Assembly: GCA_018812265.1 (NCBI GenBank)
Contig: JAHJDG010000045.1
Span: forward strand, 1-50,791
DNA length: 50,791 bases
Direction of reading: 5' to 3'
Source: a bacterium
Lineage (GTDB): Bacteria > Electryoneota > RPQS01
The notes below the pieces were generated by a model. It searched no databases. It saw only the letters and a program-made list of their open reading frames with translations, and was not told where the DNA came from. The translations under genes and the position numbers were made by a program. Shown one piece after another: positions 1 to 50,791 of this stretch (its first letter is position 1; each line of letters begins with the position of its first letter).

Positions 1-16
1 CCCGCCGATCGGCGGG
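1..16. repeat. perfect 16-bp palindrome
   Basis: CCCGCCGA followed directly by TCGGCGGG, a perfect palindrome at the window edge. It lies 40 bp past the stop of the minus-strand operon that ends at 58, so it could be part of a terminator, but the sequence beyond it is outside the window. Confidence 0.4.
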
Positions 17-57
17 CTTCGTCGTGATAGGGATGGCTTCACGATAGGCAAACGAGA

Positions 58-225
58 TCACACACCGAAAGTTCTATCTGCTCTTTCGCCACCTACGGTT
101 TTCTTCGGATGCTTCGGTTTCCGCTTGTACGCCGTGTCCGGTTCGATTACCTTGGGCGGTTTCTTCGGCAGCGGAATCCGCGGCTTGGGTTTCCTGGTCT
201 TGTCAATCTTCGGTTCGGGACTCAT
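58..225 (-). CDS. 55-aa Lys/Pro-rich basic peptide
   Basis: A short open frame whose ATG (223-225) overlaps the stop codon of the upstream gene (222-224) in an ATGA arrangement, so it is probably translationally coupled as last gene of the tsaE-tsaB operon. The 55 residues are about one third Lys/Arg with many prolines (it begins MSPEPKIDKTRKPKPRIPLP), with no hydrophobic stretch, cysteine or recognisable domain. It is predicted to be disordered and cytoplasmic and might bind nucleic acid or an acidic partner, but that is inference from charge only. The tight overlap and ordinary codons support a real gene. I recognise no family. Confidence 0.55.
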   Translation of the reverse strand: MSPEPKIDKTRKPKPRIPLPKKPPKVIEPDTAYKRKPKHPKKTVGGERADRTFGV

Positions 226-608
226 TTTCGTTTCGACAGTGGAACCCGGAGGATGTTCTCGCCTCGGTCATTATCCGGCAGCACCCGCACCAAAAACTCG
301 CCGATGTTATCGAGCAGTATCGTCACCTGATTCCATAGAAACTGCCAGCCGTTGCCGATCCCGCGCGCCATGACGTATCCCAGATTCGTGAAGGCACCCG
401 CCATGTCGGTGCGCGTCGTGTCAGGTGTCATCCGATCCCAGACGCTTGCCAACATCGGTTCCGTCGTACTCGGCAAGAATGTTCTGTCAATCGTCAGGCT
501 GTCGCGCCTGATGACCGAATCGGCTGATTCCGGCGAGGTCTGGGCGAGCGACAAGCCGGCCAATACCAGGAGTAGAAACGTGACGATGCACGCTCGCATG
601 AAACTCAC
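222..608 (-). CDS. small secreted protein of unknown function
   Basis: 128 aa beginning with a clear signal peptide (MSFMRACIVTFLLLVLAGLSLAQ, cleavage near residue 22). The mature part is hydrophilic, with a possible amphipathic segment near residues 80-110 (NGWQFLWNQVTILLDNIGEF) and a basic end (SKRK). The ATG overlaps the tsaB stop by 4 bp and its stop overlaps the next ATG, so it is embedded in the operon. No lipobox and no T9SS sorting tail. Function unknown; it is probably periplasmic. Confidence 0.7.
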   Translation of the reverse strand: MSFMRACIVTFLLLVLAGLSLAQTSPESADSVIRRDSLTIDRTFLPSTTEPMLASVWDRMTPDTTRTDMAGAFTNLGYVMARGIGNGWQFLWNQVTILLDNIGEFLVRVLPDNDRGENILRVPLSKRK

Positions 609-1246
609 GCCGGAAAATCGAGACCGTATTCGGGAACGATCACTCCGATGTCGGGTGGCTGCTTGTCTCTCCAGTATTCCAAAGCGAGTCTCGCAAGATG
701 TTTCACTTGAGGGTGGCTGGTGGTTGGTTTGCTGGGAAGGAAGCTCTCAATTTGCGCGCGCACCTCATCGTTCAATTTCGCCAAACCTGGGCCGATCAAG
801 ACCATTTCGCCTGCGAGCTTGCCGCGTAAGTCCTCGTGCGGCACGACGGCATGATCAGAGACGATTTCCAGTGAATTCGTGGCAAACGCACTCCAGTGAA
901 CCGCGTTCCGTCGCGCGGGCGAGATGACTGCCACGCTCTTTCTATCGCCCAAATAGTTCGCGGCAATGACCTTCAGAGAAGAAATGGGAAATATCTTTAG
1001 TTCTGCGCCGCGCGCAAGTCCTTTGGCGAAGGCGTAGCTCACGCGCAGGCCGGTGAACGAACCGGGGCCGCTGCCGAGGGCGATCCCGGTGAGCGCGCGC
1101 GGCTCGATCGGCCATTCGCCGAGCAGCTCGCGGACTTCCTCGGCCAAGCGGTCGCGGTCCGCAAGCGTGCGTTCGATGAATCGCTCGGCCGATTCGTAGA
1201 GGCCGATTACCGTCGTGTCGGTGGAAGCTTCAAGACAGAGCAGCAT
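605..1246 (-). CDS. tsaB: tRNA threonylcarbamoyladenosine biosynthesis protein TsaB
   Basis: 213 aa, an ASKHA-fold partner of TsaD. TsaB, TsaD and TsaE transfer the threonylcarbamoyl group to A37 of ANN-decoding tRNAs in the cytoplasm. The N-terminal MLLCLEASTDTTVIGL strand and the family motif GSGPGSFTGLRVSYAFAKGL (about residues 57-76) identify it. It is slightly shorter than the usual ~230 aa. Its start overlaps the end of tsaE by 17 bp, a common bacterial arrangement, and its end overlaps the secreted-protein gene by 4 bp. No tsaD is in the window. Confidence 0.93.
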   Translation of the reverse strand: MLLCLEASTDTTVIGLYESAERFIERTLADRDRLAEEVRELLGEWPIEPRALTGIALGSGPGSFTGLRVSYAFAKGLARGAELKIFPISSLKVIAANYLGDRKSVAVISPARRNAVHWSAFATNSLEIVSDHAVVPHEDLRGKLAGEMVLIGPGLAKLNDEVRAQIESFLPSKPTTSHPQVKHLARLALEYWRDKQPPDIGVIVPEYGLDFPA

Positions 1247-1685
1247 CGCTTTTCCGTTTCACGGTAATTCGGCGGCGCGTATCGCCCTCGGATTCAATCG
1301 TAATCTCAATCGTTTCCGGCGGCAGTAGTTCGCGCACTTTCTCGGCCCATTCGATGACCAGGACTCCGTCCCGTTCGAAATACTCCTCGAGTCCCATCGC
1401 ACGGAAAACGGTTGCGTCTTCAATGCGATACAGATCGGCATGGAACAACTTGACTCGTCCCGCGTATTCGAGAACGTAGTTGAAGGTTGGGCTGATGATT
1501 TCTTCGCGCACCGACAGCCCCCGCCCGATCCCCTTGGCGATTACCGTCTTGCCCGCGCCCAGTTCACCGTAGAGAGCCACGACCGCACGGGACTCCAACG
1601 TTCGTGCGAAGTCCGCAGCCCAGAGGAGAGTTTCAGCAGGAGAATACGTGAGGATTTCAGTTTCTGTCATCCAAATATGTCGCAC
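1230..1685 (-). CDS. tsaE: tRNA threonylcarbamoyladenosine biosynthesis ATPase TsaE
   Basis: 151 aa P-loop ATPase of the t6A tRNA modification complex. Walker A is GELGAGKTVIAKGIG (about residues 40-54), followed by the family-typical SPTF motif (ISPTFNYVLEY), HADLYR and the VIEWAEK segment near the C-terminus. Length is typical. The annotated ATG gives MRHIWMTETEIL; a second in-frame ATG five codons on (1670) is equally plausible because neither has a strong ribosome-binding site. It is first gene of a tight operon with tsaB. The promoter region upstream is full of repeats (1716-1878). Confidence 0.93.
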   Translation of the reverse strand: MRHIWMTETEILTYSPAETLLWAADFARTLESRAVVALYGELGAGKTVIAKGIGRGLSVREEIISPTFNYVLEYAGRVKLFHADLYRIEDATVFRAMGLEEYFERDGVLVIEWAEKVRELLPPETIEITIESEGDTRRRITVKRKSDAALS

Positions 1686-1715
1686 TGTCGTGCGCGGCTA
1701 CGAAAGCAAAGACAC

Positions 1716-1738
1716 GACACAATGAATTGTGTCGCTAC
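1716..1738. repeat. dispersed near-palindromic 23-mer, copy 1
   Basis: Contains GACACAAT-GA-ATTGTGTC followed by GCTAC. An inverted copy with one mismatch lies at 8796-8818. It sits between porX and tsaE, about 30 bp upstream of the tsaE start, next to a 7-bp tandem array, the same two-part layout as copy 2. Confidence 0.75.
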
Positions 1739-1761
1739 AATATTGTTCGCTGTGAGTATGG

Positions 1762-1781
1762 GTCGGCTGTAAGCAGCCGAC
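1762..1781. repeat. 8-bp-stem hairpin
   Basis: GTCGGCTG-TAAG-CAGCCGAC, a perfect 8-bp stem with a 4-nt loop, in the repeat-filled porX-tsaE spacer. No T-run follows on either strand, so it is more likely part of a mobile palindromic repeat than a terminator. Confidence 0.5.
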
Positions 1782-1790
1782 ACTGCGGAA

Positions 1791-1817
1791 AGGCGGGCAC
1801 GATAAATCGGCCCCTAC
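1791..1817. repeat. 27-bp dispersed box, copy 1
   Basis: Read on the minus strand this segment starts GTAGGGGCCGATTTATCGTG. It matches 34553-34579 at 23 of 27 positions. Both copies are intergenic and both lie next to GC-rich hairpins. Confidence 0.6.
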
Positions 1818-1822
1818 GACTC

Positions 1823-1878
1823 TTCATCCGTCATCCCTCATTTCTCATCCTTCATCGCTCATCGTTTATCGCTTATCC
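1823..1878 (-). repeat. 7-bp tandem array following the porX stop codon
   Basis: In porX sense direction there are eight consecutive heptamers of consensus (C/G)GATGAN: GGATAAG, CGATAAA, CGATGAG, CGATGAA, GGATGAG, AAATGAG, GGATGAC, GGATGAA. The first includes the porX stop (TAA, 1873-1875). Because 7 is not a multiple of 3, the tract places stop codons in all frames. A similar array follows rmlA at 8732-8773. Confidence 0.8.
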
Positions 1879-3435
1879 CTTGCCTTCCATCGTCACCACC
1901 GGCATCACCATCTCTTCGAGCGAACAGCCGCCGTGGAGGAAGGCGTCCTTGTAGAGCGCGAGGTACTTGTGGTAGTTGGTGGGATAGACGAAGTAGTTTC
2001 CCTCGCGGGCGATGATGTAGCCGATGTTGAGTCCGCGTTGCGGCAAGCGGAACCTTTCAGGCTTGGACACGACGATGGCCTGCCGCTTGTCCACCTTCAG
2101 ATTGCGGCCGTGCTTGAACCGTAGACTGGTGGAAGCCTCGCGGTCGGAAACGACCTTCGCTCCCTTGGTGACGCGAATCGAGCCGTGATCCGAGGTCACC
2201 ACCACCGTCCACTTTTGCTTGGCGAACGCTTGCAGGATCTGCCTGAGACTCGAATGCTCGAACCACGCCCGCACGACGGTGCGATAGCCGGCTTCGTGGG
2301 GAATCATCTCGCGGATAACTTCGCTGTGACCGCGGCTGTGCCCGAGCATGTCCACGAAGTTGAACACCATCGAGACCAACCGGTTGTTGTAGAACTGCTG
2401 TACGCGCCGCAACGTGTTATTGGCTTCCTCGGGATCGAGAATCTTGACGTACTTCGGTTCGGGCTCGATTTTCAAGCCAACTCCAATTAGTTGCTTGTCG
2501 AGGAGCTGCCGCTCGAAGCGATTGGACGACATCTCGTCGTCGTCGCTGCGCTTCCACAGGTCGGGATAATCCTTCTCGATTTCGCCGGGGAAAAGACCCG
2601 AAAAGAGCGCGTTGCGGGCATAGGGCGTGGCCGAGGGCAGAATCGCGAAATGGTAGTCGCGCGTGATGCGGAAGCTGTCGTAGAGCAACGGTTCGATGGC
2701 CATCCACTGATCCGCGCGCAGGCAGTCTATCACGAGGAACAGCACGTTTTCGCCCGCCGCCAGCTTGGGCATGACCCAGCGTTTGACGACGTCGGTGGAC
2801 AGCGGCGGCACGTCCCCCCGGCCCCACGCCCAGTCTTCGTAGTTCTGCTCAACGAACTTCCCGAATTCAACGTTGCATTCTTCGCGCTGTCCTTCGAGCG
2901 ACTGCTTGAGTCCTTCATCGGGCAGGCGGTCGAGTTCGATCTCCCACGCCGACAGCCGCGCGTGAATATCCATCCATTCCCGCCACGTCGGACCTTCCAT
3001 CAGCCGCTGCGAGATCTGCCGGAACTCGGCGAGGTAGTCGCGGGTTGCGATCTTCTGCTCGATCTGCGTGCGTTCGAGCACCTTCTTGAGCGCGACCAGA
3101 ATCTGGGTGGGATTGACCGGCTTGGTGAGATAGTCGGTGATCTTCGCGCCGAGCGCCGTGTCCATCAGCGACTCTTCCTCGGACTTGGTGATCATGATGA
3201 TCGGCAGATCGGGCCGTTTCTCCTTGATCGCCACGGCGGTTTCGATGCCGTCCATGCCCGGCATGTGCTCGTCCATGAGCACCACGTGAAACGGCTCGGC
3301 CAGCACGCGGTTGATCGCGTCTTCGCCGTTGGTCACGCCGACCACGTCGTAGCCGTACTGTCCGAGAAACAGTACGTGGGCTTCGAGCAGATCAATCTCG
3401 TCATCCGCCCAGAGGATTTTCTTGCGTTCAGGCAT
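1873..3435 (-). CDS. porX: PorX-type response regulator with PglZ domain
   Basis: 520 aa with PorX architecture: an N-terminal CheY-like receiver (acidic pocket around D11/D12, phosphoacceptor D55 in VVLMDEHMPGMDG, K105 in YLTKPVNP), a helical linker (about 120-210), and a C-terminal PglZ/alkaline-phosphatase-superfamily domain (VIDCLRADQW, SATPYARNALFSG, VTSDHGSIRV). In Porphyromonas PorX is phosphorylated by the PorY kinase and regulates T9SS genes with an ECF sigma factor; its PglZ domain hydrolyses cyclic oligonucleotides. Four T9SS-tagged proteins in this window fit that role. No porY is visible. The DUF2520 gene ends 44 bp upstream on the same strand. A heptamer repeat begins at its stop codon. 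Confidence 0.9.
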   Translation of the reverse strand: MPERKKILWADDEIDLLEAHVLFLGQYGYDVVGVTNGEDAINRVLAEPFHVVLMDEHMPGMDGIETAVAIKEKRPDLPIIMITKSEEESLMDTALGAKITDYLTKPVNPTQILVALKKVLERTQIEQKIATRDYLAEFRQISQRLMEGPTWREWMDIHARLSAWEIELDRLPDEGLKQSLEGQREECNVEFGKFVEQNYEDWAWGRGDVPPLSTDVVKRWVMPKLAAGENVLFLVIDCLRADQWMAIEPLLYDSFRITRDYHFAILPSATPYARNALFSGLFPGEIEKDYPDLWKRSDDDEMSSNRFERQLLDKQLIGVGLKIEPEPKYVKILDPEEANNTLRRVQQFYNNRLVSMVFNFVDMLGHSRGHSEVIREMIPHEAGYRTVVRAWFEHSSLRQILQAFAKQKWTVVVTSDHGSIRVTKGAKVVSDREASTSLRFKHGRNLKVDKRQAIVVSKPERFRLPQRGLNIGYIIAREGNYFVYPTNYHKYLALYKDAFLHGGCSLEEMVMPVVTMEGKG

Positions 3436-3479
3436 GGTGTTCCTGGGTTCGTCCGTAGATCAGTGTAAAACGTTCCACG

Positions 3480-4322
3480 CTACCGATTACGAGATCTTAC
3501 GGAATATCGTTTACCAATTATTTCGTACATGCGTGCCAGTTCCGGCATAGCTTTTTCCAACGCCAAAAAGTGCTTTCTTATGGTCTTCCCGTCTCCCCTC
3601 ACCGCCGGGCCGGTCATCGCTTTGCGAGGGCCGAGGCGCTCCGCGTTGTCGAGCGTCTCGTGGGCGATTGCGAAAGCCGCTTCCCGCGCGCGCTTTTCGG
3701 AAAGGCCGACCTTCTTGAGAATCTCCACCGCCGCTGCGAGGTTCGCGGCCACGAAGCCCGAGGCGAATACCGCCGAAGCGTGATAGAGAACTCGCATCTC
3801 CGCCGGAATCCGCACCGGTTTGCCGCCCAAAGCCCGCGCGAGCCGGAACGCCACCCGCACTCCGCGAGGATTCCCGTCAATCCCGAACGTCACTCCTTCG
3901 AGCCGCGCCGCCTCTCGCGAAGCCTTGGGGAACGTCTGATAGGGATGCCACGCCGCCACGCCCGCCCCTTGACCGGCCAGACTCCTTAGGATGCTGGCGT
4001 CTTGGACTCCCGAGGTGTGGAAGACGGTGATCCCCGGCCAGTCCAGAGGCAGCCGAGCAAGCTCGCGGACTGCATCCCGAATCCGGGAATCCCCCACGGC
4101 GAGAATGATAATTCCTTGAAATCTTTGAAGATGCACGGAATTCGTTACGAACTCGGCATGAACCTCACGCGCCAGTTTCCGTTCGGCGGCCCGGCTTCGC
4201 CCGACGAGGACAAGTCTCCGAAAGCCCGCCTCGCAGAGTCTCAAGGCCAGCGAGTGGCCCGCCGCGCCGAGGCCGATAATCGCAATTGGGATTCGTTTTG
4301 TGAGTGCAGGTTTCCGATCCAT
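3480..4322 (-). CDS. DUF2520 Rossmann-fold NAD(P)-binding oxidoreductase
   Basis: 280 aa. An N-terminal Rossmann dinucleotide-binding segment (IAIIGLGAAGHSLALRL, GxGxxG, residues about 12-28) is followed by VFHTSGVQDASIL and AAWHPYQTFP, typical of the Rossmann-like/DUF2520 family (COG5495), and a helical C-terminal dimerisation region of the ProC/6-phosphogluconate dehydrogenase type. Substrate unknown. Found just upstream of porX with a 44-bp gap, so they may be co-transcribed. The start ATG at 4322 lies about 75 bp from the oppositely oriented promoter at 4399-4427. Confidence 0.8.
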   Translation of the reverse strand: MDRKPALTKRIPIAIIGLGAAGHSLALRLCEAGFRRLVLVGRSRAAERKLAREVHAEFVTNSVHLQRFQGIIILAVGDSRIRDAVRELARLPLDWPGITVFHTSGVQDASILRSLAGQGAGVAAWHPYQTFPKASREAARLEGVTFGIDGNPRGVRVAFRLARALGGKPVRIPAEMRVLYHASAVFASGFVAANLAAAVEILKKVGLSEKRAREAAFAIAHETLDNAERLGPRKAMTGPAVRGDGKTIRKHFLALEKAMPELARMYEIIGKRYSVRSRNR

Positions 4323-4398
4323 CGTATAAAGGTACGGCGGACGGCTCGCAAAAGCAAGTATTTCAAGGGTGTTCCGTTTCGTTTGTGGCGGTAAATTG

Positions 4399-4427
4399 TT
4401 GACTTTGGGAGAGGGAATCGTTAAGTT
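4399..4427 (+). promoter_or_regulatory. sigma-70-type promoter
   Basis: TTGACT, a 17-nt spacer, then TAAGTT. It lies 75 bp upstream of the gene at 4502 and in the divergent spacer with the DUF2520 gene. The -35 is strong and the -10 weaker. Confidence 0.45.
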
Positions 4428-4501
4428 TTACGATACGTCTAAAAGGCCCTTTCGCATTCATCGGCCATCCCTTTCCGTCCAACCCCGGAGGTTCTTCGAT
4501 T

Positions 4502-4873
4502 ATGCTCGGCAAAGTACTGGAAGCAACGGTTCGTCTCAATGTCTATCTCCGGGAATCCGACGGCCACGTCCGCTCGATCACCGCCGACGCGTGGGGATTC
4601 AGTCAGGTCACCGGGCGAAAGGTGCTGGTCGTTCGCGATCTGCGTTCGCAGGTCGTTCACGTCCTGGGCCACGTTGTCCGCCGCTCGGAGATTCCGCAGG
4701 AGGACCTGCCGCTCATGATGCGCGCTCGCGTGGTCGAGGAGAGCGTGACGTCCTCCGGCCGCTCGGAATGGGAATTCTACCTCGAAGAAGTGGACCTTAC
4801 CACCAAGCACGCCGTCCTCCGCGGTCCGCTGATCGAGCCGGCCTCGATTGTCGGCGGAGGAATCCGCCTCTAA
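4502..4873 (+). CDS. conserved-looking small protein of unknown function
   Basis: 123 aa with no signal peptide and no cysteine. Alternating charged and hydrophobic residues suggest an all-beta fold (EATVRLNVYLRESDGH, RKVLVVRDLRSQVVHVLGHV). I do not recognise a family. It has a GGAGG ribosome-binding site 9-10 nt upstream of ATG and a candidate promoter at 4399-4427. Codon use is GC-rich like most of the window and unlike the AT-richer radical SAM genes 78 bp downstream, so it is probably not part of that locus although it points the same way. Confidence 0.6.
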   Translation: MLGKVLEATVRLNVYLRESDGHVRSITADAWGFSQVTGRKVLVVRDLRSQVVHVLGHVVRRSEIPQEDLPLMMRARVVEESVTSSGRSEWEFYLEEVDLTTKHAVLRGPLIEPASIVGGGIRL

Positions 4874-4950
4874 GACTTCTCATTCTCGGACAGTCATTGC
4901 CTGACACTGGAAGGGTGATGAGTGATGACCAATTGATTGAGGGAAACATC

Positions 4951-6357
4951 ATGAATAGTCCCCAATGTAGGAAAGGGAACGAGAAGAATCACAGTGAGCC
5001 GTCTGCAGAAGACCCCGCGCTGCTGGAACGAGATCTGTTCCTTGTTCCGCATGAGGGGCTTTTTGTTCTGTATCGCCCAATTTCGCGACTATGTGCACTG
5101 GTAGACAGCAACGTTGTTACCGATATAAGAGACCTTTTGGCCGGAGAGAAGGCCAAGGATTCTTCCCCGGCGTTGAAACGGCTGGATAGAGAAGGTTTCT
5201 TTCATCTGCCGGTTGAAGCGGAGTTCACCGCTACCGAGGAGGCTGCCGTTGATCCTGAGGCACCCTTCCGACCGCATGAAGTCACGCTGGACATTACCGG
5301 GGAGTGCAATTTGAGGTGTCTCTATTGCTACGGTTACGGCGGGGAGAAACCTCAACAGATGTCTGATCTTTGTGCGCGAGCGGCAGTGGATCTGTGCATA
5401 GGAAACTGTGAGGAGGATCGGCGCGGATTCGAATTAAATTTTCATGGAAGCGGAGAGCCAACACAGCATTTTCAATTGATGACGGAATTGGTGGGCTATG
5501 CTCGTCAGAAGACCTCGGAAAAGAATCTGCGATTGGTCACCAGCGTCGCCACCAACGGCGTTATGAGCGAAGACAAAGCCCGCTGGATTGCCAGCTACAT
5601 TGATGCTATCTCGCTTTCGATGGATGGAGATGCAGAAGCCCAGAACCGACAGCGTCCTACCGTTCGGGGTGGAGATTCGTTTGCAGCGGTGCGGCGGACG
5701 GCAGATTTTTGGAATCGCCAGGGGAAACGGTTCAATCTGCGCCTGACGATCACGCGGCTGAATGTGGAGCGACTGCAGGATATCTGTGTAAATTTGGCGC
5801 GCGAATTTCCGCAAGCATCCATCAATGTCGAACCGATGACCATCTGCGGTCGCGCCCACCAGTCGCCGGAACTTGCACCTCCACCGGACATCTTTGCCGA
5901 ACGACTGGTTGAAACCTATCGTGCATTGTCGGGAAGTGGATCGCGCGTGTACTACTCAGGAATGCGCGGATTCTCGCGAAGTCATCGGTTCTGCAGCGCC
6001 TCCACTCCGGCATTCTCGGTCATGTCAGACGGATCCGTGACGGCGTGTTTCTCCTATTCCTCCCACGAACCGATTAGGAACCTTTTCGTGTATGGAAGCT
6101 GGAACGCTTGCGACGGATGCTTTGTTTTCGATCGGGAACGAATTGCCGCACTGCGCGGACTCACGATGAGTAACGATCCCTATTGCCAAACGTGTTTTGC
6201 GAAATATCATTGTATCGGTGATTGCCCTTCAATCCGAGAGTACCGTTTGCTTGACGACAAGCGATTCGAGGAGGTTTTCGACGTGGACTTCCTTAAGAAT
6301 CGCCGCTGTCAGATCAATCGAACGGTATTGAAATTGCTTCTGCTGCAATTCCTGTAG
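4951..6357 (+). CDS. radical SAM/SPASM peptide maturase
   Basis: 468 aa from the chosen ATG, which has GAGGG about 7 nt upstream; ATG at 4918 is the alternative. The N-terminal ~105 residues resemble a peptide-recognition region. The radical SAM core begins with CNLRCLYC (C119, C123, C126, binding the SAM-cleaving [4Fe-4S] cluster) and has a GEP-like motif (FHGSGEPT). The C-terminal SPASM region has upstream cysteines (FCSAS, TACFSY, CDGCF) and a canonical C-x2-C-x5-C-x3-C at C412-C425 for auxiliary Fe-S clusters. Such enzymes install thioether or C-C crosslinks in ribosomal peptides. A Cys-rich short gene follows 30 bp downstream, making it the likely substrate. The locus is AT-richer than its neighbours, suggesting transfer. 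Confidence 0.88.
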   Translation: MNSPQCRKGNEKNHSEPSAEDPALLERDLFLVPHEGLFVLYRPISRLCALVDSNVVTDIRDLLAGEKAKDSSPALKRLDREGFFHLPVEAEFTATEEAAVDPEAPFRPHEVTLDITGECNLRCLYCYGYGGEKPQQMSDLCARAAVDLCIGNCEEDRRGFELNFHGSGEPTQHFQLMTELVGYARQKTSEKNLRLVTSVATNGVMSEDKARWIASYIDAISLSMDGDAEAQNRQRPTVRGGDSFAAVRRTADFWNRQGKRFNLRLTITRLNVERLQDICVNLAREFPQASINVEPMTICGRAHQSPELAPPPDIFAERLVETYRALSGSGSRVYYSGMRGFSRSHRFCSASTPAFSVMSDGSVTACFSYSSHEPIRNLFVYGSWNACDGCFVFDRERIAALRGLTMSNDPYCQTCFAKYHCIGDCPSIREYRLLDDKRFEEVFDVDFLKNRRCQINRTVLKLLLLQFL

Positions 6358-6387
6358 GGGAATTCAAACTGAAACAAGGAGGAGTCG

Positions 6388-6609
6388 GTGAATCCCACCT
6401 ACGAACAAACGGAGTCCGGACCGAACGATCTGGTCATCTGCGGTCCGGCCTCGAGTTCGACCGAAGCGGGTGAAGTGGTGAGCACTCATAAGATCACCAC
6501 CGCTTCCGTGAAATCCAACTTCGGAGCGCTGGAGCTCGACTTCCAGTGCAGACAGAGTTGTGTAAGTGACTGCAGTTGTGTATCTCATTGCAGTTGGATC
6601 GTCTCGTAG
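6388..6609 (+). CDS. candidate RiPP precursor peptide, Cys-rich C-terminus
   Basis: 73 aa, GTG start preceded by a strong AAGGAGGAG site, 30 bp downstream of the radical SAM maturase. Residues 1-50 form a Ser/Thr/Glu-rich leader-like region with a single Cys18. The last 20 residues hold five cysteines, C54, C58, C62, C64, C68 (C-x3-C-x3-C-x-C-x3-C), ending SWIVS. A spaced-Cys core beside a SPASM maturase is the layout of sactipeptide and ranthipeptide loci, where each Cys is bridged to another residue. The spacing differs from the classic 'six Cys in forty-five' pattern as I know it. No dedicated protease or transporter is adjacent. The product class is inferred. Confidence 0.72.
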   Translation: MNPTYEQTESGPNDLVICGPASSSTEAGEVVSTHKITTASVKSNFGALELDFQCRQSCVSDCSCVSHCSWIVS

Positions 6610-6716
6610 CATTTCCTGATGGTGTTCCGATTCTCGGTTGAAGGGCATCACCGACGCAATACTGAATCAGGAGTGCTGGATATTTGGTGTGGCAAGCGAC
6701 AATCCGAGGCAAGACT

Positions 6717-7853
6717 ATGCGCACACTTACAATCTTTTTTGCACTGTTGCTTTTCTGCCTTCCGGGAGTAGTGGCACAAAGCAACAGCACGATGCAGGCC
6801 GATTCTCTGTCCGGCCACATTCAGCAACAACTGGACAGTATCAAGCTTGAGCTTCAGGCAGCTGAGCTGCAAAGATTGGCCGAACAAACGGATACATTTC
6901 GAGGTGATGTCACTCATGTAATGGAATGGACGGTTGGCCTTATCGGAGGACTAATTGGACTGATAACGATATTCCTCGCCATCTCCGGTGTCTACTGGCT
7001 TAAAAGCCAGAGACAACTTCGCGAGGCGATAGAGGCAAAAGTCAAGGAAACTTGCACGAAAATTGAGGATAGCCTCGATACCAGCATCCATGCAATTTTT
7101 GTACAGAAGCAACAAGATGTCCGCGAATCCATAAATAAAATTGTGGAGACTCTCTCTTTGCCCGTGCCTGTAGAACAGACTTGTGAAGACGATCAGAGAA
7201 AACTGCGAAAGGTTAGCGATGAAATTCGGCGCTTGGAGCAGATGGGCGGCACATTGACTGCGAGGGATCATTTGCTGCGGGCGAGGAAATGGATGGATGA
7301 TGGGCTCTTTATGCTAGCCTTGGATGCTTACAATGCCGCTGTGACTAAAGATGAAAAATTTATGGATGCCTGGTTTGGTCAGGGATACTGTCTCCTTCAT
7401 TTAGATAGATTTGGGGAGGCAATCGAAGCCTTTGATATGGTGTTGGAGATCAAATCCGATAACTTTGAAGCGCTTTTCAACAAGGGCATCTGTTTTCTCA
7501 AGTCAAAGCTGTACAAGGAAGCTCTTGAGGCATGTAAAGAAGCACTGTGGATTAAAACTAATCATTTCGATACGCTTCTCTTGAAGGGTGGTTGTCTTGC
7601 TGAGCTGAAGGAGTATGATGATGCCATCCAAACCTTCGATATCTTGCTGAGCAGACAATCCGACGATCATAGGGTGATTTATAACAAGGCACGAGTCTAT
7701 GCAATGAAAGGAGACAAGCCAGCTATGCTGAAGGCACTTTCCGATGCTATTCGCTACAACAATGGCTATTGCAAACGGGTCAGAGCGCAGGATGGAATGT
7801 TGTTCAAGCCCTATTGGGAAGATCCTGACTTTCAAAATGTCGTCTGTACTTGA
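6717..7853 (+). CDS. secreted/membrane TPR-repeat protein
   Basis: 378 aa from the ATG at 6717, chosen because it gives a clean signal sequence (MRTLTIFFALLLFCLPGVVAQ); an upstream ATG at 6684 would mask it. A second hydrophobic segment near residues 72-95 (VGLIGGLIGLITIFLAISGVY) is a probable membrane anchor, followed by a coiled-coil stretch (about 100-180) and then four to five TPR-like repeats (for example AWFGQGYCLLHLDRFGEAIEA, ALFNKGICFLKSKLYKEALEA). TPRs usually mediate protein-protein contacts. Base composition is AT-rich like the RiPP locus just upstream, so it may have arrived with it. A link in function is unproven. Confidence 0.8.
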   Translation: MRTLTIFFALLLFCLPGVVAQSNSTMQADSLSGHIQQQLDSIKLELQAAELQRLAEQTDTFRGDVTHVMEWTVGLIGGLIGLITIFLAISGVYWLKSQRQLREAIEAKVKETCTKIEDSLDTSIHAIFVQKQQDVRESINKIVETLSLPVPVEQTCEDDQRKLRKVSDEIRRLEQMGGTLTARDHLLRARKWMDDGLFMLALDAYNAAVTKDEKFMDAWFGQGYCLLHLDRFGEAIEAFDMVLEIKSDNFEALFNKGICFLKSKLYKEALEACKEALWIKTNHFDTLLLKGGCLAELKEYDDAIQTFDILLSRQSDDHRVIYNKARVYAMKGDKPAMLKALSDAIRYNNGYCKRVRAQDGMLFKPYWEDPDFQNVVCT

Positions 7854-7978
7854 AGAAAAGGGCGAACCAGTTGGTTTCTATCCAACCCAAAATGTCTTTC
7901 CGTGTATCAAATGTATGACAAACACTGTTTTCCTCTGTTTCTGCGGGATAACCGAAACAACTTAACTACAGAGTCCCC

Positions 7979-8725
7979 ATGAAAGGTGTCATCCTCGCCG
8001 GCGGTCTGGGCACGCGACTGCTGCCCCTGACCAAGATCACGAACAAGCACTTGCTGCCCATCTACAACCAGCCCATGATCTATTACCCGATCCAGACCCT
8101 CGTCCGGGCGGGAATTGACGAGATCGTGCTGGTCACGGGCGGCCACTACGCGGGCGATTTCCTGAATCTGCTCGGCAACGGCAAAGACTTCGGCCTGCGC
8201 TTCATCAACTACGCCTATCAGGAAGGCGAAGGCGGCATCGCCGACGCGCTCCGCCTGGCCCGCATCTACACCGGCCTCGACCGGATTGCCGTCATTCTCG
8301 GCGACAACCTGCTCGAAAAGGACATCACGCAGTACGTCCGCAAGTTCGAGAAGCAGGAGAGCGGCGCCAAGATTCTGCTCAAGGAAGTGCCCGACCCGCA
8401 GCGGTTCGGCGTGGCCGAGGTGGACGAGCAGGGCCGGGTGGTGAACATCGTCGAGAAGCCCAAACGGCCCAAGACCAATCTGGCCGTGACCGGCGTCTAC
8501 ATGTACGACGAGCACGTCTATGACATCATCAACACGCTCCGTCCCTCCGAGCGCGGCGAGCTCGAGATCACCGACGTGAACAACGCCTACATCCGGCAGA
8601 GTCAGCTCACCGCCGACATCATTGACGGCTGGTGGACCGACGCGGGCACGTTTCCGTCCCTTTACCGCGCGGCTCGCCTCGTCGCCGAAAAAGTCGAACC
8701 GAAACTCAAGGATCACTGGTGCTGA
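7979..8725 (+). CDS. rmlA: glucose-1-phosphate thymidylyltransferase (short form)
   Basis: 248 aa nucleotidyltransferase. MKGVILAGGLGTRLLPLT at the N-terminus is the nucleotide-binding signature. NKHLLPIYNQPMIYYPIQTL carries the substrate and catalytic lysine region, and GDNLLEKDI the metal-binding aspartate. It makes dTDP-glucose from dTTP and glucose-1-phosphate, the first step of dTDP-L-rhamnose synthesis. It is the short type lacking the C-terminal extension of the ~290-aa enzymes. rmlD, rmlC and rmlB follow in the same direction but are separated by unrelated genes. A 7-bp tandem array begins a few bases after its stop codon. Confidence 0.9.
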   Translation: MKGVILAGGLGTRLLPLTKITNKHLLPIYNQPMIYYPIQTLVRAGIDEIVLVTGGHYAGDFLNLLGNGKDFGLRFINYAYQEGEGGIADALRLARIYTGLDRIAVILGDNLLEKDITQYVRKFEKQESGAKILLKEVPDPQRFGVAEVDEQGRVVNIVEKPKRPKTNLAVTGVYMYDEHVYDIINTLRPSERGELEITDVNNAYIRQSQLTADIIDGWWTDAGTFPSLYRAARLVAEKVEPKLKDHWC

Positions 8726-8731
8726 AGGAAA

Positions 8732-8773
8732 CGATGAACGATGAGAGATAAACGATGCATAAGAGACGATGAA
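8732..8773 (+). repeat. 7-bp tandem array following the rmlA stop codon
   Basis: Heptamers CGATGAA, CGATGAG, AGATAAA, CGATGCA, TAAGAGA, CGATGAA, starting 7 bp after the rmlA stop, in the sense direction of rmlA. Same consensus and same position relative to the gene as the array after porX (1823-1878). Confidence 0.75.
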
Positions 8774-8795
8774 TTATCGAGCTGTGCGATCTCAT

Positions 8796-8818
8796 GTAGC
8801 GACACAATTCATTGTATC
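8796..8818. repeat. dispersed near-palindromic 23-mer, copy 2
   Basis: Inverted copy of 1716-1738 with one mismatch in 23. Like copy 1 it follows a GATGA-type 7-bp array, so the two loci share a composite structure (array, ~20-100 bp, 23-mer). Confidence 0.75.
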
Positions 8819-8866
8819 CATTTCTGCAGGCTGAACCAATCTATTCGATAGACATGGGGAGGTTCC

Positions 8867-9619
8867 ATGAACGAACGTTTTCCGCAACTCTTCTGGGGGC
8901 TGACCGTCGTCACGATCGGGCTGGTGATCGTCGGATTTCTGACGACGTCGGCCATCAAGACGGTCAAGCGCACGGCCGACGTGGTGACGGTCACCGGCTC
9001 GGCCCGTCAGACGGTGCAGTCCGATCTCGTGCAGTGGGGAGCTTCCGTCTATGCCAATGCCATGACGATGCAGGAAGGCTACGCCGTGCTGGCTCGCTAC
9101 GAGAGCCGCTTCCGTGCCTTTCTGCGCGAGCGGCACGTGCCGGACAGCGTCATTGTTTTCTCGGGCGTCAGCCAGCGCGACATGGTGGAACGAGCTCAGA
9201 AGAGAAGTCGCACCGGGGACATGGAATACGAGTCCAAGTTCATCGGCTATCAACTCACGCAACGATTCGACATTCAATCCTCAGCCGTGGATTCCATCGC
9301 CGCCATCGCCCGCGACATTACCCAGCTCGTCGGCGAGGGGATTCCGTTGAACTCCGAGCCGCCCCGCTACTACTACACGAGACTGAACGATCTTCGCGTG
9401 GAACTGCTCGGCGAGGCGACCAAGGACGCGCGGATGCGGGCGGAAAAGATCATCGGCGGCGCGGGCGGACGGATCGGCAATTTGCGCAACGCGCGGATGG
9501 GCGTTTTTCAAGTGACGGCTCCCAACTCGCGCGACGTGAGCGACTATGGCATTTACGACACCTCCACCATCGAAAAAGACGTCACCGCCGTCGTTTCGGT
9601 GACGTTTTCGCTGGAATAA
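8867..9619 (+). CDS. SIMPL-domain (DUF541) protein, first of a tandem pair
   Basis: 250 aa. An N-terminal transmembrane/signal-anchor segment (LFWGLTVVTIGLVIVGFL, about 8-25) is followed by the SIMPL fold: VVTVTGSARQTVQSDLVQWGASV near the N-terminus, a central TQRFDIQS strand, and the C-terminal LLGEATKDARMRAEKII ... GVFQVTAPNSRDVSDYG region. SIMPL/DUF541 proteins are envelope proteins of poorly known function, some linked to oxidative stress or outer-membrane integrity. The ATG has GGGGAGG just upstream. A homologous gene follows 32 bp later, so this looks like a local duplication inserted between rmlA and rmlD. Confidence 0.85.
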   Translation: MNERFPQLFWGLTVVTIGLVIVGFLTTSAIKTVKRTADVVTVTGSARQTVQSDLVQWGASVYANAMTMQEGYAVLARYESRFRAFLRERHVPDSVIVFSGVSQRDMVERAQKRSRTGDMEYESKFIGYQLTQRFDIQSSAVDSIAAIARDITQLVGEGIPLNSEPPRYYYTRLNDLRVELLGEATKDARMRAEKIIGGAGGRIGNLRNARMGVFQVTAPNSRDVSDYGIYDTSTIEKDVTAVVSVTFSLE

Positions 9620-9651
9620 CGACTGCACTGATCTCGCAAAAGGTGATCGTC

Positions 9652-10398
9652 ATGAGTGATCGTAACACATCAAATCATTCCGGTCTCACTCCCGGTCTCG
9701 GAGCAGTGGCAGTGGCGATTGTGATTGCTTCGATACTGCTCGGCAACGCGCTGGTGCGGATGAAGCGGGTGGGGGATACGATCAGCGTTACCGGCTCGGC
9801 CAAGCGCGAAATCGTGTCGGACATGGTAATCTGGCGGGCTACCATCACCGCGCAAAGGCCGACCATGCGCGACGCCTACTCGGAAATCAAGACCCAGACC
9901 GAACGCGTGAAGAAGTTCCTCGCCGATAATCGCGTGCCGGAGTCTGAAATCACCTTCCGCGCGTTGCAAACCAGTCAGGTGGACGAGTACAACGAACGCG
10001 GAATGCAGACCGGCCGCATACTCGGCTATCGTATGGATCAGCCGCTCGAGGTGCATTCCTCGCGGGTGGATAGCATTACCGCGCTGTCGGTGCGCGTGGG
10101 TGATTTGGCGGGAGAAGGAATCACGCTGTGGTCGAGTCCGCCCGAATATCTGTTCACCGGTTTAAGCGAGCTGCGGATCGAGATGCTCGGCGAAGCGACG
10201 AAAGACGCAACCGCTCGCGCCAAGCAGATCGCCGAAGCGTCGGGCGGCAAATTGGGCACAGTGAGAAACGCGCGTATGGGCGTGTTTCAGATCACTCCCC
10301 GCAATTCCACCGACGTTTCCGACTGGGGCATCTACGACACCTCGACCAAGGAAAAAGACATCACCGCGGTTGTTCGTTTGAGTTATTCGCTGAAGTAA
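9652..10398 (+). CDS. SIMPL-domain (DUF541) protein, second of a tandem pair
   Basis: 248 aa with the same layout as its upstream neighbour: a membrane anchor (GAVAVAIVIASILLGNALV), DTISVTGSAKREIVSDMVIW, and a C-terminal LLGEATKDA-like and GVFQITPRNSTDVSDWGIYD segment almost identical to the paralogue's. The ATG at 9652 was chosen because it precedes the anchor and has AAAGGTGATCGTC upstream; a longer open frame upstream is out-of-frame read-through of the first paralogue. The rmlD start follows after a single base, so the pair is co-transcribed with rmlD. Confidence 0.85.
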   Translation: MSDRNTSNHSGLTPGLGAVAVAIVIASILLGNALVRMKRVGDTISVTGSAKREIVSDMVIWRATITAQRPTMRDAYSEIKTQTERVKKFLADNRVPESEITFRALQTSQVDEYNERGMQTGRILGYRMDQPLEVHSSRVDSITALSVRVGDLAGEGITLWSSPPEYLFTGLSELRIEMLGEATKDATARAKQIAEASGGKLGTVRNARMGVFQITPRNSTDVSDWGIYDTSTKEKDITAVVRLSYSLK

Positions 10399-10399
10399 C

Positions 10400-11242
10400 A
10401 TGCACCGTATCCTCATCACCGGACACAAAGGCATGCTTGGCCGCGAGATCGTGGCAACGGCGGAGAAGCTCGGCCTCGAAACGGCTGGGATTGATCTGCC
10501 CGAGTGCGACATCACCGACCGCGCGGCTCTCGAACGGGCAGTGCGGGACGCCAAGCCGGATCTGATTATTCACGCGGCGGCGTTTGCGCAGGTGGATCGC
10601 TGCGAAAGCGAGCCTGAGCTTGCCTACAGGGTCAACGCGACCGGCACGCAGAACGTCTGCCTCGCCGCGCAACCTTTCGATATTCCCTTGTTGTACGTTT
10701 CGACCGATTACGTCTTCGACGGCAGCAAGAACGAGCCCTACGACGAGAGCGACGCGGCGGGTCCCTTGTCGGTGTACGGAAAATCCAAATACGCGGGCGA
10801 GTGTTTCGTGCGCGACTTGTGCGCGAAGCATTTCATCGTGCGCACCTCGTGGCTGTGCGGGCACGGTGGGCCGAACTTCGTCGAGACACTACTAAAACTG
10901 GCCAAAGAACGCGACGAACTCAAAGTCGTGAACGATCAGCACGGCAGCCCCACGTTTGCTGTTGATCTGGCTCCCGAGCTTCTGCGGCTGTCTCAGAGCG
11001 ACGCATTCGGCACGTACCACATCACCAATCAAGGCTACACCACGTGGTTCGGCTTCGCGGGGAAGATCATTGAGCTTTCGGGACTCCGCACCCGCGTTGT
11101 TCCTTGCACGACCGAAGAATTTCCACGTCCCGCTCCGCGCCCAAAGAACTCCCAATTGTCCCCGCGTCTCTACGAGAATGCCCTCGGAATGAAGATGCCC
11201 TCGTGGGAAAAAGGATTGAAGAGATATTTGAAGGAGAGGTAG
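10400..11242 (+). CDS. rmlD: dTDP-4-dehydrorhamnose reductase
   Basis: 280 aa extended short-chain dehydrogenase. The N-terminal Rossmann motif ILITGHKGMLGREIV binds NAD(P)H. CDITDRAAL and HAAAFAQVDRCE match RmlD, and the YxxxK pair is in SVYGKSKYAGE. It reduces dTDP-4-keto-L-rhamnose to dTDP-L-rhamnose, the last step of the pathway. VVNDQHGSPTFAVDLA is typical of the family. It starts 1 bp after the SIMPL gene, so it is surely in that operon. The next gene downstream is an unrelated ATPase. Confidence 0.93.
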   Translation: MHRILITGHKGMLGREIVATAEKLGLETAGIDLPECDITDRAALERAVRDAKPDLIIHAAAFAQVDRCESEPELAYRVNATGTQNVCLAAQPFDIPLLYVSTDYVFDGSKNEPYDESDAAGPLSVYGKSKYAGECFVRDLCAKHFIVRTSWLCGHGGPNFVETLLKLAKERDELKVVNDQHGSPTFAVDLAPELLRLSQSDAFGTYHITNQGYTTWFGFAGKIIELSGLRTRVVPCTTEEFPRPAPRPKNSQLSPRLYENALGMKMPSWEKGLKRYLKER

Positions 11243-11295
11243 GGCAGGCAGCTTTATGTTTCCTTACCTAGAGCTTCTTTGGAAGGTATCGTGCC

Positions 11296-12831
11296 ATGCA
11301 ACGAGCGCAAACACGCGACAACGTTAGAAATGAACTAAAGGAGAAGGTAGCACGCCGGAATTATAGCTGTTATCTCCTTCGTGTCACACTGAAACGTGTA
11401 CGTGGATTCGTTGACAAGACAGTCTCGTTTGACTTTCCTGTCACCGCTCTTGTTGGACCTAATGGTGGCGGCAAGACAACGATTATGGCGGCCGCTAGTA
11501 CGCCGTACAGAGCGGTAAGACCACGAACGTTCTTCCCAAAGAACGGGTACTTTGACAGAAGTATGGGAGGTTGGGCAATAGAGGCCGAGTGTGTCGACAA
11601 GTCATTAGACAGAGAGGGGACAGTCAGGCGATCCGCTAGGTTCAGGACTAATCGGTGGCGACGAGATGCATTGGCGCGAGATGTTCTTGTTTTTGGTATC
11701 GAGCGAACCATCCCACTGAACGAAAGAGAGGGGTTTGCTTGGAAGCGAATGTCTACGTTCACGCCAAGAGATGGGGATGTTTCTGACCTTGACGGATTAG
11801 TTGCCGTCCATGCGCAAGCTGTACTCGATATGCCGATTCAAGGATATAAGGCAATCGGCGGAATCAATATTTTTGGCGGGCGCTATGTAACACTTCTCGG
11901 CGGTCAGACTTCCTCAGGAGATAGTTATTCAGAGTTTCATTTTGGAGCCGGTCAATCGAGCGTAATCCGCATGATTTGTCAGATTGAACAGCTTCCTGAG
12001 AACTCACTGGTGCTTATTGAAGAGATCGAAAATGGCCTTCATCCTCTCGCTACCGTGCGCATGGTGGACTACTTGATTGACTTCGCACGTCGGAAGAAGA
12101 GTCAAGTCATCTTTACAACGCATTCTAATGACGCTCTGGAACCACTACCCCCAGAGGCAATATGGGTAGCCATTGACAATAATATTCTTCAGGGAAAACC
12201 GGATATTAGAGCACTCAAAGCTATCCAAGGCTATGCTGAATCTCCCGGTATCATTTTTGTAGAAGACGATTTTGCGCATGCGTGGGTTAGTGGGATTCTG
12301 CGTTACTCAACGGATGCAATCCTAAGAGCTCTTGATGTATATGCTATGAAAGGGGACTCTCTTGCTGTTGAAGCCAACAAGCATCACAATAGAGATCCGA
12401 GTATTACAGCGCGATCAATATGCTTGTTGGATGGAGATTCTCAGCAATCAGATGATCCCGATAGTGGTGTATTGCGTTTGCCAGGTGCGTGCCCCGAAAG
12501 GTACGTTTTCGATTCAGTTATGGAGAAGGTGCCAGATAACGTGGAACTGTTTTGTCTTGCCCTGCAGCAGAATGCAGAAGGGGCAGAACAAATAATCGAA
12601 GAATGTCGGCGGGTTGCCCGCACAAATACAGATCATCACATTCTCTTTGCGCAGGTTGGGGAAGAAATAGGTGGACTCTCACAAGAATCTACTCAAGATG
12701 CATTCATTGGTTTGTGGTGTAAATTCTACCCCGATGAAACGGCCGCAATGTTGCAACAGATCCGGACTGCCCTGAGTGCACTGCCAATTTCAAATTCCCA
12801 AAGTCATGGAACTGTTGGATTGCCACTTTAG
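11296..12831 (+). CDS. OLD-like AAA ATPase with C-terminal TOPRIM-like region
   Basis: 511 aa. The ABC/SMC-type ATPase core has Walker A GPNGGGKTT (54-62), a signature-like FGAGQSS, Walker B LVLIEEIENGLHP (about 236-248) and a switch histidine in FTTHSND. The C-terminal part has an acidic FVEDDFAHAW and a LLDGDS motif, matching the E...DxD pattern of TOPRIM nuclease domains in OLD-family proteins. OLD proteins act in phage defence alone or with a UvrD-like helicase (Gabija), but no helicase is adjacent. The gene is visibly AT-richer than rmlD and rmlC around it, indicating recent acquisition. Start ATG is ordinary, with no strong ribosome-binding site. Defence role is inferred. Confidence 0.75.
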   Translation: MQRAQTRDNVRNELKEKVARRNYSCYLLRVTLKRVRGFVDKTVSFDFPVTALVGPNGGGKTTIMAAASTPYRAVRPRTFFPKNGYFDRSMGGWAIEAECVDKSLDREGTVRRSARFRTNRWRRDALARDVLVFGIERTIPLNEREGFAWKRMSTFTPRDGDVSDLDGLVAVHAQAVLDMPIQGYKAIGGINIFGGRYVTLLGGQTSSGDSYSEFHFGAGQSSVIRMICQIEQLPENSLVLIEEIENGLHPLATVRMVDYLIDFARRKKSQVIFTTHSNDALEPLPPEAIWVAIDNNILQGKPDIRALKAIQGYAESPGIIFVEDDFAHAWVSGILRYSTDAILRALDVYAMKGDSLAVEANKHHNRDPSITARSICLLDGDSQQSDDPDSGVLRLPGACPERYVFDSVMEKVPDNVELFCLALQQNAEGAEQIIEECRRVARTNTDHHILFAQVGEEIGGLSQESTQDAFIGLWCKFYPDETAAMLQQIRTALSALPISNSQSHGTVGLPL

Positions 12832-12926
12832 AATGAAGAATGACCAATATCCTCATTGAGTTTCAGTTTTGCAGAAGTCGACATCCTAACTACACAAGAT
12901 GAGTTGCTCGGCGATAAAGGAGGACA

Positions 12927-13382
12927 ATGATTCACGGCGTTGCCACACACAAACTCCGGCTCATTCCCGATGAGCGCGGGCGACTGATGGAGATCCTGCG
13001 CAAGGACTCCGAACACTACAAGCCCATCGCGCAGGTGTACATGACCACCAACTATCCCGGTGTGGTCAAGGCTTGGCACTATCACACCAAACAGTGGGAT
13101 CAAGTCACTTGCGTCAAGGGTATGGTCAAACTCGCGCTCTACGACGGCCGCGAGGACTCGCCCACCCACGGTCAGGTCAGTGAGTTCTTCCTCGGCGAAC
13201 ACAATCCGATGCTCGTGCAGATTCCGCCCGGCGTCTATCACGGCTGGAAGTGCATCTCCGAGACGGAATCGGTCGTCGTCAACTGCCCGACCGAGCTCTT
13301 CAACTACGAACATCCCGACGAACATCGCGCGCCCTACAACGATCCGCGCATTCCCTACAATTGGGAGATCGAGTTCAAGTAA
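12927..13382 (+). CDS. rmlC: dTDP-4-dehydrorhamnose 3,5-epimerase family cupin
   Basis: 151 aa cupin of the RmlC family. ERGRLMEILRKD and KAWHYHTKQWDQVTCVKG are the active-site region (catalytic His in WHYH), followed by PPGVYHGWKC and the YEHPDEHRAPYNDPRIPYNW end typical of the family. It would epimerise dTDP-4-keto-6-deoxyglucose at C3 and C5. It is shorter than the classic ~180-aa RmlC and belongs to a compact subgroup, so a related 3- or 5-epimerase activity is possible. AAAGGAGG lies 5-6 nt upstream of the ATG. A 7-bp repeat array follows the stop codon. Confidence 0.85.
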   Translation: MIHGVATHKLRLIPDERGRLMEILRKDSEHYKPIAQVYMTTNYPGVVKAWHYHTKQWDQVTCVKGMVKLALYDGREDSPTHGQVSEFFLGEHNPMLVQIPPGVYHGWKCISETESVVVNCPTELFNYEHPDEHRAPYNDPRIPYNWEIEFK

Positions 13383-13468
13383 CAAACTTCAAACTAGAAA
13401 CTACAAACTGAAAACGGAAGACAGCGTTTTCTCTTTTGTAGTTTGAAGTTTGTAATTTGCAGTTTTTC
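13383..13468. repeat. inverted pair of 7-bp tandem arrays following the rmlC stop codon
   Basis: Left arm in 7-bp phase from the base after the stop: CAAACTT, CAAACTA, GAAACTA, CAAACTG, AAAACGG, AAGACAG (13383-13424). Right arm is its inverse: TTTTGTA, GTTTGAA, GTTTGTA, ATTTGCA, GTTTTTC (13434-13468). 13384-13396 and 13439-13451 are perfect 13-bp inverted repeats, so a long imperfect hairpin can form. The heptamer differs from that after porX and rmlA, but the placement is the same. Confidence 0.8.
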
Positions 13469-13476
13469 TTCGCGTC

Positions 13477-14055
13477 ATGTCCGATCCCGACCCATATATA
13501 ATAGGCAACGGCCCCACCAACGACGACGTCGAACGGCGGACGTGGAATTGGTTTGCCGCGGCGGTGGCCACGCAGTTCGGTCCCGCGCACTATCAGGTGG
13601 TCTATCCGCCCGAGGGCGATCTCTGGCCGGACGTTACGGCCGTGCGCGCGCACGAGCGGGTCGGATTCGAAATCACCTCGCCGCTGCGTCCCGAAGACGT
13701 GGTGAAGAAACCCAACCACAACAGCGAGGATGACGAAACGGCCACGCCGCAAGCGCGGCTCGAGCGGCGCGTGATGGAGGCGGTGAAACGCAAGATCAAG
13801 AAGTACGGCAACAAGCCCTCCGACTTCCCGCTCGGTTTGCTCGTGACTCTGGCCCATCCGTCCAGCCAGAAGTTTTCGCAATCGGAAATTGATCTTACGC
13901 ATCTTTCGCAAGTGGTGAAGAGCCGTTTGGGCCATCTCATTCATCAACCGATTGATGCGGTGTATCTGGTCGGCCCCGGCGCGCGCGCGCACCTGCTCTG
14001 GCGACGCCGCGGTTCCAAGTGGAAGAAGCTGTTTCCGGAATTGGATACTGTATGA
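13477..14055 (+). CDS. 192-aa protein coupled to a DNA methyltransferase; possible restriction endonuclease
   Basis: 192 aa of unknown family. Its stop overlaps the ATG of the downstream methyltransferase (ATGA, 14052-14055), so the two are translationally coupled. Residues 48-69 read PPEGDLWPDVTAV followed by VGFEITSP, a PD...(D/E)-x-T arrangement reminiscent of PD-(D/E)XK nucleases with Thr in place of Lys. The C-terminal half is basic (RRRGSKWKK). It could be the restriction partner of the methyltransferase, but the motif is weak and I recognise no homologue. Codon use is GC-rich like the host. The start ATG lies just after the heptamer array. Confidence 0.6.
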   Translation: MSDPDPYIIGNGPTNDDVERRTWNWFAAAVATQFGPAHYQVVYPPEGDLWPDVTAVRAHERVGFEITSPLRPEDVVKKPNHNSEDDETATPQARLERRVMEAVKRKIKKYGNKPSDFPLGLLVTLAHPSSQKFSQSEIDLTHLSQVVKSRLGHLIHQPIDAVYLVGPGARAHLLWRRRGSKWKKLFPELDTV

Positions 14056-15098
14056 TAACGACCACTCATAAGATTATCATTGGCGATGCAAGGCGCATGA
14101 GTCTGGTGGACTCGGAGTCCGTGCATCTTGTCATCACTTCGCCGCCTTACTGGCAACTCAAAGACTATGGCGTAGCGGGGCAAATCGGCTTTGACGACAC
14201 CTACGAAGACTATATCAACAATCTCAACTTGGTTTGGCAGGAATGCGATCGCGTGTTGAAGCCGGGTTGCCGGTTGTGCATCAACATCGGCGATCAGTTC
14301 GCACGCTCGGTTTACTATGGCCGTTACAAAGTCATTCCCATCCGCACCGAAATCATCAAGTTCTGCGAGGCGATCGGGCTGGACTACATGGGCGCGGTCA
14401 TCTGGCAGAAAGTCACCACCACCAACACCACCGGCGGCGCGACGATTATGGGTTCGTTCCCCTATCCGCGTAACGGCATTTTGAAGTTGGACTATGAATT
14501 CATTCTGCTCTTCAAGAAATTGGGTGAGCCGCCGAAAGTCTCCGTTCGAGTGAAAGAACAGGCGAAGCTGACCACCGAGGAGTGGAACACGTATTTCGCT
14601 GGACATTGGAACTTTCCCGGTGAAAAGCAGGAAGGCCATATCGCGAGATTTCCCGTTGAACTTCCCCACCGTCTAATCCGCATGTTCTCGTTTCCGGGCG
14701 AGACCGTACTCGATCCGTTCACGGGAAGCGGAACGACGAATGTGGCGGCGGCTCGCTTGACAAGAAACTCCATCGGCATCGAGGTCAATCCCGATTTCGC
14801 GGCGTTGGCCTCTAAACGACTCGAGAAAGAGCGCTCATTGGTCACCGACTTTGAGCATACATTCGAGAAGTTTCCTCCCTTGCGCACCGCCGAAATCAAG
14901 AAGCTGCATGAAGAGCTTTCCTTTCCCTTTCACGACTGCGTCCGGATCAACAAGAAAACCGATCCGCGCAAGTTGCTGTTTGGGAGTAAGATTACGGGGA
15001 AGGAGACAAGAAATGAGCTCCTCGGATATTCTCTCTGTAGAGACGATGCTGCTGAAGGGCACGATGGTCAGCCGGTGATCATTCAGAAGGGTAGGTGA
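14052..15098 (+). CDS. site-specific DNA methyltransferase, beta-class order
   Basis: 348 aa. Start chosen at the ATG overlapping the upstream stop. Catalytic motif IV (LVITSPPYWQLKDYG, about residue 30) comes before the SAM-binding FxGxG motif (VLDPFTGSGTTNVAAARL, about 217-234), the beta-class order of N4-cytosine or N6-adenine amino-methyltransferases. SPPY is commoner in N4-cytosine enzymes. The target-recognition region lies between the motifs (IWQKVTTTNTTGG). It is coupled to the 192-aa protein and its stop is followed at once by a second methyltransferase. Recognition sequence cannot be read from sequence. Confidence 0.85.
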   Translation: MITTTHKIIIGDARRMSLVDSESVHLVITSPPYWQLKDYGVAGQIGFDDTYEDYINNLNLVWQECDRVLKPGCRLCINIGDQFARSVYYGRYKVIPIRTEIIKFCEAIGLDYMGAVIWQKVTTTNTTGGATIMGSFPYPRNGILKLDYEFILLFKKLGEPPKVSVRVKEQAKLTTEEWNTYFAGHWNFPGEKQEGHIARFPVELPHRLIRMFSFPGETVLDPFTGSGTTNVAAARLTRNSIGIEVNPDFAALASKRLEKERSLVTDFEHTFEKFPPLRTAEIKKLHEELSFPFHDCVRINKKTDPRKLLFGSKITGKETRNELLGYSLCRDDAAEGHDGQPVIIQKGR

Positions 15099-15103
15099 TC
15101 ATA

Positions 15104-16555
15104 ATGTCGCAAATCAACCTGCTAGGATATGAAACTCGCGTCAGCGAGGAACATTCGGTGGCAGTGGAGGTACAGCAGATAGCCGACCTCGACAGGCAGC
15201 TACTCGACCGTTTTCGTAACCGGTTAAGTATAGAGGGTGACCTAACACGGCAAATCGTGAGTTTCCAAGCGAACAAGGAGCGCCCACGATATAGATGGTT
15301 CAAATATAAAGAGGCGTTTTCGGTTTCGCTGGTTGACTATCTGTTGCGGCGCTTCTCCATCAAGAATGGAGTGGTGTTGGATCCTTTTGCCGGAATGGGT
15401 ACCACTCTTTTTGCAGTTGGTAACCACGGCATTGAATGTCATGGAATTGAACTGCTCCCAATCGGACAAGAGATCATCGAGAGCAGGCTTCTCTTGGAAA
15501 AGGGGCTGTCATCGGAAGAACTTGATTTGATTGATAAGTGGAGCCGCACCAAACCATGGAGACACTCGAAGGCGCGGGCCACCCTTTCAGAACTACGCAT
15601 TACAAAGGGAGCTTATCCTCCCGAGACTATTGCAGCCATTGAGCGAGTACTAGCCGCCGCCCAATCACAAGGTCAGCGGTTACAACGCGTTCTCAGATTT
15701 GCCTTGCTGTGCGTACTGGAGAATGTCAGCTACACACGCAAGGATGGACAGTATTTACGCTGGGATTATCGATCAGGTCGTCGCCAAGGGAACAAGCCCT
15801 TTGACAAGGGTGTCGTGGCAGGTTTTGATGAGGCGTATAGCCGCAAGCTGGTCGAGATCATGGATGACATCGCATACAGAGGCGGTTGCCGAGAGCTTTT
15901 TGAGTCGAAGATGACTGAGCCGCATGTGCGGCTCATGCACGGCTCATGTCTTGAGATCATGCCTACACTCGGCTCCGGAACATATTCTGCCGTTATAACT
16001 TCCCCGCCATATTGCAATCGTTATGATTACACTCGAACCTATGCCCTAGAATTGGCACTGCTCGGTATCGGCGAGCAGGAGTTGATGGCTCTCCGCCAGC
16101 AAATGCTAACCTGTACTGTAGAAAACAGAGCCAAGGACCTGATGACTAACTCTGCGTGGCAGATGGCGATTCGGGCGACAGATGAACAGCCCCTGCTACA
16201 GGCCATACTCGCCTATCTCGATGCTCAGCGCATACAAGGACGTCTTAATAACAGTGGCATTCCCCGCATGGTGAGGGGATACTTTTATGAGATGGCATGT
16301 GTAATCGCCGAGTGCGCACGACTCTTGGCCGACAGCGGATCAGTGATTATGGTAAACGACAATGTGCGATACGCTGGAGTACCGATTTCCGTTGATCTGA
16401 TCTTGTCGGAAATTGCGCGGGCGTGTGGCCTGGATACAGATGCTATACTCGTCCTCCCCAACGGCAAGGGGAATAGCAGCCAACAAATGGGCGAACATGG
16501 CCGAGAGCCATTACGGAAGTGCGTATACGTTTGGAGGAAGAGCCATGCCCACTAG
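15104..16555 (+). CDS. AvaI-type DNA methyltransferase (predicted CYCGRG)
   Basis: 483 aa from ATG 15104, which has an AGGTG site 5-8 nt upstream; a GTG at 15095 overlapping the previous stop is the alternative. The SAM-binding motif [17 protein letters not shown] (about 85-101) precedes the catalytic [20 protein letters not shown] (about 295), so motif order is opposite to the upstream enzyme. Length and motifs fit the M.AvaI-like amino-methyltransferases, probably N4-cytosine. Its end overlaps the AvaI-type endonuclease gene by 11 bp, so it is the protective partner. Assignment to CYCGRG rests on the endonuclease next door. Confidence 0.82.
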
Positions 16556-17507
16556 GCGACCAGCATTCGCGAATCATCTGAAGACCAGCAGAGATTTGAT
16601 CACATCTTACGAAGAGGTCCGCGCAGGGTTTGTGGCCTTGGCCTTGGAACGAAATCGGCGAGCGACTCCATACGTCGAAGAAGCCCGCGCACTCAAGACA
16701 GCTGCTGAGACAGCTAATGGTCCTGGAGATCTGCTGAAAATGAAAGCCATCAGGGCGGCCTTGGTCACTGCCGCTGGTGTATCCGACAAGGCAGCAAACC
16801 ATCTGACGGATAAAGATAAGACGGACGCAATAAAGGAGCTGATTGTTAACTTTCTTGAACCGGCTGGCGCCAAGTTTGTTGAGGAACTTGTGTTCAGGTT
16901 TCTCCTCACGCGAGGTGACACTTTGGGCGGCTCAATGCGAAACATCGGCGGGGCGTTGGCACAGCGGAGGCTAACTCGTGCCGTCATTGCCGCGCTCTCT
17001 ATTGGTGGGATAGCCTATTCGTGGCTGGATACCAGAACCGACAAGTGGATTAAGGCATCGGAGGACGATTCCGACATCGAAATGTATCTCCGCGCGCCTC
17101 ATTGGAAGCGTTCGGACGGTGAATCGAGAATCATACAGTATAATTTGACTGTGCCCATTGTTGGCAACAACGTTGATCTTTGTCTCCTGAAGGGAACCAC
17201 ACAGGATCTGAAGAAAGCTGTATCTGACCCTCAGGCGTATGTCGCCTTTGGGGAGCTTAAGGGAGGAATTGATCCTGCAGGAGCTGACGAGCACTGGAAA
17301 ACAGCTCGCTCGGCACTGAACCGAATCAGAGAAGCCTTCGATAAGCTCAAACTGTACCCGATGACCTTTTTCGTCGGTGCGGCAATCGAGAAGCGTATGG
17401 CTGAAGAGATATGGATCGATCTGAAGAAAGGTAAACTTAGCAATGCTGCAAATCTGACAGGGTCAAAACAGCTATCATCTCTGTGTAATTGGCTCATTAG
17501 CCTTTGA
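16545..17507 (+). CDS. type II restriction endonuclease, AvaI/BsoBI family (predicted C^YCGRG)
   Basis: 320 aa from ATG 16545 (GGAGGAAGAGCC upstream; earlier in-frame ATGs lie inside the methyltransferase). From memory of AvaI and BsoBI the whole length matches, beginning with [20 protein letters not shown] and including [20 protein letters not shown]. The BsoBI catalytic residues have counterparts with the expected spacing: D211 (NVDLCL), E237 and K239 (GELKGG), and H250 (GADEHW, 11 residues after the Lys as in BsoBI D212/E240/K242/H253). AvaI and BsoBI cut CYCGRG. Overlaps its methyltransferase by 11 bp. Mildly AT-richer than host genes, so probably acquired as a unit. Confidence 0.9.
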
Positions 17508-17547
17508 TTCAATCAACCATTTCATACATCCTGGATCTTCTTCGATA

Positions 17548-18552
17548 ATGAACCGTCTTCTCATCACCGGCGGGGCCGGGTTTATCGGCTCCAACTTCGT
17601 TCACTATATGCTGCGCAGATACCCGCAGCTCGAGATCGTCAATCTCGATGCGCTCACCTACGCAGGCAATCTCGCCAATCTCGCGGATATCGAGAAAGAT
17701 CCCCGCTACACGTTTGTCAAGGGCAACATCTGCAACCTGGATGACGTGCGGAAGGCGATGGCGGGCTGCGATGCGGTGGTGAACTTCGCCGCCGAAACCC
17801 ACGTGGATCGCTCGATTCACGAGGGCGGAGTGTTCGTCGAGACCGACGTGCGCGGCGTGTTCGTGCTCTGCGAAGAAGCGCGACGGCAAAAAGTCAAACG
17901 CTTCCTGCACATCTCCACCGACGAAGTGTACGGCTCACGGCTGACCGGTTTCTTCAGGGAAACCGCCCGCCTGAATCCGTCCTCGCCGTATTCCTCCGCC
18001 AAGGCCGGAGGCGAGCTGCTGGCGCGTTCGTACTACGTCACCTACAAGCTGCCGGTTCTGGTGACGCGCTCCTCCAACAACTACGGCCCGTTTCAGTATC
18101 CCGAAAAACTCATCCCGCTCTTCATCACCAATCTGATCGAGAACAAACCGGTTCCCGTGTACGGCGACGGCAAGCAGGTGCGCGACTGGCTGTACGTCGA
18201 GGATCAGTGCGACGCGCTCGATCTGGTGCTGCAAAAAGGCCGCGTGGGACACGTTTATAACGTCGGCTCGCATCAGGAGAAGTTCAATATTGACGTAACG
18301 CGCGCGCTTCTCAAGTTGCTCGATAAGAGCGAGGATCTCATCAGCTACGTCACCGATCGTCCCGGCCACGACCGCCGCTACGCGGTGGATACGGCCAAAA
18401 TCGAGCGGCTTGGCTGGCGACCCCGTCACGATTTCGAGACGGGATTGAAGAAGACCGTAAGTTGGTACGTGCAGAACGAAGATTGGTGGCGGGCCATCAA
18501 GCAGAAGCAAACCGACTACCAGGCGTGGATCGAGAAGCATTATGGAAAGTAA
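17548..18552 (+). CDS. rmlB: dTDP-glucose 4,6-dehydratase
   Basis: 334 aa extended short-chain dehydrogenase. LLITGGAGFIGSNFVHYM binds NAD. NFAAETHVDRSI, ISTDEVYGS and the YxxxK in SPYSSAKAGGE are diagnostic, as is TRSSNNYGPFQYPEKLIP. It converts dTDP-glucose to dTDP-4-keto-6-deoxyglucose, the second rhamnose step. It closes the split rml cluster, 40 bp after the AvaI-type endonuclease, and is followed by a hairpin terminator at 18558-18577. Confidence 0.95.
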   Translation: MNRLLITGGAGFIGSNFVHYMLRRYPQLEIVNLDALTYAGNLANLADIEKDPRYTFVKGNICNLDDVRKAMAGCDAVVNFAAETHVDRSIHEGGVFVETDVRGVFVLCEEARRQKVKRFLHISTDEVYGSRLTGFFRETARLNPSSPYSSAKAGGELLARSYYVTYKLPVLVTRSSNNYGPFQYPEKLIPLFITNLIENKPVPVYGDGKQVRDWLYVEDQCDALDLVLQKGRVGHVYNVGSHQEKFNIDVTRALLKLLDKSEDLISYVTDRPGHDRRYAVDTAKIERLGWRPRHDFETGLKKTVSWYVQNEDWWRAIKQKQTDYQAWIEKHYGK

Positions 18553-18557
18553 CCGGC

Positions 18558-18577
18558 GGGCGCAGAATCATGCGCCC
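18558..18577 (+). terminator. hairpin terminator after rmlB
   Basis: GGGCGCA-GAATCA-TGCGCCC, a 7-bp GC-rich stem followed by TTCATTTTC, 5 bp after the rmlB stop. It would end the rml transcript and separates it from the penicillin-acylase gene. Confidence 0.6.
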
Positions 18578-18601
18578 TTCATTTTCACCATCGGGCAAGC
18601 G

Positions 18602-20746
18602 ATGAGACAACACATAGATATTTTCGCTGTGCGACTCCGACTAAGTCTGTGGATTGTGATGCTCTTCTTCGCATGCGTGGTGCGTGCCCAGGACGTCACG
18701 CTTCCCGCCCCTGACGGCACCACCGTCACCATCCATCGCGACAGCTACGGTGTTCCCCACGTCACCGGAACGACCGAAGCCGGAGTGTTCTTCGGTCAGG
18801 GATTCGCCTGCGCCGAGGATCGCCTGTTCCAGATGGAGACCTATCGCCGGGCCGCTGAAGGCAAACTGTGCGAGTGGTATGGCTCCGCCTACTTGATCCT
18901 CGATCAGGAAATCCGCCGCCTGTTCTACACGCCCGCCGAGCGCGAATCACTCTTTACCGCGCTGCCCGCAGAAATCCAAGCCATGTTCAACGCCTATGCC
19001 GCCGGAGTGAATGCGTATCTTGATTCGATGGCCGCCGATCCCGCCCGCTATCGGCCCTATGAGTTCCAAGAGTATTCGATGGAGACTCCCTGGACCTCCC
19101 TCAAGAGCGTGGCCGTCTCGCAGTTTATCATCGGTGCGTTCGGTCAATTCGGCGGTTACGAGCTCACTCGCCTCCGCGAGCTTCAGCAGAATGGTCAGGC
19201 GTGGTTCGATCAATATCGGCCCATCAACGATCCATCCGCCCCCGTCACGCTCCACGACGGCCCGCCCGCCCCTGCGCGCGAATGGCGCTACTCGGGAATG
19301 CGCGTTCGCCCGGAAGTGAGCCGCGAGCTGGAGACCCGCCAAGCGGAAGTCGAGCGACTCTTCCATGAAATCGGCATTCCCACGAGCTTGGGAAGTTTTG
19401 CGACCTTGATCGCCGAGTCCAAGTCCGCCACCGGCAACGTCCTCGCGCTCGGTTGTCCACAAATGGGCGCGCCGCAACTCGGACAAGCCAACACCGTTCA
19501 CGAAGTGGAGCTTCAATGTCCGATGTTCCACGTCGGCGGGATGACACTGGCCGGAACTCCCGGAGTCATCATCGGCCGCAACGAGCATCTCACCTGGACG
19601 CTCACCAGCGGTATCAGCGACAACACCGATCTCTATATTGACTCTACCGAGAGCGCCGCGTATTCCCGCTACTGGCATAGCGGCACATGGCATGATTTCG
19701 AGGTTATCACCGACACGATCTACGTTCGCAACTCCAGCCCGAACATCTTCACACACTATCGCACGATCCACGGACCCGTCAGCGGTGACGACCTGACGAA
19801 TCATCAGACGTTCTCGCTCAAATGGACGTTCCGTGGCCGGGAACTCGACATGGCGCGGGCTGCGCTTGCGATGAGCCGCGCCCAAACGCTCGCCGAGTTT
19901 GAGACCGCTATCGCACTCAATCCGATGTCCTTCAATGTCTTCTGCGCGACCGATGAGGGCGAGCTCGGTTTCTGGCACATCGGCAAATATCAGGATCGTG
20001 AGGACGGCGTGGATCCAAGGCTTCCGCATCGCGGCGACGGCAGCGAAGAATGGCACGGCTTCATTCCCTTCGAGAATCTGCCGCACGGAACGCATCTCGA
20101 TCAGGACTACTACGTGAACTGGAACAACAAACCCGTGAGCTGGTGGAACAACGGCGATAACGTTCCGTGGGTGGGCTGGAATCCGGTCATGAACATTGAT
20201 AACTACGTGGCTCCCATCGTGAGCTTCACCTACGACAATCTGAAACACGTGCCCGAGCAGATCAGCGATCACGGTTCCTATCAGCAGGCGATGGAATTCG
20301 CGCTGCCCGTTTGGCAGGATGAGAACATCGCTCCGCCCGGTCAGAGTGCATTCCGCGACAGCGAGGGTAACTGGAGTCCGCACGCCGCCGACCAGTGGCC
20401 GCTCCATCAGGCGTGGCAGTTCAAGGACATGGAATTCGCCGCGCCGTCGTCTGTCGAACCGGGCAGCGACGCATCCCTCTTGCGGGACGTGCGATTCGAT
20501 CCGCCCTATCCCAATCCGTTTAATCCCTGCACTACTCTCTCGTTCACGCTTCCCGTTCCCGCGCGTGTCAAGCTGACCGTATACGATCTTCACGGCCGGT
20601 TGGTTCGTGTGCTTGCGGATCGGGAATTTTCTATCGGTGAACATTCCATCGCGCTCGATGCCGGCGCGCTGCCTTCCGGACTCTACTTCGTTCGTCTCTC
20701 CGCGGACGGCCACACCGCCGCTCACAAACTCCTGCTGCTGAAATAA
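18602..20746 (+). CDS. penicillin acylase-family hydrolase with T9SS sorting domain
   Basis: 714 aa. The ATG at 18602 gives a signal peptide (LRLSLWIVMLFFACVVRAQ). The alpha-like part has HRDSYGVPHVTGTTEAGVFF and DRLFQMETYRRAAEGKL. S265 in GSFATLIAESKSATGN aligns with the N-terminal nucleophile serine of the beta chain (canonical GSNNWV...SGKTASG), and GTPGVIIGRNEHLTWTLT follows, so self-cleaving Ntn-hydrolase chemistry on an amide (beta-lactam side chain, N-acyl-homoserine lactone or other acyl amide) is expected. The last ~80 residues (YPNPFNPCTTLSFTLP ... HKLLLLK) are a T9SS type A sorting domain, so it is exported to the surface or medium. Substrate unknown. Confidence 0.88.
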   Translation: MRQHIDIFAVRLRLSLWIVMLFFACVVRAQDVTLPAPDGTTVTIHRDSYGVPHVTGTTEAGVFFGQGFACAEDRLFQMETYRRAAEGKLCEWYGSAYLILDQEIRRLFYTPAERESLFTALPAEIQAMFNAYAAGVNAYLDSMAADPARYRPYEFQEYSMETPWTSLKSVAVSQFIIGAFGQFGGYELTRLRELQQNGQAWFDQYRPINDPSAPVTLHDGPPAPAREWRYSGMRVRPEVSRELETRQAEVERLFHEIGIPTSLGSFATLIAESKSATGNVLALGCPQMGAPQLGQANTVHEVELQCPMFHVGGMTLAGTPGVIIGRNEHLTWTLTSGISDNTDLYIDSTESAAYSRYWHSGTWHDFEVITDTIYVRNSSPNIFTHYRTIHGPVSGDDLTNHQTFSLKWTFRGRELDMARAALAMSRAQTLAEFETAIALNPMSFNVFCATDEGELGFWHIGKYQDREDGVDPRLPHRGDGSEEWHGFIPFENLPHGTHLDQDYYVNWNNKPVSWWNNGDNVPWVGWNPVMNIDNYVAPIVSFTYDNLKHVPEQISDHGSYQQAMEFALPVWQDENIAPPGQSAFRDSEGNWSPHAADQWPLHQAWQFKDMEFAAPSSVEPGSDASLLRDVRFDPPYPNPFNPCTTLSFTLPVPARVKLTVYDLHGRLVRVLADREFSIGEHSIALDAGALPSGLYFVRLSADGHTAAHKLLLLK

Positions 20747-20786
20747 CCTTCTTGTCGTTTCACACGGCGGGTGTTCTTCGCAAACA

Positions 20787-20817
20787 AGAAGGGCATGAGA
20801 TCGTCTCGCGCCCTTCT
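20787..20817 (+). terminator. hairpin after the penicillin-acylase gene
   Basis: AGAAGGGC ... GCCCTTCT (8-bp stem) with an inner GAGA-TCG-TCTC helix, 41 bp after the stop. No T-run follows; either a terminator or a stabilising 3' hairpin. Confidence 0.45.
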
Positions 20818-20887
20818 GGCAATTGCCGATGCCTGAATCCACTGTGCATCAGGATACGTAGTTATTTATTATTTAATTATGTTGCTA

Positions 20888-20916
20888 TTGACAATCATCG
20901 AGCTTTTCGGTAAAAT
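20888..20916 (+). promoter_or_regulatory. sigma-70 promoter for the lipoprotein gene
   Basis: TTGACA, exactly 17 nt, then TAAAAT, in an AT-rich stretch 112 bp upstream of the ATG at 21028. Confidence 0.65.
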
Positions 20917-21027
20917 ATGACAATGTCACAGTTCTGCCATTCACGGCATCAACGCCTACAGATATGCGACACCGGAACCAATGTCCAACAACCTTGCTCG
21001 ATGGCAAAAAATCGTGTGGAGGCTCTC

Positions 21028-21645
21028 ATGAAATACACCGTCTTACTCTTGCTCTCGGTGCTTGCCCTGTTGCTTGGCTGCGCGGATGAGGACAAGAATG
21101 AAACCCCACCGCCCGTCTGCTATCTCAATGATTACGTACCCTTCGAACTGAATAACTGGTGGCGGTACATCTCTACGCACTGGGGTGGCGGTCCTACCGA
21201 GGTGGACACGTCTCTCAATATCATTGACAGCACCGCTGTAGTCTTGGGAGGGGTTACGGCCTACCGGCTGAAGGACATTGATCCCGACCTGACGGAGTAT
21301 ACCTGGCTGGTAGTCGTCAACAACGAACTTCGAATGTACGAGACGCTGCCGCACGACACCGCCGGCTACTACATCTTCCTCAGATGTCCCTTCAACGTCG
21401 GTTCGACCTGGCCCTACTATTCCCGTCCGATCTTCGGCCAGACGATCATGGCTACGCTGGTTGACAACAACGCTACGATTACGGTTCCGGCCGGCACCTT
21501 CCACAATTGCCTGCACGTCGCGGTGTCGCCGTACTTCCACGCCTACTTTGCCGCCAATATCGGTCTACTTCGCGGCGCCAACGCCTACCCGGACAGTTCA
21601 GCGGGAGTGGATGACCAGCTTCTTTCCTACTACGTGGCTCCGTAG
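21028..21645 (+). CDS. lipoprotein of unknown function
   Basis: 205 aa from ATG 21028, chosen for its GTGGAGG site and because it starts a classic lipoprotein signal (MKYTVLLLLSVLALLLGC, lipobox LLGC). The mature part has aromatic motifs such as PFELNNWWRYI and VGSTWPY and a VPAGTFHNCLHV segment, as in secreted beta-rich proteins of FCB-group genomes that monitor or bind unknown ligands. No sorting domain. It has its own promoter at 20888-20916 and ends at the bidirectional terminator 21734-21765. Function unknown. Confidence 0.75.
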   Translation: MKYTVLLLLSVLALLLGCADEDKNETPPPVCYLNDYVPFELNNWWRYISTHWGGGPTEVDTSLNIIDSTAVVLGGVTAYRLKDIDPDLTEYTWLVVVNNELRMYETLPHDTAGYYIFLRCPFNVGSTWPYYSRPIFGQTIMATLVDNNATITVPAGTFHNCLHVAVSPYFHAYFAANIGLLRGANAYPDSSAGVDDQLLSYYVAP

Positions 21646-21733
21646 GAGTATTCGCACCTCCGCGGTTGCGCTGGTAGGTATTGGATGAAGCGCACGCGGC
21701 TGGAATCTCGGCAAGTCTACTACGCCAAGAAAA

Positions 21734-21765
21734 CAGGAAGGGCGCACATCGGTGCGCCCTTCCTG
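21734..21765. terminator. bidirectional hairpin terminator
   Basis: CAGGAAGGGCGCAC-ATCG-GTGCGCCCTTCCTG, a perfect 14-bp stem between the convergent lipoprotein gene (plus) and cysK (minus). Confidence 0.75.
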
Positions 21766-21792
21766 CTATCGAAAGAATCGGGAGGAATAGTC

Positions 21793-22710
21793 TCACGCAT
21801 TCCATAGGTTCTCGAGCGACAGATACCGTTCCCCGGTGTCGTAGGAGAACGTGAGCACGCGGCTGCCGGGAGCCATTTCTCTCGATTTATTGGCCACCGC
21901 CGCCAGCGCCGCTCCCGAGGAAATTCCCACCAAGATCCCCTCTTCCCTCGCCATCCGCCGCGTAAAGTCGAAGGTTTCTTCATTGGTCACCTGAATCACT
22001 CCGTCCAACACCTCCACGTGGAGATTCTTGGGAACGAATCCCGCGCCGATCCCTTGAATCGGATGCGGCGAAGGAGCTCCGCCACTGATTATGGGCGAGG
22101 CGGCCGGCTCCACGGCAAAGACCTTGAGCTTCGGAAACCTTTTTTTCAGTACTTCGCCACATCCTGATATATGCCCCCCCGTGCCGACGCCGGTGATCAG
22201 ATAATCGAATCCCTCAGGAAAGTCGCGAAGAATCTCCTGCGCCGTGAAGTTCACGTGCGCCGCGATGTTGGCTTCGTTCTCGAATTGCTGCGGCATCCAT
22301 GCGTTCGGAAGTTGCGTGAGAAGTTCCTCGGCGCGATCAACCGCCCCCCGCATTCCCTTCTCGCGCGGAGTGAGATCCAAACGCGCACCGTATGTAGCCA
22401 TCAGCTTCCGCCGCTCGATGGACATGGACTCCGGCATGACCAGCAGCAGATCGTAGCCTTTCACCGCCGCCACCATCGCCAGACCGATCCCGGTATTCCC
22501 CGAGGTCGGCTCGACAATCATCATCCCCGGCTTGAGAACGCCCTTTCGCTCGGCGTCCTCGATCATCGAGAGCGCGATGCGATCCTTGATGCTGCCGCCG
22601 GGATTGGCGCGCTCGAGCTTGATCCAGACTTCCAGATCCGGACGAAAAAGGCGATTCACCCGCACGTGCGGAGTGTCGCCGATGGTATCAAGAACGGTCT
22701 TCGCCTTCAC
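21793..22710 (-). CDS. cysK: cysteine synthase (O-acetylserine sulfhydrylase)
   Basis: 305 aa from a GTG start ([16 protein letters not shown]) that overlaps the end of cysE by 23 bp; the longer upstream frame lies inside cysE and lacks family similarity. PLP lysine K42 is in [17 protein letters not shown], the substrate loop is [14 protein letters not shown], and the phosphate-binding GTGGHISG follows. [10 protein letters not shown] near the C-terminus is also typical. It condenses O-acetylserine from CysE with sulfide to give cysteine. Last gene of the kinase-regulator-cysE-cysK operon. Confidence 0.94.
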
Positions 22711-23527
22711 CGACGTTCCGCAGATGAATTTCGCTCTTGTGGTACACCGTGGAATAGGGCGGCACGCTGCTCGTGAGCCAGACGTTGCCGCCGACGATGC
22801 TGTCATGTCCGATCACCGTCTGTCCGCCCAGAATGGTGGCGTTGGAATACACCACCGCGTTGTCTTCGATGGTCGGATGACGCTTGCGGCTGGCCTGATC
22901 TTTCACGACACTGAGCGCGCCCAGAGTAACGCCTTGATAGAGTTTGACGCGGTTGCCGATCACGGTGGTTTCGCCCACCACCACGCCCGTGCCGTGGTCA
23001 ATGCAGAAATAGTCTCCGATCGTGGCTCCGGGGTGGATGTCAATGCCGGTGAATTGATGGGCAAGTTCCGTGAGCAGCCGCGGAAACACCGGGACCTTCA
23101 GTTGGTAAAAGCGGTGCGCGATGCGAAAAACGGCAATCCCGTAGAAACCCGGATAGGCGACAACCACCTCCTCGAGACTCTTGGCCGCCGGATCACCGGC
23201 AAAAATCGCTTCGGCGTCTTTGAGCATTTGAGTGAAAACGTCCGGCAGCGAATTCATGAAGTCGTCAATCAGCACCGGAAACGGCCGCGGCAGCTGCTCG
23301 CCGAAGGGAGTCAGAATCTCGGCCAACTGAATCTCCAAGTTCGCCAGGCTCAACGGAACCGACGACACCTTCATGCCGTTCTCTTCCCGGAACTGCGGAA
23401 ACATGAGAGCGAGCGTTGAATGCGCGAAATGCCGCACCAGATGACGGGACGGCAAGGCTCCGTGAGGCACCGATTTGAGACCCTGCAAGCGATTGGCCAA
23501 ACCTTGATAGCGGTCGAAGTGGATCAT
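22688..23527 (-). CDS. cysE: serine O-acetyltransferase
   Basis: 279 aa. The C-terminal left-handed beta-helix has the catalytic region [21 protein letters not shown], then [11 protein letters not shown] and LYQGVTLGA, typical of serine acetyltransferases, with hexapeptide repeats continuing to about residue 265. The N-terminal ~130 residues are the helical oligomerisation part. It makes O-acetylserine from serine and acetyl-CoA, feeding CysK, whose gene overlaps it. It lies 39 bp downstream of a receiver-domain gene, so it is probably co-transcribed with the two-component system. Confidence 0.93.
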
Positions 23528-23566
23528 GGAATCTCTTGGGGTGGCTCTCGCGAGTCACTCCCTACT

Positions 23567-24010
23567 CTAATTCGGCGGAAGTTGGTGGGCCGTTACGTCC
23601 TTGGGATTGCGCATGCTCTCTCTTGCCACCGCCTCCCAGCGGCGAACGCGTTCGGCCGCCATCTTCACGATCGCCGCCATTTCCTCGAGGTCCTGAAACG
23701 GCTTGATCAGATAATCGCTGGCGCCGTTTTCCACGCACTCGATGGCCTTCTCAATCGTCGTGTAGGCCGTCATCATCACCACCTGCACCGTGGGCCGTGA
23801 CTCGCGGATTTTTTTCAGGAGTTCGATTCCCGTCATCTGCGGCATGTTGATGTCCAGGAGAGCGACGTGGAACTTCTCGATCTGGAGGCGTTCGAGAGCC
23901 GTGGTCGCGTTGTCCGCCGTATGCACGTCGTACCCGCGCAACCGGAAGAACGTTTCCAGCGCTTCGAGGATCTGCGGTTCGTCGTCAACGATGATGATCT
24001 TGTACGCCAT
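23567..24010 (-). CDS. single-domain response regulator
   Basis: 147 aa, a CheY-like receiver with D9/D10, phosphoacceptor D53 (LLDINMPQMTG), T81 and K103 (YLIKPFQD), followed by only a ~25-residue tail and no DNA-binding or enzymatic output domain. It must signal by protein contact or relay. Its ATG overlaps the kinase gene by 26 bp and has a GAGGG site, so it is the kinase's cognate partner. The cysE gene follows after 39 bp. Confidence 0.88.
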   Translation of the reverse strand: MAYKIIIVDDEPQILEALETFFRLRGYDVHTADNATTALERLQIEKFHVALLDINMPQMTGIELLKKIRESRPTVQVVMMTAYTTIEKAIECVENGASDYLIKPFQDLEEMAAIVKMAAERVRRWEAVARESMRNPKDVTAHQLPPN

Positions 24011-25766
24011 AATTGCCCTCGCTGTGCCGCTCGCTGGCGGCCTTGGTATCGGCTCTCTTCAGTGTAGCCAGAAAACACGCTCCCTGTCCCCGCCGGCTGC
24101 GCACGGATAGATCGCCCCCGAATCTCCGCACGATATCAGACGACAGCGACAATCCCAATCCCGTTCCCACCCCCTGCGCCCGGGTGGTGAAAAAGGGACG
24201 AAAGATCGTCGCCTGCAATTCCTCGTCAATTCCCGGACCGTTGTCGCTCACCGCCACCACGATCTCTTCCTCGTTCTCCGAATCGAGATGGATACGGATG
24301 GTGCCTTCACCCTTATCCCGCATCTGCGGTCCCGGGAAGTCAAACGCCTGAACGGCGTTCTCGATCAAGTTGATGAACACCTGCGAGAGCTGCGAAGCGG
24401 AAGCCCACACCGGCGGCAGCGAATCGGGCAGCTCGTTGGTGAGCGTCGCCTTCCCCCGCAGCACGTGCTTGGTCAACAGCTCGGCCTCAGCGACGACGGT
24501 GCGCAGATCAACTTCTTTCACCGCATCGCCGCTGATCTGTCCGAATCCCTTCAGCGTATCCAAAACCATCGCGATCCGTTGACTGGCCGTTTCCACGCCC
24601 GTAATCGCCGCTTCGATCTTCTGCGCCAGATCGAGGAGGGACATGGCGCCGATCTTGGCATCCGTCTCCTTCTCGGCCAATTCTTCAAGAAACGGCAGTA
24701 AGGCCTGAAACAGACTCTTCAGGTTGGCGGCGTTCACGCGGCTGAACGTGTTTGGATTCTGGATTTCGTGGGCCACGCCCACCGCCAGATTCCCGATTGT
24801 CGCCAGTCGTTCGCGTCGCGCTTCCCGAAGCAATCGTTGCTCGCGATCCGTCACGTCCCGCAGCGCCACCAACATCTGCTCATCTTCGCCCGCCAGTTCG
24901 GTGATCTGTCCGGCCAGGAATCGCTCGCTGGACGGCCGCAGGATCCGGAACTGAAAGCTGCGTTCCCGGTTGCGGCGAGCCAGTTCCAGCGCGCTCGTCA
25001 GAGCTCCCGCCCCCGACATGGATCCCCCCACGGACCCGGCCGTTATCGCTTCCATCAGCGGTCGGCCGAGTTGCCTTCGCAGTTCCTGTGGGTCCTCAAT
25101 GCCGAACAATTCGGCAAACGCCCGGTTCGCCTTCCACAGCGTCAGATCAGAGCCTAACACCACCAGCGCGTCAGGCAGACTGTCCAAGATCTCGCGTTCC
25201 CGGTCCAGAACCTTCCGCTGCGAAACCGCCAGACGGAAATGCTGCATCAGTGAAGAGGACAACCGGTGAACCGGAATCTCGGTATCGAAAATATCGTCTA
25301 TTCCCAGATCGCCCAAATCCTCGCCCGGAGGGATGGGAACCTGCGTCGTGGTGAGGAGGGACAGCGGCCGAAGCTGACGGGGAATCCGCAAGGCATCACA
25401 GAGGTCCAACAGTGTCAAACCGTCCGACCGGAACTCGTTCACCAGCAGCAGATGGGGATCAAAGCCCTGCATGTGGATGAGCGCCTCGACCGGACGCTCC
25501 ACCCGTTTGAGCCGGAACCCCATTCCCTTCGTCAGGGACCGAAACTCCGCGCTCCACGCCGACTCGATCGAGAGCAACAGGACACGGCAGACGGCGTCTC
25601 CTTCGGTTCGCGTCGGCAGAAAAGGCTTCTCTGAAGTGGAAACCGGATTGGTCAAGTGCGTTAAAATCGTTGAGTTTAGTGCTCTGATCCGAACCGGAGT
25701 ACCGTCCGATGGGAGAGTGCAAGGAGAATGCCAGAAGCTGAACGCATACCCATGAAACAAGGACAA
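23985..25766 (-). CDS. PAS-domain sensor histidine kinase with N-terminal pseudo-receiver
   Basis: 593 aa in the longest frame, which starts with TTG. A TTG at 25655 (LTNPVSTSEK) is an alternative because the frame reaches almost to the terminator at 25773-25796. Residues ~58-180 look like a receiver lacking the usual phosphoacceptor (RVLLLSIESAWSAEFRSL). A PAS domain (~190-310, SLPDALVVLGSDLTLWKANR) follows. The H-box has H333 (NLAVGVAHEIQNPN), then N-box NLIENAVQAF, DNGPGIDEE, FFTTRAQGVGTGLGLSLS. No membrane segment, so it is a cytoplasmic sensor. Operon with a receiver, cysE and cysK. Confidence 0.87.
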   Translation of the reverse strand: MSLFHGYAFSFWHSPCTLPSDGTPVRIRALNSTILTHLTNPVSTSEKPFLPTRTEGDAVCRVLLLSIESAWSAEFRSLTKGMGFRLKRVERPVEALIHMQGFDPHLLLVNEFRSDGLTLLDLCDALRIPRQLRPLSLLTTTQVPIPPGEDLGDLGIDDIFDTEIPVHRLSSSLMQHFRLAVSQRKVLDREREILDSLPDALVVLGSDLTLWKANRAFAELFGIEDPQELRRQLGRPLMEAITAGSVGGSMSGAGALTSALELARRNRERSFQFRILRPSSERFLAGQITELAGEDEQMLVALRDVTDREQRLLREARRERLATIGNLAVGVAHEIQNPNTFSRVNAANLKSLFQALLPFLEELAEKETDAKIGAMSLLDLAQKIEAAITGVETASQRIAMVLDTLKGFGQISGDAVKEVDLRTVVAEAELLTKHVLRGKATLTNELPDSLPPVWASASQLSQVFINLIENAVQAFDFPGPQMRDKGEGTIRIHLDSENEEEIVVAVSDNGPGIDEELQATIFRPFFTTRAQGVGTGLGLSLSSDIVRRFGGDLSVRSRRGQGACFLATLKRADTKAASERHSEGNYGVQDHHR

Positions 25767-25772
25767 ACAAAA

Positions 25773-25796
25773 AGCCGCGCCCCGGAGAGCGCGGCT
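25773..25796 (-). terminator. intrinsic terminator of the Bor-like lipoprotein gene
   Basis: AGCCGCGC-loop-GCGCGGCT, 8-bp stem, followed on the minus strand by TTTTGTTTGT. It separates the lipoprotein gene from the histidine kinase gene downstream. Confidence 0.75.
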
Positions 25797-25817
25797 GGTG
25801 GCGGGTAGGATAGGTGG

Positions 25818-26111
25818 TTACTTCGTCACGGCCACCGTGCGGGGATAGATCGTCACCATTCCCGTCACAAGACCGATCACAACGTCCACGAAGCTCTGCT
25901 GCGTGCGAATCGTGTAGTCCGTAGCCCCTGCCGCCATCTGTTGCGAATCCACTTCATTCAACGGAACCAAACCCCACAGAATGTACCACTGCTTCTTCTC
26001 CATCTTGACGCCCGTCTGAGCGCCGTTTCCGACCTGGTGGATGTGCGTGTAGCAACCTACGAGCATCATACAGAACGCCAGGATCAGAATTGCACCGATG
26101 ATCCTCTTCAT
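25818..26111 (-). CDS. Bor-like small lipoprotein
   Basis: 97 aa from ATG 26111, chosen because GAGGAGGAGAGG sits just upstream; the ATG five codons earlier lies inside that site. Lipoprotein signal MKRIIGAILILAFCMMLVGC. The rest (YTHIHQVG, QWYILWGLVPLNEVD, TDYTIRTQQSFVDVVIGLVT, a C-terminal beta pair) resembles the lambda Bor/Iss family: a Trp-rich segment, a small residue run, then Gln-Gln-Ser-Phe before a hydrophobic hairpin. Bor proteins are outer-membrane lipoproteins linked to serum resistance in phage, but distant relatives are common in free-living bacteria with unknown roles. Ends at a clear terminator. Confidence 0.7.
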   Translation of the reverse strand: MKRIIGAILILAFCMMLVGCYTHIHQVGNGAQTGVKMEKKQWYILWGLVPLNEVDSQQMAAGATDYTIRTQQSFVDVVIGLVTGMVTIYPRTVAVTK

Positions 26112-26159
26112 TCCTCTCCTCCTCATTGGTTTTTAACGACATCAAACGCCGAACGCTTC

Positions 26160-26759
26160 TCACTTCTTCCGGATGGACCCCAGCGACGACTCGACGGAGC
26201 GTACCTCTTTTTCCCAAGCGGCACGAGGCACAGAGTAATCGAGCCCGACGGGTAGGTCCGCTGCAATCAGGTACTTAAACTGAATCCGAAGGGAATCCGC
26301 CTGATAGATTTGCACCGCCGCCATGCCGCCGATTTTCAACCAGTCCTCCTCGACGGGAACTTCAGACCGGGCTCGGCGGTATTCTTCCACAAAGCTGCGT
26401 GCCCACGTAACGAAATCACCCGTTGTCCGGGGGTCTTTGGGAAACGAGGTGATCACCAGCACCCCACCGGTTTCCGGCTGAATCCTAACAGTGTGAAACT
26501 CGGGGAGGCGATTCTCCGAGGCTTGCCCGACCACGGCCTGCCGAACGGCCACCAGCAAAGTCGAGTCCGCCTCGTCCCACCCCGCCGGGGCATGAACCAC
26601 AAGTCCCTTGACGTGGATCGGGTCGCCCAGCCGCGACGAGTCTACGGCAAACTCCAACTCCCGGAACGGTCCATCGCTTCCCCCCGAACCTCGACAAGAG
26701 ACGGCCAAAGCCAGAACCATCGCGGATAGACACAGAACAGATTGTATGGCAATACGCAT
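26160..26759 (-). CDS. lipoprotein of unknown function
   Basis: 199 aa from ATG 26759, giving a lipoprotein signal MRIAIQSVLCLSAMVLALAVSC (lipobox AVSC). The mature part has no family I recognise. A PAGWDEADSTLL segment and VLVITSFPKDPRTTGDF suggest an alpha/beta fold of the kind seen in small periplasmic lipoproteins. The candidate promoter at 26765-26793 would start transcription almost at the ATG and no ribosome-binding site is visible, so the mRNA may be leaderless. The Bor-like gene follows 48 bp downstream. Confidence 0.7.
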   Translation of the reverse strand: MRIAIQSVLCLSAMVLALAVSCRGSGGSDGPFRELEFAVDSSRLGDPIHVKGLVVHAPAGWDEADSTLLVAVRQAVVGQASENRLPEFHTVRIQPETGGVLVITSFPKDPRTTGDFVTWARSFVEEYRRARSEVPVEEDWLKIGGMAAVQIYQADSLRIQFKYLIAADLPVGLDYSVPRAAWEKEVRSVESSLGSIRKK

Positions 26760-26764
26760 GAACA

Positions 26765-26793
26765 AATGTATGTCATTCCGGCTCCATTTGCAA
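26765..26793 (-). promoter_or_regulatory. promoter for the lipoprotein gene at 26160-26759
   Basis: On the minus strand TTGCAA, 17 nt, TACATT. The -10 ends 6 bp before the ATG, so transcription would start at or next to the start codon. Confidence 0.4.
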
Positions 26794-27077
26794 GGGCGTA
26801 TCCCGCTCTTGGTTGGATTGCCGGATACATTCACTCCGATACCTCACCGCATGAAATTGGTATGACATTCGCATCGCCTCACGCAGCCTGACTTCTGAGA
26901 TGGGACGATGTATGGCCTGTACGCCGATTTTCCGCCATTTCCGGAGAGGCATCAGAACAACAGATCGTGACTTCCTCAATCACACTGATCTGGGTAGCAA
27001 GATATATGTCATTAATTCAGAAGTACTTATGTGGATAAGGCCAGAAGAAACCGGAGAGCAGTCAGTCTGACGACAAC

Positions 27078-27106
27078 TTGACAGAGCACAATTGGGCAGG
27101 TATATT
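27078..27106 (+). promoter_or_regulatory. strong sigma-70 promoter
   Basis: TTGACA, exactly 17 nt, then TATATT, one of the closest matches to consensus in the window. It drives the Zn-ribbon gene at 27373 after a long leader. Confidence 0.7.
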
Positions 27107-27372
27107 AGACGGCCCTGCGGATACTTACAAAGGGACACCCGCGTCAGATTGGATTGATAATAATCTGTTAATTACCCGTTTGCAGGATATGACGGAATAC
27201 CGGTCATTGCGACTAACTCTCCGTCAAACCGCGTCAACGCTGTAGAAATAGACGAGTTCCACAGGCAACCGGCCAATCCTGTAAGATAGATCTGAGCCGT
27301 CTTGCCCTCGGTTGGGCTGATGAAAGCCCAATTCGAGTTGATAGAGCGGAAGCACACAACCTCGGAGCGCTT

Positions 27373-28200
27373 ATGCCCTCGACAGCGACCCGAACCCCCG
27401 GAACAGCCAAGTCGTCCAAACCTGTCGGTCGGAAAACGAAAACGTCCGGCGAAGCTGGTTCGCGAACGAGTAGTGGTCGGGCCACCCGCCCGCCCAAACT
27501 CGACACGAAGGCTCCATCGAAACGTCTCCCGAAAAGCGCGGCGAAATCCAAGCCTACTCCGTCCGTAAGGCGAAAGCCCGACCAGACCGCTGCCAACGCC
27601 ACCAAGAAATCGCTCCCCATGGAAACGACGGTAAAAAAGAAGGCGATCCCCCGCACCAAATCCAAAGACCATCCCGCCGCCTCGAAGTCAAGGGCGGCCG
27701 GAATGTCCGTTGCCGAGGTTAAGGCGACGAAACGAACCGCCCAACCTCGCAAAGCGACCTCTACCGAATCTGTGCTTCGGACTCCGCCGCGCAAGAAGCC
27801 GGGGGGTACTCATCCGGGCGAAACCCTGTTTGAACCAATCCCTGCCACCAAATCGGAAGTACTCGCGCCCGTCGAAGCCTTCCTTGAGGAAGACCAGGAC
27901 CTTGTGCTGGAGGATGAGGAGGAGATTGTCTCCGGGGAAATCGAACTCGATCCTATGGGTATCCCCATCGAACTGCTTGATCCCGACTTGGCCGAGGTGC
28001 CCAAGCCCAAATTGAAGCCCAAACCGGTCAAGGTCGAACGCTGCGAGCGGCCATGTGCCGGTTGCGGAGGGAAGTACACGTGGCTATCGGTGGACGGGTA
28101 TTGTTTCTCGTGCTTGAAAAGAAGGCTGGCCCAGCGTAAGCGCGATGACGAGAGCGTTACGACCTACGAGCCGGAAGCCGACGACGATAGTGAAAGCTGA
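27373..28200 (+). CDS. disordered basic protein with C-terminal zinc ribbon
   Basis: 275 aa in three parts. Residues 1-155 are rich in Lys, Arg, Pro, Ser, Thr and Ala, with no hydrophobic core, like histone H1/AlgP tails. Residues ~170-225 are strongly acidic (EEDQDLVLEDEEEIVSGEIE). Residues ~225-265 carry a zinc-ribbon-like C-x3-C-x2-C ... C-x2-C (CERPCAGCGG, GYCFSCLKRR), followed by an acidic tail. Zinc ribbons with such tails often contact nucleic acid or RNA polymerase, but I recognise no family. Start has GGAG 6 nt upstream. Strong promoter 267 bp upstream and intrinsic terminator directly after, so it is a single-gene unit. Confidence 0.75.
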   Translation: MPSTATRTPGTAKSSKPVGRKTKTSGEAGSRTSSGRATRPPKLDTKAPSKRLPKSAAKSKPTPSVRRKPDQTAANATKKSLPMETTVKKKAIPRTKSKDHPAASKSRAAGMSVAEVKATKRTAQPRKATSTESVLRTPPRKKPGGTHPGETLFEPIPATKSEVLAPVEAFLEEDQDLVLEDEEEIVSGEIELDPMGIPIELLDPDLAEVPKPKLKPKPVKVERCERPCAGCGGKYTWLSVDGYCFSCLKRRLAQRKRDDESVTTYEPEADDDSES

Positions 28201-28228
28201 TGCGTCGCTCCACACATGAATGAAATCA

Positions 28229-28255
28229 CGGCCTGCCCATTGGGCAGGCCGTTTT
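28229..28255 (+). terminator. intrinsic terminator of the Zn-ribbon gene
   Basis: CGGCCTGCCC-ATT-GGGCAGGCCG, perfect 10-bp stem, then TTTT. It lies 28 bp after the stop and also faces the convergent flavoprotein gene. Confidence 0.85.
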
Positions 28256-28279
28256 AACTGGAGATGCTGTCGCGCTTCG

Positions 28280-29821
28280 CTATCGCCGGAGCGACAGAAG
28301 CCGCCGCAGGAATCTGGCCATGAACGGGGTAATCATGTTCCGCCGATAGCCGTCTCCGGCCGCTTGGATGATCTCCGCCAGAGTCGGAGTCGGATGTGCA
28401 TTCGAGGCGAACGCACCGAGCCGCACCCCCTGATTCATGGCGGTCACCAATTCACCGATCAGCTCGGAAGCATGATCGGCGACGATCACGGCGCTGCGAA
28501 GCCGGCCGTGCTTGTCGTAGTAGAGCTTGTACAGCCCCGCGCCGGAGTGCTCGATCAATGCGCGCTCCAAGTTGTCGAGCGAAAACGCCATCGAACGGTA
28601 GCGGCGAGCCTCCGCCGTCTTCTGATCCAATCCCACGTGAGCAACCTCGGGATCGGTGAAAACGCAAACCGGCAGACGCAGACCCGACAGGCGAGCGCTG
28701 CCGTAGAACAATGCGTTGGCCACCACCACCCGCGCCAGAGTGTCCGCATGTTGGCCGTAGCGGAAGTCCGAGCACACGTTTCCCGCCGCCAACACCCGCA
28801 GGTTGGTGGTGCGAAGAAAACTGTTCACCCAAACACCGGACTCATCGTACCGAATCCCGGCCGCGTCCAGGTCCAATCCATCCGTCATCGGAATCCGCCC
28901 CGCCGCCACCAGCACGTGATCGCACGAATCGGAGAACATCTTGCCGTCCAGTTCGGCGTGAACTACTCGCTCGTGCTCCGTGCGGCTGATTCGCAAGCCG
29001 TGATAGCCGAGCCGGAACGTGACTCCGTCGTGTTCGAGAGCCGCGCGAATAATTTCTGCCGCATCGGCGTCCAGGTTCGACAGGCACCGCGGCTTCTCGT
29101 CGTACACGAACACCCGGCTGCCCAGCCGCGCGAAACACTGAGCCAGCTCGCATCCCAGCGTCCCCGCGCCCACGATCGCCAAACGTCTCGGCAGTTCCGC
29201 GAGCGTAAACAGGGTATCGCCCGTCAGATAGCCGGATTCCTTGAGACCGGGAACGGGATGGATGTTCGGCCGCGATCCGGTGGCAATCACCGCCCGTGAG
29301 AATTCAAGCTCATGTCCACTGACCTCGATGTGAGTGCGAGCCAGAAGTTTTCCTTCCCCCTCATATACGTCAATCCCCCGACGGAGCAGGACGGTAATTC
29401 CGCTGCGAGCGGCGACTTCCTCGGCTTGTGCCCGAACGTATCGCATGACCTCCGCGAAATCCACTTGCGGATCGGCAAGTCCTCGGATCCCGAATTCACC
29501 GGCACGCCGAATCTCCCGAGCTTGGCGGGCGGCTCGAGCCAGGGCAAGAGTCGAAACGGCTCCCGCGCGGAAGGTGATCTCCCCCAGCTTCCCTTTCTCG
29601 ACCACCGCTACCTTTGCCCCGAGTGCCGCCGCATTCGACGCGATGGCCAAACCCACCGGACCCCCTCCCAACACCACCAAATTGTAGCGGTTTCGGACGG
29701 CAGGATTGAGCTGCCCCGGAACCGCCTCAATCAGCGGCTCGGCAAGATAGGCCGGATCCAACGGGTGGGTGGTAGATGCGTCCTCGCTACCGGACAAAGC
29801 CGTTCCTCTCGGATTTGGCAC
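28280..29821 (-). CDS. FAD-dependent pyridine nucleotide oxidoreductase lacking the redox disulfide
   Basis: 513 aa with dihydrolipoamide dehydrogenase/SthA architecture after a ~43-residue extension: FAD-binding YNLVVLGGGPVGLAIASNAA, ATGSRP, NAD(P)-binding LAIVGAGTLGCELAQCFARLG, a second FAD contact VLAAGNVCSD, and C-terminal dimerisation HPTPTLAEII. The canonical GGTCLNVGCIPSK active site reads GEITFRAGAVST, so both redox cysteines are replaced (T83 and A88). It therefore cannot be a dithiol-type dehydrogenase or mercuric reductase. A role like soluble transhydrogenase, or another hydride transfer to a quinone or flavin, is possible. Convergent with the Zn-ribbon gene, no operon partners. 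Confidence 0.85.
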   Translation of the reverse strand: MPNPRGTALSGSEDASTTHPLDPAYLAEPLIEAVPGQLNPAVRNRYNLVVLGGGPVGLAIASNAAALGAKVAVVEKGKLGEITFRAGAVSTLALARAARQAREIRRAGEFGIRGLADPQVDFAEVMRYVRAQAEEVAARSGITVLLRRGIDVYEGEGKLLARTHIEVSGHELEFSRAVIATGSRPNIHPVPGLKESGYLTGDTLFTLAELPRRLAIVGAGTLGCELAQCFARLGSRVFVYDEKPRCLSNLDADAAEIIRAALEHDGVTFRLGYHGLRISRTEHERVVHAELDGKMFSDSCDHVLVAAGRIPMTDGLDLDAAGIRYDESGVWVNSFLRTTNLRVLAAGNVCSDFRYGQHADTLARVVVANALFYGSARLSGLRLPVCVFTDPEVAHVGLDQKTAEARRYRSMAFSLDNLERALIEHSGAGLYKLYYDKHGRLRSAVIVADHASELIGELVTAMNQGVRLGAFASNAHPTPTLAEIIQAAGDGYRRNMITPFMARFLRRLLSLRR

Positions 29822-29835
29822 ACTTCATGGCAGGT

Positions 29836-29864
29836 TTGCGCATGTAGCAAAACTTTTCTACATT
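29836..29864 (+). promoter_or_regulatory. possible promoter for the DUF547 gene
   Basis: TTGCGC, 17 nt, TACATT in the 79-bp divergent spacer, 36 bp upstream of the GTG at 29901. Includes a small inverted repeat (GTAG ... CTAC). Confidence 0.3.
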
Positions 29865-29900
29865 TAAATATACGAGAAATTTCCGCCTCCGCAAGCACTT

Positions 29901-30680
29901 GTGTTCACTTCCTCAAGCCGCCTTTTCCGGCCCGGTCGGGCTTACGCAAAGCTCTGGGGCTTCGCCCTCTGCTTCTTCCTATGCAGCGTGCCGGCCCGGT
30001 CGTTCGACCACTCCTATGCGCTGCTTCGTGACAGCGTTCTTGCGCCCTTCGTTTCCGACAGCGGAGTAGATTATGAAGGCCTGCTAAGTCACCGGCAATC
30101 TCTGGATCGCTTCATCGCTGACTGCGGCCGCCTAAGCTTCGAGTCATACCGCAGCTTCACCCGTCCGCAGCAGATGGCTTTTCTTATCAACCTCTATAAT
30201 GCTGCTACTTTGCAGCTCGTTTTGAGATCGTGGCCCGTGAACAGCATCCGCCAAACCGGAAGCCTCTTCGTTAGCCCCTGGACCCGGCGGTTTATCCGCC
30301 TTTTCGACCGGACGATCAGTCTCGGCCAGATTCTGCACGATATTCTCCGTCCTGAATTCAACGACCCGCGCGTGCATTTCGCTCTGGCCAATGCCTCCCG
30401 CGGCGGTCCCGGCCTCGCAAGTGAGCCCTATCTGCCGGAGATAGTGGAGGCTCAGCTCGACGGGCGAACCGAGATATACCTCCTACAACGCCCTGAGATG
30501 AACCGCTTCGATAGCGGCGAGCTGCGTTTGTCGCCGATCTTCCGCTGGTACGAGAACGACTTCGGCAAGCGGGCCGGCGTGCGCGCGTTTGTGAGAACAT
30601 ACTTTCCTGAAGCCACCGACACAACTCGCGTTCATTACACCGAGTACGACGGATCATTGAATTCCCTATCCGGTGAATAG
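29901..30680 (+). CDS. DUF547 secreted protein
   Basis: 259 aa from a GTG start. A signal or anchor segment (LWGFALCFFLCSVPARS) is followed by the DUF547 core: SGVDYEGL, then PQQMAFLINLYNAATLQLVL, VNSIRQTG, and the HFALANASRGGPGL region (canonical HFALVCASxGCP). The catalytic-like Cys residues of the canonical motif are replaced by Asn and Gly here. DUF547 proteins are thought to be thioredoxin-fold or papain-like in origin, with unknown function. Four bp before the alcohol dehydrogenase ATG, so it heads a plus-strand operon. Confidence 0.82.
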   Translation: MFTSSSRLFRPGRAYAKLWGFALCFFLCSVPARSFDHSYALLRDSVLAPFVSDSGVDYEGLLSHRQSLDRFIADCGRLSFESYRSFTRPQQMAFLINLYNAATLQLVLRSWPVNSIRQTGSLFVSPWTRRFIRLFDRTISLGQILHDILRPEFNDPRVHFALANASRGGPGLASEPYLPEIVEAQLDGRTEIYLLQRPEMNRFDSGELRLSPIFRWYENDFGKRAGVRAFVRTYFPEATDTTRVHYTEYDGSLNSLSGE

Positions 30681-30684
30681 CGCC

Positions 30685-31698
30685 ATGCGTACCTGGATTC
30701 TTGAAAAACCCGCTCCCATCGAGAAGCGCCCGCTGAAGCTGGTGCAGCGGCCCGTTCCCGATCCCGCGCGCGGTGAAGTGCGAATCAAAGTCCTCGTTTG
30801 CGCGATGTGCCGCACCGATCTCCACACCGTCGAAGGCGATATTCCCCATCCCAGACTTCCCATCACTCCCGGACATCAAGTCGTCGGGATCATTGACCGA
30901 CTTGGCGAGGGAGTAACAGGTCCGGCGGTCGGTGCGCGGGTGGGAGTTCCGTGGCTCGCTTCCACCTGTGGGACGTGTTCGTACTGCGCAGGTGGCCGCG
31001 AAAACCTCTGTGATAACGGTAAGTTCACCGGTCAACATGTGGACGGCGGTTATGCCGAATACATGATCGCCCGCGCCGACTTCGTCTATCCGATTCCCGA
31101 AGGCTTCGACGAAATCCACGCCGCTCCGCTGCTGTGCAGCGGGGTCATCGGCTATCGCGCTTATCGTCTCGCAGATCTTCCGCCCGGTGGGAGACTCGGA
31201 CTCTACGGATTCGGTTCCTCTGCCCACGTCACCATTCAAGTGGCACGCTACCTCGGGCATGAGTGTTATGTCATCACCCGCGGCCAAGCCGGGCAGGAAC
31301 ACGCCCGCCGGCTCGGTGCCGTCTGGGCGGGCGGGTCGGACGACACGCCGCCCGACAAGCTCGATTCCGTCATCATCTTCGCTCCCGCCGGCGAACTGAT
31401 TCCGCGCGCGCTCACGCATCTGCGCAAGGGCGGTGTCGTTACCTGTGCGGGCATCCACATATCGCCGATTCCCGAATTTCCCTATGAAATTCTGTGGGGC
31501 GAGCGTGTGATCCGCAGCGTGGCTAACTCGACCCGCGAAGACGTCCGCCAGCTTCTGCATCTCGCCTCCGACATGAATCTCCAGCCCGACGTCGTGCTCT
31601 TCGATTTCGAGCATCTGAACGATCATCTGCTGGCTCTCAAGCGCGGCGAGTTCGTCGGCAGCGGCGTGATCCGCATGGTGCACCGCAGCGATCCCTGA
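30685..31698 (+). CDS. zinc-dependent alcohol dehydrogenase
   Basis: 337 aa from ATG 30685; a GTG at 30673 overlaps the upstream gene. Medium-chain dehydrogenase. Catalytic-zinc cysteine is in VCAMCRTDLHTVEGD, then PGHQVVGII, structural-zinc cysteines in CGTCSYCAGGRENLCDN, and the Rossmann segment LGLYGFGSSAHVTIQVA. KFTGQHVDGGYAEYM is typical of the AdhA-like group. It oxidises alcohols or reduces aldehydes with NAD(P). Sits between DUF547 and a methyltransferase gene with 2-4 bp gaps, so all three are one transcript. Confidence 0.9.
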   Translation: MRTWILEKPAPIEKRPLKLVQRPVPDPARGEVRIKVLVCAMCRTDLHTVEGDIPHPRLPITPGHQVVGIIDRLGEGVTGPAVGARVGVPWLASTCGTCSYCAGGRENLCDNGKFTGQHVDGGYAEYMIARADFVYPIPEGFDEIHAAPLLCSGVIGYRAYRLADLPPGGRLGLYGFGSSAHVTIQVARYLGHECYVITRGQAGQEHARRLGAVWAGGSDDTPPDKLDSVIIFAPAGELIPRALTHLRKGGVVTCAGIHISPIPEFPYEILWGERVIRSVANSTREDVRQLLHLASDMNLQPDVVLFDFEHLNDHLLALKRGEFVGSGVIRMVHRSDP

Positions 31699-31700
31699 TC

Positions 31701-32660
31701 ATGAGCTTCACCGATATCATCGCCTCCGCTCCCGCCATCCTCGCCGAGGGCGCGGTCATCGAACGGCTTAAACGGGACGGCCGCTTCCCTCTCGATCCGC
31801 ACGTCCTGCACGCGGGTTGGCCGTATGACCGGCACCGGCGCGCGCTGCTTGAGGAAATCTGGCGGGGCTATCTGGCGATCGGTCGTGAGTTCGATCTGCC
31901 GATGATCGTTCTCGCTCCGACGTGGCGGGCGAGCTCCGAGCGCGTGGCCGCCGCCGGACTCAAGAGCGTGCGCGACGTCAACGTTCGCGGTGTGAGAATG
32001 CTCGCGGGATTGCGCGATGAGCTTGGCGACTATGGAAGGCATGTGTTCATCGGCGGGATTATCGGGCCGCGAGGTGATGCGTACAATCCCGCCGAAGCGC
32101 TGACGACACATGAGGCTTGTTCGTTTCATCGCCCGCAGATCCGCGCGCTGGCCGAGGCCGATCCCGACTTCCTGCAAGCGGCTACGCTCCCCGCTCTTTC
32201 CGAAGCCATCGGAATCAGTGAAGCGATGAACGAAACCGGTTGTCCCGGAATTATCAGCTTTGTTCTCCTTCGCGAAGGTACGCTGCTTGACGGAACTCCT
32301 CTGAGTGAAGCCGTGGCCCGTCTTGATCGCGAACCGCACTCGCGTCCCTTCGCCTATATGGTCAACTGCACACACCCGGCCTTTTTCCACGAAGCCATGG
32401 AACGGGAAGTGGCTAAGCTGCCCGCTCTCCGCGAGCGCGTAATCGGACTGCAAGCGAACACCGCCGCGCTAAGTCCTGAGCAACTCGACGACGCTCCCGC
32501 GCCGGTTTCGCAAGACCCCGAATCCTTCGCCGATGCGATGATCGAGGTTCACCGCCGTTTCTCCACCAAAATCCTCGGCGGCTGCTGCGGCACCGATCAC
32601 CGCCACATGCGGGCGATTGCCGAAAGGATACGCAAAGTGATCGTTCCGACTGGTTCGTAA
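31701..32660 (+). CDS. homocysteine S-methyltransferase family protein
   Basis: 319 aa. The Hcy-binding zinc motif is present as VNCTHP (~residue 220) and LGGCCGTDHRHM near the C-terminus, supplying the three zinc cysteines. AEGAVIERLK and FIGGIIGPRGDAY fit the barrel. Such enzymes methylate homocysteine from S-methylmethionine, betaine or another donor. The second and third barrel strands differ from MmuM, so the donor is open. It follows the alcohol dehydrogenase gene by 2 bp. Confidence 0.85.
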   Translation: MSFTDIIASAPAILAEGAVIERLKRDGRFPLDPHVLHAGWPYDRHRRALLEEIWRGYLAIGREFDLPMIVLAPTWRASSERVAAAGLKSVRDVNVRGVRMLAGLRDELGDYGRHVFIGGIIGPRGDAYNPAEALTTHEACSFHRPQIRALAEADPDFLQAATLPALSEAIGISEAMNETGCPGIISFVLLREGTLLDGTPLSEAVARLDREPHSRPFAYMVNCTHPAFFHEAMEREVAKLPALRERVIGLQANTAALSPEQLDDAPAPVSQDPESFADAMIEVHRRFSTKILGGCCGTDHRHMRAIAERIRKVIVPTGS

Positions 32661-32695
32661 CGGGAATCCCGATTATGAAATAACGTTTTCTTCTG

Positions 32696-33196
32696 ATGTT
32701 TCTTCTGTTAACCGTGCTGGTCGGTTGCGGCTGCGGCAAAAAATCCGAACCTTCCGCCGCGTCCCCCACGGGAGTTATCCTTAAGCTCGGGAAAGGCGCC
32801 GTGCTTGTGAAGTTTCCCAAGACGGAAGACTTCATCCGCGAGGACTGGCTGACTCTGGTTCGACTCTACGGGTCTTCCGATACGCAGACACTCCCGCGCA
32901 TCCCGCTGGCCGATCTGCAGACCGTGCTGGTTTTGGATGTTGAACCGGGCATTTACCGCGTGGTCGCTCAGGCGTGGACGCGCAAACATCATCCCACCGC
33001 CGGGGGAGTGTTGGATTCCGTGCGCGTGGAATCCGGCAAGATTACGGTTCTGCGCGCGCAGCGGCTTACCGGACCCTTCGTGGCTGAGCCTGAGGTGCCG
33101 CTTTTTCACTCCGCTTCGCAGACGTGGACGCTGCGCTCGGCTGATCAATTACCCGACTTTGTTTCCGAGATCGTGCGACAGACCGTGAAAGGATAG
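32696..33196 (+). CDS. small lipoprotein of unknown function
   Basis: 166 aa. Short lipoprotein signal MFLLLTVLVGC (lipobox VGC) followed by an all-beta-looking domain (PTGVILKLGKGAVLVKFP, TVLVLDVEPGIYRVVAQAW). The small size and alternating pattern suggest an immunoglobulin-like fold, but no family is recognised. It lies 35 bp after the methyltransferase gene and ends 5 bp before the transporter gene. Confidence 0.65.
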   Translation: MFLLLTVLVGCGCGKKSEPSAASPTGVILKLGKGAVLVKFPKTEDFIREDWLTLVRLYGSSDTQTLPRIPLADLQTVLVLDVEPGIYRVVAQAWTRKHHPTAGGVLDSVRVESGKITVLRAQRLTGPFVAEPEVPLFHSASQTWTLRSADQLPDFVSEIVRQTVKG

Positions 33197-33201
33197 ACCG
33201 G

Positions 33202-34461
33202 ATGGCACAAGAAATCAATCAAGTGTACCGCCGCGTGCGGGCCACCGTGTGGCTGCCCTTGGGATTCATGTACGCGTCGTACTACATGACGCGCTACAAT
33301 CTCTCCTTCGGCAAGACCACCATGACCCGTGAGTTCGGCTGGACCAACGAACAGTGGGGATGGATCGGCGCAACGTTCTTCTGGATGTATGCCTTCGGGC
33401 AATTCATCAACGGCCAGATCACCGACCGCATCGGCGGCCGCAAAGCCATCGTGATCGGCGCCGTCGCCACCGTGATTCTCAACTGCCTGATGGCCCTCGG
33501 CGGCGGCTTCGGTGTGATCGGCTATTTCATCATCATGTGGGGAGCCAATGGCTATTTTCAGGCCTTCGGTGCGCCTTCCATCGTCAGCGTGAACGGCAAC
33601 TGGTTCGCGCTGCGCGAGCGCGGCACGTTCACCGGCATCTTCGGCATGATGATTCAGCTCGGACGATTCGCGGTCACCCTCCTCGGCGGATTTCTCATCG
33701 CCAACTACGCGTGGCCCAATCTGTTCATCATGCCCGCGCTGATTACGGCCTTCTTCGCGATTATCGCCTGGTTCGCCATTCGCAATCATCCCGAGGATAT
33801 CGGCTTTGAAGCTCCCGACATGGGCGAGCACGATCAGGGAACCGACCATCGCCCGGCCGGCATTCGCTACACGCTCAAGAAGGTTCTGTCCAGCCCGACG
33901 TTGTGGGTGATCTCAATGGCCTATTTCTGCACCGGCTGGGTACGTCACGGATTCGAACAGTGGTTCCCCGCCTACCTGCAGGAAGTACAACACCTCGCGC
34001 CCGATTCGATGGCGTTCCAACTTAAATCTCTGGCTTTGCCGGTAACGGCGGTGTTGGGAGCGTTCGCGGCGGGCGTGAGCAGTGACAAGCTGTTCGGTTC
34101 ACGAAGAGGACCCCCGGCGGCGATCATGTACTACGCGCAGTTCGTGCTACTCATCATATTCTACTACTATGCCGGGCCGACCTCGGCGGCGGTGCTGCTT
34201 ATCCTGCTCTCGTTCTTCGTCAACGGTCCGCACAGTCTGCTCGGCGGCGCGGCGGCGATGGACTTCGGCGGCCGCAAGGCGTCGGGCAGCGCGGCGGGAA
34301 TGATTGACGCGTTCCAGTACATCGGTGCGGGCATCGTCCAACCCATCGTTGGCAGCGTGATTGACGTCTACGGCTGGAACGGCTGGGCGCTCAGCCTCGC
34401 CGGTTTCGCTCTCATCGGCGGCATCCTCATGAGCACGCTCTGGAACGCCAAACCGAAATAG
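33202..34461 (+). CDS. MFS transporter, organophosphate:phosphate antiporter (OPA) type
   Basis: 419 aa, about 12 hydrophobic segments. The first lies in LPLGFMYASYYMTRYNLSF, and FGQFINGQITDRIGGRK is the loop 2-3 signature (G-x3-D-R-x-G-G-R-[KR]). The N-terminal YYMTRYNLSF and PSIVSVNGNWFALRERGTFTG match the GlpT/UhpT group that exchanges phosphorylated sugars or glycerol-3-phosphate for phosphate. Substrate not predictable. Last gene of the 29.9-34.5 kb run. Confidence 0.85.
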   Translation: MAQEINQVYRRVRATVWLPLGFMYASYYMTRYNLSFGKTTMTREFGWTNEQWGWIGATFFWMYAFGQFINGQITDRIGGRKAIVIGAVATVILNCLMALGGGFGVIGYFIIMWGANGYFQAFGAPSIVSVNGNWFALRERGTFTGIFGMMIQLGRFAVTLLGGFLIANYAWPNLFIMPALITAFFAIIAWFAIRNHPEDIGFEAPDMGEHDQGTDHRPAGIRYTLKKVLSSPTLWVISMAYFCTGWVRHGFEQWFPAYLQEVQHLAPDSMAFQLKSLALPVTAVLGAFAAGVSSDKLFGSRRGPPAAIMYYAQFVLLIIFYYYAGPTSAAVLLILLSFFVNGPHSLLGGAAAMDFGGRKASGSAAGMIDAFQYIGAGIVQPIVGSVIDVYGWNGWALSLAGFALIGGILMSTLWNAKPK

Positions 34462-34520
34462 TCAACAAGATGGCCGGAGGTCTCTAACCTGCCCCGTAGA
34501 TGTAACGGCAGTTTGCGTAG

Positions 34521-34540
34521 GGGCGCATGGCGATGCGCCC
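34521..34540. repeat. GC-rich hairpin repeat
   Basis: GGGCGCAT-GGCG-ATGCGCCC, perfect 8-bp stem preceded by GTAG. Intergenic; resembles the dispersed GTAGGGGC... palindromes seen in many uncultured bacteria. Confidence 0.55.
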
Positions 34541-34552
34541 GCTTTCCGAGAT

Positions 34553-34579
34553 GTGGGGGCCGATTCATCGTACCCACCT
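34553..34579. repeat. 27-bp dispersed box, copy 2
   Basis: Matches the inverted 1791-1817 at 23 of 27 positions (core GGGGCCGATT-ATCGT-CCC-CC). Directly followed by the hairpin at 34581-34605. Confidence 0.6.
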
Positions 34580-34580
34580 T

Positions 34581-34605
34581 CCCCCCAAATCTTCGATTTG
34601 GGGGG
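34581..34605. repeat. poly-C/poly-G hairpin
   Basis: CCCCCCAAATC-TTC-GATTTGGGGGG, perfect 11-bp stem. A related C-rich hairpin is at 35612-35634. The transcript from the transporter gene ends upstream, so it could stop transcription, but it lacks a T-run. Confidence 0.6.
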
Positions 34606-34756
34606 AACAGAAGGGGGGGCACTGCCCCTTGCGTACGCTCATTGATTCTGTAGTTTCACACGGCAGTGTGTTTCGCAGGGATTATCGCATCTTTCCTTTA
34701 CCTGCCGAGCACGGACTGCGTCCCTGCCGGAATTTGGCATTCCGAAAGCGAAACCC

Positions 34757-35572
34757 ATGCCGAATAAGCTCCCCGCTGTAACGATTGCCGATCTCACTCC
34801 CGAACAGCACAGTCTCTATTTCTGCTGTTTGGAGGATTGGTCGGATGAAATGAAGGAGGGCGGTGATCACAAAGCGAACTGGTTCCGCCAGTTTCAGACT
34901 CACGGTCTGCGCGTGAAGCTGGCCGTGGATTTGTCCGGATGCGTGGCTGGAATGATTCAGTATCTTCCCATCGAGCAATCTTTCGCCGACGGACGGGATC
35001 TCTATCTTGTCACTTGCATCTGGGTGCACGGACACAAACAGGGTCGCGGCAATTTTCAGAAGCGCGGATTCGGGCAGGCACTCCTCGAAGCGGCGGAAGA
35101 AGATGCGCGTGCGTTGGGAGCGAAAGGCATGGCGACGTGGGGGTTGTGGCTGCCGTTTTGGATGAAGGCTTCCTGGTTCCGCAAACAAGGCTACAAAAAA
35201 GCCGATCGCGATTCGATCCGGGTCCTGCTGTGGAAGCCGTTCACATCCGACGCTGCGCGGCCGCGCTGGATCCGCGAACAAAAACGTCCGCAGCCCGTTC
35301 CCGGCAAAGTCATCGTGACCGCATTTCTGAACGGCTGGTGTCCTGCCCAGAACATGACCGTCGAGCGCGCCCGCCGGGCCTGCGAATCGTTCGGCGACAA
35401 AGTTGATTTTCAGGTGATCCACACCGCCGACCGGGCCGTGCTGCAGGAATGGGGAATTGCCGATGGGCTGTTCATTGACGGCCGGCCCGTGCGCACCGGT
35501 CCGCCCCCTTCCTACGAGAAAATCCATAAACAAATTGAGCAGCGTGTCCGCCGCCTGCGCCCCGCGCCTTGA
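34757..35572 (+). CDS. GNAT acetyltransferase fused to a YoaP-like thioredoxin-fold domain
   Basis: 271 aa. The N-terminal ~165 residues are a GNAT domain: DLYLVTCIWVHGH, then the acetyl-CoA-binding QKRGFGQALLEAAEEDAR, and ATWGLWLPFWMKASWFRKQGY. The C-terminal part (VIVTAFLNGWCPAQNMTVER, HTADRAVLQEWGIADGLFID, GPPPSYEKIHK) matches the YoaP-like domain with a single exposed Cys in a thioredoxin-type strand-loop. Acceptor unknown. Flanked on both sides by hairpin repeats, so it may sit in a mobile or recently shuffled spot. Confidence 0.82.
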   Translation: MPNKLPAVTIADLTPEQHSLYFCCLEDWSDEMKEGGDHKANWFRQFQTHGLRVKLAVDLSGCVAGMIQYLPIEQSFADGRDLYLVTCIWVHGHKQGRGNFQKRGFGQALLEAAEEDARALGAKGMATWGLWLPFWMKASWFRKQGYKKADRDSIRVLLWKPFTSDAARPRWIREQKRPQPVPGKVIVTAFLNGWCPAQNMTVERARRACESFGDKVDFQVIHTADRAVLQEWGIADGLFIDGRPVRTGPPPSYEKIHKQIEQRVRRLRPAP

Positions 35573-35611
35573 TCTCGCGATGGACAAACGACAACACTGC
35601 AGAGAGCAAGT

Positions 35612-35634
35612 CTCCCCCCACTTTGTGGGGGGAG
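35612..35634. repeat. C-rich hairpin
   Basis: CTCCCCCCAC-TTT-GTGGGGGGAG, perfect 10-bp stem, followed by TAGGGGG. Similar in type to 34581-34605; both flank the GNAT-YoaP gene. Confidence 0.6.
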
Positions 35635-35698
35635 TAGGGGGTAACAAGAAGACTACAAAACTGTGAATTTCCTTTGCGCCTCATGATGCTCGCTCTCG

Positions 35699-35902
35699 GC
35701 TCACGATAATGGAGACGAGGGCGGTGCCGCAGGTGAACGCATTTGAATTCCCTGCCGGTCGCTTCACGGGCACGGCTGACAGCTTCGCTATGATGGTGCT
35801 GAAGGAACCGACAGGTGCGATAGCTTGCTTGCCGCTGCCCGGACTCGATGCCGATCGGACAGGGTCATCTTCGCGATAATGATGATGGCGGTTGCCTGAA
35901 TG
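35699..35902. repeat. three diverged copies of a ~35-bp element
   Basis: Copies begin near 35699, 35780 and 35866, spaced 81 and 86 bp. Their shared core on the plus strand is close to CTTCGC-ATGATGGTGATGA followed by AGGCGG. More copies lie at 36165, 36222 and 38386. Confidence 0.45.
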
Positions 35903-35936
35903 TTGTTGTCTTTGGCATGGCCACGGTAGTCGCGAA

Positions 35937-36143
35937 TCATACGTTGTCTTCGAGGGGCATGACAATCCAGGCGAACAGGTAAAGCAGGATTCCACTTCCG
36001 CCCAGCAGCGTAAGCCCTATGGTCACCAAACGAATCAACACGGGATCCATGTTGAAGTAAGCACCGAATCCGGCACAGACACCCGCGATCTTCCGATCTT
36101 TCTGGATTCTGACCAACCGCTTGTAGGGTTGCTCTTCGGTCAT
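35937..36143 (-). CDS. PspC-domain membrane protein
   Basis: 68 aa from ATG 36143, chosen for its AGGAGG site; the frame continues upstream into repeat sequence. RLVRIQKDRKIAGVCAGFGA and YFNMDPVLIRL followed by a transmembrane segment (TIGLTLLGGSGILLYLFAWIV) and MP form a complete minimal PspC domain. PspC proteins sit in the inner membrane and take part in envelope-stress responses; stand-alone short forms are common in the FCB group. Upstream and downstream are repeats, so it is a single-gene unit. Confidence 0.88.
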   Translation of the reverse strand: MTEEQPYKRLVRIQKDRKIAGVCAGFGAYFNMDPVLIRLVTIGLTLLGGSGILLYLFAWIVMPLEDNV

Positions 36144-36164
36144 TCGTTCCTCCTGACTACTGTT

Positions 36165-36258
36165 GTTCTTGCTACTATGGCAGTGAAGACGGCAAAGGCA
36201 TATGCTCCCGCCGTCCGCTGTCGTCTTGGCCATGATGGTGATGAAGGCGGCGCAAGCG
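36165..36258. repeat. two diverged copies of the ~35-bp element
   Basis: Copies at about 36165-36200 and 36222-36258. The second (CTTGGCCATGATGGTGATGA, then AGGCGGCG) is the closest to consensus. They lie just upstream of the PspC start. Confidence 0.45.
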
Positions 36259-36264
36259 TTATCT

Positions 36265-38262
36265 CTACTTCAGAAGCAGCGCTTTCCGGAGAATCGCGCG
36301 ATTTTCCGCTTGCAGTCGGATCAGGTACATTCCCGAAGCGTTTCCCGAAGCATCCCACGCAAACGTGTGGGTTCCCGCCTGGAGCACGGACGGTCCGCTT
36401 AGCGTTGTAACCCTCTGCCCAAGCATATTGAACACCGCCAGATCAATCCGTACGGGTGACGAAAGTTCCAGTGGAATCAGCGTCACGCCGTTGAACGGAT
36501 TCGGATAAGGATCGAGAAGCGAGATTATCGTCGGTAGCGCCGCCCGATCTCGACCGGCCGCCTGAGACGTTCGTGCCGTGATCTGCACGTCGTCGAGATA
36601 CCACTCGGTGGCGTAATCTCCCTGATAGTGGAAGCCGATGCGGAGCGACTGTCCGGCCGCGCCCGCGATCGCCACGCTGATCTCGGCCCAGTCATCTTGT
36701 CTTTCATTCGGCTCGACGAGCAGAGTCCACGGCCCGCCGCTCACGGAACTCAGAACCCAGTGATGCGTGCTGTCGGTGTAGTAGCCGGGCACCCAGCAGT
36801 TGCGTTGAAAGAATATCAAGTGAACCTCGGATGAGTTGGCGGGTACATTGATCGAAGGGCTTATCAACAGATCCTGCACGTCCACTCCGCTCGTCCCCTG
36901 ATCGTCATTGTGATACACAGCGTTGGTGCCTGAGTGAACGCCGTCACCGCAACCGACACCGGAAGCTCCCGCCAAAGGCTGCCAGTTCGCGGTCGCGGGT
37001 CCCAGTTGCTGCACTTGCCAACCGGCCGGCGGAAAGCTGCCGTCGAAACTCTCATGGAGGAGTGTGGTTTCGCTGCTTCCCCCGCCGTCAGGTCCGGTCT
37101 TGACCAGCCACATGTCCGCGAACGCAAACGAATTGGTCTCGCCCCCAAGAATATAGCCGCCGTCCGCAGTTGGTGCGACAGAGTAGCACTTGTCCCAATC
37201 CATGCCGCCGAACGTGCGGTTCCAGACCATGTTTCCATTCGCATCGGTTCGCACAAGCCACATGTCGCCGTTTCCCGCGCCATACGAGAGAGTGATTCCG
37301 CCGAGAAGACATCCGCCGTCGGGGAGCAGGAAAAAAGATTCGCAGCGATCAGTGCCTTCTCCGCCGTAGGTCTTTGTCCATAGCGTATCTCCATACGCAT
37401 TCGTCCGCACCAGATAGAAGTTGAGGTAGCCCGGTGTAGCGACTCCGAAGGAAGCGGTTGTTCCGGCCAACACGTAGCCACCGTCCACTGTCTGCTCTAC
37501 GCCGATGCACTCATCGGAGTAATCACCGCCATATGTCCGGCTCCACAGGCTGTCTCCGTTGGCGTTCGTTTTCACCATCCAGAAGTCGGGGACTCCCGGA
37601 ACTCCATGACCGAACGACTCGGTGTTGCCGGCGATGATGTAGCCGCCCTCCGCCGTCTGCTGAACGGAGTAACCCATCTCCGTACGGATCCCGCCATAGC
37701 GACGGCTCCAAAGGCTGTCGCCGCTCGCAGAGACCTTGGTCAGAAGCATGTCCCAGTTGCCGGATCCATCATGCGGATACATGGCCCCGACAATGACATA
37801 GCCGCCGTCGTTCGTCCGCCGCAAGCCATAGGGATACTCCTGGGGATCGCCGCCGATGCTACGACTCCACAGGCTGTCGCCGCTCGCGCTCATTCTGATC
37901 AGCCAGAAATCGTAGGTGTACCGGTTGTTCCTCCACTCCTGTCTTTCAGCAACCAGAATGCAGCCGCCGTCGTCCATGGCCAGAATCGAGTGGCAAGAAC
38001 CTTGTCCGCTGCCGGCAGCGAAGGCCCGACTCCACACGCTGTCTCCATTGGCATCAGCCTTCACAATCCAGATTTCATCCGAACCGCCGGGCGGATCCGA
38101 GTAGCCGCCAAGAATGTAGCCCCCATCCGTCGTTTGCGCAACCGCATAGCAGGCGTCGCCGTATGCTCGGCCGAAAGTGTTGCTCCACAGGCTGTCCGGC
38201 TGGGCAAACGCGCTGACCACCGAGAATAGCGAAATCAGACCTGCGATGTGATACGATTTCAT
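36265..38262 (-). CDS. T9SS-exported repeat protein
   Basis: 665 aa. Signal peptide MKSYHIAGLISLFSVVSAFAQ. Residues ~20-395 hold seven to eight copies of a ~50-residue repeat such as TDGGYILGG ... DFWLVKTDANGDSLWSRTYGG, a beta-propeller-like family frequent in FCB genomes. Residues ~400-570 form a beta-sandwich (LLHESFDGSFPPAGWQ, SPSINVPANSSEVHLIFFQ, WYLDDVQIT) typical of a MAM-like/carbohydrate-binding jelly roll. The last ~85 residues (DPYPNPFNGVTLIPLELS ... LRKALLLK) are a T9SS type A sorting domain. Surface or secreted; ligand unknown. Confidence 0.88.
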   Translation of the reverse strand: MKSYHIAGLISLFSVVSAFAQPDSLWSNTFGRAYGDACYAVAQTTDGGYILGGYSDPPGGSDEIWIVKADANGDSVWSRAFAAGSGQGSCHSILAMDDGGCILVAERQEWRNNRYTYDFWLIRMSASGDSLWSRSIGGDPQEYPYGLRRTNDGGYVIVGAMYPHDGSGNWDMLLTKVSASGDSLWSRRYGGIRTEMGYSVQQTAEGGYIIAGNTESFGHGVPGVPDFWMVKTNANGDSLWSRTYGGDYSDECIGVEQTVDGGYVLAGTTASFGVATPGYLNFYLVRTNAYGDTLWTKTYGGEGTDRCESFFLLPDGGCLLGGITLSYGAGNGDMWLVRTDANGNMVWNRTFGGMDWDKCYSVAPTADGGYILGGETNSFAFADMWLVKTGPDGGGSSETTLLHESFDGSFPPAGWQVQQLGPATANWQPLAGASGVGCGDGVHSGTNAVYHNDDQGTSGVDVQDLLISPSINVPANSSEVHLIFFQRNCWVPGYYTDSTHHWVLSSVSGGPWTLLVEPNERQDDWAEISVAIAGAAGQSLRIGFHYQGDYATEWYLDDVQITARTSQAAGRDRAALPTIISLLDPYPNPFNGVTLIPLELSSPVRIDLAVFNMLGQRVTTLSGPSVLQAGTHTFAWDASGNASGMYLIRLQAENRAILRKALLLK

Positions 38263-38587
38263 GATGATCTCCTGATTGCGGGAAGCCGCAGATCGTTAGA
38301 AGAAATGGCTGGCCTTGCTTTATGGAAGTAGAGTGTGGTGTGGGCTTACACGTTGCGGGGATATTGTCTACGATTTTCTTCGCACGGACGGTGATGAAGG
38401 TGGCGATAGATGCCATGCGACCGTTGCGTGCCTCCTGCGCAGGGACAATGCGGATGATCGTTGCCAAGTGGAGAAGCGATTGCGGCTGTCAGGTCAGATT
38501 CAGCGGCGGTTTCGAGGGTGGAGTGCAGTCCTGAACACAAAGGCTCCCCATCACTGAAAAGCCTTCGTCTTTACGGCAGCCATTCCC
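38263..38587. other. 325-bp intergenic region
   Basis: Between two minus-strand T9SS genes. No gene. It holds one ~35-bp element (38386-38422), perhaps a second weak one at 38453-38481, and a small hairpin at 38540-38565 (AAGGCT ... AGCCTT, then TTTGTGTT on the minus strand after allowing the stem to extend) that may terminate the protease transcript. Confidence 0.45.
38386..38422. repeat. diverged copy of the ~35-bp element
   Basis: CTTCGCACGGACGGTGATGA then AGGTGGCG, close to the consensus of the copies at 35.7-36.3 kb. Confidence 0.4.
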
Positions 38588-41500
38588 TCACTTCATGAGC
38601 AGCATCTTGCCGAGCAGCACTTTCTCGCCGGTTTGCAAACGCAAAACGTACATCCCGGTGGGGCAGGAACGGCAATCCCAGATCACGTCGTGCCAGCCCG
38701 GCCGGAACGTCTCTTCCGCCAGAGTTGTCACCCGACGACCCAAGACGTCGAAAACCTCGATGCGAACCTCCGCCGCGCTCGGCATTCCGAATCGCACGGT
38801 GGTGGACGGATTGAACGGATTCGGGTAGCAGGGCCTGAGCGTGAACTCCGTCGGCAATGACGCGATTTCTTCCGCGATGCCACTGGAGTACTCGACGGCC
38901 ACCTGATTCGAGGAGCCGCTCAAACCTCCGTCATAGGCCGCGACCACGTAGTAGCTGTAGAAACCGGTGGTGATGAGCGTGTCGGTGTAGAACGTGTCGG
39001 CAACGGCGGTCAGCGCTATACCGTTCCGGTAGACCACGTATTCCGAAAACTCATCCAATCCGTGCGGAGCAACCGCGCTGAGTGGAGACTCCCAGCGTAG
39101 AGGAACGAGCGGAAGACTGGCAGTCGTGGCCGTCAGGTTGCGCGGCGGATCGAGACGCCAGAGACGAAGCTCGAGATTGCTGGTGGAGTCGGCGCCGATC
39201 AGAATTTCCGCCCGAACGGTCTCGAAACCCGCCAACGTCACACAGGGACGATGGACGCCGGTCAGCAGTGAATTGGCGCTGAACTGGCCGGAAGCGTTGG
39301 GACTCACGGACGATTCTCCAACGTGCACGGTCGCCTGCGTGAGATCGGTCTCGGGGGGATGCGCGATGATCCGGCCGGTGAGGGTTCCCGTCCGGCCATG
39401 CGTGCGCGTCGTGAATCGGACGGCGGCGCGCGGGCCGATGAGCCACGTCCGCGAATCGAAGGTTCCGTTGTAGAGCAGTTGCAGTCCCGCCGTTTCGGCG
39501 GGATTTTCAATTCCCACACTACTCTGGTTGGGAACGTCCACCCGCCGGTAGAGAAACACGATCTCGCAGTCTCCGGTGGGAGTGGGCCGCGCATCGGGCG
39601 AGAAGATCTGAACCTGAAACGTGACACGCTGCGACGACGGCGGAAACTCGAGGTTGGAATACTCGATGACGAACCGCCCGCGCAGGGTGTCGGAGAAGCA
39701 ACAGATCTCGGCAACGGCACCGTCATGGAGATTATCCCAGAACGGCGCAAGCATGGCCGAGGGTCCCGCCAGACCGGGGATGGGGAAGTTGAAATACGAG
39801 TGATCGTGCGAGATTCCGCCCGCAATCCAGCCGTTCTCATTGATGGTCAGGCTGTCGAATCCCACTCCATAGTATTGGAAGCGGAACGGCAATCCTACCC
39901 ATCCCGACGAATCGCGGGCCGGCAGCTCGATCAGCGTTCCCGCTCCGCCAAGGGAAGGCGCGATTTCGAGCCAGTCGAACGTGGCCGCGTAGCCGGTATC
40001 TAAACGGTCGAAAGCGCGATAACCGTAAGCGTCGGGCATCGTGGGAGCCGCGCGCGGAGAAGCAAGATAGAGATTCACGTCAAGGGTCTGGCCGCTGGGA
40101 AGTTCGACGGTCGTGTCCGCGAGCGCATCATGGTAGTCGGTTCTCACGTGGTACAGGGCATCGCCCGGTAGCTCGGCGGAATATCGTCCGAGCGAATCCG
40201 TCATGATGGGATTGACGGGGACGCTGATGAACGTCACCAGAGCCTCCGTCACCGGAACACTGTTGCCCGCGCGCACCGTTCCGCGAAGCGTGCCGCGCGG
40301 CGACGAGGTAAGCTGCGCGTTCCGAAGGGTCGTGTCGCCCACGGCAACGGCAACCGAATGCTCGGTGGTTACGTATCCGAATGCACTGTAGCGAAGCGTC
40401 CAGGTGGTGTCTCCCCGCAAGGTTATGAAATAGCTGCCGTCGCTGCGGGTGCGGACGCCCCGCCCGGCGCCGACCGCCTCGATCAGCGCTCCGGCAATCG
40501 GATTGCCCGAGGGAACCTCGGTAACGGTGCCCATCACAAATCCCCGCCCCACGAGAATCATCGAAACCGCCGCGTAGGCGTCCACGAATCCGAAGCCATA
40601 GGTGTTGTCCTCGCCTGCCGCACCGTAGTCGTGGGCCGACCTCATGAGCACGGACTTGATCTCGCGGACTTCCGCATCGGGACTGGCTTGCCGGATCAAA
40701 GCCACGATTCCCGCGACGTGCGGGCCGGCCATGGAAGTGCCGTCCAACCAGTCGTAGCCGGTCGAGGAATAGGAGGAGTACACGTCCACTCCGGGAGCAC
40801 AGACTTCCGGCTTGATAGCCGTTCCCGGTGGACAGTCGCTGGGACCGCGACTCGAAAAAGTGGCGATGTCGTAGGGGGGGATGGTGTCGTTGGTGGCGTC
40901 TACCGCTCCCACCGCGAACATGGTGACGGAGTCCATAGCTACCGTGGCCGGACTCCCGCAGGATTGCGAACCCGGCCCCGAGTTTCCGGCGGAGAATACG
41001 ACGACAATTGCGGCGGCTTCGCAATTGATAATCGCGTTGTTCCAGAGGTTGAAACAATCCTGATAACCGGGGAATCGCGCGGAAACGCTCCACGAATTCT
41101 GAATCACGTCCGGTACGTCTTCAATCGTGACCGCATTGCCGTCGGGATCGGCGAACCACTGGAATCCGGTAAGGATGTCGTTATTGATCTCTTCGCCCAC
41201 ACTCTGGTCAATGGCGTTGCAGGCAATCCATTGGGCATGGGGTGCAACGCCCACCGAGTCATTGGTGATGAGCGAGTTCCCGCACATAGTGCCCATGACG
41301 TGCGTGCCGTGGCCGTTGCGATCCTCCGGGAATGACGTCTGGCCGAGGACGTCCAGCCAACAGTGTTGCGCCGGAGCGAAGTTTCCCCGCCAGCGCGCGG
41401 CCAGGGCCGGATGGCCGCCCTCCACTCCCGTATCGAGATTTCCAACTAAGCGTCCCTCACCCGCATAGCCAAGTTGATACCACACATCGGGAGCGCGAAT

Positions 41501-42010
41501 CGCCCGGATTCCGCGTGGCACCCCATGGTTCTCATCCAAACGACTACCGCCGTGGTCACGGGCCGGGCGGATCGGTTCGATGAGTTCGACGGTGAAGTTC
41601 ACGTCTATCCACTGTACGTCAGACCGGTCACTGATCTCTTCCAGAACTCGTGGGATTGCCCGAACCACAACACAATTCGTGATCCAGTAGGGGGTATAGC
41701 CTGCCACCCGTCCGGTTCGGCGATAACTATCGAGGGTGCTGAGTAGATCGGTCTGGCTCGCGGTGGCTGTGCGCTGCAGTTCTTCAATGACGATACGGTG
41801 GCGATCCGCGCGGGTGGCTCGCCGGCGGGTCAGTTCCATATCCAGACTGCTGATGTCGGCCTGAATCTCGAGATAGACGATGGCCGAAACGAATGAGTCA
41901 GGCCGCGCGATCAATGTCTCGTTAAGGGCGGGAGCTATCTTGGACGGTGAGGCCGTAGCATTGACCAACCCACAGAGGGTCAAGATGAAAGCAAGGATTG
42001 TGCGGTTCAT
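38588..42010 (-). CDS. subtilisin-like serine protease with T9SS sorting domain
   Basis: 1140 aa from ATG 42010, which gives a signal peptide (MNRTILAFILTLCGLVNATA). An N-terminal propeptide (to ~165) precedes an S8 domain with Asp193 (GNLDTGVEGGHP), His234 (NGHGTHVMGTM), oxyanion Asn343 (FSAGNSGPG) and Ser426 (DGTSMAGPHVAG). Carboxypeptidase-regulatory-like beta domains (GTVTEVPSGNPIAGALIEAV, GTLRGTVRAGNSVPVTEALV), a further beta module and an FN3-like domain follow. The tail (YPNPFNPSTTVRFGMP ... GKMLLMK) is a T9SS type A sorting domain. Surface or secreted protease. Own promoter at 42097-42125. Confidence 0.95.
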   Translation of the reverse strand: MNRTILAFILTLCGLVNATASPSKIAPALNETLIARPDSFVSAIVYLEIQADISSLDMELTRRRATRADRHRIVIEELQRTATASQTDLLSTLDSYRRTGRVAGYTPYWITNCVVVRAIPRVLEEISDRSDVQWIDVNFTVELIEPIRPARDHGGSRLDENHGVPRGIRAIRAPDVWYQLGYAGEGRLVGNLDTGVEGGHPALAARWRGNFAPAQHCWLDVLGQTSFPEDRNGHGTHVMGTMCGNSLITNDSVGVAPHAQWIACNAIDQSVGEEINNDILTGFQWFADPDGNAVTIEDVPDVIQNSWSVSARFPGYQDCFNLWNNAIINCEAAAIVVVFSAGNSGPGSQSCGSPATVAMDSVTMFAVGAVDATNDTIPPYDIATFSSRGPSDCPPGTAIKPEVCAPGVDVYSSYSSTGYDWLDGTSMAGPHVAGIVALIRQASPDAEVREIKSVLMRSAHDYGAAGEDNTYGFGFVDAYAAVSMILVGRGFVMGTVTEVPSGNPIAGALIEAVGAGRGVRTRSDGSYFITLRGDTTWTLRYSAFGYVTTEHSVAVAVGDTTLRNAQLTSSPRGTLRGTVRAGNSVPVTEALVTFISVPVNPIMTDSLGRYSAELPGDALYHVRTDYHDALADTTVELPSGQTLDVNLYLASPRAAPTMPDAYGYRAFDRLDTGYAATFDWLEIAPSLGGAGTLIELPARDSSGWVGLPFRFQYYGVGFDSLTINENGWIAGGISHDHSYFNFPIPGLAGPSAMLAPFWDNLHDGAVAEICCFSDTLRGRFVIEYSNLEFPPSSQRVTFQVQIFSPDARPTPTGDCEIVFLYRRVDVPNQSSVGIENPAETAGLQLLYNGTFDSRTWLIGPRAAVRFTTRTHGRTGTLTGRIIAHPPETDLTQATVHVGESSVSPNASGQFSANSLLTGVHRPCVTLAGFETVRAEILIGADSTSNLELRLWRLDPPRNLTATTASLPLVPLRWESPLSAVAPHGLDEFSEYVVYRNGIALTAVADTFYTDTLITTGFYSYYVVAAYDGGLSGSSNQVAVEYSSGIAEEIASLPTEFTLRPCYPNPFNPSTTVRFGMPSAAEVRIEVFDVLGRRVTTLAEETFRPGWHDVIWDCRSCPTGMYVLRLQTGEKVLLGKMLLMK

Positions 42011-42096
42011 GGTGCTTCTTTGAAGAGTGTCTGTCCAACCGGCTTGGCTCGGTGAGGTTGCCAAAGCGCAACATCTCGCCGAGAGGCTATGTCTTC

Positions 42097-42125
42097 ATTA
42101 TACGCACGTTCCCGTTCTGAATCAA
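42097..42125 (-). promoter_or_regulatory. sigma-70 promoter of the protease gene
   Basis: Minus strand: TTGATT, 17 nt, TATAAT, 87 bp upstream of the ATG at 42010. Confidence 0.7.
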
Positions 42126-42267
42126 GCAGATTGACCCCGGCCTTGACTCACGTCTTTTTCTAACCCTATATGGTGTTGTCGTTTCAGAGGTATATGCTGC
42201 AAATAACAGAGCTTACAACTTAGGATCTCGGTTGGCTACATTTTCTTTCAGTCAGGTACGATTCGTC

Positions 42268-42296
42268 TTGACTCGGCCCTATTCGGTGTGTATTTT
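42268..42296 (+). promoter_or_regulatory. promoter of the beta-helix gene
   Basis: TTGACT, 17 nt, TATTTT, 83 bp upstream of the ATG at 42379. Confidence 0.55.
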
Positions 42297-42378
42297 ATAA
42301 CGCTAATCTGGCTATTTCGAGTATCCACTTTGCACAGCAACACGGTTCGATTGACCACATGTAAGAGGAGAGTTCACC

Positions 42379-45300
42379 ATGCGTGTTCACCGCATTCTGT
42401 TTGGTATGGTTTTTTGCCTGCTCCTGATCGGAGGGGTCGCCTCGGCGCAGCCGCTGGCCGGCTCCTATGACATCGGCGGAGGAGCGAACCACTACCCGAA
42501 CTTCACGGCCGCCGTTTCCGCCCTGTACGCCAACGGGATTTCCGACGCCGTGACTTTCAACGTCTATGGAGGAGACTATAACGAACAAGTCAACCTGTTT
42601 GGTCCCATCCCGGGAGCCAGCATTGACGACACGGTCAAGTTCTTTGACGCGTCGGGAACGGCCCGCCTGCGAGTCACGACGCATCTGGCCAGCGACCGTG
42701 GCGTGATTCATGACAGCCTGGCCAGCTTTGTCATCTTCGACGGGATTGACATCTACCTCGATCAGGTCAATGACAGCACCTACAAGTGTCTGGTCATGAA
42801 GGGCGCGAGCAACTGTATCTTCCGCAATGCCGATTGGCGGGGCGCTGGATACAGCGCATCCACCGTCAAGTACGGTGTGTATATGTGGTCCACCGCCAGC
42901 AACAACAACGTGTTTGAGAACATCCATTTCCATCGCCACAACACAGCCTTCCGGGCTTCGGGAAGCACGACCCAACGGCATACCGGCAACATCATCCGGA
43001 ACTGCACCATTGACGATGTCTGGTATGCAGCATATGTTACCTACACGCCCAATTTCCAGTTTTACGGCAACGATGTCCAGATCAACGGCCCGGGAGGCTC
43101 AAGCGTCTATGGCATAGATGCGTACACGCAGGCTTCAGGCGATGCCGTCTTCGTGTATCGCAATAACTTCCACAACTTGACGACGGCTGGTAGTTCCTCG
43201 TACATCCACGGCTACGTGGGAACGGGCGCGGTGCTGAATGTCTACAATAACTTCTTCTACGACATTCAGACCACGGGATCGGCGACTCCCTATGTCGCTC
43301 TGTACGCCAACACCAGCGGCACGACCAATTTCGACTTCAATAGTGTCCGGCTCAACGACGTGGCATCTACTGGCCAGATTCGCGTAATCTACAAGGCATC
43401 CACCTCCGCGATCGTGAACATCCGCAACAACATCTTCTACTCCGAGGAATCGACGGCCGCGACGGACATCATAGCTGGCATTACGGCGGGAACGTACGCA
43501 CCGAATATTCTGGACTACAACGCCTACTACAACGGCGGGGGCGTCAATTGCCAGATCTATGATGTCGGTTCGGACGAATATGCTACTTTGGCCGAGCTGC
43601 AGAACGCTACCGCCTTTGAAGATCACGGTGTGGAAGGCAATCCCGGTTTCACCAGCGCCACTGATCTTCACATTCTGCCGACTCAGGGACTGGTCAGCAA
43701 CAATGGCTTGGCGCTAGGCTGGGTTACGGATGACATAGATGCCCTTCCCCGTCAGGCCCCCCCCGATATCGGGGCGGATGAGTACGTTTATCTGGCGCCC
43801 AGCGACGACTACGCCGTGCTGGAGATTCTGGACGTTCAAACTCTCTATCCGGAACTGACTCTGTTCAGCATGGGAGTGCGCGTTCAGAATCGCGGTTCGG
43901 CGGCGCAGACCGATATCCCGATCCGGCTGTTCTACAACGGCGCGCAGCAGGGAAGCGACATTCTGCTGTCGCTGGCAATTGACGAGGTGGACACGGTGTA
44001 CTTCCCGTGGACGACCCCGGCCGCTCCCGACGCGGGGATTCTCGCAGCTCAGAGCTTCCTGCCCGGTGACGCGGATCCGACCAACGACAGAGTAGAGTAC
44101 AATGTCACAATCGTTGGCCAACCGATGCACGGGGCCTATGACATCGGCGGCGGCGGCAATCACTACAACAACTTTTCCAGCGCCGTTCTCGACATGACGC
44201 TGCGGACGATTGACGGCGCGGTGACGTTCAACGTCTATCCGCTGACCTACAACGAGTCCATTGACATTCCCGCGATCACCGGCGCTTCTTCGACCAACAC
44301 GATCACCTTCCAAGCCGCGGGCGCGCTTCTGACTCCACCGGAACTGGTGGGGGCCGGCCCGGTCGTTCGGCTCGACGGAGCGGACTACCTCACGTTCGAC
44401 GGGATTGACATCATCGCCAACACCAGCGCGCGGGTGGTGCTGATGGTGAACGGCTGCGACTACAACACGTTCCGGAATCTGGACGTGACCGGCAACGACG
44501 TGTCCAACACCAGCACCTACGGCATTGACATCAGCGGCGGCGGCAACGACTACAACGTGGTGGACAACGTCACCGTCAGCGGCTGCAACTACGGAGTGCG
44601 CTTCTACGGCGCATCGGGTACGCAGGACGTCGGGAACGTCTGCCGCAACAGCACGATTGTGGGCGGCAAGTACTCCACCTACCTGTACTATCAGGAGGGG
44701 GGAGCGATTCACGATTGCGATATCCAGCCCGGCTGGAACGGCGCGAATACCGAGATCTACGGCGTGTACTGCGGCACCATTGCCGCGGGCGACACCTGCT
44801 GGGCGTGGGGCAATGAGGTTCACAATATCCAGTCGCAATCCACCTGCAACGGCATCTACGGCAACGGCAGCAGCGGACTGTTCATTGCTCACAACAACTT
44901 CGTGTACGGCTGGATGGGTCCGACCGGAACCAGCGTCATGTACGGATTGCGCGCACCGGGCGGTGTGACCGAATGGTACTTCAACAGCGTCTACATCGGC
45001 GACATTGCCACCACCGGCAACATCTACGCGTTCTACATGACGGGAACCAGCACGGTCGCCACGGTGAAGAATAACATCTTCCAGGTGGATGAACCGGTCG
45101 AGGACTGCTGGGGCATCTACGTGGCGAGCGGCACGCTGACCAGCAATCACAACTGCTTCTACAGCAGCGGTCCGGGAGCGCTCTACTATGTGGGCCGGAC
45201 CGGCGGCCTGGACTATAGCACTCTGGCTACGTGGCAGGGAACGGGACAGGATGCAAACTCGGTGGAGGGCAATCCCGGATTCATCGGCCCGACCAACCTG

Positions 45301-47325
45301 CATATTACTCCGACCTTCAGCCTGGTCAACGGCGTGGGCGTGACCGTTACCGGCATCACCGCCGATATTGACGGCGATCTGCGCGGTTCACCGCCTGATA
45401 TCGGCGCGGATGAGTATGTATTCTCTTCGATGCCGCACGACTATGGCGTCAACGGATTCATCGGCCTCCAGCCCACCTACGTGACCAACACTCCGGTGAT
45501 TATTCAGGCCGAGGTGAAGAACTACGGCACCAGCCCGGAGACGAACGTGCCCGTCCGGCTGTACTATAACAATGTACAGCAGGATGAGGTGCTGTTGTCG
45601 CTGGCTTCCGGCGCTCAGGATACGGTGGATCTGGACTGGACGCCGCCCGTCACCGGATTCGAGATCGGCGAACTGAAAGTGAAGGCTTTCTGCCCGAGCG
45701 ATGGTTTCGCCCTGAACGACAGTGTGGCAACGTCGGTGACTATCGTCGGCCCGCCCATGTCCGGAACCTACAATCTGGGCGGCGGAGTCCCGATGGATTT
45801 CGCCAACTTCGCTGAAGCCGTATCGGCGCTGCTATTACGCGGCATTGACGGTGAGGTCATCATTGACTGCTACGAAGGCACCTACGTCGAGAACGTCGAG
45901 ATCGGCCCGATCCCCGGCGCGAGTTTTGCCGACCGCGTGATTTTCCAGGCCCATGAAGGAGCGCTGGACGACATCGTGACCCTGACCGCCTCGGGCGGAA
46001 CGGAAGTGCTGTACATCAACGGCGCGGACTACGTGACGTTCGACGGTATTGACGTGGTGGCGACGGGCTCGGTCAACGTCAGCGTACTCATTGACAACGA
46101 CGCCGACTACGTTACGCTCCGGAACATGGTCGTTACGGGCCGGGACAGCACCAGCACGTCCATTCGCGGCGTGAAACTCACCTTCAACGGCAACGATAAT
46201 TGCGTCTGCGACAACCTGACGGTAACCGGCGCTTTCTACGGTTTGCGCAACGAGAGCGGCAGCGGCGGCAGCGACAACTGGGAGATCATGAACTGCACGG
46301 TGTCCGGCGCGAGCTACTGCGTGTACCTGGACGACGCCAGCGGTCGCGTGCACGACAACGATTTCCAGCCGCACGGCTATGCTTCCACGTCGGCGTACGG
46401 CGTGTATATTTCCTTCCTGACGGCGGATGACACGGTCCACGTGTACAACAACCGGTTCCACAACTTCCGGCACACGTCCACTACCGACTTCGCGACGGTC
46501 GCGGGAGTCTATTCCACCTGCGGCACAACCAGCTACGCCTACGTCTACAACAACTTCTTCTACGACTGGCAGACCAATGGCCCCGACATCTTCGGCATCC
46601 GCACCACCACCGGCAACACGTTTGTCTACAACAACAGCATCCGCATGAACGACGTAGCCAACGCGGGAGATTATGCCGGTATCTACGTCAGCAGCGGCAG
46701 CGTCCTGTCGTTCGTCAACAACGTGATTCAGGTGGACGAGGCCACCAACACCTGCTACGGCATCTGGCGCGCCGCCGGAACCCTCGTGTCCGACAACAAC
46801 TGTTTCTACGGCACGGGCGCGGCATTCTTCACGGGGCGGGACGTCTCGACCGACTATCCGACCCTTCCCAACTGGCAGGTGCTTGGCTACGATCTGAGCA
46901 GCGTGGCCGGCGATCCGGGCTTCCTCAGTGCTTCGGACCTGCACATTGATCCCGTGTTCACGCTGCTGAACGCGGCCGGCGCGCCGCTGACGGAAGTGAC
47001 CGACGACATTGACGGCGATCTGCGCGGCACTCCGCCGGACATCGGCGCCGATGAGTACGTGGCGCTGGTTCAGCCCGACCCGGTCACCGCGCTCACTGTC
47101 GCCGCCGATGTACCCAATAGCGACGTCATTCTGAGATGGGTCGCCTCGCCCAACGCCAACAGCTACAAGGTCTACGCGGGCGATACCCCGGACTTCGTTA
47201 TTGACGTCGGTTCGCAGGTGGGTCATACCGGCAACCTGATATTCGTTCACAACGACATCCTGCTGACGGGCACCCTGAAATTCTACGTGGTGTTGGCTTC
47301 AACGGACGCGCCTCCGGCTCGCTAA
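42379..47325 (+). CDS. 1648-aa secreted protein with three beta-helix/CARDB-like modules
   Basis: Signal peptide MRVHRILFGMVFCLLLIGGVASAQ, AAGAGGAG upstream. Three homologous modules begin with PLAGSYDIGGGANHYPNF (~26), PMHGAYDIGGGGNHYNNF (~578) and PMSGTYNLGGGVPMDFANF (~1128). Each starts with right-handed parallel beta-helix repeats (VTFDGIDVVA, VYNNFFYDWQT) and ends ADIDGDLRGSPPDIGADEYV. Modules 1 and 2 are followed by a ~100-residue CARDB-like domain (VRLYYNNVQQDEVLLSL). The end is an FN3-like domain. Such helices often bind or cleave polysaccharides. Unlike its neighbours it has no T9SS sorting domain, so it is either exported otherwise or anchored by a partner. Terminator follows at 47359. 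Confidence 0.88.
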   Translation: MRVHRILFGMVFCLLLIGGVASAQPLAGSYDIGGGANHYPNFTAAVSALYANGISDAVTFNVYGGDYNEQVNLFGPIPGASIDDTVKFFDASGTARLRVTTHLASDRGVIHDSLASFVIFDGIDIYLDQVNDSTYKCLVMKGASNCIFRNADWRGAGYSASTVKYGVYMWSTASNNNVFENIHFHRHNTAFRASGSTTQRHTGNIIRNCTIDDVWYAAYVTYTPNFQFYGNDVQINGPGGSSVYGIDAYTQASGDAVFVYRNNFHNLTTAGSSSYIHGYVGTGAVLNVYNNFFYDIQTTGSATPYVALYANTSGTTNFDFNSVRLNDVASTGQIRVIYKASTSAIVNIRNNIFYSEESTAATDIIAGITAGTYAPNILDYNAYYNGGGVNCQIYDVGSDEYATLAELQNATAFEDHGVEGNPGFTSATDLHILPTQGLVSNNGLALGWVTDDIDALPRQAPPDIGADEYVYLAPSDDYAVLEILDVQTLYPELTLFSMGVRVQNRGSAAQTDIPIRLFYNGAQQGSDILLSLAIDEVDTVYFPWTTPAAPDAGILAAQSFLPGDADPTNDRVEYNVTIVGQPMHGAYDIGGGGNHYNNFSSAVLDMTLRTIDGAVTFNVYPLTYNESIDIPAITGASSTNTITFQAAGALLTPPELVGAGPVVRLDGADYLTFDGIDIIANTSARVVLMVNGCDYNTFRNLDVTGNDVSNTSTYGIDISGGGNDYNVVDNVTVSGCNYGVRFYGASGTQDVGNVCRNSTIVGGKYSTYLYYQEGGAIHDCDIQPGWNGANTEIYGVYCGTIAAGDTCWAWGNEVHNIQSQSTCNGIYGNGSSGLFIAHNNFVYGWMGPTGTSVMYGLRAPGGVTEWYFNSVYIGDIATTGNIYAFYMTGTSTVATVKNNIFQVDEPVEDCWGIYVASGTLTSNHNCFYSSGPGALYYVGRTGGLDYSTLATWQGTGQDANSVEGNPGFIGPTNLHITPTFSLVNGVGVTVTGITADIDGDLRGSPPDIGADEYVFSSMPHDYGVNGFIGLQPTYVTNTPVIIQAEVKNYGTSPETNVPVRLYYNNVQQDEVLLSLASGAQDTVDLDWTPPVTGFEIGELKVKAFCPSDGFALNDSVATSVTIVGPPMSGTYNLGGGVPMDFANFAEAVSALLLRGIDGEVIIDCYEGTYVENVEIGPIPGASFADRVIFQAHEGALDDIVTLTASGGTEVLYINGADYVTFDGIDVVATGSVNVSVLIDNDADYVTLRNMVVTGRDSTSTSIRGVKLTFNGNDNCVCDNLTVTGAFYGLRNESGSGGSDNWEIMNCTVSGASYCVYLDDASGRVHDNDFQPHGYASTSAYGVYISFLTADDTVHVYNNRFHNFRHTSTTDFATVAGVYSTCGTTSYAYVYNNFFYDWQTNGPDIFGIRTTTGNTFVYNNSIRMNDVANAGDYAGIYVSSGSVLSFVNNVIQVDEATNTCYGIWRAAGTLVSDNNCFYGTGAAFFTGRDVSTDYPTLPNWQVLGYDLSSVAGDPGFLSASDLHIDPVFTLLNAAGAPLTEVTDDIDGDLRGTPPDIGADEYVALVQPDPVTALTVAADVPNSDVILRWVASPNANSYKVYAGDTPDFVIDVGSQVGHTGNLIFVHNDILLTGTLKFYVVLASTDAPPAR

Positions 47326-47358
47326 TCAGCCAACGCGTCCGCCATTCGGTTGCTTGAC

Positions 47359-47390
47359 AACGGGGATGCCGCACCCGCGGCATCCCCGTT
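47359..47390 (+). terminator. hairpin terminator of the beta-helix gene
   Basis: AACGGGGATGCCGC-ACCC-GCGGCATCCCCGTT, perfect 14-bp stem followed by TTG, 34 bp after the stop. Confidence 0.75.
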
Positions 47391-47422
47391 TGCCTACCTT
47401 GCAGCCTTTCGGAGCGGGTCAC

Positions 47423-47451
47423 TTGACTTTGTGCCGTCCTCGGGTTATAAT
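47423..47451 (+). promoter_or_regulatory. sigma-70 promoter of the propeller/FG-GAP gene
   Basis: TTGACT, exactly 17 nt, TATAAT, 64 bp upstream of the ATG at 47515. Best -10 in the window. Confidence 0.75.
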
Positions 47452-47514
47452 GCAACCTTGAGGGCTAAACGGCACTCTCTCCAATGTTCCTAACCAAGAC
47501 GGGAGGTCGGTGAT

Positions 47515-50469
47515 ATGGGAATCGTGAGAAAGATTCCACTGTTCGCTTTCGCACTTCTTTTGAGCTCGGCATCGCTTGGCCAGGTGCTGGTCCACGAGAT
47601 TCCATCTCCGACCGCCAATGCCGTGGGGCTGTGCTGGGACGGGTCGGCTCTGTGGGTGAGCGACTACTCTCGCAGCCTGCGGCGCGTGGATCCGGTGACG
47701 GGGGCCGTTACCCGAACGATTACCGGGCCGGTCAACGGATCGGACGGACTGGCCTTCGAGAACGGCTACCTATGGACGGTATCGCGGGTTACCTCCATCG
47801 TGAAAGTGTTCAAGGTGGACACCACCAGCGGCAATGCGGTGGACAGCATCCCCGATCCCACGGCCGGATGGGCGGGCGGCGCAGCTTGGGACGGAAGCGC
47901 CCTCTGGTTCTCCGTCTACTATCCGAACGACCGCATCATGCGAGTCAATCCCGCCACATTGGATACGCTGGCCTTGTTTGCCGCGCCGGGGGATCAGCCC
48001 TTCGGATTGGCCTGGGACGGAACCACTCTCTGGAACAGCTCGACGGACACCGGCGCTGACCGGATCTATCGGATGGATCCCGCCACGGGAGCCGTCTTGT
48101 GGTCATTTGTGCTGCCCCCGCACCAAAGCGAACCCAGCCGCCGGCCGCGCGGATTGGCCTGGGATGGACAATATCTTTGGGTGCTCGCCTACGCCCAGAG
48201 CAATCCTCCTACCGTTAAGATCTTCAAGTACGACGTGAGCAACGCCAACAACCCCGACATTCATTTCTCCGATTCGTTGCGCAATTACGGGTCCATCGTC
48301 GTCGGCTTTCCCGTCTCGTGGACGACGAACGCCCGCAACGTCGGCAACGCGATGCTGCGCTTGGACAGCGCCCGTTTCGCAAGCGGAGCCGCCTACGCGC
48401 TGCTCCAGCCGGTCACCTTTCCCATAAATCTCGCTCCGGCGGCCGTGCAGTCATTTGTGATTCGATTCGATCCCCCGGCCGCGGGCAGCTACCCCGATAC
48501 GTTGCGCGTCTACTCCAACGACCCGGACGAGAATCCCTATCCCATCGTGCTGCGCGGAGTCGGACTGGCGAATGAAGGGGATATTGACGTATTTCCGACG
48601 GTGATCCCGTTCGGCGAGGTGCGGATCAATCCGCCGCCCGTGCTCTCGACGACCCGGCCGCTCGACATCGTGAATCTCGGATCCGGAACGCTGACGGTGA
48701 ACAGCTTCACGCTGACCGGCGATAACGCCTTCTACTGGGATCCGATTCCGCTGCCGCTCGCGATTGACTCGCAGGCGACCTATACGACGCGAATCTGGTT
48801 CAATCCGACGGCCGTGCAAGCCTACTCGGCGGTGCTGAACATCGCCTCGAACGATCCCGACGAGCCGGTCGTGAGCGTGATTCTGGAAGGATTCGGCTCC
48901 GATGTCCCGGTGGACGGCGGCGGCGTGCTGTGGTATTTCGACGCCAGCACTCCCTACCACGACAACAGTATCAACTCCGTGCAATCCCTCAGCGACGTGA
49001 ACGGAGACGGTATCCATGACGTGATCGCCGCCAGCGGCAACGGACTGATCTACTGTTTGAACGGAAGTTCGACGCAATTCGCCGACACGTTCTGGACGTA
49101 CTATACGCGGGCGGATCCCAATCATTCGGGAGTCGTATACTACGAGCGCGGGATGAGCGCGTGTCCCGACTTGACGGGAGACGGTGTTGACGAAGTAATC
49201 ATCGGCACCTCGGGAGGAAGCCGCTCGGTGTACGCTCTGTCCGGCGCCGACGGAACCGAATTGTGGATGTTCGATACGCACATCTGGGGCGGCGGCGGAT
49301 GGGTGTATGAGGTCTATCCCATCGAGGACGTGACGGGCGATTTCGTGCCGGACGTTTTGGGTTGCGCCGGTGACGATGGATCCGGCACCGGTCCGAACCG
49401 GGTCTTCGCTCTCAGCGGAGCCAGCGGGCAGATGATCTGGAACGCCGCGCCGTCTTCGGCCTTCTTCACCGTGCGAACCATCGGCGACGTGACCGGAGAC
49501 GGAATTGACGACGTTGTGGCCGGCGATACCGACGGAAACGTGTTCGGCTACAGCGGTACGTCGGGGGCGTCGCTCTGGTCGGCGTTAGTGGGAGCTGACT
49601 CGCCGGTTTTCGCGCTGTTGAGTTTGGGCAGCAACGCCAATCCCGGGCAAACCACAACCGAAGACGTGGCCGTTGCCTCCGCCTATGAGGGCGTGTTCTG
49701 CCTTGACGGCGGAAACGGGGCGCAAATCTGGTTCGTGGAAACGACCTCGACGGTCTACGAACTCGCCGTCGGGGGCGACGTAACCGGCGACAACATCAAT
49801 GAAGTGTATTTCGGCATGACCAACGGACGTGTGATGTGTCTCGACGGAGCTACCGGCATTCAGGTGTGGTCGGTCACGGCCGATCCGAATGGATCCGCAA
49901 ACGTCCTATCGCTGACCACCGTTCCCGACGTGACGGGCGACGGTGTGCGGGACATCGTGGCGGGTACGCTGGGGAACAACGTCGTGCTACTGAACGGCTG
50001 GGACGGGAGTCGCGAGTGGGCGACCATCGGCATCGGCCCGGCCAGCGCGATTGATGCGCTGGGCGTTCTTCCCGATATTGACCGCAACGACTCGTGGGAA
50101 ATTCTGGTGGGAAATCGGGGCGGACTCGTTCAAGCCCTTTCCGGCGGTCAGTTGGTGAGCGATGCTCCGTCGCCCCCCATGCCTGCCGTCACTCGCTATT
50201 CTCTCGGCGTAGCGTATCCGAATCCCTTCAACGCCCGCACGGTGATTCCCTACGCGCTGGAACGCGAAGGACACCTGCGGATGAACGTCTTCGACGTTCT
50301 GGGACGACGGGTGGCGATTCTGTGGGATGCTCCGCAGGCGGCGGGCGCTCATGAAATCTCGTGGAACGGGTCGAGCGCGGACGGGCGAATCCTGCCCTCC
50401 GGCATTTACTTCGTCCAGCTTCGCACCGGGACGTTTTCGGCGGCCAGCAAGATCACGCTGCTCAAGTAA
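47515..50469 (+). CDS. T9SS-exported propeller/ASH/FG-GAP protein
   Basis: 984 aa. Signal peptide MGIVRKIPLFAFALLLSSASLG; GGGAGG site. Residues ~25-250 form a Trp/Asp-rich propeller (CWDGSALWVSDY, AWDGTTLWNSS). Residues ~255-460 are two ASH/choice-of-anchor-D-like domains (RNYGSIVVGFP, VIPFGEVRINPP, NIASNDPDEPVVSV). Residues ~465-880 are FG-GAP/PQQ-type repeats (DVTGDGIDDVVAGDTDGN). The last ~80 residues (YPNPFNARTVIPYALE ... SKITLLK) are a T9SS type A sorting domain. Probably an adhesin or surface-bound propeller. The next gene starts 11 bp after its stop. Confidence 0.9.
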   Translation: MGIVRKIPLFAFALLLSSASLGQVLVHEIPSPTANAVGLCWDGSALWVSDYSRSLRRVDPVTGAVTRTITGPVNGSDGLAFENGYLWTVSRVTSIVKVFKVDTTSGNAVDSIPDPTAGWAGGAAWDGSALWFSVYYPNDRIMRVNPATLDTLALFAAPGDQPFGLAWDGTTLWNSSTDTGADRIYRMDPATGAVLWSFVLPPHQSEPSRRPRGLAWDGQYLWVLAYAQSNPPTVKIFKYDVSNANNPDIHFSDSLRNYGSIVVGFPVSWTTNARNVGNAMLRLDSARFASGAAYALLQPVTFPINLAPAAVQSFVIRFDPPAAGSYPDTLRVYSNDPDENPYPIVLRGVGLANEGDIDVFPTVIPFGEVRINPPPVLSTTRPLDIVNLGSGTLTVNSFTLTGDNAFYWDPIPLPLAIDSQATYTTRIWFNPTAVQAYSAVLNIASNDPDEPVVSVILEGFGSDVPVDGGGVLWYFDASTPYHDNSINSVQSLSDVNGDGIHDVIAASGNGLIYCLNGSSTQFADTFWTYYTRADPNHSGVVYYERGMSACPDLTGDGVDEVIIGTSGGSRSVYALSGADGTELWMFDTHIWGGGGWVYEVYPIEDVTGDFVPDVLGCAGDDGSGTGPNRVFALSGASGQMIWNAAPSSAFFTVRTIGDVTGDGIDDVVAGDTDGNVFGYSGTSGASLWSALVGADSPVFALLSLGSNANPGQTTTEDVAVASAYEGVFCLDGGNGAQIWFVETTSTVYELAVGGDVTGDNINEVYFGMTNGRVMCLDGATGIQVWSVTADPNGSANVLSLTTVPDVTGDGVRDIVAGTLGNNVVLLNGWDGSREWATIGIGPASAIDALGVLPDIDRNDSWEILVGNRGGLVQALSGGQLVSDAPSPPMPAVTRYSLGVAYPNPFNARTVIPYALEREGHLRMNVFDVLGRRVAILWDAPQAAGAHEISWNGSSADGRILPSGIYFVQLRTGTFSAASKITLLK

Positions 50470-50479
50470 GGAGATGATG

Positions 50480-50791
50480 ATGGCTTTCTTCGTGAGCAGA
50501 CGTGTGCTCTTCATCTTCCTGATGGTCGCGTTTGGCCTTCTGAGTATGGTACATACCGCGGTTGCGGCGCGCATCATTCAGGTTCCCGCGGCTTCGGTCC
50601 GTAACGTCGTTGAGCTTCAAAACCTCGGCGTGGCGCTCCTCGACGCCCGCGTGGAACGCGTGAATCCGGCGTTGAATCTTCCGCCCCATCGTGTGCGTTG
50701 GTGTGAAGAGAACGGTTTTGTGACGGGACTGGCCGAGGAACCGATTCTCGAACGACTCCGTGAGCACGGCATTGCGTTTCAGGATCGCGGG
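50480..50791 (+). CDS. partial secreted protein, runs off the window
   Basis: Open to the window end (104 codons). Three ATGs in a row (50474, 50477, 50480). The last has AAGGAG six nt upstream and is chosen. A signal peptide is clear (LFIFLMVAFGLLSMVHTAVA). The mature start (VVELQNLGVALLDARVERVN, LERLREHGIAFQDRG) resembles propeptide-like N-termini of secreted peptidases in this kind of genome, but too little is present to name a family. Likely co-transcribed with the upstream T9SS gene. Confidence 0.65.
   Translation, partial: MAFFVSRRVLFIFLMVAFGLLSMVHTAVAARIIQVPAASVRNVVELQNLGVALLDARVERVNPALNLPPHRVRWCEENGFVTGLAEEPILERLREHGIAFQDRG

Follow-up and report, generated by a model that had tools for sequence, protein, structure and literature searches.

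SPASM maturases cleave SAM, and the radical so formed takes a hydrogen from an acceptor residue, after which a Cys sulfur closes the thioether; ranthipeptide maturases serve as cross-linking tools. Non-alpha thioethers are the products of maturases that group with QhpD, CteB and PapB among them (PMC11002830). In the freyrasin system, PapA carries six C-x3-D/E motifs, and PapB acts on Cys-x3-Asp/Glu but also accepts other spacings (PMC9413430). Two such systems, PapA/PapB and SCIFF/CteB (thermocellin), are the closest in likeness to the locus described here, which lies in a window of 50,791 nucleotides (the whole stretch of DNA that was analysed). The following features were identified.

4951..6357, + strand: radical SAM/SPASM peptide maturase, 468 aa (Pfam Radical_SAM, conserved cluster Cys, AF2 core)
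6376..6384, + strand: Shine-Dalgarno AAGGAGGAG of the peptide ORF (sequence)
6388..6609, + strand: 73-aa candidate precursor peptide, GTG start (ORF, Cys density)
6541..6606, + strand: Cys-rich core FQCRQSCVSDCSCVSHCSWIVS (only such ORF in the window)
6556..6591, + strand: 18-nt tandem duplication, SCVSDC/SCVSHC, with a hexapeptide C-x3-C-x unit (repeat search, 78% identity)
6717..7853, + strand: TPR protein with a signal-peptide-like start and a membrane-like stretch (Pfam TPR families; inside the variable segment)
4876..7975, no strand: strain-variable cassette of maturase, peptide and TPR gene (replaced by 479 bp in genus-mate G001)

The maturase and peptide are probably a leader-guided radical SAM/SPASM enzyme and its 73-aa substrate, with thioethers of the ranthipeptide type. 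An earlier note on this DNA had seen the logic of a thioether-crosslinked peptide and a candidate new RiPP. This is still the best reading, with PapB and SCIFF as the nearest families, CteB as the nearest structure and Cys-rich partners beside most relatives, but what was said about Cys spacing and distribution is corrected below.

The maturase

The enzyme, which could instead start at an in-frame ATG at 4918, matches Pfam Radical_SAM above the cut-off. Its radical SAM motif is CNLRCLYC (CX3CX2C), and its SPASM Cys pattern is C-x12-G-x4-C, C-x2-C-x5-C-x3-C and a final C. All three radical SAM Cys and all seven SPASM Cys are invariant or nearly so among 13 aligned relatives, and the same cluster Cys (3+7) are kept in another set of 19, most of them sequences from viral contigs. 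The motifs from which a SPASM radical SAM enzyme had been recognised, CNLRCLYC and C-x2-C-x5-C-x3-C, are both present and conserved. A reading as a prokaryotic viperin (PADLOC pVip) or other defence enzyme was rejected: there is a weak superfamily match only, and viperin-type enzymes have no SPASM region whereas this one does.

Among the NCBIfam models, PapB (NF047865) matches best, at 114 bits against a cut-off of 340, followed by SCIFF (TIGR03974; 101 against 425), nif11-type (95), QhpD (TIGR03906; 73 against 453) and DynA (72), every one far short of its cut-off. CcpM (68), CXXX-repeat (60) and Cys-every-fifth (CefB; 47) are well below theirs, and YhhB (49), StsB (42) and RumMC (41) also match. 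PapB, SCIFF and QhpD are matched by all 13 aligned relatives, PapB with the best E-value. CteB is the top solved structure by sequence profile (E 1.4e-60) and the top fold match (Foldseek with the AF2 model, E 7.7e-19); SkfB is also among the profile and fold matches. The model is confident for approximately residues 110-290 and for a large part of the SPASM region, and N-terminal residues 1-99 have low pLDDT. No PqqD domain was found in the maturase by Pfam, nor by hhalign against a real PqqD domain. The relative in G142 has a clear PqqD domain at its C-terminus, which the N-terminal region of the window maturase does not resemble.

The candidate precursor

The peptide ORF begins 30 bp after the maturase stop and is preceded by AAGGAGGAG. 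Its core sequence is CRQSCVSDCSCVSHC, with Cys at residues 54, 58, 62, 64 and 68 (C-x3-C-x3-C-x-C-x3-C; five Cys in 15 residues), and a lone Cys18 lies in the putative leader. The earlier note had described just this arrangement, a 73-aa peptide 30 bp downstream with a strong ribosome-binding site and a C-terminal core of this pattern, and its coordinates and Cys positions agree with those found here. At least five Cys in 17 residues are found in one of the 401 window ORFs of at least 40 aa, namely this peptide. In Markov-shuffled DNA, 18 of 11,615 ORFs reach that density and none has the exact pattern of the peptide. The codon-position bias of the ORF itself is weak. Because of the 18-nt tandem repeat at 6556-6591, growth of the core by duplication of the hexapeptide SCVS[DH]C is suggested.

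A search of 38 other genomes from the phylum turned up no credible homologue of the precursor. The best match, in G019, is antisense to another gene, and the other two contain internal stops. Likewise, a genome-wide search for further C-x3-C-x-C-x3-C peptides gave none that are credible besides the window's own. Elsewhere in the genome (L153, G000 C203, 11066-13180), an exported beta-helix protein carries the Cys cluster CAMWCDTCPNNCSDSCSCQCMC; it might be another Cys-rich target, or its Cys might just form disulfides.

Comparison with described systems

The SPASM auxiliary-cluster Cys and the adjacent Cys-rich precursor of the ranthipeptide class are both present at this locus. PapA/PapB likewise pairs a SPASM radical SAM maturase with a Cys-rich partner. 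Unlike PapA, however, the window core has no C-x3-D/E motifs, with one Asp (as C-x2-D) and no Glu. SCIFF/CteB also has a Cys-rich substrate, yet SCIFF spreads six Cys over forty-five residues where the window peptide has five core Cys in 15; the window core lacks a Thr acceptor, and the host is not clostridial. QhpD, the quinohemoprotein amine dehydrogenase maturase, is a SPASM thioether former, but it belongs to a separate clade and no dehydrogenase subunits adjoin the window maturase. The CXXX-repeat, CefB and CcpM maturases share the logic of a maturase with a repeated-Cys peptide, although their Cys period, judged by family names only, differs from that of the window.

It is inferred that the 73-aa peptide is the substrate. 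The maturase would bind its N-terminal ~50 residues and cleave SAM, and the resulting 5′-deoxyadenosyl radical would abstract hydrogen from putative acceptors within the C-terminal core. At least one of the five Cys there would then be joined to these acceptors by bonds predicted to be thioethers, with a loss of 2 Da (-2 Da) for each; as in ranthipeptides, they would most likely be at non-alpha carbons. The core may be a short version of the hexapeptide repeat (C-x3-C-x) used across much of the maturase clade. As the core holds one Asp and no Glu, Thr or Asn, most acceptors must be residues of other kinds, unless few cross-links form, and simple PapB (C-x3-D) chemistry is impossible. For a clade outside all named NCBIfam models, cross-linking of such interleaved Cys where the customary acidic acceptors are nearly missing would mean a new acceptor rule.

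Relatives and their partner proteins

No close homologue of the maturase was found in the 38 other genomes of the phylum, and a GTDB genome scan with it yielded nothing but a distant locus in Paenibacillus. Members of the clade are found in Pseudomonadota and Chloroflexota, with some on plasmids in both, and in several unnamed phyla as well. In a review, sactipeptide-type clusters are listed for Proteobacteria and Thermotogae (PMC8172795). Together, that review and these relatives make it an overstatement to call the class little known beyond Firmicutes and Actinobacteria. In the tree, the clade stands apart from the QhpD, NlpM, sactipeptide-type and CxxC-repeat-associated maturases at 100/99 support (91/96 in an earlier, smaller sampling); branching within it is poorly resolved and branches are long. 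It is unnamed and lies outside every named NCBIfam model.

Homologous maturases lacking a Cys-rich partner had been named in advance as evidence against the thioether reading. Most relatives have one: Cys-rich ORFs adjoin the maturases in G142, the Methylocystis plasmid, the Caballeronia plasmid, G130, G445, L056, L057 and the second Chlorohelix copy. In G445, several tandem peptides follow the maturase, three of which share an MTISE[IV]IE leader. No such partner is present in G160, the first Chlorohelix copy or G071 (at a contig end), and in G100 there is only a four-Cys 61-aa ORF two genes off; this check thus goes in part against the thioether reading.

The earlier note had found the Cys spacing unfamiliar, yet it recurs in partners within the same clade, including those on a phage-type contig and a Chloroflexota plasmid. 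In a shuffle test, counting at most three CxC/Cx3C junctions per peptide, the clade partners have 15 against 3.3 expected (p=0.0002) and partners outside the clade 1 against 3.6 expected, by a statistic devised after the data were viewed and with counts inflated by duplicated units. A second Chlorohelix maturase, found after the statistic, fits (p=5e-5); its neighbour has a Tat-like start and the tail CVCNCVAGTSSCNPNCTCNLICTCDAQCTCQSYC. The junction is absent from the G142 and Caballeronia partners. Matches in a scan of viral contigs for (CxCx3)4 were saturated by low-complexity DNA.

It is suggestive, from these sequence comparisons, that a C-x-C-x3 rhythm is common to free peptides, exported proteins and phage-tail-region proteins. 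A wider proposal is rather doubtful: that the scattered clade recognises this one hexapeptide rhythm and puts a shared cross-linked scaffold on free peptides, Tat-type exported tails (Chlorohelix, and Caballeronia by analogy) and phage-tail-region proteins, as a portable, repeat-based module for covalent stiffening and not a bacteriocin pathway. If true, the shared rhythm would carry radical SAM cross-linking beyond small natural products and into structural protein tails.

Several further loci were recorded. On viral-collection contigs L057 (120-3811), L056 (152-3667) and L106 (1305-3793), SPASM maturases lie directly after Cys-rich ORFs; in L057 a gp25 baseplate gene and a phage-tail-repeat gene precede the partner, and L056 encodes a Hint-like protein with CTCDLNCASDGGCC. 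It may be that maturases act on phage tail proteins. No new distinct maturases close to those of L056, L057 and L015 were found in the viral collection. Other maturases in it (L059, L076, L089 and L094) have long CxxC-repeat partners (CQICYSCQVCNTC...) and form a separate clade. On the Chlorohelix plasmid (L139, 1376-5255), two proteins with Tat-like starts, one of them WD40, carry C-terminal CxC tails beside a clade maturase. Edwardsiella (L010, 3752-8413) and Salmonella (L012, 4025-8404) plasmids contain genes for a maturase, a 57-59-aa peptide, an ABC transporter and an S8 peptidase; the peptides have a Gly-rich tail with no more than a CC pair, and the loci resemble a complete unnamed RiPP cluster.

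Alternative explanations

It is unlikely that the peptide is a sactipeptide, in which the same enzyme would make alpha-carbon thioethers within a hairpin, as in subtilosin or ruminococcin. A Cys-rich core with a SPASM enzyme would suit this, and the sactisynthases StsB, RumMC and SkfB, of the same superfamily, do match. However, the StsB and RumMC scores are far below those of PapB, SCIFF and QhpD, so the closest similarity is not to sactipeptide maturases, and the Cys are interleaved through the core instead of being opposed to a separate acceptor strand.

Modification of residues other than Cys, such as a C-C or Trp-linked ring at the terminal CSW, with the Cys binding metal or forming disulfides, is also improbable. 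A Trp does follow closely after the last core Cys, the cyclophane-type maturases DynA and YhhB are among the matches, and acceptor composition varies much among the clade partners. What these partners share, though, is Cys spacing and no common aromatic motif, and the best families and the fold are those of thioether formers.

A QhpD-like role is still harder to credit. Here the peptide would be no free natural product but belong to a larger complex as a small subunit or tail, where its cross-links would serve structural stability or the formation of a cofactor. The QhpD match is consistent with this, as are clade members that adjoin exported proteins with Cys-rich tails (Chlorohelix, Caballeronia) or phage tail genes, but dehydrogenase subunits are absent nearby and the partner stands alone as a 73-aa ORF that has no obvious signal sequence. 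Finally, despite the weak codon bias and the lack of a homologue in the 38 phylum genomes, it is very improbable that the ORF is a chance reading frame with the true substrate elsewhere, given its strong Shine-Dalgarno, 30-bp spacing, unique Cys density, Cys spacing shared with relatives' partner peptides and the lack of another credible short Cys-rich ORF of that pattern in the genome.

Genomic context of the cassette

Contig C170 of G001 aligns to 4310-4875 (79% identity) and 7976-8762 (91%) of the window, with 479 bp between these regions where the window has 3,100 bp. The shorter segment encodes a 23S-rRNA-intervening-sequence-type protein, and G006, G008 and G009 have about 500 bp at the site. 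As the flanking genes in G001 enclose only 479 bp, the maturase, peptide and TPR genes have, to judge from these alignments, recently been gained or swapped in here.

The GC content of the 3.1-kb cassette is 49.8%, against 59% in both flanks. The locus had been called AT-richer than its surroundings; the cassette does dip, but mainly through the TPR gene (46%), the maturase (53%) and peptide (55%) being only mildly different. As had been noted, no protease or exporter adjoins the locus, nor did a search of the whole genome reveal a C39 peptidase. No TPR gene was noticed beside the relatives' maturases at the loci inspected. An Rfam search gave no matches, and a scan for promoters and terminators gave chance-level hits only.

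Also in the window, an AT-rich ATPase of the candidate defence family HEC-04 (611 bits) is encoded at 11296-12831 between rmlD-like and rmlC-like genes, and two DNA methyltransferases with a BsoBI-type restriction enzyme are encoded at 14019-17507 in the dTDP-sugar locus. Since this neighbouring dTDP-sugar locus holds the HEC-04 ATPase and the BsoBI-type restriction system, it and the cassette site together look like a variable hot spot.
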